A stretch of 39,790 nt of DNA from NCBI GenBank assembly GCA_030065935.1, contig JASJCP010000048.1, positions 1-39,790 of the forward strand. Direction: 5' to 3'. This DNA is from Xenococcaceae cyanobacterium MO_167.B27 (lineage in GTDB: Bacteria; Cyanobacteriota; Cyanobacteriia; Cyanobacteriales; Xenococcaceae). The notes under the pieces were generated by a model. That model saw only the letters and a program-made list of their open reading frames with translations, made no database searches and was not told the origin of the DNA. Positions 1-39,790 of this stretch are shown here, piece after piece. Numbering within the stretch: position 1 is the first letter of the stretch; the number at the start of each line of letters is the position of its first letter. A program made the translations under genes and the position numbers.

Positions 1-107
1 TATGGCTCTTTTCTCCTGATTTTTTCCTTAAATTATTCTCCCTCACCATCAGGAGTAATAGAGTGAAAATTCGAGATCGCCTTAAGATACATATTTTGAG
101 TTTTCTG

Positions 108-2342
108 TCAATGCCAAACTCCTATCGTATACCTTTGCTGCTGCTTAACTTGTTTAACAGCGATCGCCACTGCCTTTTCCGAACCCACAATCAAAGCCAG
201 CTTCTTAGCTCTCGTAATACCTGTATAAAATAAATTCCGACTCAACATAATATAGTGCTGAGTATAGAGAGGAAGGATGACAACGGGATATTCCGAACCC
301 TGACTTTTATGTATACTGGTAGCCCAAGCTAAAGTAAGTTCGTTTAAATCTGCGTAATCATAGGTTACATCGCGACCATCGAAATCGATAATTACTTCCT
401 TCTCGGCAAAATCGATCGCTCTGACTATGCCCAAGTCACCATTAAATACTTCCTTGTTGTAATCATTTTTAAGCTGCATTACGCGATCGCCCATTCTTAA
501 AATACTATCTCCCCTGACTAACTGTGTCTTTTCTTCACTGGGAGGATTAATCAGTTGTTGTAGCACTTTATTTAGATTCCGAGTACCAACAACACCTCTA
601 GTCATGGGACATAGCACCTGGACATCAGTAGCAGGATTAAAACCAGCTTTGGGTATGTAATGCTCGATGAGGTCACAGATAGTTTGTACCCCATGTTCTG
701 GTTCTGTTCCCCCTGAATGCCAGAGACAGTCAGAGGTAGCTTTCATGCTAATGGGTTCGAGTTGGGGATAATGACCATGATTAATTTGATGGGCAGTGCG
801 AATAATGGCACTGGATGCAGCCTGACGGAAGACTTTAGTTAAACGGACAACGGGGATTTTATATGAAGCGATTAAATCTTTGAGAACATTTCCTGGTCCT
901 ACTGAGGGAAGCTGATCGATATCTCCTACCAGCAACACCTGACAATCTTCTGGAATAGCTTTAAATAAGGCATGGGAGATAAACAAATCCATCATACTAG
1001 ATTCATCTATAACGATCGCCTCACACTCTAGAGGATTATCCAAATCCCGTTTAAAACCCATCTTGCTTGGGTCGAATTCAAGCAGTCTATGAATGGTTTT
1101 AGCTTCAATTCCCGTCATTTCACTCAATCGTTTCGCTGCTCTGCCTGTAGGTGCTGCACAAGCGATTTTCTTGCCCATTGCTTTCCACAACTTGCAGACT
1201 GTATGGACTGTAAAAGTTTTACCCGTTCCTGGTCCTCCAGTGAGAATCATCAATTTTTCCGAGGCTGCTTTAGCTACTGCTACATACTGCTGCGGTGATA
1301 GTTGAATCTTTCTCGATGCAGTGTAACGATTAATCCAACTCTTTACGCGCTCTACATCTACATCTAAACTGGTTTTGAGTTTTTGCTGTAACAGTTTGGC
1401 TAGATGCTGTTCACTGTAAAAAAAGCTGGGTTTGTAGTAAATTGGCTCATCATCATCTTGTTCTCTGATTAATTCCTCTAACTTGACCATTTCTGAAAGA
1501 ATTGTAGCGATCGCTTCTTCATCAGCTTCATGTTCTATTTTTTCTCCTATCTCCGTACTCATTTCGTTCTCCTGATGTTCTACTGAAGATTCTTTAACTC
1601 CTTTGATAGTCAGTAATTCACGACTCATAGGAACAATCTTACTTTCAGGTAAATAACAATGACCATCTTCAGATGCTTTATCTAAAACATGAAGCACTCC
1701 TGCACGGTAACGAAACTTTGACCAGGGTGATACACCAATATTACGGGCTATCTTATCCGCAGTTAAAAATCCAATACCAAAAATATCTATAGCCAATTGA
1801 TAGGGATTGTTCGTAACTGTCGCGACCAGCGAAGCTGTTGCCTTCGGCACCGCCTCTTCTCCATACTGTTTGTATATTTTCACTGCATAGGTAGTAGAGA
1901 CACCATGACTTTGCAGGAATATCATCACATCCTTGATAGATTTCTGTTCCTCCCAGGTGCGCTGAATCATGGCAACTCTTTTATTAGCTATGCCTGGTAC
2001 TTCAATGAGTCGCTCTATCTGATTCTCGATAATATCTAATGTCTCTAAACCAAAATGCTTAACAATGCGTTTGGCGGTAACGGGTCCCACACCCTTAATC
2101 AACCCACTACCTAAATATTTCTCAATCCCTGTGAGGGTAGCTGGCTTGGTTTCTTGATACTTAACAACCTGAAATTGAGAACCATATTGGGGATGTTCTC
2201 GCCATTGACCCTGTAACTGTAGAGTCTGTCCTGCCTGGATGTTAGCAAAGCTCCCCACAATAGTAGTTAACTGCTTAACATTTCCCGTATTCAACCGCGC
2301 TACCGTATAGCCCGATTCAGATGAGTGAAACGTAATTCTCAA
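108..2342 (-). CDS. recD2: RecD2-type ATP-dependent 5'-3' DNA helicase (probable 5' frameshift)
   Basis: Superfamily 1B helicase of the RecD2/YrrC type, which unwinds DNA 5'-3' without RecBC partners. Order of parts: N-terminal OB-like region, helix-hairpin-helix segment near residues 80-95 (IKGVGPVTAKRIVKHFG), Walker A GGPGTGKT near residue 367, Walker B VIDESSMMD near 444, and the C-terminal UvrD-like motif ATSIHKSQGSEYPVVILPL near 675. Length of 744 residues is normal for the family. The only start available in this frame is TTG at 2342, preceded four codons earlier by TGA, and the protein begins inside the conserved N-terminal motif (RITFHSSESGYTVARL). The expected preceding residues (LTGV..E) are encoded in another frame from ATG 2394, so the gene is probably frameshifted at its 5' end, or the assembly lost two bases. 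The helicase core itself is intact. Confidence 0.9.
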   Translation of the reverse strand: MRITFHSSESGYTVARLNTGNVKQLTTIVGSFANIQAGQTLQLQGQWREHPQYGSQFQVVKYQETKPATLTGIEKYLGSGLIKGVGPVTAKRIVKHFGLETLDIIENQIERLIEVPGIANKRVAMIQRTWEEQKSIKDVMIFLQSHGVSTTYAVKIYKQYGEEAVPKATASLVATVTNNPYQLAIDIFGIGFLTADKIARNIGVSPWSKFRYRAGVLHVLDKASEDGHCYLPESKIVPMSRELLTIKGVKESSVEHQENEMSTEIGEKIEHEADEEAIATILSEMVKLEELIREQDDDEPIYYKPSFFYSEQHLAKLLQQKLKTSLDVDVERVKSWINRYTASRKIQLSPQQYVAVAKAASEKLMILTGGPGTGKTFTVHTVCKLWKAMGKKIACAAPTGRAAKRLSEMTGIEAKTIHRLLEFDPSKMGFKRDLDNPLECEAIVIDESSMMDLFISHALFKAIPEDCQVLLVGDIDQLPSVGPGNVLKDLIASYKIPVVRLTKVFRQAASSAIIRTAHQINHGHYPQLEPISMKATSDCLWHSGGTEPEHGVQTICDLIEHYIPKAGFNPATDVQVLCPMTRGVVGTRNLNKVLQQLINPPSEEKTQLVRGDSILRMGDRVMQLKNDYNKEVFNGDLGIVRAIDFAEKEVIIDFDGRDVTYDYADLNELTLAWATSIHKSQGSEYPVVILPLYTQHYIMLSRNLFYTGITRAKKLALIVGSEKAVAIAVKQVKQQQRYTIGVWH

Positions 2343-2394
2343 GGGTAACTCCCGTCAACGATGATAACGGCGCAGTTACGTTTGATGCTGTCAT
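2317..2394 (-). other. Out-of-frame 5' end of recD2
   Basis: From ATG 2394 a short frame reads MTASNVTAPLSSLTGVTLE and then runs out of register into TGA. The end (LTGV..E) is what RecD2 proteins carry just before RITFHSSESGYTV, which lies in the main recD2 frame. The switch falls in GAGA around 2338-2342; adding two bases (GAGAGA) would join both frames into one protein. This is either a real two-base deletion or a sequencing slip. Confidence 0.65.
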
Positions 2395-2552
2395 AAAACA
2401 ATTGTTCTACGTTCTTCCGCTAACAGTTTACAACAATGATTAACTAATCTTATTGATACAATAAATATCTATTTGTCAAGTATGCTTTACAAAACTAAAT
2501 ATATTTGTTACATTAATTTACATAGAACAGTAACAACACCTCAGAACGCCCT

Positions 2553-2723
2553 ATGTACACCAGACAATTAGATAACGGAACTCTTAACAACTACGCTGTT
2601 GAGCCTAAAATGACTTATCAAGAATATCCAGCAGTATGGGAACAAAAACGCTATCTACAACAAGGTGCAGTGGCAGCATTTTTAGTTACAGCATTAGTTT
2701 TAGTTTCAGTAGCAGTCAGCTAA
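2553..2723 (+). CDS. psb34: Psb34-like Hlip-related photosystem II assembly protein
   Basis: A 56-residue single-pass membrane protein. The N-terminal soluble part (MYTRQLDNGTLNNYAVEPK) has the 'G.LNN(F/Y)A.EP' signature of Psb34 (Synechocystis ssl1498 type). One hydrophobic helix follows near residues 38-55, ending in VAVS. Psb34 is known to bind CP47-containing PSII assembly intermediates in place of high-light-inducible proteins. It sits alone between recD2 (opposite strand) and a small conserved gene about 70 bases downstream, which may share its transcript. The call rests on recall of the family motif and the single-helix layout. Confidence 0.75.
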   Translation: MYTRQLDNGTLNNYAVEPKMTYQEYPAVWEQKRYLQQGAVAAFLVTALVLVSVAVS

Positions 2724-2795
2724 TGGTTTGAGACAGTCAGATTTATTTAAACAACAACTTTTAATTAACTTTTAATCGAGGTCTAGAAGATAATC

Positions 2796-2993
2796 ATGTT
2801 TGCACCAATCGTCGTTCTGGTTCGTAATCGTCTCGGTAAAGCTAAATTCAACAAACTTCGCGGAAGGGCGATCGCTCTTCACTCTCAGGTCATTAGAGCA
2901 GTTTGCAATCGTATCGGTATCGAAAGAACAACTAGACAAAACCTAATTAGAACGGCTCGCGACAATGGCAAAAAGTTAGGTTTTCTCGCTTAA
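2796..2993 (+). CDS. Conserved cyanobacterial small basic protein
   Basis: A 65-residue protein, rich in Arg and Lys, with no membrane segment or cysteine. It resembles a small conserved cyanobacterial family whose function I cannot name: FAPIVVLVRNRLGKAKFN at the N-terminus and a C-terminal helix ending GKKLGFLA. The strong conservation pattern and basic charge would suit nucleic-acid or phospholipid binding, but that is inference. It follows psb34 closely on the same strand, and its transcript probably ends at the terminator at 3137-3161, from which it is now separated by a MITE. Confidence 0.75.
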   Translation: MFAPIVVLVRNRLGKAKFNKLRGRAIALHSQVIRAVCNRIGIERTTRQNLIRTARDNGKKLGFLA

Positions 2994-3042
2994 AATATTT
3001 TTCCTTTCTCTTTTTTCTCGTCAACATTGATTTTCTCCTACT

Positions 3043-3135
3043 TATAGTCATTTCAATTAAGTTTGAGACAAAGCATTCTTCCTATCACAAGTCTTTGAAG
3101 AAAAAAGTGTTTCATTTTTATTTGAAATGACTATA
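3043..3135. mobile_element. MITE-like element with terminal inverted repeats
   Basis: A 93-base element bounded by perfect 14-base inverted repeats TATAGTCATTTCAA / TTGAAATGACTATA. Weaker matching continues inward (left TGAGACA against right TGAAACA) to about 28 bases. The ends begin and finish in TA, as in IS630/Tc1-mariner-type MITEs. It has no coding capacity. It lies between the 65-residue gene and that gene's probable terminator. Confidence 0.75.
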
Positions 3136-3136
3136 A

Positions 3137-3161
3137 CCTCGGCGCACATCCGAGGTTTTTT
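3137..3161 (+). terminator. Rho-independent terminator
   Basis: Stem CCTCGG / CCGAGG with a seven-base loop, followed by six T. It probably ends the psb34 - small basic protein transcript; the MITE at 3043-3135 now sits directly in front of it. Confidence 0.8.
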
Positions 3162-3224
3162 GCTGTTTAACTCAACCAAATTGGTAATGTATTTGTTACG
3201 AGGTTATTAATTGGTCACAAATTA

Positions 3225-3713
3225 ATGAGTCAAACTTGGTTGGGCATTGACCCAGGACTAGCAATCATCGGCTGGGCATTTTTAGAAGAAGGTCAATATG
3301 GCAATGCAGAGTTACTGGACTAGGGGACGATAGAAACCAACAAACAATTAACTACAGCAGAGAGATTATTAGAGATCGAGCAGGATATGGTGGAGTTGCT
3401 GGGTGAGTTTCAACCCCATAATGTAGCTATCGAAATGCCTTTTTTCAATCGAACTATCAAAGCAGCAGGTGGAGTGTTACAGGCTTTTGGCGTGATTAAT
3501 TTAGTCTGTCACCGAGAGACGGGAGTTATACCAGTATATCTGCATCAATCTAGTTGGAAATGTCATTTAGGTTATGGCAAAGCTGATAAGAATGAAGTAG
3601 CTGATATGGTACAAGTATTATTTAATTTAGAAACTCTGCCCATTGATGATAGCGTTGATGCTATTGGTATTGGTTATGCAGGTTTGTGTGGTTTGAGAAA
3701 TAATATTGATTGA
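3225..3713 (+). pseudogene. ruvC: RuvC-family Holliday-junction resolvase, split by in-frame TAG
   Basis: Reading from ATG 3225 gives a 162-residue protein of RuvC length and order, but codon 33 (3321-3323) is TAG in the context LLD-stop-GTIET, where the family normally has Tyr or Phe. Before the stop is the first catalytic motif, GIDPGLAIIGW (Asp). After it are IEMPFF (catalytic Glu) and the C-terminal DSVDAIGIG (catalytic Asp pair). All acidic residues survive and no other stop or frameshift is present. An internal ATG at 3387 could only yield a resolvase lacking the first Asp. Either a very recent nonsense mutation, a base-call error, or readthrough. A second intact ruvC elsewhere in the genome would be expected if this one is dead. 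Confidence 0.85.
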
Positions 3714-3747
3714 TGATGTAATAAGATAGCGATCGCGCTTATCTTGG

Positions 3748-4203
3748 TTAAATCCAATATTCTTCCAATACTTCCATTGCTTCATCTTGATAATCTGAAT
3801 GTTCATCAAATACCATCCGCTCAAGGAACTTAATAATTACTGATTTTTGTTCTGCTGTAAGCACAGATAATCTGGGGGGTTCTCTGTCAGGAGGACGTAA
3901 AGAGAATAATGTACCCTCAACAACAAGAGAAGATTCTGGAGGAATTTCAGCAGTAGCATGACGGAGTGTATAGTCAATTAGAAAAGGTAAATAGTAACGC
4001 CAAGATAAAGGATCGAGATGAGGAAGTGCAAAGTAAGCATACTTTTGTAAGTAATCATCAGTAAGCTCGTCTAGTTGTTCATCATAGTCAGGAGGTAGAT
4101 CGTAGCTATCTACAGCATCTCCAGCACGTAGGGTCATTGGTGGTATTTTAATCGAGTCACTTTCAAAGGCAGTATAAGCCAAGTTGTTGAGTTCTGAATT
4201 CAT
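3748..4203 (-). CDS. DUF6714-like hypothetical protein
   Basis: A soluble acidic protein of 151 residues. It has the features I associate with the DUF6714 family: an N-terminal RAGDAVDSYDLPPDYD segment, the central HLDPLSWRYYLPFLIDYTLRH, and a C-terminal helix ending LEEYW. Function is unknown. The start is taken as ATG 4203; a TTG two codons upstream is possible but has no better ribosome site. It is convergent with the ruvC relic and divergent from the cupin gene. No signal peptide or membrane helix is visible. Confidence 0.7.
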   Translation of the reverse strand: MNSELNNLAYTAFESDSIKIPPMTLRAGDAVDSYDLPPDYDEQLDELTDDYLQKYAYFALPHLDPLSWRYYLPFLIDYTLRHATAEIPPESSLVVEGTLFSLRPPDREPPRLSVLTAEQKSVIIKFLERMVFDEHSDYQDEAMEVLEEYWI

Positions 4204-4247
4204 TGCCAATTATTTCATTCATTAAAAGCGCGATCGCCTAATCTTCA

Positions 4248-4574
4248 ATGACTAATATTTTCAATTTACCCCCATCTCTACCAAACCAAGAACTATTTGA
4301 ATCAATAGTCTCTACTGACAATATTCTAATTGAGAGAATTATCTCTACAGGACAGGTTACACCAACAGGAGAATGGTACGACCAAGATAAGGATGAATGG
4401 GTAATTTTATTAAAAGGAAAAGCTGTTTTAGCTTATGAAGATGGAAGTCAAATTAAGCTACTAGCAGGAGATTATCTATTCATACCAGCCCATCAAAAGC
4501 ATCGCGTTGAATACACCAGTTCTGAACCTCCCTGCATTTGGTTAGCTGTTCATGGTGATATAAGCAAGGTTTAA
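4248..4574 (+). CDS. Cupin-domain protein
   Basis: A 108-residue single-domain cupin. The first motif is around GEWYDQDKDEWVILLKGKAVL (residues 42-62) and the second around GDYLFIPAHQKHRVEY (78-93). The His of the second motif is present, while the first motif has D/E in place of the usual paired His, so metal binding is uncertain. Such small cupins bind metals or small ligands, and the ligand cannot be inferred here. Stands alone, divergent from the DUF6714-like gene with 44 bases between the starts. Confidence 0.8.
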   Translation: MTNIFNLPPSLPNQELFESIVSTDNILIERIISTGQVTPTGEWYDQDKDEWVILLKGKAVLAYEDGSQIKLLAGDYLFIPAHQKHRVEYTSSEPPCIWLAVHGDISKV

Positions 4575-4618
4575 TTGCTTACTGCATTACTTAATTAATT
4601 ACTGCATTACTTAAATGC

Positions 4619-4729
4619 TCAATTATCAACATCTTTAAGTGCATCATCGAGTAATAACCGCACGATATCAGCCTTAGTCTGACCCATCTTTGCAGCCAAA
4701 ATCGACAAATCGCTAGTTTCAAGTAATAA
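4619..4729 (-). pseudogene. Ribbon-helix-helix antitoxin-like fragment
   Basis: An open stretch reads ETSDLSILAAKMGQTKADIV followed by RLLLDDALKD and a stop at 4619-4621. The 'LA..MG.TKADIVR.LLDDAL' pattern is that of the helix-turn-helix part of ribbon-helix-helix antitoxins and partition proteins. An in-frame TGA at 4730-4732 removes the N-terminal beta strand, and there is no ATG with a sensible ribosome site, so this is probably a remnant rather than a working gene. No toxin partner remains beside it. Confidence 0.5.
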
Positions 4730-4774
4730 TCAATCTCTTACTTGGAATTAACAATAACTAGATTCGCTGAAATC

Positions 4775-5848
4775 ATGAAAAAACTGATCAACAATGCCGA
4801 TGACTTTGTTCGCGAAAGTATCGAAGGAATGGCTCTGGCTCATCCAGAACTGATTAAACTTCATTTAGACCCTAACTTTGTTTATCGGGCTGATGCACCT
4901 GTTGCTAATAAAGTAGCTATAGTTTCTGGTGGTGGTAGTGGACACGAACCCTTACATGGTGGTTTTGTGGGTATGGGGATGCTCGATGCTGCCTGTCCTG
5001 GGGAAGTGTTTACCTCTCCTACTCCCGACCAAATTTTAGCAGCATCCAAGGCAGTTAACAGTGGTGCTGGTGTTCTGAACATTGTCAAAAACTATAGTGG
5101 CGATGTGATGAATTTTGAATTAGCAGCAGAATTGGCAGTTTCTGAAGGAATCAAAATAGCCAATATCTTAATTGATGATGATGTTGCTGTTAAAGATAGC
5201 CTCTATACTCAAGGACGCAGAGGTGTAGGAACAACAGTTCTCGCTGAAAAAATTTGTGGTGCTGCTGCGGAGCAAGGATACAACCTGAAACAGTTAAGGG
5301 ATCTTTGTCGTCGGGTTAATCTCAACGGACGTAGCATGGGCATGGCACTTACAAGCTGTACCCCTCCAGCGAAAGGCTCTCCCATGTTTGAGCTAGGAGA
5401 GGATGAAATTGAATTTGGCATTGGTATTCACGGTGAACCAGGGCGCAAAAGATTACCTTTGGTAGAAGCAGATGAAATTACAGAAATGCTGGCGCGATCG
5501 ATTATTGAAGATACCGCCTATACTCGTACTCTGCGGGAGTGGGATGAAAATAAAGAAGAATGGGTAGAGTCAGAAATAACCGATCCCAACTTAGAAAAAG
5601 GCGATCGCGTTTTGGCTTTTGTCAATAGTATGGGTGGTACGCCCTTATCTGAGCTTTACATCATCTATCGTAAATTAGCACAAATCTGCTCTGAACAAAA
5701 AATTCAAATTGTACGTAGTTTAGTTGGTCCTTATATTACTTCCCTAGAAATGCAAGGTTGCTCGATTACCCTCCTCAAACTAGACGACGAACTACTTAAG
5801 TTATGGGATGCGCCAGTGAAAACTCCTGCATTACGTTGGGGCGTTTAG
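4775..5848 (+). CDS. dhaK: Dihydroxyacetone kinase subunit DhaK
   Basis: Substrate-binding subunit of PEP-dependent dihydroxyacetone kinase, 357 residues, the usual length. It begins [20 protein letters not shown], the standard DhaK N-terminus, so ATG 4775 is preferred over the in-frame TTG at 4742. Motifs: [16 protein letters not shown] near residues 52-67 (His orients the substrate), and [12 protein letters not shown] near residue 220, whose His forms the covalent hemiaminal with dihydroxyacetone. DhaL, which carries ADP, is encoded 0.8 kb downstream; DhaM lies 13 kb away. The three normally form one operon; here a methyltransferase gene separates the first two. Confidence 0.95.
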
Positions 5849-5885
5849 TACATTGTCAAACATTTTATTTATCTGTTGAGATTGA

Positions 5886-5922
5886 TGGGGAGACAAGGGG
5901 ACAAGGAGACTGGGAGATGGTT
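5886..5922. repeat. Purine-rich MITE-core-like relic
   Basis: The sequence GATGGGGAGACAAGGGGACA and its continuation matches, in reverse complement, the core of the MITE at 32928-33029 (CTTGTCTCCC...CCCCATC). It lies in the dhaK-methyltransferase gap and is probably a decayed copy of the same family, without recognisable ends. Confidence 0.45.
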
Positions 5923-5981
5923 TAGAAGTCTGTTAACTAATTCAAAAATATACAATTTAAGTACACTGCTCAAGGAAATCA

Positions 5982-6572
5982 ATGTGGAATCATAATATTC
6001 ACTTCCATAATTATTTGTTGGGTCAGCTTCCTACAAAGATTGACCGTGCTTTGGATGTAGGATGTGGACTGGGACTTTTTACCTGGAAACTTGCCCAGAG
6101 AGCTGAAGTAGTAGATGCTCTCGATGTTGATAATGCAATTTTAGAAGAGGCATTAAATCAGCACAATGGCTCCAATATATATTACAAACACGCTGACTTT
6201 CTTAAAATTGATTTACCAGAAGATTCTTACGATGCGGTCGTGTCTATTGCCTCACTACATCACATGGATTTAGAGGCAGCTTTGAAAAAAATGAAGCTGC
6301 TTCTTCGTCCATCTGGGAGATTACTCATTCTTGGACTTTACCGAGAGACAAATATTTTTGATTATATGTATAGTGTAATTTCAATTCCCCTCAACCTCAT
6401 TTATTTAAACTGGCATCGTAGAGCGACTTTGACCTCAACAACTGTTGCTCCAACTCGCCCTGCTAAATTATCATTCAATCACATCAGATCGGTAGCAAAT
6501 ACTTTAATCCCTGGCTTCAAACTTCAAAGACATCTATTCTGGCGTTACTCGCTAATTTGGCAAAAACGCTAA
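5982..6572 (+). CDS. Class I SAM-dependent methyltransferase
   Basis: A 196-residue Rossmann-fold methyltransferase. Motif I LDVGCGLGLFTWKL is near residues 23-36, the acidic residue after beta-2 is in ALDVDNAIL, and post-motif segments are DLPEDSYDAVVSIASLHHM and LLRPSGRLLILGLYRE. The C-terminal half has a hydrophobic stretch (YSVISIPLNLIYLNW) and ends in the LFWRYSLIW element often seen in small bacterial methyltransferases of unknown substrate. Its place between dhaK and dhaL suggests cotranscription, but nothing in the sequence ties its substrate to triose metabolism. Confidence 0.85.
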   Translation: MWNHNIHFHNYLLGQLPTKIDRALDVGCGLGLFTWKLAQRAEVVDALDVDNAILEEALNQHNGSNIYYKHADFLKIDLPEDSYDAVVSIASLHHMDLEAALKKMKLLLRPSGRLLILGLYRETNIFDYMYSVISIPLNLIYLNWHRRATLTSTTVAPTRPAKLSFNHIRSVANTLIPGFKLQRHLFWRYSLIWQKR

Positions 6573-6616
6573 TAAAATTGAACCCCTTATTAAAAGATGT
6601 TTATCACAAGGCGATC

Positions 6617-6655
6617 TCATTAATTGATAACTGATTACTGTTAACTGTTAACTGA
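6617..6655. repeat. Short dispersed AT-rich repeat (TAACTGATTA type)
   Basis: A run of TTGATAACTGATTACTGTTAACTG-like units just before dhaL. A 13-base core (TGATAACTGATTA, 6625-6637) recurs in reverse complement inside the coding sequence of the vWA gene at 32127-32139. Such units are common between cyanobacterial genes. Confidence 0.5.
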
Positions 6656-6660
6656 AAAAA

Positions 6661-7326
6661 ATGAACGTAACTAAACAACAAATCTTAGACTGGTTACAAG
6701 CAGTAACTCAGACAATCTCAGAAAATAAAGATTATTTGACCGAGTTAGATGCTGCCATTGGGGATGCAGATCACGGCATTAATTTAGATCGCGGATTTCA
6801 AAAAGTAGTCCCTCAGCTATCACAGTTAGAAACTAAAGATATTGGCACTATTTTAAAAACAGTTAGCATGACTCTCATTTCTGCTGTTGGGGGAGCTAGC
6901 GGTCCTCTTTACGGTACTTTTTTTCTGCGAGCTTCTACAGCAGTAACGGGAAAAGAAGAATTGACCTCCACCGAGTTAGCTGACTTGTTGCAAGCAGGAG
7001 TAGCAGGAGTAATCCAACGAGGTAAAGCTAATCTTGGTGATAAGACAATGTTGGATGCCCTCTCACCCGCAGCAACCATCTTCGCGGAGTTAGTCGCTAA
7101 GGGAAATACAACAGTAGATGCCTTACAACAAGCCGTACAAGCAGCAGAAACAGGCATGAAACAAACAATTCCTTTAGTAGCTCTCAAAGGACGGGCTAGT
7201 TATTTGGGAGAAAGAAGTATGGGACATCAAGATCCTGGGGCTACGTCTTCTTACCTAATACTTAAGGCATTGCTAGAGACTATTACCTCTGATAGCAAAG
7301 CCAATAAGATGAATGGGGTAAAATAG
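6661..7326 (+). CDS. dhaL: Dihydroxyacetone kinase subunit DhaL
   Basis: Nucleotide-binding subunit of PEP-dependent dihydroxyacetone kinase, 221 residues, all-helical barrel. The Mg/ADP-binding motif ELDAAIGDADHGINLDRGF is near residues 27-45. GGASGPLYGTFF near 79-90, GDKTMLDAL near 126 and GRASYLGERSMGHQDPGA near 178-195 complete the family set. In the PTS-type enzyme ADP stays bound as a cofactor and is re-phosphorylated by DhaM, which is encoded at 18532-21003 as a fusion. No dhaM follows here; the downstream DNA is insertion-sequence debris, which suggests that the operon was broken by insertions. Confidence 0.95.
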   Translation: MNVTKQQILDWLQAVTQTISENKDYLTELDAAIGDADHGINLDRGFQKVVPQLSQLETKDIGTILKTVSMTLISAVGGASGPLYGTFFLRASTAVTGKEELTSTELADLLQAGVAGVIQRGKANLGDKTMLDALSPAATIFAELVAKGNTTVDALQQAVQAAETGMKQTIPLVALKGRASYLGERSMGHQDPGATSSYLILKALLETITSDSKANKMNGVK

Positions 7327-7516
7327 CTAGCATCATAAATAAGAAATAAATTCTAACCTTTTATGGGATTAGTAACTTGATTTAAGAAGAAAGTTGACAT
7401 AGAATTGTCGGTTTACACTATGGGTTAGGGATTGCCCTTCATATTCAATGACTAATAATTTTTATCAACCGAAAAAAATTTCTTTAACCTTAACTATCTT
7501 AAATCTTTTGAGAGGA

Positions 7517-7548
7517 CTCCCATCTAAACCCGACAGGGTTAGTGGGAG
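7517..7548. repeat. IS200/IS605-type end hairpin
   Basis: Imperfect palindrome with outer stem CTCCCA / TGGGAG and inner stem AACCC / GGGTT. A second hairpin, ACACG...CGTGT at about 7575-7590, follows. Their position downstream of the tnpA stop fits a subterminal end of the IS200/IS605 element; this kind of element uses hairpins instead of inverted repeats. Confidence 0.55.
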
Positions 7549-7604
7549 ATCAATCAAAAGCAAAAAAAACCGCGTACACGAAGTGCGTGTCTTGACTAGC
7601 ATCC

Positions 7605-8021
7605 TTATTTATCAGGAGATTTTTGTTTCTCGACGTAAGCCTTAAGTTGCTCCACAGTGACACCACCACAACTAGCAACAAAGTATGCTCCCGTCCAAAA
7701 AGAAGACTTGCCATAAAAATATTTATTACTAAGTTCGGGATACTCTTTACGAATCAATCTAGAACTTACTGTTTTAAGGTTAGCAATTAATTTGGACAAT
7801 TGAACATCAGGCTTAAACTCAATTAATAAACGGCAATGGTCACTTTCGCCATTAAAATCATTTAATTGACACCCCCATTTATCTAGAGTCTCTTTAAAAA
7901 TAACATTTAGTCTTTCAAGTATTTCTTGATTGATAGCTTTTTTACGATACTTGGTAACAAAGACAATATGTGCGCTAAGTTTATATACTGACCTAAAACC
8001 TTTATTATAATTGTTTGACAT
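7605..8021 (-). CDS. tnpA: IS200/IS605 TnpA (HUH Y1 transposase), HUH motif degenerate
   Basis: A 138-residue protein of normal length for the single-strand transposase TnpA. N-terminal core: YKLSAHIVFVTKYRKKAI. The central metal motif, normally H-x-H (DHVHLLIE), reads DHCRLLIEF, with Arg replacing the second His. The catalytic Tyr helix VEQLKAYVEKQ is present near the C-terminus, as is the AYFVASCGG strand. The gene is divergent from the broken tnpB at 8073, the IS605/IS608 arrangement, with 51 bases between starts. Loss of the second His should abolish Mg binding and strand cleavage, so the reading frame is intact but the enzyme is probably dead. Confidence 0.88.
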   Translation of the reverse strand: MSNNYNKGFRSVYKLSAHIVFVTKYRKKAINQEILERLNVIFKETLDKWGCQLNDFNGESDHCRLLIEFKPDVQLSKLIANLKTVSSRLIRKEYPELSNKYFYGKSSFWTGAYFVASCGGVTVEQLKAYVEKQKSPDK

Positions 8022-8072
8022 AACATAGCGATAAGCTGTAATATAGTCATATTATCATAAACTGGTCGAGCA

Positions 8073-8455
8073 ATGATTACCTACACTTACCAATACAAAA
8101 TCAAGCCAACCAAGCAGCAAATTCAGCAGTTTGACCAATATTTAGATATTTGTAGAAATGTTGACAATTATGCCCATGCTGAACGAAAAGCATGGCTTGA
8201 ATCTCGTAAGTCAAGGATTGATTGTTGCTGGATAGTTTCTGAATATATCATTACGGCACGATGCACCATTTCCTAGTTACAATAACCAAGCAAAAGCGTT
8301 AACTGAAGCTAAAAAGAAATTTTCTCATTTAAAGCTGGTAAACGCTCAAACATTGCAGCAAGTCCTCAAAAGGTTAGATAAGGCTTGGACTGATTTTTTC
8401 AAAGTGCCTTCCCGTGGGTTTCCTCGGTTTAAAACTAAAAATAAATTTCGTACCA
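8073..8455 (+). pseudogene. tnpB: TnpB 5' fragment, frameshifted and cut off by a group II intron
   Basis: N-terminal part of an IS200/IS605-family TnpB (RNA-guided nuclease ancestor). YQYKIKPTKQQIQQFDQYLD starts it; the frame is lost near 8255, and the next frame continues with KKFSHLKLVNAQTLQQVLKRL and DKAWTDFFKVPSRGFPRF. A second tnpB relic at 32.9 kb carries nearly the same text, confirming the reading. The fragment stops around 8447-8460, where it abuts group II intron reverse-transcriptase sequence. The RuvC catalytic part and the right end of the element are absent. Confidence 0.8.
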
Positions 8456-8456
8456 C

Positions 8457-9523
8457 GAAATTATGGGTTCAGAACAGGACGCAGCGCACATGACGCACAA
8501 AAAGTCCTGTTTCTCAACCTCAACAGCAGTTCTAAAGGATATCAAAAACGAATCCTAGAACTAGACATCGAGAAATGCTTTGACCGCATAAGCCACAAGG
8601 CAATCTTAGAGCGGGTTATTGCTCCTGAGTTCATTATAAACGGCTTACGCAGTTGCCTGAAATCAGGTACAAACCCAGAATTCCCCGAACAAGGAACACC
8701 ACAAGGAGGAGTGGTGTCCCCGCTATTAGCCAACATAGCATTAAATGGTATTGAATCATTAGGGCAAAGCATAAGATATGCGGATGACATGGTATTTATC
8801 TTAAAACCAAATGATAGTGCTGAAAAATTACTTGTCAAAGTTGAGGAGTTTCTTGCTGCTAGGGGAATGAATGTTAGTAAGAAGAAGACGAAAGTAACAG
8901 CCTCGACAGATGGTTTTGACTTTCTCGGATGGCATTTCTACGTCCAGAAAAACAACGGAAAGTTCCGAAGCATACCATCTAAGGATAACTTCAAAGCGTT
9001 CCGAAAAAAGGTCAAAAACGTCGTCAACAATTCTAACTATGGCGCGGAAACAAAAGTGACAAAATTAGCTCCCATTATCAGGGGATGGAGGAATTATCAT
9101 AAATACTGCAAGATGGATGGAAGTAGGTTCAGTTTATGGTTCATGAGCGACAGAACCCACAAAGTATTCCTTAAACAGGAAACCATCAATAAACATCAAG
9201 CAGAAAAGATGGTAAAACAGGCATTCCCAAGCGTTAGTTACTCAGAGAACAAATTTGTCAATGTCAAAGGGGACAAATCACCTTTTGATGGAGACTTAAA
9301 CTACTGGTCAAAGAGAAACAGCGTCCTATACGATGGAGCGACATCAAAAACACTTAGAAAACAAAGTCATTCGTGCGGACATTGTGGATTAAAATTTCTC
9401 GACGGAGAAAGAGTAGAGTTACATAATATAGATGGCAACCACAACAACTGGAAAACCCAGAATCTCCTAGCGGTTCACAGAAGTTGTCACCAATATGTCC
9501 ACAGGAGCAAAAACGAAAGTTAA
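8457..9523 (+). pseudogene. Group II intron reverse transcriptase/maturase with HNH domain, N-terminally truncated
   Basis: Recognisable intron text starts at NYGFRTGRSAHDAQKVLF (block RT2). It continues through LELDIEKCFDRISH (first catalytic Asp), GTPQGGVVSPLLANI, the YADD active site (SIRYADDMVFIL), and the FLGWHFY thumb/X region with RGWRNYHKYC. The C-terminus is an HNH endonuclease with CGHCGLKF, LHNIDGNHNNW and HRSCH. The missing N-terminus (blocks RT0 and RT1) leaves an incomplete enzyme; an upstream GTG at 8414 only adds residues from the wrong frame of tnpB. It is not a DGR-type reverse transcriptase. Confidence 0.88.
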
Positions 9524-9531
9524 GGTTTTCG

Positions 9532-9608
9532 GAAGCTGAGTGCGGGGAAACTTGCACGCTCAGATTTCAAAGAGAGGTGCGGAGCATAATAGCTCCCATC
9601 GACTCTAC
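9532..9608 (+). ncRNA. Group II intron domains V and VI
   Basis: Domain V is at 9532-9568: stem GAAGCTGAGTGC with GGGGAAAC loop region and the return strand GCACGCTCAG...TTTC, with the conserved AGC triad near the base. Domain VI follows at about 9569-9608 with stem GGAGC / GCTCC, an A-rich bulge and a 3' end in GACTCTAC. The exact 3' splice site is uncertain by one or two bases. Confidence 0.75.
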
Positions 9609-9641
9609 TCAATTAACAATCAGGAGACAGCGAGAGATTTA

Positions 9642-10652
9642 ATGCTTAGAAGTACTCGTCGCCAATTTCTGAAAGCTTTGGCGGGTAGTCTGTTAGTCAG
9701 CCATAAGCCAGTAGCAGCATCATTTGCTTCCCTACCTCCAATCAAGCCACGACGGCTTATGTTAGGTGATACCGTGGGTTTGATTAGTCCTGCTAGTGCT
9801 ATAAAAGAGAAAAATCTCACACAGGTCATAGAGTTCCTCACTGCCTATGGCTTTAAAGTTAAAGTAGGTCAGCACGTCCTCGATCAATATGGTTATCTAG
9901 CTGGTCGAGATAGCTCACGGGCTGCTGATATTAATGCTATGTTTGCCGACGACCAAGTTCAAGCTATCTTGACCCTGCGGGGAGGCTGGGGCTGTAATCG
10001 TATTTTGCCAATGCTGAACTACGACCATTACCGCCGTCATCCCAAAATTCTGATGGGATTCAGCGATATTACCTCGCTTTTGTTAGGAATTTACGCTCGC
10101 ACTGGCGTGATTACTTTTCATGGTCCTGTGGGCATCTCTACTTGGAATTGGTTTTCCCTCAATTATGCCCAGCGCATTCTACTCAACAGGGACAGGATCT
10201 CGTTCCAAAATCTGACTAGCCATCCTTCTGAAACAATTACAAAGGGCAAGGCGAGAGGACGTTTGCTGGGAGGTAATTTGTCGGTGCTAACAGCTATGGT
10301 AGGTACGCCCTATCTGCCGTCTTGGAAGAATACCATCTTGTTTGTTGAAGAAGTCGGAGAAGATATTTACCGAGTTGATCGAATGTTGACTCAGCTTAAA
10401 CTCGGGGGGATTTTAGAGCAACTGAGTGGTTTCATCTTTGCTAACTGTTCTGATTGTTCAAAAGAAGATGACCAGCCTACTCTAACGTTAAGACAGGTTT
10501 TATCAGATCATATTGCACCTTTGGCTATCCCTGCTTGGTATGGTTCGATGATTGGTCATATTCAAAAGCAATTTATTGTGCCGTTGGGGGTAGAGGTAGA
10601 AGTTGATGCGGAGCGAGGTACAATCTTAATGCTAGAGCCAGCAGTACTCTAA
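9642..10652 (+). CDS. LD-carboxypeptidase (peptidase S66), Tat-exported
   Basis: A 336-residue muramoyltetrapeptide carboxypeptidase (LdcA family), which trims the terminal D-Ala from peptidoglycan tetrapeptides. ATG 9642 gives a clear twin-arginine signal, STRRQFLKALAGSLLVSH, with A-rich cleavage region near residue 25, so export to the periplasm is expected. Upstream in-frame sequence belongs to the intron domains. Catalytic Ser lies in MGFSDIT (near residue 142), with the following GGNLSVLTAMVGTPY and FVEEVGEDIYRVDRML (Glu) and the C-terminal GHI His region. The intron ends just before its ribosome site, so its original promoter may have been replaced. Confidence 0.88.
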   Translation: MLRSTRRQFLKALAGSLLVSHKPVAASFASLPPIKPRRLMLGDTVGLISPASAIKEKNLTQVIEFLTAYGFKVKVGQHVLDQYGYLAGRDSSRAADINAMFADDQVQAILTLRGGWGCNRILPMLNYDHYRRHPKILMGFSDITSLLLGIYARTGVITFHGPVGISTWNWFSLNYAQRILLNRDRISFQNLTSHPSETITKGKARGRLLGGNLSVLTAMVGTPYLPSWKNTILFVEEVGEDIYRVDRMLTQLKLGGILEQLSGFIFANCSDCSKEDDQPTLTLRQVLSDHIAPLAIPAWYGSMIGHIQKQFIVPLGVEVEVDAERGTILMLEPAVL

Positions 10653-10796
10653 AAAACTACTCTATTGATGGGAAATTATGGCGAGAGTTTAACGCCCAAT
10701 AAAGCTTCAAGTTTTTGGGGTAAAATTCATTGTTATATAGATACTAAATGAGTTTTATACTGCAACTTAAACCTGATTATAAAGGTACGTACATCA

Positions 10797-11117
10797 TGTC
10801 CCCTTTCTATACTCCGAGAGGTATTTGGTTAGAGTATTAGAATTCATATTGACACTCTCACGTGCTTTCACGGTGAGGGATTCTTGGTTCAACGAGTCTC
10901 CATTAGACGGCAGGCCCCGGCCAACTGCCCAAGAGGGAGTCTCTCCCCAAGCGTAACTTCCTGTATGCCCTACAGTATACTCAATCCTTTTTTCAGGATG
11001 TTAATGCTGGCTGCAACATCTCTATCTTCGATATACCAACACAAACATACATGGGTGCGAGTTGACAGAGTTTTTTTGATTCTCGTTCCACAAGCTGGAC
11101 AATCTTGGCTTGTCTAG
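10797..11117 (-). pseudogene. TnpB C-terminal relic (IS200/IS605 family)
   Basis: On the minus strand the zinc-finger end of TnpB is readable: TSQDCPACGTRIKK, then HVCLCWYIEDRDVAASINIL with KKG. The frame shifts near 10978 and continues with VGHTGSYAWGETPSWAVG and NGDSLNQESLTVKARE. A TAG precedes the first recognisable residues, so the N-terminal two thirds are gone. The right end has the usual hairpin (CTCAC...GTGAG, about 10857-10877). It lies in the gap between the LD-carboxypeptidase and the acetyltransferase. Confidence 0.75.
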
Positions 11118-11324
11118 CAATCAAGTAACCTTAAATAGTACTAAAATGAAGTAAATCGTAGTAAAATAGACGCGCTGTGTATTTAACTCCTACAACAAGT
11201 ACAGAGAAAACACAACTTTTCGTATTCTCGCCTTAAGGAAGGGCATCCCTAAACCTACTCTGCAATGGGTTAAACACCCAGGCTTGAGAACCACCTCTGG
11301 GTTAAAAACCGCAAGGATGTTAGT

Positions 11325-11397
11325 TTAAGTGGACTCATTGAACCAAGAACCTCTAGATTCAAAAGAATCCCCCGACTTCGTCGGCGGGAGGATGTCA
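11325..11397 (+). mobile_element. Right end of a second IS200/IS605 element
   Basis: Plus-strand text reads as the last residues of another TnpB (DSLNQEPLDSKESPDFVGG), followed by hairpin CCCCCGAC / GTCGGCGGG and GGATGTCAAG, the typical right-end layout. It touches the acetyltransferase gene, whose stop codon falls at this boundary. The stretch 11130-11324 between the two relics shows no gene that I can recognise. Confidence 0.6.
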
Positions 11398-12000
11398 AGA
11401 TTTCATGGTTCTATTGTCGCGAACAGTACAAGGAATGCCCCAGGCTAATTTAGAGTGAGGAATATCCCTAAAAACTCCGCTTTTTGCCCCAATAACTGCA
11501 TTAGAACCAATATTTACCCCTGGAGCAACAAAACAATCTGTAGCTACCCAAGCTCCATTCCCAATTTTAATGGGAGCAGTAATTAAACTAAAAGCTCGAT
11601 CTTGCATATCGTGACTTGCAGTGCAAAGATAGGTTTTTTGAGATACAACACAATGAGAACCAATTTCGATATTATCTATGCTGTATAACACTACATCGTC
11701 CCCAATCCAACTATAATCACCAATAGAAACTTTCCAAGGATAGGTAAAACGAGCGGTGGGGCGAATTACCACACCTTCACCAATTTTTGCGCCAAATAAC
11801 CGCAACAACCAACAACGGAAGCTATTAAAATTGTGCAGACTTAGGGGAAATGCGATCGCCTGAACTAACCACCATAGTATAATTATCCAGTTGGGTCTTC
11901 CTCGATCAAAATTTGATTGGTCGTACTTTCTTAGATCGACTAATGGTTCATCATTTAGGATGATATTTGGAGTCATTATCTGTCTATTGTGATAACTCAA
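11395..12000 (-). CDS. WcaF-type left-handed beta-helix acetyltransferase (HpsU-like)
   Basis: Hexapeptide-repeat acyltransferase of the colanic-acid WcaF type, 201 residues. An N-terminal amphipathic/hydrophobic helix (WIIILWWLVQAIAFPLSL) is followed by hexapeptide repeats from residue 85 (IGEGVVIRPTARF, IGDYSWIGDDVVLYSI, IGSHCVVSQ), the catalytic His loop LCTASHDM and a final IGSNAVIGAKSGV coil. It would O-acetylate an exopolysaccharide sugar. A second ATG eight codons in (11976) is an equally good start; the first overlaps the upstream glycosyltransferase by 17 bases, so the pair is an operon. In filamentous cyanobacteria a similar pair belongs to the hormogonium polysaccharide set (HpsN/HpsU); that identity is my recall, not proven. 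The last few codons run into insertion-sequence DNA. Confidence 0.82.
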   Translation of the reverse strand: MSYHNRQIMTPNIILNDEPLVDLRKYDQSNFDRGRPNWIIILWWLVQAIAFPLSLHNFNSFRCWLLRLFGAKIGEGVVIRPTARFTYPWKVSIGDYSWIGDDVVLYSIDNIEIGSHCVVSQKTYLCTASHDMQDRAFSLITAPIKIGNGAWVATDCFVAPGVNIGSNAVIGAKSGVFRDIPHSKLAWGIPCTVRDNRTMKS

Positions 12001-12940
12001 CTGTTGTTTCTGTCATAGGAGTTTTAGAAGTTACGTCAGAAGTAGTAGTAACAACATTTAATTTTCCACCAAATTTTTGTAACTCATAGAGTTTAACTCC
12101 AATTTGATATTCATACTGGCTTAGAAGACGACCATAAATATAACCTGCTCTCCCATCTAAGAAACCTAAACGAATAAAATAGAACAAAATAAATCTTAAT
12201 AAAGGCTTGAAAGGTAATCTGACCCAGATTTTCTTTAAAAAGCGTTTACGTTGTACTGCATCCCCAAATAAGTTAGCTCCAATCGTCCCACTTTCATCTT
12301 TGCCAGTCAAAATATTGTAATAAACTCTTGCTTCCCAATTAGAATAGCGATTGTGTCTGGCTAACCACTGATAGATATCACGAAAGTCAATGTGTAGCAT
12401 ATCTTCTTTGAGATAGCCTACTTTACCTTGTAAAATAACGTGTTCGTGAACTTCATTATCTCCAGTATTGGGGATGTCTTCTGTGTTTAAATTTTCATAG
12501 CGACCTAACTTATGTTGAAATAGACGGAGATTCCAGTCTGGATATTTTCCCCCAAACCGAATCCACTTCCCTAAGAAAAAGACTTTGCGATTGATATAAT
12601 ATCCCTGAAATTGGGGATTTTTAATTACTTCCGCAATTTCTAACCATGATTCTGGTGTAATTCTTTCATCACAATCCACAATCAATACCCAATCGTTGCG
12701 AAAAGGTAAATTTTCTAAAGACCAATTCTTTTTCTTCGGCCAGCGACCATTAAAATGGAATTGAACTACTTTTGCTCCATATTGTGCTGCGATTTCTAAA
12801 GAACGATCTTCACTTTGGGAATCTACAATAAACACTTCATCAGCTACTGCAACGCTTTCTAAACAAGCTGGTAAATTCAATTCTTCGTTTTTAGCAGGAA
12901 TTAGGACAGATACGGGAATCTTGGGTATTGAGTTAGTCAT
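11984..12940 (-). CDS. Family 2 glycosyltransferase (WaaE/KdtX type, HpsN-like)
   Basis: A 318-residue inverting GT-A glycosyltransferase. The nucleotide-binding start is PVSVLIPAKNEELNLPACLES, with VFIVDSQSEDRS following, and the metal-binding DxD-like motif is in WVLIVDCDERIT (near residue 90). The middle region GKWIRFGGKYPDWNLRLFQ and the C-terminal amphipathic segment PLLRFILFYFIRLGFLDG are typical of the WaaE/KdtX group that adds sugars to lipid-linked or surface glycans at the inner membrane. It overlaps the acetyltransferase gene downstream. A polysaccharide role is supported by the pair; the sugar is unknown. Confidence 0.85.
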   Translation of the reverse strand: MTNSIPKIPVSVLIPAKNEELNLPACLESVAVADEVFIVDSQSEDRSLEIAAQYGAKVVQFHFNGRWPKKKNWSLENLPFRNDWVLIVDCDERITPESWLEIAEVIKNPQFQGYYINRKVFFLGKWIRFGGKYPDWNLRLFQHKLGRYENLNTEDIPNTGDNEVHEHVILQGKVGYLKEDMLHIDFRDIYQWLARHNRYSNWEARVYYNILTGKDESGTIGANLFGDAVQRKRFLKKIWVRLPFKPLLRFILFYFIRLGFLDGRAGYIYGRLLSQYEYQIGVKLYELQKFGGKLNVVTTTSDVTSKTPMTETTVELSQ

Positions 12941-13122
12941 ATACAGGAGATTAATAAAGGTCTGTAATAAACAAAGCCAAAATTTAATTCACAAATTACT
13001 TTTCTAAAAGTAACATTGCCTCAGAGGACGGGATAAAATTTATACTATTAGTTAAAAATAAATATTGGGTAATTTCCCTTCACAAGATAGTAGATACTAG
13101 ATTTTAGCTCAATTTTCCTTTT

Positions 13123-13704
13123 ATGAATTCCATTGTATCTACCTCTACTCAAAAAACTGTGATCTTAGTGACTGGTGCCTCTCGTTCGGGAAAAAGCGAA
13201 TGGGCAGAAACCTTGGCAGAACAGAGTAATCAGTCTGTAATTTATGTTGCTACTGCTATAGTCAATGCTACAGATCCAGAATGGCAAAGTAGAATTATTA
13301 AACATCAACAGAGACGACCTAAGACTTGGCAAACTCTCTTTGAACCTTATAAACTAGCTTGGGTTATCCGCAATAGTCTATCTCAACAATGTTTACTAAT
13401 TGATTCTTTAGGGACTTGGGTCGCTAATTTCCTAGATTTAACTGATAATTCTTGGATTAAAGTTACAGATAATTTGCATGAAAGTATCGCCCTGACCCCC
13501 TCCACAATTATCTTTGTAGGAGAGGAGACTGGTTGGGGGGTTGTACCTGCTTATGCTTCAGGAAGGTTATTTCGCGATCGCCTGGGACATTTATTAAGAC
13601 AGATCGGTAGTAAGGCTGATACTGTATATCTGGTTACTGGCGGTCATGCGATTAATTTGAGTATTTTGGGAACGCCTTTAGAAGGGATGAGTGATGAGAG
13701 ATGA
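13123..13704 (+). CDS. cobU: Adenosylcobinamide kinase / guanylyltransferase
   Basis: Bifunctional CobU of the cobalamin nucleotide-loop pathway: it phosphorylates adenosylcobinamide and transfers GMP to give adenosyl-GDP-cobinamide. P-loop GASRSGKSEWAE is near residues 19-30, the guanylylated His region in IIKHQQRRPKTW near 66-77, the second nucleotide motif LLIDSLGTWVANFL near 108, and the C-terminal TGGHAINL segment. Length 193 is normal. No cobalamin riboswitch is visible in the 180 bases upstream. It stands alone between the polysaccharide pair and the SpoIID-like gene. Confidence 0.93.
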   Translation: MNSIVSTSTQKTVILVTGASRSGKSEWAETLAEQSNQSVIYVATAIVNATDPEWQSRIIKHQQRRPKTWQTLFEPYKLAWVIRNSLSQQCLLIDSLGTWVANFLDLTDNSWIKVTDNLHESIALTPSTIIFVGEETGWGVVPAYASGRLFRDRLGHLLRQIGSKADTVYLVTGGHAINLSILGTPLEGMSDER

Positions 13705-13826
13705 GGATTAAGGAAAATTCTTTCCTCATTTTTTTATTGACTAATTAGTGTTGATCGGAAACACTATTAAACGAATTAACATCTATCTCAAGGAATTTAA
13801 TCAACCCATAAGGAGAAGGGAATTCC

Positions 13827-14966
13827 ATGACCAAATTAGAGACTAACAAGACTTTTAATGGCAAATTATTGGTTAAAGCACTACAAAATCACTGGTTTTT
13901 ATCTTTTTTCTTATGGGTGCTTCTGATTTTGCCCAGCCAAGCCATAGATTTGAGAGTAGCAATTAAAAAGAATGTTAATAATGTCAAGGTAGGTAGCTCT
14001 ACTACTGCGGTGGTTAAAGATGCTACAGGGCGTAAAATTGGGGAATTAAAACCTATGGCTGGTCTATCCGCTAAAGTAGGGGGAAATAAGGTAGTTTTAG
14101 ACCGTCTTAAAGCAAGGGAAATCATCATCGAGCCTACTGATGATGGTTATGTGTGGATAGGAGATCGCTGGTATCGAGGAAGAACTCATTTAGTGCGTCA
14201 GGATAATAATCTCACTGCCATTAATCAGGTAGATTTGGAACAATACTTATATAGTGTAGTAGGAGCAGAAGCTTTTGCTAGTTGGCCCATGGAAGCATTA
14301 AAAGCTCAAGCAGTTGCAGCCCGTTCCTATGCTTTATATAAAAGAAAGACAGAAAGTAATAATCTTTACGATTTAGATACTACCATTGGCACTCAAGTTT
14401 ATAAGGGCTTAGACACTGAATATCTTACTACTCACCAAGCAGTTAACAGCACCACAGGACAAATTATGACTTATGAGAATAGGGTAATTTTGGCTGCTTT
14501 CCATTCCTCTTCTGGTGGTCATACAGAAAATGTAGAAGATATTTGGGTGTCTCCTCTACCATACTTAAGAGGAGTAGTGGATTACGATCAAGAATCTCCC
14601 GTGTTTGAGTGGAATAAATCGATTTCTATGAGTCAGGTTAAAAGTTTAATAGGAGGAGTAGGAAGAATCAAAGCCATGATTCCTCAAAAAACTACGCCTC
14701 AAGGGAGAGTTGTCATGATGAAAGTAGTAGGAGCGCGGGGTTCAACTCAAGTCAGTGGTAAAAAGTTACGGAAAGTCTTAGACTTACGCAGCACCCTATT
14801 TCGGGTCAGAGTAAATGGTAATAGCATACAGGTTTCTGGTCGAGGCTTTGGTCACGGTTTGGGTTTGAGTCAGTGGGGGGCTTACCATTTAGCAAAAAAA
14901 GGTGTCACTTATAATCAGATTTTGGCTCACTATTACCAAAACGCCGTTTTGTCTCAAATCAAATAA
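13827..14966 (+). CDS. SpoIID/LytB-domain protein, secreted
   Basis: A 379-residue protein with a signal anchor (WFLSFFLWVLLILPSQA, residues 28-44) and a SpoIID/LytB amidase-enhancer domain. Family motifs: DLEQYLYSVVGAEAFASWPMEALKAQAVAARSY split near residues 138-170, the catalytic-type Glu in VVGAE, AAFHSSSGGHTENVEDIW near 230, and the C-terminal GRGFGHGLGLSQWGA near 344-358. In SpoIID these residues make a lytic transglycosylase acting on denuded glycan; cyanobacterial members probably remodel peptidoglycan in the periplasm. A good ribosome site (AAGGAGAAGGG) precedes ATG 13827. Confidence 0.9.
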   Translation: MTKLETNKTFNGKLLVKALQNHWFLSFFLWVLLILPSQAIDLRVAIKKNVNNVKVGSSTTAVVKDATGRKIGELKPMAGLSAKVGGNKVVLDRLKAREIIIEPTDDGYVWIGDRWYRGRTHLVRQDNNLTAINQVDLEQYLYSVVGAEAFASWPMEALKAQAVAARSYALYKRKTESNNLYDLDTTIGTQVYKGLDTEYLTTHQAVNSTTGQIMTYENRVILAAFHSSSGGHTENVEDIWVSPLPYLRGVVDYDQESPVFEWNKSISMSQVKSLIGGVGRIKAMIPQKTTPQGRVVMMKVVGARGSTQVSGKKLRKVLDLRSTLFRVRVNGNSIQVSGRGFGHGLGLSQWGAYHLAKKGVTYNQILAHYYQNAVLSQIK

Positions 14967-15027
14967 GATGTGTTTTGCAACAAAAGTAGTTTATGGCGCG
15001 ATCTACCTGACCAAATAAAAAACAAAA

Positions 15028-15879
15028 ATGAATGCACTAGCTATACGTCAAACTGTAAATCTATCTGGCATTGAGTTATCTTATTGGGAATGGAATCAAG
15101 GACTAGAACCTTTACTGCTTTTACATGGATTAGCGGATTGTGGTTTGGTTTGGTCGAGTTTAGGGGATTATTTAGCCACCAACTATCATATTGTTGCTCC
15201 CGATTTACGGGGACATGGAGACAGCAGTAAACCTCAAGAAGGATATCAGTTCGCCGATTTTATCAAGGATTTAGAAGCTTTAATGGAACATCTCGGATGG
15301 TCTTCTGCTACTGTTCTGGCTCATTCTTGGAGTGCTAAATTATTAACAATTTGGGCAACCAAACATCCAGAGCTTTTTCGGAATTTAATTCTAGTAGATC
15401 CTTTTTTTATTGGTAAAATCCCCAATTGGTTTGAGGTAACTTTTCCGATTTTGTACCGTGTTTTGCCATTTCTCAAAATGATGAGGTCTTTTGCTAGTTA
15501 TGAAGAAGCAGAAGAATTAGCCCGTCAATTGAAACAATATCGTGGCTGGACTCCCCTACAACAACAAGTGTTTCAAGCTAGTATTGAACAAAAGCCCGAT
15601 GGAACTTGGGGAAGTAAATTTATCGTACCAGCACGCAATCTCATTTTTCGAGAAGTGATGCGAGTTGCTGGATTAACCCAACCCATTGAGATTCCTACCC
15701 TATTCATTAAACCTCGCCAGGGACTCAATAGAACTTCATGGCAGATCAAGCCCTATCGAACTTATTTAACCAATCTCCAAATTTGTGAAATTCCTGGGAA
15801 TCATTGGGCTTTTTTAGTAGAGCCAGAAATTTTCAATCAGACTGTGGCAGAATTTTTAAACAGCGACACTGGTCGCTAA
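15028..15879 (+). CDS. Alpha/beta-hydrolase
   Basis: A 283-residue alpha/beta-hydrolase fold protein. The oxyanion HG motif is in LLLHGLADCGLVW (near residue 34), followed by VAPDLRGHGDSSKP (near 65-78). The nucleophile elbow reads LAHSWSAKL, with Ser followed by W-S-A rather than the usual G-x-S-x-G; the catalytic His is in GNHWAFL near the C-terminus. The modified elbow means that the substrate class cannot be guessed. It lies 61 bases after the SpoIID-like gene and 37 before the DUF99 gene, so the three may be cotranscribed. Confidence 0.85.
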   Translation: MNALAIRQTVNLSGIELSYWEWNQGLEPLLLLHGLADCGLVWSSLGDYLATNYHIVAPDLRGHGDSSKPQEGYQFADFIKDLEALMEHLGWSSATVLAHSWSAKLLTIWATKHPELFRNLILVDPFFIGKIPNWFEVTFPILYRVLPFLKMMRSFASYEEAEELARQLKQYRGWTPLQQQVFQASIEQKPDGTWGSKFIVPARNLIFREVMRVAGLTQPIEIPTLFIKPRQGLNRTSWQIKPYRTYLTNLQICEIPGNHWAFLVEPEIFNQTVAEFLNSDTGR

Positions 15880-15916
15880 CAGTTTACCACTACTGTTTCT
15901 GAAAATTTTTCTTGCT

Positions 15917-16510
15917 GTGAATGAAAATAAACTAGACTTTCTCTTACGCCATAACCGCCAAATTAGGGTGATTGGTTTTGATGATGCTCCTTTTATACGT
16001 CATACAAGCTCCTCTGTTGCTGTAGCTGGAATAGTTTGTAGTTTGACTCGTTTTGAAGGAATGTTGTGGGGACATATACAAGCTGACGGATGGGATAGCA
16101 CCGAACAATTGACCAAAATGCTGCTATCAAGTAAATTTTATCCTCAACTGCATCTAGTTTTGCTAGATGGAATCAGCATGGGGGGCTTGAATTTGATTGA
16201 TTTACCTTCATTAGCCCGACAAGTACAACTACCCTGTGTGGCTGTGATGAGAAAATTCCCTAACTTGGAGAAAATGAAAAGTGCCATCACTCTTTTACCT
16301 CATCCAGAAAAAAGATTAGGAATCTTAGCCCAAGCGGGAGAAATTCAGGTTCAGCCACCCTTTTTTTTTCAAGTCTGTGGGCTTAGTGCAGAGCTTACAA
16401 TCAGGGTATTACAACGCTTAACAGATAGAGGAAATGTGCCAGAAGCCTTAAGACTAGCTCATTTGATTACTTCTGCCGTTGTAAACGGAGAAAGTGGAAA
16501 ACGTGCATAA
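15917..16510 (+). CDS. DUF99 (endonuclease dU-like) protein
   Basis: A 197-residue DUF99 protein (COG1628), a family related to endonuclease V that is best known in archaea. Motifs: IRVIGFDDAPF near residues 16-26 (metal-binding Asp), VAVAGIVCSLTRFEGMLWG, and the second acidic strand LHLVLLDGISMGGLNLIDL near 78-95. Start is GTG 15917; no ATG in frame precedes the conserved part. The archaeal enzyme cuts DNA near deoxyuridine; activity of cyanobacterial members is not established to my knowledge. An IS-free gap of 28 bases separates it from the recombinase relics. Confidence 0.82.
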   Translation: MNENKLDFLLRHNRQIRVIGFDDAPFIRHTSSSVAVAGIVCSLTRFEGMLWGHIQADGWDSTEQLTKMLLSSKFYPQLHLVLLDGISMGGLNLIDLPSLARQVQLPCVAVMRKFPNLEKMKSAITLLPHPEKRLGILAQAGEIQVQPPFFFQVCGLSAELTIRVLQRLTDRGNVPEALRLAHLITSAVVNGESGKRA

Positions 16511-16538
16511 CGGGACTTAAACAAAAATAGGGAATTAG

Positions 16539-16856
16539 CGATTACCATTTGTTTCTATCTGGAGTCATAGAGTAGAACCAGGAACACCATTAACTTATTC
16601 GGCAGTAGATAGCCTATTTCGTCGCCTCAGAAAGAAGACTGGTATCTATGTTACTGCACACTTACTGAGACACAGCCACGCGACTAATTTGGTAAGAGCA
16701 GGGTGGGACATGAGCTATGTCCAGAAGCGATTAGGACATAGTGATATTCAAACCACAATTAATACTTATGTTCATCTGCTTGATGATGATTTGAAAGCAG
16801 AATATCAGAAATATTTGGAGCAGAGAAATATAAATGAAGAAGCTACTAAAAACTAA
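16539..16856 (+). pseudogene. Tyrosine recombinase C-terminal half (Tn554 TnpA-like)
   Basis: An open stretch after a TAG at 16536 encodes the catalytic end of a tyrosine recombinase: PGTPLTYSAVDSLFRRLR, then the H-x-x-R box in HLLRHSHATNLVRAG, VQKRLGHSDIQTT, and the nucleophile Tyr in NTYVHLLD. The N-terminal half, including the first catalytic Arg, is missing and there is no start codon. The next recombinase fragment begins nine bases after its stop, which is the tandem layout of Tn554-type tnpA-tnpB genes. Confidence 0.75.
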
Positions 16857-16865
16857 TATATCTAA

Positions 16866-17717
16866 TCCAGATTTAAAGATTATTCAGGAAAAATCAACTC
16901 ATGGTTTGAAGTATCTTCCTATTTAATTAGACCAGAGGATTTCCCAAAGGCTCAAAAACGAGTGCCTCGATATATTCCCGAAGAGGTGATGGCACAACTT
17001 AACCAAAATCTTGATTTATTACCAGAGCCAGTAATGAGAATGGTCTTAGTAATCCAAGAAACAGGATTGAGAGTTAGTGAACTTTTACAGTTACCTTATG
17101 GTTGTCTCAAGCAAGATACAAAAGGAGATTGGTTTATTCAGTATATGAATTGGAAAATGACAAAAGAGGATGTCAAACCAATTTCTCAAGAGCTTGCTCA
17201 AGTCATTCAAGAACAACAAAAATATCTTAAAAACAACTTAGATATAAGGTTTAATTATCTATTTACAGCCAGAAAAAATGGAAGAAATTTTGCTGGAAAT
17301 ATTTTTAAACCAAAAGCAAGTGTTATGGATGATAAAAGCTTTATCGGCTATTTAAAGCGATTAGCAAAGGAAAAAAATATCTGTGATAATTCTGGAAAAG
17401 TTTGGAATTTTCAATCACATCAATTTAGACATACTGTTGGTACTCGAATGATAAATAATGGAGTACCACAGCATATAATTCAACGATATCTAGGTCATGA
17501 AACACCAGCAATGACATCGGTTTACGCACACATTCACGACCAAACATTAAAACAAGAAATAGCCAAGTATCACGATAGCAGAGTAGTTAATATCGCTGGT
17601 GAAGTAGTTGAATCTTCAACACCAGAATTAGATAATGATTTGGACTTACAGCTTCTCAATAAAAAAGTTTTGGCTCAATCTTTGCCTAATGGTTCGTGTG
17701 CTAGACCAATAGTATAA
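16866..17717 (+). pseudogene. Tyrosine recombinase, truncated at both ends (Tn554 TnpB-like)
   Basis: An open frame of 284 codons that has all catalytic boxes of a tyrosine recombinase: TGLRVSELLQLP (Arg I), HQFRHTVGTRMINNG (H-x-x-R), YLGHETPAMTSVYAHI (His and Tyr). A GTG at 16962 could start a 251-residue product, but homologous text begins upstream of it (SWFEVSSYLIRPEDFP). The C-terminus stops at SLPNGSCARPIV, just where Tn554-type TnpB continues into a Cys-rich zinc segment, so the end is also lost. It is probably inactive; it could still bind DNA. A terminator follows. Confidence 0.72.
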
Positions 17718-17728
17718 AGACATAAGAA

Positions 17729-17769
17729 AATGCTACTCAATTGCTATGATGATGGAGTAGCATTTTTTT
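17729..17769 (+). terminator. Rho-independent terminator
   Basis: Stem ATGCTACTC / GAGTAGCAT with a loop of about 16 bases, followed by seven T. It ends the recombinase fragment transcript. Confidence 0.75.
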
Positions 17770-17867
17770 ATGTCGTGTAATACTTCCACAATGTCAATTG
17801 CTTTCTGTAATTACGTTGTGTACGTTATAGACGAGATAATGAAAGGCTGAGGGAGTGTCAATACTTC

Positions 17868-17947
17868 TGTACAGCGACACCAGCAATATATTCCCTTACT
17901 ACTGCTGCTGAACCCAACTGCAATACAGCAAATGCGATCGCCCATCT
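17868..17947 (-). pseudogene. Duplicate of a DhaM/Enzyme I C-terminal end
   Basis: Minus-strand text reads AIAFAVLQLGSAAVVREYIA then GVAVQKY and TGA. It is a diverged copy of the last 26 residues of the DhaM fusion (AIASAVLQLDSVIAVKKY). The first 24 bases differ at one site. It has no upstream body: an in-frame TGA precedes it. The DUF433/DUF5615 pair sits exactly between this copy and the intact dhaM end. Confidence 0.65.
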
Positions 17948-17950
17948 CCG

Positions 17951-18283
17951 TCACATCAACACCAAAATACTTTCCATTTCACTACTGCCAAATTGAATGA
18001 TTGTGTCAAAATTATCTCTCAAAATTTGTGTAATTTTTGATGTTGGACTGTTGCCAATACTAAGATAGATAAATTTCGGGGGATGACCATAAAGCAAACT
18101 GCGTTGATGAAAATCAGAATCTTTGGAAACGATTACAAATCTATTAGTCTTAGCATATTCCCAAATAATTGCATCATCAGTGTTAATCAAGCCTAGAGTC
18201 TTGACGTGCTGAGAGTTGGGATATAAATCGATAATCCTAATAATAATACGGTCTGATAAGTTTTCATCTAATAGCAGTTTCAC
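17951..18283 (-). CDS. DUF5615 PIN-like toxin
   Basis: A 110-residue PIN-like protein of the DUF5615/Mut7-C-related group. N-terminal MKLLLDENLSDRI gives the first acidic residues, DAIIWEYAKTNRFVIVSKDSDF gives the central D and KD-SD motif. Such proteins are the toxin (predicted RNase) partners of DUF433 antitoxins. Its ATG overlaps the antitoxin stop by four bases (ATGA), so translation is coupled. The last residues adjoin a duplicated piece of dhaM. Confidence 0.88.
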   Translation of the reverse strand: MKLLLDENLSDRIIIRIIDLYPNSQHVKTLGLINTDDAIIWEYAKTNRFVIVSKDSDFHQRSLLYGHPPKFIYLSIGNSPTSKITQILRDNFDTIIQFGSSEMESILVLM

Positions 18284-18504
18284 AGCGATGCCACAAATAA
18301 TTTTTTCTCACGCTCGGCTGCAAAAGCAAGACAAGCTTTGATATCTTCTGAGGTAAGTTCAGAAAAGTCTTCTAAAATTTCCGTCTCACTCATACCACCT
18401 GCTAAGTATTCTAAAATATCATATACCGTAATTCGCATTCCCCGAATACAAGGCTTACCACTGCGCTTTCCAGGCTCGATTGTAATTATATGTTGGTAAT
18501 CCAT
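18280..18504 (-). CDS. DUF433 antitoxin
   Basis: A 74-residue DUF433 protein: ITIEPGKRSGKPCIRGMRIT at the N-terminus, then VYDILEYLAGGMSETEILED and FSELTSEDIKACLAFAAERE. This winged-helix-like domain is the usual VapB-type partner encoded directly before a DUF5615 PIN-like toxin, and it probably represses its own promoter. Only 27 bases separate it from the dhaM stop upstream, so it could also be read from the dhaM transcript. Confidence 0.9.
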   Translation of the reverse strand: MDYQHIITIEPGKRSGKPCIRGMRITVYDILEYLAGGMSETEILEDFSELTSEDIKACLAFAAEREKKLFVASL

Positions 18505-18531
18505 AAAAGTAGCGTAGGGGAGAATATTTGC

Positions 18532-21003
18532 TTACATTATATCGGTAACTATATTAGAAACATATTTTTTCACTGCTATTACTGAATCTAACTGCAATAC
18601 AGCAGATGCGATCGCCCGTACTTCAGATTTACTCAAACCAGCAATCTTAGCTTTAATTCCAGGTATAGCAGGAGGATTGACACTGAATTCATCTACCCCT
18701 AGCCCCAATAAAATTGGTACGGCTGAAGGATCGCTGGCTATTTGACCGCAGACGCTGACGGTAATACCTGCATTATGAGCAGCATTGACGGTTTGGTGAA
18801 TCATCCTCAATACAGCAGGTTCGTAGGCATCGGCTAAGGCTGCAACTTTGGGGTTAGTGCGATCTGCTGCCATAATATATTGACTGAGATCGTTAGTACC
18901 GATGCTGAAAAAATCTACTTCCCTTGCTAACAAGTCAGCCATAGTAACAGCAGCAGGTGTTTCCACCATGATACCGATCGCGATTCCTGGATCGAAATCA
19001 ATTTTACTTTCTCTCAATTCTGCTTGTACTTCTGACACTAGCTGTTTGGCTACTCTTACTTCTTTTACGGAAGTAACCATGGGAAACATCAGTTTAATCT
19101 TATGTTGGAAAGAAGCTCGTAATATTGCTCTTAACTGAGTTTTGAGCAGATCGGGACAATCCAGACTTTGACGAATACCGCGCCATCCCAAACCAGGATT
19201 AGTTTCTGTGGGGAGGTCGAGATAGTCAACGGGTTTATCTGCACCAATATCGACAGTGCGAATAGTTAGGGGATGCTCTCCCATAATTGCACCTATCTCT
19301 GTAATGATGTTCAGTTGTTCGTCTTCTGTTGGAGGAGTCGAGCGATCTAGATATAATAATTCAGTTCGCAATAAACCCACGCCATCCGCACCGCATTCGA
19401 GGGCATAGGTAGCGTTATTTAAGCCCATAATATTGGCTAGTACGGGAATTTTATGACCGTCTAGGGTAACTGCTTCTGAAATAATTACTTCTTGACGATT
19501 AGTTTGCGCTTGTATTTGTTGGCGTTGTTCGGCACTGGGTTCGAGCCAAATTTGACCAGTTGTACCATTGATCGCTATTTCTGTATTTGGTGCGATAGAA
19601 AATAATTCTCGACCTACTCCCACTATCATCGGTATTCCTAGCTGACTGGCAATTAAAGCACTATGAGCAGTGGCACTACCACCAGCCAGACAAATTCCTA
19701 ATACTTGACCCGATCTAAGTTGAGATACTTCTGAAACTGTCAAGTCCTCAGCAACGAGAATTACACCTTGGGGAATATCAATTGATTGATGGCTTACCCC
19801 TAACAAAAGACGTAATATTCTCAGTCCCACATCTTCTATATCAGCAGCACGAGCCTGTAAATAAGAATCTTCAAGGGTTTGATAAGATGATCGCAATTCT
19901 GCGATCGCCATTTTCCAAGCGGTTGCAGCACTTAAATATTGCTCGAAAATTATTTGACGAGTTTGATTAATTAATTCTGGAGCTTTTAAATAGAGTAAAT
20001 GAGCATTAAAGATACTTGCAGATTCTTTTGATTCTTCCCTGACAAGCTGCTCTAGTTCTTGGATACCCTGACTAATAGCTTGTTGTAGTTTATGCCATTC
20101 TGTATCGGGATTGTCTGCTGTTTCGGCGATAACTTCTGGGATAGTAGGTTGATAGAAAAAGACTTGAGCGCTCGCTGTTCCAGGAGCAGCAGGAATACCT
20201 TTTAGGGAGGATGGAGACGGTAGGGCAGACGGGGAAGGTAGAGAGGATGGGGTACTGTTGGTTGATTCCCCAAATCCTCCTTCAATGAGGTTTTGTAGAG
20301 CTATTAAAGCGGAAGCAGCATCTTCTCCTGTTGCACTAACTGCTATTTGATGTCCCTGGCGCACTCCTAAAAGCATAACCTGATTGATACTTTTGGCACT
20401 TACGATCTGACTTTGGGTGATTAGATTTTGCAGCTTAATTTCTGCTTGAAAACTAGATGCTGTTGTCACTAATTTCGCTGCGGGTCGAGCATGAAGTCCA
20501 TGAGGATTAATAATAGTAAGTTTAATTTGATGTTCGGGGATAGGGGTAGTAGTTTCATCTACTTGGCTTGCTTCCTCCTCTAATAAGCTGCTGTCCCCTG
20601 TTAATTGAGATTTCTTAACATTCAAAGAAGCTCTAGCGGATGCCATAACTTGTTCTAAGGATGCACCAGATGCTGCTTCTACTACGGCTGCGATCGCTCC
20701 TTCTACTAGAGGAGCTTCGCATAATCTGACCTTATTTCTCTGCTCTGGAGCAAGAAACTCCAAAGCCATTTCCGCACTCAGGATGGCACTACCTAAGTCC
20801 ATCAAAACTATTACTCCTGAGCGATCGCCAACCGATTCAATAGCAGCTTGTATTTTTAGGGCATCAGTGCCAAAGGGATTTTCTGGGTCATCTATTCCCG
20901 CAGCAACTGCTAAAGGAACATCAGTTTGAATCATTTGTTGGGCTAATTCCTTGACCCCTGTTGCTAGCTTGGCACTGTGGGAAACAATTACGATCCCAAC
21001 CAT
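18532..21003 (-). CDS. dhaM: DhaM-HPr-Enzyme I fusion (multiphosphoryl transfer protein)
   Basis: An 823-residue phosphorelay protein that takes phosphate from PEP to the ADP bound on DhaL. Domains: DhaM EIIA-mannose-like residues 1-130 (phospho-His in GIVIVSHSAKLATGV); HPr about 157-245 (active His in NPHGLHARPAAKLV); Enzyme I about 268-815, with phospho-His in GGSATAHSALIA near 442, RTELLYLDR, DIGADKP, FFSIGTNDLSQYIMAADRTN and the PEP-site Cys in VSVCGQIASDP near 752. A low-complexity Ser/Pro linker joins HPr and Enzyme I. The full fusion makes the kinase independent of a general PTS, which most cyanobacteria lack. The gene lies 11 kb from dhaL on the other strand. Confidence 0.95.
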   Translation of the reverse strand: MVGIVIVSHSAKLATGVKELAQQMIQTDVPLAVAAGIDDPENPFGTDALKIQAAIESVGDRSGVIVLMDLGSAILSAEMALEFLAPEQRNKVRLCEAPLVEGAIAAVVEAASGASLEQVMASARASLNVKKSQLTGDSSLLEEEASQVDETTTPIPEHQIKLTIINPHGLHARPAAKLVTTASSFQAEIKLQNLITQSQIVSAKSINQVMLLGVRQGHQIAVSATGEDAASALIALQNLIEGGFGESTNSTPSSLPSPSALPSPSSLKGIPAAPGTASAQVFFYQPTIPEVIAETADNPDTEWHKLQQAISQGIQELEQLVREESKESASIFNAHLLYLKAPELINQTRQIIFEQYLSAATAWKMAIAELRSSYQTLEDSYLQARAADIEDVGLRILRLLLGVSHQSIDIPQGVILVAEDLTVSEVSQLRSGQVLGICLAGGSATAHSALIASQLGIPMIVGVGRELFSIAPNTEIAINGTTGQIWLEPSAEQRQQIQAQTNRQEVIISEAVTLDGHKIPVLANIMGLNNATYALECGADGVGLLRTELLYLDRSTPPTEDEQLNIITEIGAIMGEHPLTIRTVDIGADKPVDYLDLPTETNPGLGWRGIRQSLDCPDLLKTQLRAILRASFQHKIKLMFPMVTSVKEVRVAKQLVSEVQAELRESKIDFDPGIAIGIMVETPAAVTMADLLAREVDFFSIGTNDLSQYIMAADRTNPKVAALADAYEPAVLRMIHQTVNAAHNAGITVSVCGQIASDPSAVPILLGLGVDEFSVNPPAIPGIKAKIAGLSKSEVRAIASAVLQLDSVIAVKKYVSNIVTDIM

Positions 21004-21130
21004 GTCCTATTTGCCTCATTAATATCTAGTACTATCCATCATAGTATGGAACAAGCCAGAGCGCGATTGCACTCAAGAGAGCAGTTAATTAGACCTCTTG
21101 CAAAAGTCTTTCGTGGTATAGTAATTAATT

Positions 21131-21365
21131 ATGAAACCACACAAGGGTTCACACTCGGTTTATTCCATTCACTTGCATTTAGTTTTGGTAACTAAATACA
21201 GAAAAAAGTAATCACCTCTGAAATGATTGTGTCATAACAGAGGTGTTTCAAAGAATATGTACTAAGAAAAAAAGTAAACCTAAACTCTGGGCTATGTTTA
21301 TGTAGTTTTCCTGTCGCTACTTTTAACACTCCATTTTGGAATGGCAGCCAAAAGTAATAACTTCA
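21131..21365 (+). pseudogene. IS200 TnpA relic
   Basis: ATG 21131 begins an IS200-type TnpA N-terminus: KPHKGSHSVYSIHLHLVLVT then KYRKK and a stop created by one missing A in a run of six. The next frame continues VITSEMI. Further on only scraps such as TPFWNGS remain. The catalytic HUH and Tyr parts are lost. Confidence 0.7.
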
Positions 21366-22403
21366 CTACCCAATTCGTTCTTGTTGGAAACCAGAGTCCC
21401 CACCTGTGGTAAACCAATATTCCCAAGTTCCCCCAGAAGCAGTTAACCAATTATTGAGGTCGAAAAAGCCACTTCCTGATGGTGTCCCTTGAATTCTATA
21501 GACTTTCACCGCTTGTCCATCATGATCCCAAATTAGGGGCAATTCTGGTTGTATTTGTTCTGGTGCTGCACCATTAGTTTGCAAAAAGTAGGCATCTTGT
21601 CCCCGCTTAGAAGCGTTGCCAAAAACCTGAGCTATTCCATTTTCGTCAATAGCGACAAACGCCCCTTCTTCTAAACCAATCCCATAAACTGGTTGATTTT
21701 CTGCCACCATAATTCGAGCCATAAACCCGAAAATTCTACCATATCTGGTCTCAGGATGATTCTTATTACGCCTATCTAAATGGGTGTCAGTAATAACATT
21801 TTTCAGATACGGAACTTGGAGAAAATTACTTCGATAAATATCCTGGGTATTAGGATGAAAAGGGTCATTCAAAATTTCTGAACTCAATAATCCAAGTCGC
21901 TCTGGAGCGTAATAATAATCTCCTAAAATTGCCAGACCAGCACTAGTTCCAGCCACAGGCACTTTTTTCTGATTAATTAAGTAATTAATGGCATCTTCTG
22001 TAGCTGTTCCTTCCCAGTAATCTTCATATTTATTCTGATCCCCACCCGCCAAATATAAAGCATCAGCATCTTTAATATATTGCACCACCTTTGGGTTATT
22101 AGCTGCTTCTCTGCTATCAATAGACAGTTCTGCTGCGGAATTGATTAAATCTCGGTAATTATCCGCAATCCACTGTGCTTGTCTGCCAATGCCCCCGCAG
22201 CGTAGGACTAAATAATCTCCATAGTTGGCTTGCTTCAAAAACCATTGAGTAGCAGCATCTTCTCCTACTGTTCCTTCTTCTGCACCACCAATCAAGAGAA
22301 TAGCAGGTTTTTGAGAAGAACTATTAACCTTGCCATAATCTAAATAGTATTCAAAGTTATTGCTCTCATCACGAAGTCTGTAATCTGAGAGTTTTATTGC
22401 CAT
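21366..22403 (-). CDS. Cyanophycinase-family peptidase (S51)
   Basis: A 345-residue peptidase S51 protein. Motifs: AILLIGGAEEGTVGEDAATQ near residues 35-53, ADALYLAGGDQNKYEDYW near 112-130, nucleophile Ser in VAGTSAGLAILGDYYYAP near 150, and VITDTHLDRRNKNHPETRYG near 203-222. The family includes cyanophycinase, which cuts the arginine/aspartate storage polymer, and related enzymes. The C-terminal 90 residues (GGTWEYWFTTGGDSG at the end) look unlike the classical CphB, so the substrate could differ. ATG 22403 is preferred because GAGGAG stands eight bases before it; the upstream TTG lacks this. No cyanophycin synthetase is in the window. Confidence 0.85.
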   Translation of the reverse strand: MAIKLSDYRLRDESNNFEYYLDYGKVNSSSQKPAILLIGGAEEGTVGEDAATQWFLKQANYGDYLVLRCGGIGRQAQWIADNYRDLINSAAELSIDSREAANNPKVVQYIKDADALYLAGGDQNKYEDYWEGTATEDAINYLINQKKVPVAGTSAGLAILGDYYYAPERLGLLSSEILNDPFHPNTQDIYRSNFLQVPYLKNVITDTHLDRRNKNHPETRYGRIFGFMARIMVAENQPVYGIGLEEGAFVAIDENGIAQVFGNASKRGQDAYFLQTNGAAPEQIQPELPLIWDHDGQAVKVYRIQGTPSGSGFFDLNNWLTASGGTWEYWFTTGGDSGFQQERIG

Positions 22404-22669
22404 CAAACCATCTCCTCAAGAATTACTGCTCTTTCATCTTACGATTTTAGAGTCAACAGAAGCTATTTAATTTATCGTAAGACCATTAATTCTATTGGCT
22501 TATATTTTTTTTTCAAGTAGTTATTAGTTTTAATTATCCAGACCCCCCAAAGTGGATTTTAGGAATAATTGACCACAGTAATCTAATTTATTTAATGGGG
22601 GTTCATCTGGTTCAGGACAACTAATTAGATAATTATAATGAAACTCAAAAATACAGATTGGAGAAAAAC

Positions 22670-23440
22670 ATGAACGACGCAGGAGAGCGTTTCTTAGTGT
22701 CAGGAAAAACAGCTCTTGTCACAGGTGCGTCTAAAGGTATTGGCGCATCAGTGGCAATCAATCTAGCGCAGGCAGGTGCAGAGCTCGCTATTGCAGGGCG
22801 AGATCAGGTAGGTCTTGGGAAGACTCAGGAGAGAGTTCGTACATTTGGTAATAAATGTGAAGTCATCAACACAGACCTTCGCACCATTGATGGTGCAATA
22901 ACAACTGCTTCTGTTGCATTAGACTATTTTGGTGCTATTGATATCTTAGTCAATAATGCAGGCATCGTGCATATTGATTCACTCTGGGAGGCATCTATCG
23001 AAGATTGGGATGAGATCCAAGCCGTGAATTTACGAGCGCCCTTTATCATTGCCAAAATGCTCTCGGGTCCCATGAGGGAGCAGAAGAGGGGAAAAATCAT
23101 AAATATCTCTTCTCAAGCAGGTATTGTCGCAGTCAATGGACATGCAGCTTACGCAGCTTCTAAAGGAGGTCTTAACATGCTCACAAAAGTCATGGCAGCA
23201 GAGCTTGGGCCCTTTAACATCCAATGTAATGCAGTAGCCCCCACAGTGATACTCACGGAAATGGGCCAGAAGGTATGGGGCGACCCTGCCAAAGGTGATC
23301 CTATGAAAGCAAAGATTCCGTTGCAGCGTTTTGGCAATCCTCAAGAAGTTGCTGATCTTGTATTATTTTTAGCTTCATCTGCCTCAGATTTGATAACGGG
23401 TCAGATTATTCTAATTGATGGTGGGTATACAGTCGTTTGA
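22670..23440 (+). CDS. SDR-family oxidoreductase
   Basis: A classical short-chain dehydrogenase of 256 residues. TGASKGIGASVAINLAQAGA near residues 15-34 is the NAD(P) loop, NNAGIVHID near 90, the catalytic Ser in INISSQAGIV near 143, YAASKGGLNML (Tyr/Lys) near 157, and the closing LITGQIILIDGGYTVV. It resembles sugar-alcohol or gluconate-type dehydrogenases such as D-threitol and 2-deoxygluconate dehydrogenase, but the substrate is not decided by sequence. ATG 22670 has GGAGA six bases upstream, so the earlier TTG (22658) is rejected. Codon choice is richer in C/G endings and HIP1 sites are absent, unlike neighbours, which hints at transfer. Confidence 0.88.
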   Translation: MNDAGERFLVSGKTALVTGASKGIGASVAINLAQAGAELAIAGRDQVGLGKTQERVRTFGNKCEVINTDLRTIDGAITTASVALDYFGAIDILVNNAGIVHIDSLWEASIEDWDEIQAVNLRAPFIIAKMLSGPMREQKRGKIINISSQAGIVAVNGHAAYAASKGGLNMLTKVMAAELGPFNIQCNAVAPTVILTEMGQKVWGDPAKGDPMKAKIPLQRFGNPQEVADLVLFLASSASDLITGQIILIDGGYTVV

Positions 23441-23550
23441 GTAATGTTGTTGAAATATTGCCTAACCATCCATATCCATTCAACTTATCATAAACAGTTT
23501 TTAACATAGTGACAATATGATTTAAAGTAATAAAAACTAAGTAATCACAG

Positions 23551-24342
23551 ATGTTTATCCACCTGATTGCAGACTACGGAACTGGCGATCCAGCTTTTGC
23601 CGAGGTTAAACAACGTTTATTGAAACAACTGCCCTCAGCACAAATTCACTGTCTGAGTGTTCCTTCATTTAGTACTCTTGCTATGGGTTTTTGGATTGCA
23701 CAATTAGGTCTTAATCCAGGAGCAAGCTCACGCTTAATCTACCATAACTGCGCTCCTCGTATTGACAATGCCAAAGCAAGACCAGACAACGAAGGAGAAG
23801 GATTAACTTATGCTTTGTTACCCGATAACGTAATAGTAGTAGGGGTACTTTCTGGTTATAGTCTTTCATTTATCAAAGATGAAGCCAAGCAAATGCACGT
23901 AGTTAAAGTTTCTCGGGGAGGTTCTCAGTTTCGTTCTCGCGATCTGTTTCCTCAAGCTGCTGCTGCCATTGTTAATGGTGATCGCTCTATCTTAGGAGAA
24001 GTAATAAAACCCAACCAGATTCCAGATGTTCCTAGGGATCGAGTTGCTTGGATTGATGGCTACGGTAATATCAAAACCACTATTCCTGCACACACTATTA
24101 ATTTAGAACCCTACAAAAAAGTAACAGTAAAAGTTGGGGATGTAGTCAATGATGCCACCTATTCTGATGGTAGTTTTAAAGTCCCTTCTGGGACATTAGC
24201 TTTTGCACCAGGTAGTTCTGGCTGGCAGAGACAAGATGGCAAAGAAATTCGTTGGATGGAATTATTTTTAAGAGGAGGGAATGCAGCAGAACGTTTTGGG
24301 CGACCTAAGATCAATCAAGTAATTTCTTACACTGTCAATTAA
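23551..24342 (+). CDS. SAM hydroxide adenosyltransferase family protein (DUF62)
   Basis: A 263-residue member of the DUF62 family, which hydrolyses SAM to adenosine and methionine and is related to SAM-dependent fluorinase/chlorinase. The N-terminal motif is MFIHLIADYGTGDPAFAEV; the C-terminal beta-barrel domain has RVAWIDGYGNIKTTIP near residues 166-182 and TLAFAPGSSGW near 216. The usual D-R-H triad could not be fully assigned by eye: the first Asp is present. It stands alone; a hairpin terminator follows at 24497. Confidence 0.82.
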   Translation: MFIHLIADYGTGDPAFAEVKQRLLKQLPSAQIHCLSVPSFSTLAMGFWIAQLGLNPGASSRLIYHNCAPRIDNAKARPDNEGEGLTYALLPDNVIVVGVLSGYSLSFIKDEAKQMHVVKVSRGGSQFRSRDLFPQAAAAIVNGDRSILGEVIKPNQIPDVPRDRVAWIDGYGNIKTTIPAHTINLEPYKKVTVKVGDVVNDATYSDGSFKVPSGTLAFAPGSSGWQRQDGKEIRWMELFLRGGNAAERFGRPKINQVISYTVN

Positions 24343-24869
24343 GGGACTCAAATTTAAGAAATTGCCATAAAAGAGCAATTACAGACCTTTATCCCACTAG
24401 GAAGCTCAGGAGTCTATTGGGTTCAATCAGTTTTTGGCACTCGCCGAAGAGATAATTAATTAAGAATTAACAAGGTAGATTAGCCAATTCGTTAGTGCTT
24501 CAGGCATCACTGAAGCTAGAGGTTTTTTCATCGCCCTTTTTTACCTGATCATGAAGCTCTGGGACTCCTTTAGATTTCTTTTGTCCTTTGGGCATTGGTA
24601 AATATTACAATTTTTCCGAGGGAAGAAAATTAGCACGGTTTCTTTAGTGTAATCTTTTATCTATGCTTTTTGACTGGCTGAAGTCTCTCAACAGTTTGTG
24701 AATTTGGGCAGAAATAGCGAAATATCATCATTTAACTTGGCTTTACAAATTTACAACATTTTAAATATAAACAGATATAAGCATCATTCATAATTACAGA
24801 ATATGTATTAAGTGACTAATTTACATATTGTAGTTTCTTAACTTTTGTCCAATTTTATAGATAGCTAAT
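24343..24869. other. Gene-free gap before the conflict-system operon
   Basis: 527 AT-rich bases. I see one hairpin terminator (24497-24528) and no open frame with family resemblance, and no insertion-sequence ends. The last 200 bases must hold the promoter of the five-gene operon that begins at 24870, but no promoter box is clear enough to mark. Confidence 0.6.
24497..24528 (+). terminator. Rho-independent terminator
   Basis: Stem GCTTCAG / CTGAAGC with a six-base loop; the T run (six T) comes six bases after the stem, which is looser than ideal. Confidence 0.55.
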
Positions 24870-25577
24870 ATGGCTCAACAACAATGGTTGATCGATGAAT
24901 CTTCATTTCCTGATACTAATACTATTGAACAAAAAGTAGAACGTGAGATAAATCTTAAACCAAGTACAAGAGGTGGTCGAGAGTCTTTAGAAGAGCTACC
25001 TAATTTGGCAATCAGAATACAAGACATTATGATCTGGGATACAAAAAAGTGGTTTGGGGATGCTGAAATCAGATTAGATGCACTGGTTGTTCATGGCAAT
25101 GCTATAGTTGATAATCCTCAAAGTATATATATGCCTCAGACATTTCGCTTTCCTGCTGTTAAAGATAAGGATCGACTTCCAACTGGAGAAACTGGTTTGC
25201 TGATATTTTATGGACAGCCTCAGTATTTCTTAGATATTTTTATTTTAGTATCACGCGATCGCAAAGATTCAGACGATCTTGCTACTTTACTTTCCCAGCA
25301 ATTAAATTCTGTAGAAATAAGAGAATCATTAGCTGCTCTACTTGGTCTAGCTTTGGTAGCTCCCCAAGCTGCTGCCATAGTCTCCGCTGTTGGCAGTGCG
25401 TCAGTTTTAGGTAACTTTGCATACCAAGTTCTCAGTCGAGTAACAGGCAATACAATTGGTCTTTATCGCAATAGTTGGTTACAACATACAGATAATTTTG
25501 GTATCGGTAGACATCCTCATCAGGGTTCTCATAAGGTAAAAGATCTTTCCTTCTTTTATGAAATTGTTCAGGAATAG
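24870..25577 (+). CDS. Unknown protein, first gene of VMAP-type conflict operon
   Basis: A 235-residue protein that I do not recognise. Residues 45-130 alternate strands and turns (LAIRIQDIMIWDTKKWFGDA, then IRLDALVVHGN, LLIFYGQPQYFLDIFILVSR), which suggests a beta-sandwich. Residues 158-190 form a hydrophobic, small-residue-rich stretch (ALLGLALVAPQAAAIVSAVG) that could be a membrane-inserting hairpin. The end is polar with a His-rich GIGRHPHQGSHK. It has no EAD domain, unlike the next two genes. Being first in the operon, 62 bases before the protease, it is a candidate effector or sensor; that is inference only. Confidence 0.65.
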   Translation: MAQQQWLIDESSFPDTNTIEQKVEREINLKPSTRGGRESLEELPNLAIRIQDIMIWDTKKWFGDAEIRLDALVVHGNAIVDNPQSIYMPQTFRFPAVKDKDRLPTGETGLLIFYGQPQYFLDIFILVSRDRKDSDDLATLLSQQLNSVEIRESLAALLGLALVAPQAAAIVSAVGSASVLGNFAYQVLSRVTGNTIGLYRNSWLQHTDNFGIGRHPHQGSHKVKDLSFFYEIVQE

Positions 25578-25639
25578 TATTAATTATTGAATCATCTTGA
25601 TTTGAGAAGAACACAGTTTTGCAGTAAGGATTTCAATCA

Positions 25640-26731
25640 ATGGGAATATCAGGTTCACAACATGAAAAATTATCAATAGCATTGCGAGATGCTTTTCAAA
25701 CTCCCCAACGCTTTTTACAATTTGTTAAATTCAGGTTTGATAAAAATTTATACGATATCACCATCGCAGAAGACCTCCAAGAATTAGCATTTGATCTAAT
25801 TAGAGAAGCAGATAGTTATGGCTGGATCGAAGAATTAATTATTGGAGCGCGTCAATCTAATCCCAAAAATGCCAAGCTGTTTGCTTTTTCCCAAGAATTT
25901 TTTAGTAACCCCTATATTGCCAATTCTTTGCCTCCAGAGTTAGCTAAAAGAGGCTCTTTAGAGAAAATTATTCGAGCCAAAAATAGTTTTATTAATGTAA
26001 CTCAATGGCGAGAAAAATTAGGTGCAATCGAAGCACAAGTATGCCGTGTTGAAGTTAAACAATCTTCAGGTCGCTATAGACCTTTGGGGACGGGGTTTTT
26101 AATTGGGGCTGATGTTGCCATTACAAATTATCACGTCATCGAATCAGTACATAAAGGAAACATTGCTCCTGAAGATATCATTTTGCGTTTTGATTATAAA
26201 CAGCTAGGAGATGGTATTACTGTTAATAGTGGAAAGGAATATGAATTATTGCTGGGAGATTGGCTGATAGATTATAGTCTCTATCCTCCTGATGAAGAAA
26301 AGCGAGAGCCAAAGGAAAATGAATTAGATTATGCCATCTTGAGGATAGATGGAGAACCAGGGAATCAATTGGTTGGAGAAAGAGGAAGTCCTAAAAGGGG
26401 CTGGATTGAGTTGCCCAAAAATGATTATAATTTTCTAGCAGATACTCCTTTATTTATCGTGCAGCATCCCCAAGGAACTCCTTTAAAGTTGGCATTTGAT
26501 ACAGAGTCAATTATTGGTTTAAACTCAAATAAAACTGTTGTAAAATATCGTACTAATACAGAACCAGGTTCTTCTGGTTCACCCTGTTTTAATATTGATT
26601 GGGAATTAGTAGCTTTGCACCACAGTGGAGATACACTTTATGAAAATAAGACTCCTCAATTTAATGCAGGTACTCCTTTTAGTGCTATTGTTTCGAGATT
26701 ACGAGAACAAAATAAATTAGCTAACCTATAA
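25640..26731 (+). CDS. EAD1 - trypsin-like serine protease
   Basis: A 363-residue protein with two parts. Residues 1-95 fit effector-associated domain 1 (EAD1), a death-domain-like adaptor that pairs with EAD1 on partner proteins (LSIALRDAFQTPQRFLQFV ... NPKNAKLFAFSQEFF). Residues 130-360 are a trypsin-fold protease with an intact triad: His in AITNYHVIESVH near 164, Asp in ELDYAILRIDG near 231, Ser in EPGSSGSPCF near 312. No signal peptide, so it acts in the cytoplasm. In vWA-MoxR-VMAP systems such proteases are the predicted effector, recruited by matching EADs on the VMAP protein, here the next gene. Confidence 0.87.
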   Translation: MGISGSQHEKLSIALRDAFQTPQRFLQFVKFRFDKNLYDITIAEDLQELAFDLIREADSYGWIEELIIGARQSNPKNAKLFAFSQEFFSNPYIANSLPPELAKRGSLEKIIRAKNSFINVTQWREKLGAIEAQVCRVEVKQSSGRYRPLGTGFLIGADVAITNYHVIESVHKGNIAPEDIILRFDYKQLGDGITVNSGKEYELLLGDWLIDYSLYPPDEEKREPKENELDYAILRIDGEPGNQLVGERGSPKRGWIELPKNDYNFLADTPLFIVQHPQGTPLKLAFDTESIIGLNSNKTVVKYRTNTEPGSSGSPCFNIDWELVALHHSGDTLYENKTPQFNAGTPFSAIVSRLREQNKLANL

Positions 26732-26829
26732 GTAGCAAAATCTAAAATTAAAATTGAAAATTATAATTTTGAGAGTAATATTAATTTAGTTAGATAGCCA
26801 TTTAAAATTTCTAACAATTTACTATAAAC

Positions 26830-28584
26830 ATGGAGATTGATGTAAAAATTATAGAAGATTTAGAAATAGCAATAACGAAGGCTTTTGACAACCCAGAATT
26901 GAAAAGAATTGTACAGTATAGTCAAGGCGTTAAACTAATAGAGTTAGCTGATGGAAAAAATTTTCCAGATACGGTTTATAGCCTGGTTACTAATGAAAAC
27001 ACCAATATAACAAAACTAATTTTCAAAGCTGTTGAATATAATCCTAAAAATGAACATTTACAAAACTTTGTACATAAACACATAAAATATTTTCTTGGTT
27101 GTAGTGAAAGTCATATTCAAAAAGAATTTATTATTAGTTTATTAAAAATATTATACGAAATAAGTAATTTTGATTTTCAATCAGTCATCGATTCTTTTAA
27201 ATCATCTTTACCTACAAAAGCCACGCTTTCTGAAAAAATTAAGTTTCATCTAAAAGACACAAAAGTATCAAGCTGTGTAAAAATATATTTAATTTTAACA
27301 TTTCTCCTTAACGATTATCCATATCTTGAGGATCGACAAGTATTACGAATATTTTTTTTTGTAAATAATTTACTTGCAAATATTAGCGATCGACAACTTC
27401 AGCAAGAACTAAAAAACTGGCAAGATCGAGCAAGAGACCAGGGATATCAATTGCCAAAAGAAAAGTCTAGTTCAACTAATAATGAAAATAAAGATCCTTG
27501 TACTTGGCAACCCTATTTATCAATAGTCATCAAAAAATTATCTTCTCCCGATTCAGATCGCTATTCATTATTAGGCTATCTTATTTTAGAAAATATAAAT
27601 AATCGAAACCAGAAACCAGACCTAATACCTTTACAAAATTATATCGTTGTAAATAATCGAAAAACCGATGATAATACAACAATACCTAATTATAAATCAT
27701 CTAAACAATTTAATTTTAGCTTTTCTCAATCTAAGACTGAAGCAGGTAAAAAAAATTTAGCTAAACAGTTAAAAATGCTTATTGAGGAAAGTTACGATAA
27801 GATTAGAGGAATTAGAGAAAGAAGAATAAGGAAAAACTTGATTATTGAATTTTTTCTTCCTGGTAACTATTTATTTGAAAATGTAGATCGTTGGAAAATA
27901 CCATATGGAATAGGATGTGGTGAGTTTATTGAGCTTGGCAAAAAATACAATGTTATCGTCAGGTCTTATGACAGATTAAACAGTTCCGAATTTATTACTA
28001 TCCTCGAACAAAATTGGCAAAAAATTGAGAAGATTATTGATTGTTTACAGGATGATATTAATGAACAAGAACTTATAAAATATCATCAAACATATTATAC
28101 AAATTTGAATAGTATGTCAGGTAGAGGTCAAAAAATCGCTACAAAAATGAAAAGTAAAATCGGACTAAAACTAATCTGTAAGCCACCTAAATCTGGGGAG
28201 AGTTGCAGTGGTTTGGTAAATGCAATTTTAGAATCGGGAGTACCCATTATAATTTGGGCAAAATGTCAAGATATTCCCGACCAAAATTTATTTAATAAAT
28301 TAAACCAATTTTTTGCACCTAAATCAATTAAGAAAATAAATAATTTGGCAAATATTGTGTATGAACAAAGAGTGAAAGCTTTTGAAGCAATTGATACTTT
28401 AAAAAATAATCAAATTGAAGAAGAAATTAAAGATATTGAAAAAGATAGTGCCACAGAACCAGACCCCAATGAATACTTTGGCTATTATTTAACTATTTAT
28501 TTTGAAGAGACTAATCGACTATCTAAGCTGCATGATTACTTAAAAGACAATATTCAAAATAATAAATTGAGGTTAGGTGCATGA
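26830..28584 (+). CDS. EAD1 - VMAP protein (vWA-MoxR-associated protein)
   Basis: A 584-residue Lys/Asn-rich protein. Residues 1-95 again resemble EAD1 (LEIAITKAFDNPELKRIVQY ... NPKNEHLQNFVHKHIK), matching the protease's N-terminus in layout. A helical middle follows, and the C-terminal part from about residue 285 has the VMAP-C pattern: NLIIEFFLPGNYLFENVDRW, PYGIGCGEF, YNVIVRSYDRL, and SGVPIIIWAKC. VMAP links the ATPase/vWA pair to EAD-bearing effectors in ternary conflict systems. Its stop overlaps the MoxR start (ATGA). Codon use is strongly AT-rich compared with the flanks. Confidence 0.8.
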   Translation: MEIDVKIIEDLEIAITKAFDNPELKRIVQYSQGVKLIELADGKNFPDTVYSLVTNENTNITKLIFKAVEYNPKNEHLQNFVHKHIKYFLGCSESHIQKEFIISLLKILYEISNFDFQSVIDSFKSSLPTKATLSEKIKFHLKDTKVSSCVKIYLILTFLLNDYPYLEDRQVLRIFFFVNNLLANISDRQLQQELKNWQDRARDQGYQLPKEKSSSTNNENKDPCTWQPYLSIVIKKLSSPDSDRYSLLGYLILENINNRNQKPDLIPLQNYIVVNNRKTDDNTTIPNYKSSKQFNFSFSQSKTEAGKKNLAKQLKMLIEESYDKIRGIRERRIRKNLIIEFFLPGNYLFENVDRWKIPYGIGCGEFIELGKKYNVIVRSYDRLNSSEFITILEQNWQKIEKIIDCLQDDINEQELIKYHQTYYTNLNSMSGRGQKIATKMKSKIGLKLICKPPKSGESCSGLVNAILESGVPIIIWAKCQDIPDQNLFNKLNQFFAPKSIKKINNLANIVYEQRVKAFEAIDTLKNNQIEEEIKDIEKDSATEPDPNEYFGYYLTIYFEETNRLSKLHDYLKDNIQNNKLRLGA

Positions 28585-29627
28585 ATGATTGGCGAATTTT
28601 TAAAGGAAATTCTCCTGATGGAGAACCCATTAAACCCCATAATGATATTGAGAAGCTACCCCCTCCCCCTAAATGGCGACAATTTATACATTCAGATCCA
28701 TCGATAAATTTACAAAATAAAAAAGAGCTTAAGCTAAAACAAGATCGCGAACGAGGAGAACGTTTTTTTCTCCGGGATAATCAAGATGAGGTGATAGATG
28801 CTGTTAATGCTGCTCTTTATTTACGTCGTCCTTTATTAATAACAGGAAGACCTGGTTCTGGCAAAACTTCTCTTGCTTATGCAGTGGCTTATCAACTTAA
28901 ATTAGGGCAAGTTTTAAAATGGTCTATAACTGTGCGTTCTACAATTCAAGAAGCTCTTTATCAATATGATGCGATCGCCAGATTACAAGATACTCAGATA
29001 TTTTCTACTGTAGCACTAAAAAAAGATAATAATGTGGAGAATAATATTGGTCAATATATAAAGCTTGGCCCTTTAGGTACAGCATTTTTACCCTCTAGCA
29101 AACCCCGTATCTTACTAATTGATGAAATTGATAAAGCAGACATCAATTTACCCAATGATTTATTGAATCTTTTTGAAGAAGGAGAATTTGAAATCCCCGA
29201 ACTGGTAAGAATTTCTCAGAAATACCCGAGAGTAGAATTGCGTTCTGCTGATGATGAAGAGGTTTTAATTGAGCAGGGATATATTCGTTGTCAATCATTT
29301 CCCTTGGTTATTTTAACCAGTAATGGAGAAAGAGATTTTCCTCCTGCTTTTTTGCGAAGATGTATTCGCGTCAGAATGCCAGACCCCACAGAAGAAGATT
29401 TATTGCAAATTGTACAAAAACAATTGGATGCTCAAGATTTTGAAGCTGTAAAGAAAATTATTGCAGATTTTGTTACAAGGAGAGATGGTTCAGAACAAAA
29501 TTTAGCTACAGACCAATTATTAAATACTATCTATCTTTTAGCTGGAAATTTAGATGGTCAAGATGATGAAAGGATAAAAGATTTATTGTTAAGTCCGTTA
29601 GTTAGCTCTGAAGACGATTATGGTTAA
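28581..29627 (+). CDS. MoxR-type AAA+ ATPase
   Basis: A 348-residue AAA+ ATPase. Walker A GRPGSGKTSLAYAVA is near residues 89-103, Walker B RILLIDEIDKADINLPNDLL near 177-196, sensor 1 in PLVILTSNGERDFPPAFLRR near 240, with the Arg finger pair in RRC. MoxR ATPases work with vWA proteins as chaperone-like machines; in conflict systems they are proposed to gate the effector by ATP hydrolysis. Translationally coupled on both sides: four-base overlap with VMAP and eight-base overlap with the vWA gene. Confidence 0.92.
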   Translation: MNDWRIFKGNSPDGEPIKPHNDIEKLPPPPKWRQFIHSDPSINLQNKKELKLKQDRERGERFFLRDNQDEVIDAVNAALYLRRPLLITGRPGSGKTSLAYAVAYQLKLGQVLKWSITVRSTIQEALYQYDAIARLQDTQIFSTVALKKDNNVENNIGQYIKLGPLGTAFLPSSKPRILLIDEIDKADINLPNDLLNLFEEGEFEIPELVRISQKYPRVELRSADDEEVLIEQGYIRCQSFPLVILTSNGERDFPPAFLRRCIRVRMPDPTEEDLLQIVQKQLDAQDFEAVKKIIADFVTRRDGSEQNLATDQLLNTIYLLAGNLDGQDDERIKDLLLSPLVSSEDDYG

Positions 29628-32577
29628 AGAGTTAATTGTTTCACTAGGGCTAGATTTAGAACTAACGGCAGAAGAAATTGCCGATATCTTTTGGCTAACC
29701 AGAATTAGACAACAATCTCAGGCTATTGATGATAATCGGACACAAAATGAGTCTGAAAATAAAATAAACGAGACTCATGCAAAAAATACAAGGAAATCAC
29801 AGTGTAATAATGTACCAATCATTTGGCTACTCCTCCGAGGAATCAATTGTATGGCTGGTATTCTATTTCTGCGTAAGTATCCAACTTCCAAACAATCCTT
29901 TCAATCAAATTTTCAACCTCAAGCAACGCCACAAAATAATAATAATCAGCAAAATTTATCTTCATCCACATCAGAATCACCAAAAGAATTAGGATTATTT
30001 ACCCAAAATTCGCCGATAAACTTTGAGCGCGGTTTTCCCATTAGAGTACCAAACGCCTCTTTAGATGAGCCTCTGCGGTTTATGAGGTCACTACGTCCTT
30101 TGATTCAACCAATTGCAGTTCAAGAAAGCTTTAATTTGGATGAAGTAGCTACAGTCAAAAAAATAGTAGAAGAAAGAATTTTTCTCCCAGTGTTAAAGCC
30201 AATTTTAGAACCTTGGTTAGATTTAGTTCTGGTGATTGATGAATCTCCTTCGATGAAAATTTGGCAGCAAACTATTAATGAAATTACTCAACTTTTGGGG
30301 CGATATGGAATTTTTGGTGATGTTAGAACCTTTGGCATTGTTCAAGATGGAGAAAAAGTTTACCTAAGAACCGGAGTTGGACGGGAAATCGATAAACAAA
30401 CTATTATTAATCCTTCTTCTTTAATTGAACCTGGTGGTAGAAGATTAATTTTAATCCTTACAGACTGTGTTGCTACTCTTTGGTATTCAAAGTCAATCTT
30501 GCCAATTCTCAAAATTTGGGCAGAAAAATGTCCAATGGCTCTAGTTCAAGTTTTGCCAGAGTGGTTATGGGAGAGAACCGCTTTAGGAGATAAAACCCTA
30601 GTACAATTATTCGGATTAGCTCCAGGTATTCCCAATCAAAAACTTTCTATAGTGCCAGATCCTTTTAGAGATATAGGAAAAACTAAATTTGATGATTATG
30701 AAGACATTATTGCTTATAAAACTATCAAGGATGGAGATAAAGAACCAAAAAAAAATAAAAAGCTCCAAAAATTAGAACTAAAAGTCCCCATACTCTCCTT
30801 AGAACCAAAATTTGCCTCTGTTTGGAGTTGCATGATTTCTGGACAAGGAGGAGTGAAAACCCCTGGATTTATTTTTGAATATGATTTAGAAATAGATTCT
30901 CCAGAAAACCCAACAGAAGCAGTTAACTTAAACAACTACGAACTAACACCAGAAGAAAGAGTAGACCGCTTTTGGAACGCTTCATCAAATTTGGCGTGGA
31001 GATTAGCAGGATTATTAGCAGCATCCCCAGAAATTAATCTACCAGTCACCAGATTAATTCAGCAAAACTTTTTACCCTCATCCAAACAATCTCATGTAGC
31101 CGAGGTGTTTTTAGGTGGTTTATTAGAACCAAAGAACCCCATCTTACTTTCTTCCCATCCAGATAGTATTAGTTATCAATTTGTCCATGAGCAAGTACGC
31201 AATCTGTTACTAGATAATGCCCCTGCTACAGATACCGTCTCTGTTTTATCCAGTTATATTGCTCGTCGTTGGGGCAAAACCCTAGATGAATTTACCGCAC
31301 AGTTACAACTTTTACTGGAAAATAGCGATAATGTTTCCCAGCAGAAAGCCCTACCTTTTGCCATTGTCTCTACGGAAGTTCTCAGAAGAAGAGGAGGAAA
31401 ATATAAAGAGATTGTCAGTAATCTAGACCGCTTAATTGGGCGACAATCGGATGATGTAGATAAGCCAAAATATGATTTTAGTGGCTTCCCACCGCTACAA
31501 GATTTAGAGTATGAACCTGCCACTATTGTTTTACTAAAAGGCATTGAGTTACAAACCCAGCAATTTGAAGTAGCAGAAGTTGTCATAGAGCAACAAGAAT
31601 ACAAAACTTTTGAATTTGTCACTGCCAAATTAGAGCTAATACAAAAACCAGCAGGTCTACTCCAGAGGCTCAACCCTTTCCGTAGAGATAGAGAGCGAGA
31701 GATTAAAGAATGGGTAATAAACCAACAAACAAGACAGGGACAACAACTTATCGAACAACTCAGCGATGAAGTAGAACTAGAGATGGTACTTATTCCACCT
31801 GGTGAGTTTATGATGGGGGCTGCGCCTAAAGAAGAAGATAGTAGGGGCAAAGAACTACCGCAGCATAGAGTTAAAATCGAATATTCTTTTCTCATGGGCA
31901 AATATCCTATTACTCAAGCACAATGGCGAACAGTAGCAGCTTTGCCTCAAGTAAATCGAAAATTAACAACCAATCCTGCAAAATTTAAGGGAGATAAGCG
32001 ACCAGTTGAAAGGGTAAATTGGTATGAAGCAAAAGAGTTTTGCCAACGCCTTTCCGAATATACAGAACGAGAATATAGATTACCATCGGAAGCAGAATGG
32101 GAATATGCTTGTAGGTCAGTTATCAATAATCAGTTATCAGTAACCAGTAGACAATTGACAGTAGAGGAATGGAATGAAAAATATAACCAACCCTTTCACT
32201 TTGGTGCAACTATTACAACGGATTTAGCTAACTATAATGGAGAATCAATTTATGGAGAAGGAGTAAAAGGAGTATATCGGGGAAAAACAACTCCAGTGGA
32301 TAAGTTTGGTATTGCCAATGATTTTGGTTTGTGCGAGATGCACGGAAATGTCTGGGAATGGTGCGAAGATCATTGGCACGATAATTACCAAAATGCACCT
32401 ATAGATGGTAGTTCTTGGACAACCAATGACGATAGTAGTTCTCGTGTAAGACGCGGTGGTTCTTGGACCCACGATCCTAATTACTGTCGCTCTGCTGCTC
32501 GCATCTACCTCGACCCCGTGTTCGCGAACGACATTATCGGGTTTCGAGTTGTGTGTAGGGTGCCGAGGACTCTTTAG
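29620..32577 (+). CDS. vWA - FGS (formylglycine-generating-enzyme-like) protein, DGR target
   Basis: A 985-residue protein. A variable N-terminus (residues 1-140) contains one hydrophobic stretch (VPIIWLLLRGINCMAGILFL). A SAV_2336-type von Willebrand A domain spans about 200-370, with MIDAS LVLVIDESPSM and LILILTDCVATLW. A helical region follows, then a C-terminal FGS/C-type-lectin domain from about 718 (MVLIPPGEFMMGAAP, RLPSEAEWEYACR, GNVWEWCEDHWHDNY, RRGGSW). Residues 937-972 lie in the variable repeat described at 32428-32535. In related systems the FGS part is the ligand sensor. A dispersed repeat at 32116-32160 adds about 20 residues to the domain relative to the paralogue at 34319. It is the last gene of the operon. 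Confidence 0.9.
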   Translation: MVKELIVSLGLDLELTAEEIADIFWLTRIRQQSQAIDDNRTQNESENKINETHAKNTRKSQCNNVPIIWLLLRGINCMAGILFLRKYPTSKQSFQSNFQPQATPQNNNNQQNLSSSTSESPKELGLFTQNSPINFERGFPIRVPNASLDEPLRFMRSLRPLIQPIAVQESFNLDEVATVKKIVEERIFLPVLKPILEPWLDLVLVIDESPSMKIWQQTINEITQLLGRYGIFGDVRTFGIVQDGEKVYLRTGVGREIDKQTIINPSSLIEPGGRRLILILTDCVATLWYSKSILPILKIWAEKCPMALVQVLPEWLWERTALGDKTLVQLFGLAPGIPNQKLSIVPDPFRDIGKTKFDDYEDIIAYKTIKDGDKEPKKNKKLQKLELKVPILSLEPKFASVWSCMISGQGGVKTPGFIFEYDLEIDSPENPTEAVNLNNYELTPEERVDRFWNASSNLAWRLAGLLAASPEINLPVTRLIQQNFLPSSKQSHVAEVFLGGLLEPKNPILLSSHPDSISYQFVHEQVRNLLLDNAPATDTVSVLSSYIARRWGKTLDEFTAQLQLLLENSDNVSQQKALPFAIVSTEVLRRRGGKYKEIVSNLDRLIGRQSDDVDKPKYDFSGFPPLQDLEYEPATIVLLKGIELQTQQFEVAEVVIEQQEYKTFEFVTAKLELIQKPAGLLQRLNPFRRDREREIKEWVINQQTRQGQQLIEQLSDEVELEMVLIPPGEFMMGAAPKEEDSRGKELPQHRVKIEYSFLMGKYPITQAQWRTVAALPQVNRKLTTNPAKFKGDKRPVERVNWYEAKEFCQRLSEYTEREYRLPSEAEWEYACRSVINNQLSVTSRQLTVEEWNEKYNQPFHFGATITTDLANYNGESIYGEGVKGVYRGKTTPVDKFGIANDFGLCEMHGNVWEWCEDHWHDNYQNAPIDGSSWTTNDDSSSRVRRGGSWTHDPNYCRSAARIYLDPVFANDIIGFRVVCRVPRTL
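32116..32160 (+). repeat. Dispersed AT-rich repeat inserted in frame in the FGS domain
   Basis: The coding sequence between EYACRS and FHFGAT contains units such as TAATCAGTTATCA that otherwise lie between genes (compare 6625-6637 in reverse complement). The insert keeps the frame and adds a net 20 residues or so (VINNQLSVTSRQLTVEEW). Confidence 0.6.
32428..32535 (+). repeat. DGR variable repeat VR1 (in vWA-FGS gene)
   Basis: A 108-base, 36-codon stretch at the end of the FGS domain. Aligned without gaps to VR2 (35003-35110), 18 codons differ at 30 bases, all at first or second codon positions; third positions are identical throughout. Differing codons are almost all NNC or NNT, as expected if the template repeat carries AAC/AAT. 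Invariant blocks between them (CGCGGTGGTTCTTGG; TGTCGCTCTGCTGCTCGC) keep the fold. Confidence 0.88.
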
Positions 32578-32585
32578 CACTTTGC
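32536..32585 (+). promoter_or_regulatory. IMH-like conserved 3' boundary of VR1
   Basis: A 50-base block starting ATCGGGTTTCGAGTTGTGTG is identical to 35111-35160 and runs eight bases past the stop codon. In DGRs the invariant block right after the variable repeat holds the initiation-of-mutagenic-homing site. Identity across the stop and into noncoding DNA fits repeated homing rather than protein-level selection. Confidence 0.7.
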
Positions 32586-32639
32586 TCTTTTTGCTCTTTT
32601 GCCCTTTGCCGAAATTTTTTAGAGAAAAATTAATTTAGA

Positions 32640-32772
32640 TAAGTAGGTCAACCTAATTATTCGTAGGATGGGTAGAGTGATAACGAAACCCATCGAGTGC
32701 TTATTCATGTTGGGTTTCATCCTTCAACCCAACCTACAAAACATTTGTTGTTTAATTAAGTGGAGCTACTTA
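32640..32772. mobile_element. MITE copy A (TA-type, TAAGTAG ends)
   Basis: A 133-base element with ends TAAGTAGGTCAACCTAATTA and, inverted, TAAGTAGCTCCACTTAATTA. Another copy with the same ends lies at 33239-33369. The inside holds the palindromic GTAGG...CCTAC repeat listed separately. No coding capacity. It sits just past the vWA gene. Confidence 0.68.
32663..32737. repeat. Cyanobacterial palindromic repeat (GTAGGATGGG type)
   Basis: Long imperfect hairpin: GTAGGATGGGTAGAGTGATA on the left pairs with TCATCCTTCAACCCAACCTAC on the right, with ACGAAACCCA / TGGGTTTC inside. This kind of element is scattered through many cyanobacterial genomes. Here it forms the core of MITE copy A. Confidence 0.65.
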
Positions 32773-32927
32773 GAAGAAAGTGCAATCTCAGAAAGGAAAA
32801 CCAAAGATTACTATTAATCGTCGTCAACAGTCAGCTCAGTATTTTGTGGAGCAACTTGACAAAAGAGAAATTTCCTCATTTAAAACTGGTAAATGCTCAA
32901 TGTTTGCAACAAGTTTTAAAGCGGTTA

Positions 32928-33029
32928 TATCAAATCACTTTAGATATGCTGCACATTAATCTCCCTTGTCCTCCTTGTCTCCCTTGTCTCCCCATCAGTC
33001 ATCTGTAGCAAATTTAAAGGGAAATGATA
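32928..33029. mobile_element. MITE with TTA target duplication, inside tnpB
   Basis: A 102-base element. Ends TATCAAATCACTTTAGAT and, inverted, TATCATTTCCCTTTAAAT match at 14 of 18 positions. It is flanked by TTA on both sides (32925-32927, 33030-33032). Removing it and one TTA restores the tnpB reading KRLDKAWSDFF. The core contains CTTGTCTCCC-type pyrimidine runs also seen, inverted, at 5886-5922. Confidence 0.75.
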
Positions 33030-33238
33030 TTAGATAAGGCTTGGTCTGATTTTTTTAAAATACCAGAACGAGGATTTCCTAGATTTCGTTCTAAAAACAG
33101 ATTTCGGAGTTTTATTTTTCCCCAACTAGGTAAAAATTGTTTAGAAGAAGGAAGAGTTAAACTCCCCAGTATTGGCTGGATTAGAATAAGACAATCAAGA
33201 AATTATCCCACTGGCTTTATTCCTAAACAATTCCAGAT

Positions 33239-33369
33239 TAAGTAGCTTCACTTTATTAAACACAAAATAGATGATGTTCGTAGTTTTGGCTTTAGCCATT
33301 ACTCTGCAAGGATTTAGTAACCCTGAAGGGTTGACTACAAACTTTATTTTATTTAGGTGGAGCTACTTA
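33239..33369. mobile_element. MITE copy B (TA-type), inside tnpB
   Basis: A 131-base element with ends TAAGTAGCTTCAC and, inverted, TAAGTAGCTCCAC, as in copy A. Removing it and leaving one TA gives the tnpB reading FQIIKKASGYYLM in frame, so the ends are known to the base. The centre holds a GTAGTTTTGGC...GACTACAAAC repeat (about 33277-33341). Confidence 0.75.
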
Positions 33370-33721
33370 TAAAGAAAGCAAGTGGTTATTATTTGATGAT
33401 TGTTTTTCAATCTACTGAAACTTTACCAGACCCTATACCTGGTAAGATATCGTTAGGGGTTGACGCAGGAATCGAAAATTTTATAGCTCTAAGTAATGGA
33501 CAATTAATCAAGAGTCCTAAATTCTTAAGAAATCAACTTAAGAAGTTGAGAAGACAGAGAGCGACAGCTTAAGAATAAAGTTAAGGGTTCAAACAACTCC
33601 TGGTTAAAATCCGTCAAGAAGATTGCCTTATTCCATGAAAAAGTAGCAAATACAAGAACTGATTGGCTATTTAAACTTGCTCATTATCTTTGTGATAAAG
33701 CTGACAATATATTTGTTGAAT

Positions 33722-33897
33722 CCCCCCACCTCTCCAAACCTCTCCTGAAAGGAGAGGCTCAACTGATGTCCCACCTCCCTATAATCCCTCCTGAAAGGAG
33801 GGATACGATTGTATCTCCCCTGTAGGGGAGATTATAGAGGGGTAGGGGGACTTATAGGGGGTAGGGGGGAACTAAAGGGGGGATTTGGTCAAAAGGT
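33722..33897. repeat. Cluster of palindromes inserted in tnpB
   Basis: Successive hairpins: CCTCTCCTGAAAGGAGAGG, CCCTCCTGAAAGGAGGG and TCTCCCCTGTAGGGGAGA, followed by G-rich TAGGGGG repeats. It begins with TCCCCCCACC and ends near GGGGGGATTTGG, so the whole may be one palindromic element. It interrupts tnpB after the catalytic Glu. Confidence 0.6.
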
Positions 33898-34254
33898 TTA
33901 TTCAGGAAACAATCTCTTGATTCGGGAATTGGAAGTTTTATCAATCAAATATTACCTTTTGTAGCTTGGAAAAGAGGGAAATACTTTGAGAAAGTAAATA
34001 AAGATTTTACTTCCCAAGAATGTCCCGTCTGTAGACTATATACTGGCAAAAAATTATTACAGCAAAGAATACATAAATGTCAGTATTGTAATACATTTCT
34101 TCCAAGAGATGTAGCATCTGCAAAAGTAATTGAACAACGTGGAAGAATCGCGCTCTTTCAGCCCGTGAGTAATCAAATGGCTTGGCATAGGCGAGGTGCG
34201 GGGGTTTTACAGTTAACACTATTTGACCTAGTAACTGCCGAATGAAGCAAGAAT

Positions 34255-34316
34255 CCCCCACTAAAATTAAAAACGTAGCGAACGCGGAGTTATTAATTTA
34301 GTGGGGTAGTGTCAAT
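34255..34316 (+). repeat. Right end of the IS200/IS605 element
   Basis: Hairpin CCCCACTAAAATTAA / TTAATTTAGTGGGG with a loop of about 25 bases, followed by TAGTGTCAAT. This layout matches right ends of this family. It ends two or three bases before the GTG start of the FGS gene at 34319. Confidence 0.65.
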
Positions 34317-34318
34317 CT

Positions 34319-35152
34319 GTGGCTAACTTTTTTATAGAGCGACAAAAGCGCACAACAAAGTATTCCTCAGAAGATTTGGGCAATGGCATTAAGTTAGATA
34401 TGGTGCTAATTCCAGAAGGTGATTTTATAATGGGCGCAGCAGAAGACGAACTAGATTCAACTGATGCCGAAAGACCGCAACATAAAGTGACTGTTTCCAC
34501 TTTCTTTATGGGAAGATACCCAGTCACTCAAGAGCAGTGGCGAGCAGTAGCAGCTTTGCCTCAAGTGAATCGCGAATTAAAAGCCGATCCTTCGCGATTT
34601 AAAGGAGATAAGCGACCTGTAGAACAGGTAAGTTGGTATGAAGCAATAGAATTTTGTCAACGCCTTTCTCAACACACAGAACTAAAATATACTTTACCAT
34701 CGGAAGCAGAATGGGAATATGCTTGTCGTGCAGGAACGACTACACCATTTCATTTCGGGGCAACAATTACTACGGATTTAGCCAATTATCGAGGCACTGA
34801 TTACGAAGAATTTAAATGGTCGGGTTCTTATGGAGAAGGACCAAAAGGAAAATATCGGGAAGAAACAACCCCAGTAGGTACTTTTCCTCCTAATAATTTC
34901 GGCTTGTGGGATATGCATGGGAATGTCTGGGAATGGTGCGAAGATCTTTGGCACGATAATTATCAAGATGCACCTACAAATGGAAGTTCTTGGACAACCA
35001 ATAGCAATAGTAGTTGTTATGTATTACGCGGTGGTTCTTGGGACAGCCGTCCTAATAGCTGTCGCTCTGCTGCTCGCTACCTCAACTACCGCGTGCTCGC
35101 GCTCAACTATATCGGGTTTCGAGTTGTGTGTAGGGTGCCGAGGACTCTTTAG
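34319..35152 (+). CDS. Stand-alone FGS/C-type-lectin protein, DGR target
   Basis: A 277-residue formylglycine-generating-enzyme-like protein, close to the C-terminal domain of the vWA protein. Motifs: EDLGNGIKLDMVLIPEGDF, PVTQEQWRAVAALPQVN, TLPSEAEWEYACRAG, GNVWEWCEDLWHDNY, LRGGSW. The paired Cys of true sulfatase-activating FGE are not seen, so it is a lectin-fold binding protein rather than an enzyme. Residues 229-264 are variable repeat VR2. The GTG start stands two or three bases after an IS605 right end, so the gene may have lost an N-terminal effector or signalling domain and its promoter. Confidence 0.85.
   Translation: MANFFIERQKRTTKYSSEDLGNGIKLDMVLIPEGDFIMGAAEDELDSTDAERPQHKVTVSTFFMGRYPVTQEQWRAVAALPQVNRELKADPSRFKGDKRPVEQVSWYEAIEFCQRLSQHTELKYTLPSEAEWEYACRAGTTTPFHFGATITTDLANYRGTDYEEFKWSGSYGEGPKGKYREETTPVGTFPPNNFGLWDMHGNVWEWCEDLWHDNYQDAPTNGSSWTTNSNSSCYVLRGGSWDSRPNSCRSAARYLNYRVLALNYIGFRVVCRVPRTL
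35003..35110 (+). repeat. DGR variable repeat VR2 (in FGS gene)
   Basis: The counterpart of VR1. Thirty base differences to VR1 in 108, none at third codon positions, while upstream coding sequence of the two genes differs at third positions in the usual way. Variable codons include gac, agc, cgt, tac, ctc and aac in place of a predicted AAC/AAT template. Confidence 0.88.
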
Positions 35153-35160
35153 CACTTTGC
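35111..35160 (+). promoter_or_regulatory. IMH-like conserved 3' boundary of VR2
   Basis: Fifty bases identical to 32536-32585, crossing the stop codon at 35150-35152. After 35160 the two loci diverge into different TTGCCCTC-type repeats. Confidence 0.7.
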
Positions 35161-35265
35161 CCTCTTGCCCTCTTGCCCTCTTGCCAAAATTTTTGGTTGG
35201 TTTTGTGTAGCATTTAAGAAATTGTTTAATTTTTAAGGCAATTATCGATTTATCATTAGGGATAA

Positions 35266-35350
35266 CGGAGAGGGTGGGATTCGAACCCACGGTACTTTGC
35301 AGTACACTCGATTTCAAGTCGAGCGCATTCGACCACTCTGCCACCTCTCC
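35266..35350 (-). tRNA. trnS-UGA: tRNA-Ser(UGA)
   Basis: 85 bases that fold as a class II tRNA: acceptor GGAGAGG / CCTCTCC with discriminator G, D-arm GGCAGAGTGGTCGAATGC, anticodon stem CTCGA / TCGAG with loop CTTGAAA (anticodon TGA), long variable arm, and T-arm GGGTTCGAATCCC. CCA is not encoded. Confidence 0.95.
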
Positions 35351-35435
35351 TAGTATGGCTTTAACATGATAACAAAATTGATTGCTTAAGCAATAGCTCT
35401 TCTGGATCTGTTTAGTAAACTTTAATAAACTAAAG

Positions 35436-36335
35436 TTAATTATTTTTATACAAAATTTCTTGGGATGCAAGAGCAAAATCTTGATCGATCCAAACTAAAG
35501 ATATTTTGCTAACAGTATTATTTTCTAAAGTTACTAAAGAGAAGTTGCGTAATATTTTTCCTTCTTGCTCTTTGATACGAGGTACACTAGCAGCATTAAG
35601 ATAAACTGTACCTAAATCATTAGTGTTGATAATAGTCCGCAAACGATCTTTACGATGACGCAGACTGTGGTGCATATGTCCAAAAGTGACAAGAGGAATA
35701 GATGTTCCTGAAGCAAGTATTTTATCTATGGCTTCCGCAAAATCAGGATCTCCATGATCTCCCCCAATAGGATTCCAATCTCTACCGCAGGTGTCTTCTG
35801 CTTTGTCTCCTAATCCTAGTGGACCATTATGACCGATGCAGATTAAATTATCATAAGGGCTATTGTGGGCAGCTTCGACAATACGAATAGTTGATTCTGC
35901 AAAGTTAGATATCTTATAGCGATCGCAATAAAAGTCAGAATTTTTCCACTCTGATCCACCCCAACTAAAAGGACGACTACCCACTACAGACAGGTTAAAT
36001 TGAGGCAAGTCTAATCTACCATATCCTACATGAGTTTCTCCTAATAAATCTAGTTGTTGCTGAACTCGATCTTCTTTGGTAGTGTCATAAGGTGCTTTTT
36101 TTCTACCCCAAGGAGAAGCGGTGTACCAACAATCATGATTACCTAGAATTACTGCTTTGGTAATATCTAAACTAGCAATTTGACGCACTATTTCTATTGA
36201 TTCATTACCAAAATCTCCCACGAATAGCACTAAGTCTATTCCTAGATGCTTTAATGCTAAATTGTCTTGTTCATCCCATTGATTGTGAACATCTCCTATT
36301 ACAGCGATGGAGATGTGATTTTTATTGCTAGTCAT
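35436..36335 (-). CDS. Metallophosphoesterase (TIGR04168-like)
   Basis: A calcineurin-type phosphoesterase of 299 residues. Metal motifs in order: IAVIGDVHNQWDEQD (D-x-H, residues 9-23), LVLFVGDFGNE (GD), AVILGNHDCWY (GNHD, near 61), LICIGHNGPLG (GH), and LVTFGHMHHSL (GHMH, near 208). The layout fits the cyanobacteria/chloroplast TIGR04168 family; the substrate is unknown to me. ATG 36335 is preferred to the GTG one codon before. It is divergent from the GT39-like gene with about 25 bases between starts. Confidence 0.88.
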   Translation of the reverse strand: MTSNKNHISIAVIGDVHNQWDEQDNLALKHLGIDLVLFVGDFGNESIEIVRQIASLDITKAVILGNHDCWYTASPWGRKKAPYDTTKEDRVQQQLDLLGETHVGYGRLDLPQFNLSVVGSRPFSWGGSEWKNSDFYCDRYKISNFAESTIRIVEAAHNSPYDNLICIGHNGPLGLGDKAEDTCGRDWNPIGGDHGDPDFAEAIDKILASGTSIPLVTFGHMHHSLRHRKDRLRTIINTNDLGTVYLNAASVPRIKEQEGKILRNFSLVTLENNTVSKISLVWIDQDFALASQEILYKNN

Positions 36336-36360
36336 CACTCTTTTCTACACGCTACAGAAC

Positions 36361-38826
36361 ATGATATCAAGTAAATCTCAGCATTTTCGTAATTTAGTAA
36401 TTCTCCTGATGATTTGGTTAGGGGTGGCAATAGGCGATCGCTTATGGTATGGTGTGGATAATTCTGTCCCTGCTTGGGATCAAGCGGATTATCTCAACGG
36501 TGCTTTAAATTACGGTCATGCTCTGCAAAATACTCACTTACTCGATCTAGAGTGGTGGCGTAGTTTTTGGTTACTTTCTAATAAAATTCCTCCGCTACAC
36601 TATATTCTTACTGCACCATTTTTAAGCATTTTTGGATTGACAGAAGATTCTGCTAGTTTGGTGATGCTGTTATACACTGCATTATTATTAATCTCTGTTT
36701 ATGGGTTGGGAGTGATTTTATTCGACGCTTCTGTGGGATTATGGGCAGCAGGGTTATGTCAATTATTACCAGGTTTATACTACTACCGTTTAGAATTTCT
36801 CCTCGACTATCCCCTAACAGCAATAGTTACTGCTACTTTTGGGCTTCTGACTCTCTGGAAAGTTAAACAAAAAAACTGGATATTAGCAATATTATGGGGA
36901 ATTTCTCTGGGATTAGCAGTATTGCTGAAACAAACAGCATTATTCTTTTTATTTATTCCTTTAGTATGGCTATGGTGTGGTTGTCTAAAAAATCGCCACT
37001 GGATGAAGTTGACTCAACTTCTTACAGGATTAGTTATTAGTGTTGCAGTAGCTTATCCTTGGTATCGTACCAATTGGCTGCTTATTTTAACATCAGGAAA
37101 ACGGGCTACCATTGATTCTGCGATCGCAGAAGGAGATCCAGCCCTTAATACTATAGATGCTTGGACTTATTACGGCAAGATATTACCCTATTTACTCTCT
37201 TGGCATATCTTACTTATTCCCTTGGGGGGGTTGATACTATATATAATTCTGCAAAAGCCACATAAAACTATCCTGAATTCTAATTCTGTCAGATGGATTG
37301 CAGTGTTTCTGATTGGAGGTTATTTACTCTCTTCAGTCAATATTAATAAAGATGCTCGTTATATACTGCCTTTACTGCCAGTTTTTTCTTTAATACTAGC
37401 TGTAGGTTTATTATCTTATCGCGGAACCTGGCAAAAATATATTTCCTGGGGGACAGTAGGTTTAGGAATAGTCTTAATGATGTTAAATTTGTTTCCCTTG
37501 GGAGGAAATATTGTTACAGAAAAACTCAGCCCAAAAGTACAACAATATCCCTATACAGGTTTAGAATATCCCCATCCAGAAGTTATCGCAGAAATTATTA
37601 ATAATTCTCCTTATCTCCGCACCACTCTAGGGGTGTTACCTTCTACCCCTGCTATTAATCAACACAACTTTTCCTTCTATGGAGGGTTAAAAAACTTTCA
37701 AGTAGTAGGCAGACAAGTAGGAGTAAGAGATAATGAAATTATAGCAGATGCGCGATCGCTCGATTGGTTTATTACTAAAACAGGAGATCAAGGCTCGATA
37801 CCCGATGCACAAAAGACAATCACCCAGTTAGTTGAAACAGGAGGAGACTTTACTATACAAAAAACTTGGCAACTTCCCGATAATAGTCAGTTAAAACTCT
37901 ATCATTCTATCCAGCCTAGTCTCAAAGTTACTCCTTTAGAAGCATCCTCAGAATCAGTAACATTAAATCAAATCACGATACCTCCCACAGCACCACCAGG
38001 AAAACCGATTCCAGTTACTTATCAATGGGTTGGTAGTTGGCAAAAATTACAACAGGGAATAGTATTACTCACTTGGAAATCAGATAATCTTGTATCTAAC
38101 ACTAATATCTGGCTACACGATCACGGTATTGGGATGGGTGCATTAGATAGTAGTAGTATCAAAAAAGAACAATATCAAAATACTTTTCAAGTAACAGAAC
38201 ACACTGGAATGCTTCCTCCCCAGAATATAACACCAGGGGAATATACTCTTACCGCAACTTATCTCAATCGCCAGACAGGAGAAACCTCTCCTATATCTCT
38301 TCCTTCTATCAGTATTACTATTGATTCCAATTCTCCAGCCAAACCATCCCCAGAATTAGACTTAGTCACACAACTTCGTACTATAGCCCCTACTATGGCA
38401 CAGGGTATAGCAGCATTAGAACCAATCTTTGCTCAAACTGCTCGCATTAATCAATATGATGGCAAACAAGACTACTTAAACCAAGCAGAATTAAGTTTAT
38501 CTTATCGCCTACAACAAAAAGATATTCCTCAAACACTCCAACAAGATTGGATTTATGCAGTAGGTTTATCCCAAGTCTTACAACAAGATGTTAAGGGGGC
38601 GATCGCATCTTTCAAAAAGACCATACAATTTAATCAAGACAATCCCTACAATTATGCCTATCTAGCTTTCGTCTATCTCTACGACTGGAAACCCAGACTA
38701 GCGGAAGCAGTTTTAAATAAGGCTATAGCTATTGATTCGGATATTCCAGAAATTAACACTCTCAGGGCGGTTGCTGCTCTAATGCAGGGAAAATTAATTC
38801 AAGCTTGGCAATTACTAGAAAGTTAA
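36361..38826 (+). CDS. GT39/ArnT-type membrane glycosyltransferase with C-terminal TPR
   Basis: An 821-residue GT-C glycosyltransferase. It begins MISSKSQHFRNLVILLMIWL; the in-frame TTG 12 codons earlier would overlap the divergent gene and is rejected. The first periplasmic loop has the acidic motif VPAWDQADYLNGALNYGHAL expected for a polyprenyl-phosphate-sugar-using enzyme. About ten membrane helices fill residues 10-400 (for example LLTGLVISVAVAYPWY). Residues 400-680 are a soluble beta-rich region, and 700-821 contain two TPR-like repeats (AIASFKKTIQFNQDNPYNYA, AEAVLNKAIAIDSDIPEINT). It probably glycosylates a surface lipid or protein; acceptor unknown. Confidence 0.85.
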   Translation: MISSKSQHFRNLVILLMIWLGVAIGDRLWYGVDNSVPAWDQADYLNGALNYGHALQNTHLLDLEWWRSFWLLSNKIPPLHYILTAPFLSIFGLTEDSASLVMLLYTALLLISVYGLGVILFDASVGLWAAGLCQLLPGLYYYRLEFLLDYPLTAIVTATFGLLTLWKVKQKNWILAILWGISLGLAVLLKQTALFFLFIPLVWLWCGCLKNRHWMKLTQLLTGLVISVAVAYPWYRTNWLLILTSGKRATIDSAIAEGDPALNTIDAWTYYGKILPYLLSWHILLIPLGGLILYIILQKPHKTILNSNSVRWIAVFLIGGYLLSSVNINKDARYILPLLPVFSLILAVGLLSYRGTWQKYISWGTVGLGIVLMMLNLFPLGGNIVTEKLSPKVQQYPYTGLEYPHPEVIAEIINNSPYLRTTLGVLPSTPAINQHNFSFYGGLKNFQVVGRQVGVRDNEIIADARSLDWFITKTGDQGSIPDAQKTITQLVETGGDFTIQKTWQLPDNSQLKLYHSIQPSLKVTPLEASSESVTLNQITIPPTAPPGKPIPVTYQWVGSWQKLQQGIVLLTWKSDNLVSNTNIWLHDHGIGMGALDSSSIKKEQYQNTFQVTEHTGMLPPQNITPGEYTLTATYLNRQTGETSPISLPSISITIDSNSPAKPSPELDLVTQLRTIAPTMAQGIAALEPIFAQTARINQYDGKQDYLNQAELSLSYRLQQKDIPQTLQQDWIYAVGLSQVLQQDVKGAIASFKKTIQFNQDNPYNYAYLAFVYLYDWKPRLAEAVLNKAIAIDSDIPEINTLRAVAALMQGKLIQAWQLLES

Positions 38827-38912
38827 CAGACAAATTTCACAAAATAAGTGTTGCAATATACGAAAGATACTGTATGATAGATAAGGCTTGAAAAAAGCAA
38901 GCATAAACCCAC

Positions 38913-38998
38913 GGGGGTATGGCGGAATTGGTAGACGCTGCGGACTTAAAATCCGTTGACCGTAAAAGGTCGTGAGAGTTCAAGTCTCTCTACCCCCA
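38913..38998 (+). tRNA. trnL-UAA: tRNA-Leu(UAA), intronless
   Basis: 86 bases: acceptor GGGGGTA / TACCCCC with discriminator A, D-arm GGCGGAATTGGTAGACGC, anticodon stem CGGA / TCCG with loop reading CTTAAAA (anticodon TAA), a variable arm TTGACCGTAAAAGGTCG, and T-arm GAGAGTTCAAGTCTCTC. The group I intron present at this anticodon in many cyanobacteria is absent. Confidence 0.95.
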
Positions 38999-39162
38999 TG
39001 AACATTAAGGCAGTACTCCGAGAGACTCTCACTTTCACTTTCCTTTACGCTCAACGAATTCTCGCTCAAATTTCGCTCACTTTTCCATTATTCCCATATT
39101 TCTCCACGGGTAGTAAATAGGCTTCATCAACTCTTCATCAACCAGTAAAATATCTCTAAAGC

Positions 39163-39191
39163 AAAAAAAGCCTCGCATTATACCAGGCTTT
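39163..39191 (-). terminator. Rho-independent terminator
   Basis: On the minus strand, stem AAAGCCT / AGGCTTT with an 11-base loop, followed by a T run. It lies 34 bases after the stop of the 63-residue coiled-coil gene. Confidence 0.75.
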
Positions 39192-39224
39192 GATAAATCT
39201 GTCAAATAGGGAAATTCAAATAAT

Positions 39225-39416
39225 TTACTTGAGTCTGTCTAGGTCATGACCCATGACCCTAAGTTTTTGCTTAAGACTGTTAACCAATAACGTATTACTT
39301 TCTATTTGCTCCCACACTTCCTCATTAGTATCAATTACTATCTTTTTCAAATCTTCAATTGACTGTATTGCCTTTTCCAATTTGTCCAATCTCTCCAATA
39401 TTTCTTGATTGTTCAT
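39225..39416 (-). CDS. Small coiled-coil protein
   Basis: A 63-residue acidic/basic helical protein with heptad-like spacing of Leu and Ile over nearly its whole length (ILERLDKLEKAIQSIEDLKK, then SLKQKLRVMGHDLDRLK). I do not recognise the family. Its ATG comes six bases after the stop of the interrupted gene upstream, so both are probably one transcript, ending at the terminator at 39163-39191. A partner or oligomerisation role is likely from the coil; no more can be said. Confidence 0.65.
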   Translation of the reverse strand: MNNQEILERLDKLEKAIQSIEDLKKIVIDTNEEVWEQIESNTLLVNSLKQKLRVMGHDLDRLK

Positions 39417-39422
39417 TTTGCC

Positions 39423-39790
39423 TTATTTATTCCACCCAGTAATGCCTTGTATCCACTTGGTGATACCCATTGAGCAGAATTTAGCCATACTACCGAAAGC
39501 TGTTTGATTACCTTTCATAGCCTAGTGAGCGATTACAGCACCACAGTATTCTGCTTTGTAGAGAGTAAAGTTACCCACATCTTTACCATCAACAAAAATA
39601 ATATTGTGATGACTTGTTGCTAGGTGAAAGTCTTGTGTTGTATAGGGTTGGAGGTAAATTGATGGTGATTTCGTTGCTAGGTAAGATTCTAACTTGCTCA
39701 ATGCTTGACCACTAACACCAGCTAGTTTGGCAAGTCCATTCCTGCACATTCCAGATTCCCCAGTGGAACTGACAGTGTAGAATTGTATAT
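39423..39790 (-). pseudogene. Unknown gene entering from the right edge, interrupted by in-frame TAG
   Basis: Open from the window edge: FYTVSSTGESGMCRNGLAKL with AGVSGQALSKLE is a helix-turn-helix-like start as found in some cyanobacterial plasmid and phage-like proteins. Then SHHNIIFVDGKDVGNFTLYK and AEYCGAVIAH, followed by TAG at 39522-39524. The frame continues without another stop through AMKGNQTAFGSMAKFCSMGI and TKWIQGITGWNK to TAA at 39423. A Tyr codon changed to TAG is the simplest reading. The N-terminus lies outside the window. An internal ATG could begin at 39749. Confidence 0.65.

What the first reader, a model, noticed from the sequence alone, without database searches (positions are those of the whole stretch)
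3225..3713. ruvC complete in every catalytic residue but stopped by TAG at codon 33
The only fault is TAG at 3321-3323, where the family has Tyr or Phe (LLD-Y-GTIET). No other lesion is present, so it is either very recent, a base-call error, or read through. RuvC is a core enzyme; loss would matter unless a second copy exists.
Basis: seen in the sequence. Interest (0 to 1): 0.5.

Follow-up and report, generated by a model that had tools for sequence, protein, structure and literature searches.

The report
Freshly broken spare copy of ruvC
A cyanobacterium carries two genes for the DNA-junction-cutting enzyme RuvC, and the spare one has a single stop codon early in an otherwise perfect reading frame, which most likely marks the ordinary, very recent loss of a second copy.

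Summary
Window 3225-3713 is a ruvC frame with one in-frame TAG at 3321-3323, and its four catalytic acids align with those of E. coli RuvC. A core enzyme is not lost: contig C63 carries a second ruvC without stops, in the suf/ftrV context also seen in both same-genus genomes where a ruvC was found. The window copy is a second lineage beside recD2. In the two other sampled genomes with ruvC at that spot it is broken differently (3' end lost in MO_188.B19, first 18 codons lost in MO_192.B19), and each keeps another ruvC. Since its split from MO_188.B19 the window copy shows about 19 silent and 3-4 replacement differences, against about 71 replacements expected without constraint. The stop is therefore very recent, an assembly error or, least likely, read through. 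No amber-suppressor tRNA turned up, and TAG ends 7 of 30 ORFs checked in the window. Best reading: a recent nonsense mutation in a dispensable paralogue. Ordinary.

The parts
3225..3320 (+). First 32 codons of the window ruvC copy, with catalytic D9
3321..3323 (+). In-frame TAG at codon 33
3324..3713 (+). Remaining ruvC frame, open to the natural stop, with E70, D142 and D145
3387..3713 (+). 108-codon ORF from an internal ATG (codon 55); would lack D9
108..2342 (-). RecD2-like helicase ORF (744 codons), upstream and divergent; its homologue lies beside ruvC in several relatives and on a Chondrocystis plasmid
   Evidence: named by homology to the plasmid annotation 'helicase, RecD/TraA family protein'
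2553..2723 (+). 56-codon ORF, hli/scp-like (name recalled), conserved next to recD2
2796..2993 (+). 65-codon conserved ORF ('up64' here), immediately upstream of ruvC
3045..3133 (.). 89-bp element with terminal inverted repeats, flanked by TA (MITE-like), absent from the MO_188.B19 locus; 9 long copies in the genome
3137..3161 (+). Terminator-like hairpin plus T-run before ruvC; the relative has an equivalent hairpin with changed bases
   Evidence: read by eye

Best explanation
This is a second ruvC that was inactivated very recently by one nonsense mutation. The genome keeps a RuvC gene without stops on contig C63 in the suf/ftrV context (shown), which presumably resolves Holliday junctions together with RuvA and RuvB (inferred; both genes are present). 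The window copy belongs to a separate paralogous lineage beside recD2 (shown). With the stop at codon 33 it can give only a 32-residue peptide carrying one of four catalytic acids, so it should make no resolvase (inferred). The gene was under strong purifying selection until very recently (shown from substitution counts), and two sampled relatives have lost the copy at the same locus by other lesions (shown).
For: One TAG and no other lesion. A second ruvC, free of stops, at C63:68040-68471, with one strong ruvB and one ruvA match elsewhere. C63 context sufD-sufS-ftrV-ruvC, shared with L042 and L045, which group with it at 100/99. The window copy groups with L044 at 100/99. Parallel loss: L044 is cut after about residue 131, losing D142 and D145; L066/L101 has codons 1-18 replaced, with up64 about 1.1 kb from ruvC, losing D9. 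Both genomes keep another ruvC without stops: G002:C402 and G026:C18. dN/dS window versus L044 is 0.043. Three-point counts on the window branch: mean 19.3 silent and 3.4 replacement differences (range 1.2-5.2 over eight outgroups), against 71 expected if neutral; the upper 95% limit for the unconstrained share of the branch is at most about 0.15 under the assumptions tried.
Against: The strong constraint seen since the split from MO_188.B19 (dS 0.59, dN/dS 0.043) means the copy was useful for a long time although the C63 copy was present, so 'redundant' is an inference. A real pseudogene should in time gather amino-acid changes and further lesions, and none is seen, so the same data fit an assembly error. 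No reads, transcripts or proteins were available. The genomes holding the two other broken copies are drafts of 76% and 82% completeness (their records are titled MAG), whose breakpoints could themselves be assembly faults.
Confidence: 0.71

Rival explanations
1. Assembly or base-call error: the living strain has an intact second ruvC.
For: A single substitution is the only fault; there is no excess of amino-acid changes on the branch, as expected of a gene still in use; the assembly is a 282-contig draft.
Against: Two sampled relatives have broken this same copy in other ways, which raises the prior for real loss. A chance error that makes a stop exactly in this gene is a small target (inference).
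Confidence: 0.2
2. The TAG is read through or decoded, so a full-length RuvC is still made from this copy, perhaps at low level.
For: The frame shows no loss of constraint up to codon 129, its last 33 codons keep the family's residues, and position 33 tolerates Tyr, Phe and Cys.
Against: No CTA-anticodon tRNA among the 47 matches of the tRNA search, read by ARAGORN or by eye for two tRNA-like stretches that ARAGORN left out. Five hits of a suppressor pattern hold no tRNA by ARAGORN. TAG ends 7 of 30 checked ORFs in the window. The tRNA census is not exhaustive: 150 of 555 candidates were scored.
Confidence: 0.04
3. Translation restarts at the ATG of codon 55 and the 108-residue C-terminal piece has a role, for example by blocking the intact RuvC.
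For: An open ORF 3387-3713 exists and matches RuvC profiles from profile position 54 (NF000711) or 51 (TIGR00228).
Against: It lacks D9. MO_188.B19 kept the opposite (N-terminal) part, so no common fragment is conserved.
Confidence: 0.03

Closest known systems
SynRuvC (sll0896) of Synechocystis sp. PCC 6803 (PMC11063404; abstract, sections 20, 26, 27 and search passages read)
   Same: A cyanobacterial RuvC of what appears to be the same divergent lineage: the Synechocystis salina homologue L073 is 65-68% identical to the two copies here. The paper reports Holliday junction cleavage, loss of cleavage when the C-terminus is removed, and only knockdown strains obtained.
   Different: In the parts read, the paper names one ruvC homologue in that genome and it is active; here there are two, and the window copy is interrupted. 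PCC 6803 itself was not compared here.
Paralogous ruvC on contig C63 of the same genome
   Same: 75.8% identical protein, same length, same catalytic residues.
   Different: No stop; suf/ftrV context.
Plasmid-borne ruvC of Chondrocystis sp. NIES-4102 plasmid3 (AP018284.1)
   Same: 79.5% DNA identity over 86% of the query, window 3150-3760, and a RecD-family helicase gene nearby.
   Different: Frame uninterrupted in the annotation; it lies on a plasmid, next to a lipase gene rather than the hli and up64 genes.
Ordinary bacterial nonsense pseudogene of a duplicated gene (general knowledge)
   Same: Disabling mutation, with a copy without stops elsewhere.
   Different: The lesion is so young that no further decay is visible.

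Membership tests
RuvC Holliday junction resolvase (PF02075) | Profile score above the curated cut-off | tested here: met
   80 bits against 22.2, with one TAG inside
RuvC Holliday junction resolvase (PF02075) | Four catalytic acids | tested here: met
   D9, E70, D142, D145 present in the frame; only D9 lies before the stop
RuvC Holliday junction resolvase (PF02075) | Uninterrupted coding frame | tested here: not met
   TAG at codon 33
NCBIfam RuvC equivalogs (NF000711, TIGR00228) | Score above the curated cut-off, frame read through the stop | tested here: not met
   114.6 of 163 and 61.6 of 100.65; a divergent lineage, so this alone does not exclude RuvC function
Pseudogene of a dispensable paralogue | Disabling lesion | tested here: met
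Pseudogene of a dispensable paralogue | Another copy in the genome without stops | tested here: met
   C63:68040-68471, 162 residues
Pseudogene of a dispensable paralogue | Relaxed constraint after the lesion | tested here: not met
   about 3.4 replacement differences against 71 expected if neutral; no relaxation would be visible yet if the lesion is very young
Recoded (read-through) gene | Decoder tRNA with CTA anticodon | tested here: not met
   none found; census not exhaustive
Recoded (read-through) gene | Full-length product | not testable with these tools
   no protein data

The most novel reading that the evidence does not exclude
The second ruvC is still used: the stop is passed at low frequency, or under stress, giving a small supply of a recD2-linked accessory resolvase, while relatives that did not evolve this have lost the copy. 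The strong constraint on the frame does not exclude this.
Probability: 0.04. Interest if true: 0.5.

Novelty: new member of a known kind. Interest (0 to 1): 0.18.

Why it matters
It removes an alarming reading (a living cell without its Holliday junction resolvase) and replaces it with a small example of parallel loss: three sampled cyanobacteria carry a second ruvC at one locus and each has broken it differently, while keeping another copy. It also shows that two paralogous RuvC lineages coexist in some Xenococcaceae, the window's lying beside recD2 and having a relative on a plasmid, which annotators could confuse.

Tried and rejected
A search for a suppressor tRNA gave none. One tRNA-like stretch left unread by plain ARAGORN (L166) is read as tRNA-His with an insert in the intron-permitting run. 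Two stretches of the C134 array that both ARAGORN runs left out have Tyr (GTA) and Leu (TAA) anticodons by my own reading. A C134 member with a four-base anticodon (aaga) is read as Phe in the intron-permitting run; another four-base case (cgaa) lies in L134 and was not followed up. Neither is CTA.

Phage origin of this RuvC type: only matches under 60% identity in the phage collection (15 records), and 9 pattern matches but no tblastn relative in the viral contigs. Rejected as a close source. Plasmids: 34 records by protein, one of them close (Chondrocystis, 72.0%; the next 46.8%).

General loss of RuvC function or of the RuvABC system: rejected, because ruvA, ruvB and a second ruvC are present.

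Literature: searches 'ruvC + cyanobacteri + Holliday junction resolvase' (25 papers, 15 listed), 'Pleurocapsales + pseudogene' (7 listed) and 'ruvC + plasmid-encoded + cyanobacteri + RecD' (1) showed, in the listings, no title on this second copy. Only PMC11063404 was opened (abstract, sections 20, 26, 27, passages). These three searches do not prove absence from print.

Rows dropped before counts: L001 and L002 (shorter repeats of L003 and L004), L080 (fragmentary match) and loci matching the C63 copy at under 50% identity. One search lists 17 identical proteins; 16 of them were dropped from the tree, because L044 was cut to 130 residues there and its uncut twin L082 therefore stayed as a row.

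Full report
WHAT IS THERE. Window 3225-3713 reads as a full-length RuvC frame of 162 codons plus the terminal stop, with a single internal TAG at codon 33, 3321-3323. Pfam RuvC scores it at 80 bits against a cut-off of 22.2. Aligning the paralogue to E. coli RuvC (1hjr) places D9, E70, D142 and D145 on D7, E66, D138 and D141; the window frame has the same residues. Codon 33 corresponds to Ser30 of E. coli. In 52 aligned rows (51 distinct genes) the column is 44 Y, 6 F, 1 C and the window's stop.

A SECOND COPY EXISTS. The own-genome search (7.02 Mb, 282 contigs, 98.55% complete) gives two ruvC matches: the window and C63:68040-68471, the latter without stops. The C63 gene follows sufC-like, sufD, sufS and ftrV genes (names recalled), and sufD-sufS-ftrV-ruvC is also the order in two same-genus genomes, G002 and G003 (loci L042/L083 and L045/L084). 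The fourth genome of the genus, G001 (81% complete), gave no ruvC match. The two proteins of the window's genome are 75.8% identical. ruvB has one strong match (248 bits; the other 11 are at most 26.5 bits) and ruvA one. Loss of the window copy therefore does not leave the genome without ruvC.

TWO LINEAGES. In a 52-row tree the C63 copy groups with L042 and L045 (100/99) and the window copy with the MO_188.B19 gene L044/L082 (100/99). The fork that joins the window pair to eight other copies is less certain (87/92). The window copy sits beside recD2, an hli-like ORF and a 65-codon ORF. Chondrocystis NIES-4102 carries a relative on plasmid3, with a RecD-family helicase and a lipase gene next to it; L098 and L099 also pair recD2 with ruvC.

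PARALLEL LOSS AT ONE LOCUS. The 65-codon neighbour was found in 16 of the 60 genomes searched, the window's own among them. In 7 of the other 13 genomes I looked at 8 loci in stretches of 5-9 kb and found no ruvC; in one of these, G008, the contig ends about 0.76 kb past the neighbour gene. For the remaining loci only about 1.5 kb or less on each side was seen, so absence there is less sure. In G002 the frame matches to about residue 131 and then runs into unrelated sequence, losing D142 and D145; 125 bases of the new sequence are 86% identical to window 32917-33032, a dispersed repeat. In G026 the first 18 codons are replaced by unrelated DNA that carries an inverted repeat (read by eye), losing D9. 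Both keep another ruvC without stops. Three of three are thus broken, each in its own way. The G026 copy also shows more amino-acid change than its sisters (20-27 against 11-19 replacement differences in four three-way comparisons).

HOW OLD IS THE STOP. Against L044, over the first 129 codons and leaving out codon 33, dN/dS is 0.043 with dS 0.59. Three-point counts with eight outgroups give the window branch a mean of 19.3 silent and 3.4 replacement differences (range 1.2-5.2), where a wholly unconstrained branch would show about 71 replacements. Taking 2 to 5 observed replacements and a background dN/dS of 0 to 0.1, the unconstrained share of the branch is at most about 0.15 (95%; the strictest settings leave no room at all). 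Silent differences to the outgroups are near saturation (dS above 1), so this is a rough limit. A stop that young, or none at all in the living strain, fits the data. The same figures speak against plain redundancy: the copy was kept under constraint for a long time beside the C63 copy, so it was presumably useful until recently.

READ-THROUGH. Of the 47 tRNA matches (150 of 555 candidates scored) none has a CTA anticodon by ARAGORN or, for two stretches it left out, by eye. A pattern for amber suppressors gave five places, none a tRNA by ARAGORN. TAG ends 7 of the 30 ORFs that I picked in the window, with a further stop 0 to 48 codons later. There is no positive evidence for recoding.

MECHANISM. 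If the RNA is made, translation stops after 32 residues, leaving only D9 of the active site (shown by sequence; the lack of function is inferred). A restart at ATG 3387 would give 108 residues without D9. The Synechocystis homologue SynRuvC loses cleavage when cut at residue 144 (PMC11063404), and only knockdown strains were obtained, which suggests that one working RuvC is needed in such cells. The C63 copy can supply it here (inferred).

VERDICT. A very recent nonsense mutation in a dispensable paralogue is the best reading (0.71). An assembly error is the main rival (0.20). The case is ordinary in kind; its one mildly interesting feature is the independent breakage of the same copy in three genomes.

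Noticed in passing
window 3045-3133: An 89-bp element with inverted ends (TAGTCATTTCAA / TTGAAATGACTA) flanked by TA; the genome search with 84 bases of it gives 9 long copies (8 at 99-100%, one at 88%) and 2 partial ones. It lies between the 65-codon gene and the hairpin before ruvC and is absent from the MO_188.B19 locus.
   Followed up: partly
60 genomes (own plus 59 relatives): Two very different RuvC types occur in these cyanobacteria: 36 of 60 genomes have a match above 100 bits, 22 have only weaker ones (best 65-92 bits), 2 none. Thirty loci of the first kind are 29-38% identical to the copies here. Five genomes (G010, G017, G020, G021, G026) carry both kinds.
   Followed up: partly
L160 (G000:C134:1800-3600): A dense array of 12 or more tRNA genes, some with unusual anticodon loops or inserts.
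   Followed up: partly
window 32917-33032 and L044 4386-4510: A dispersed repeat (86% identical over 125 bases) that forms the false 3' end of ruvC in MO_188.B19.
   Followed up: partly
L066 about 2550-3380: A roughly 0.8-kb insert with inverted repeats (read by eye) that replaces the 5' end of ruvC in Pleurocapsa MO_192.B19, carrying an open frame of about 125 codons.
   Followed up: no
L044 3078-3230 and L185: recD2 reduced to end fragments at the same locus in MO_188.B19, and present in pieces in G013:C26, so recD2 seems to be decaying there as well.
   Followed up: no
window 7605-8021 (-) and 8414-9523 (+): ORFs that look by eye like an IS200-type transposase and a group II intron reverse transcriptase; no search was run.
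   Followed up: no
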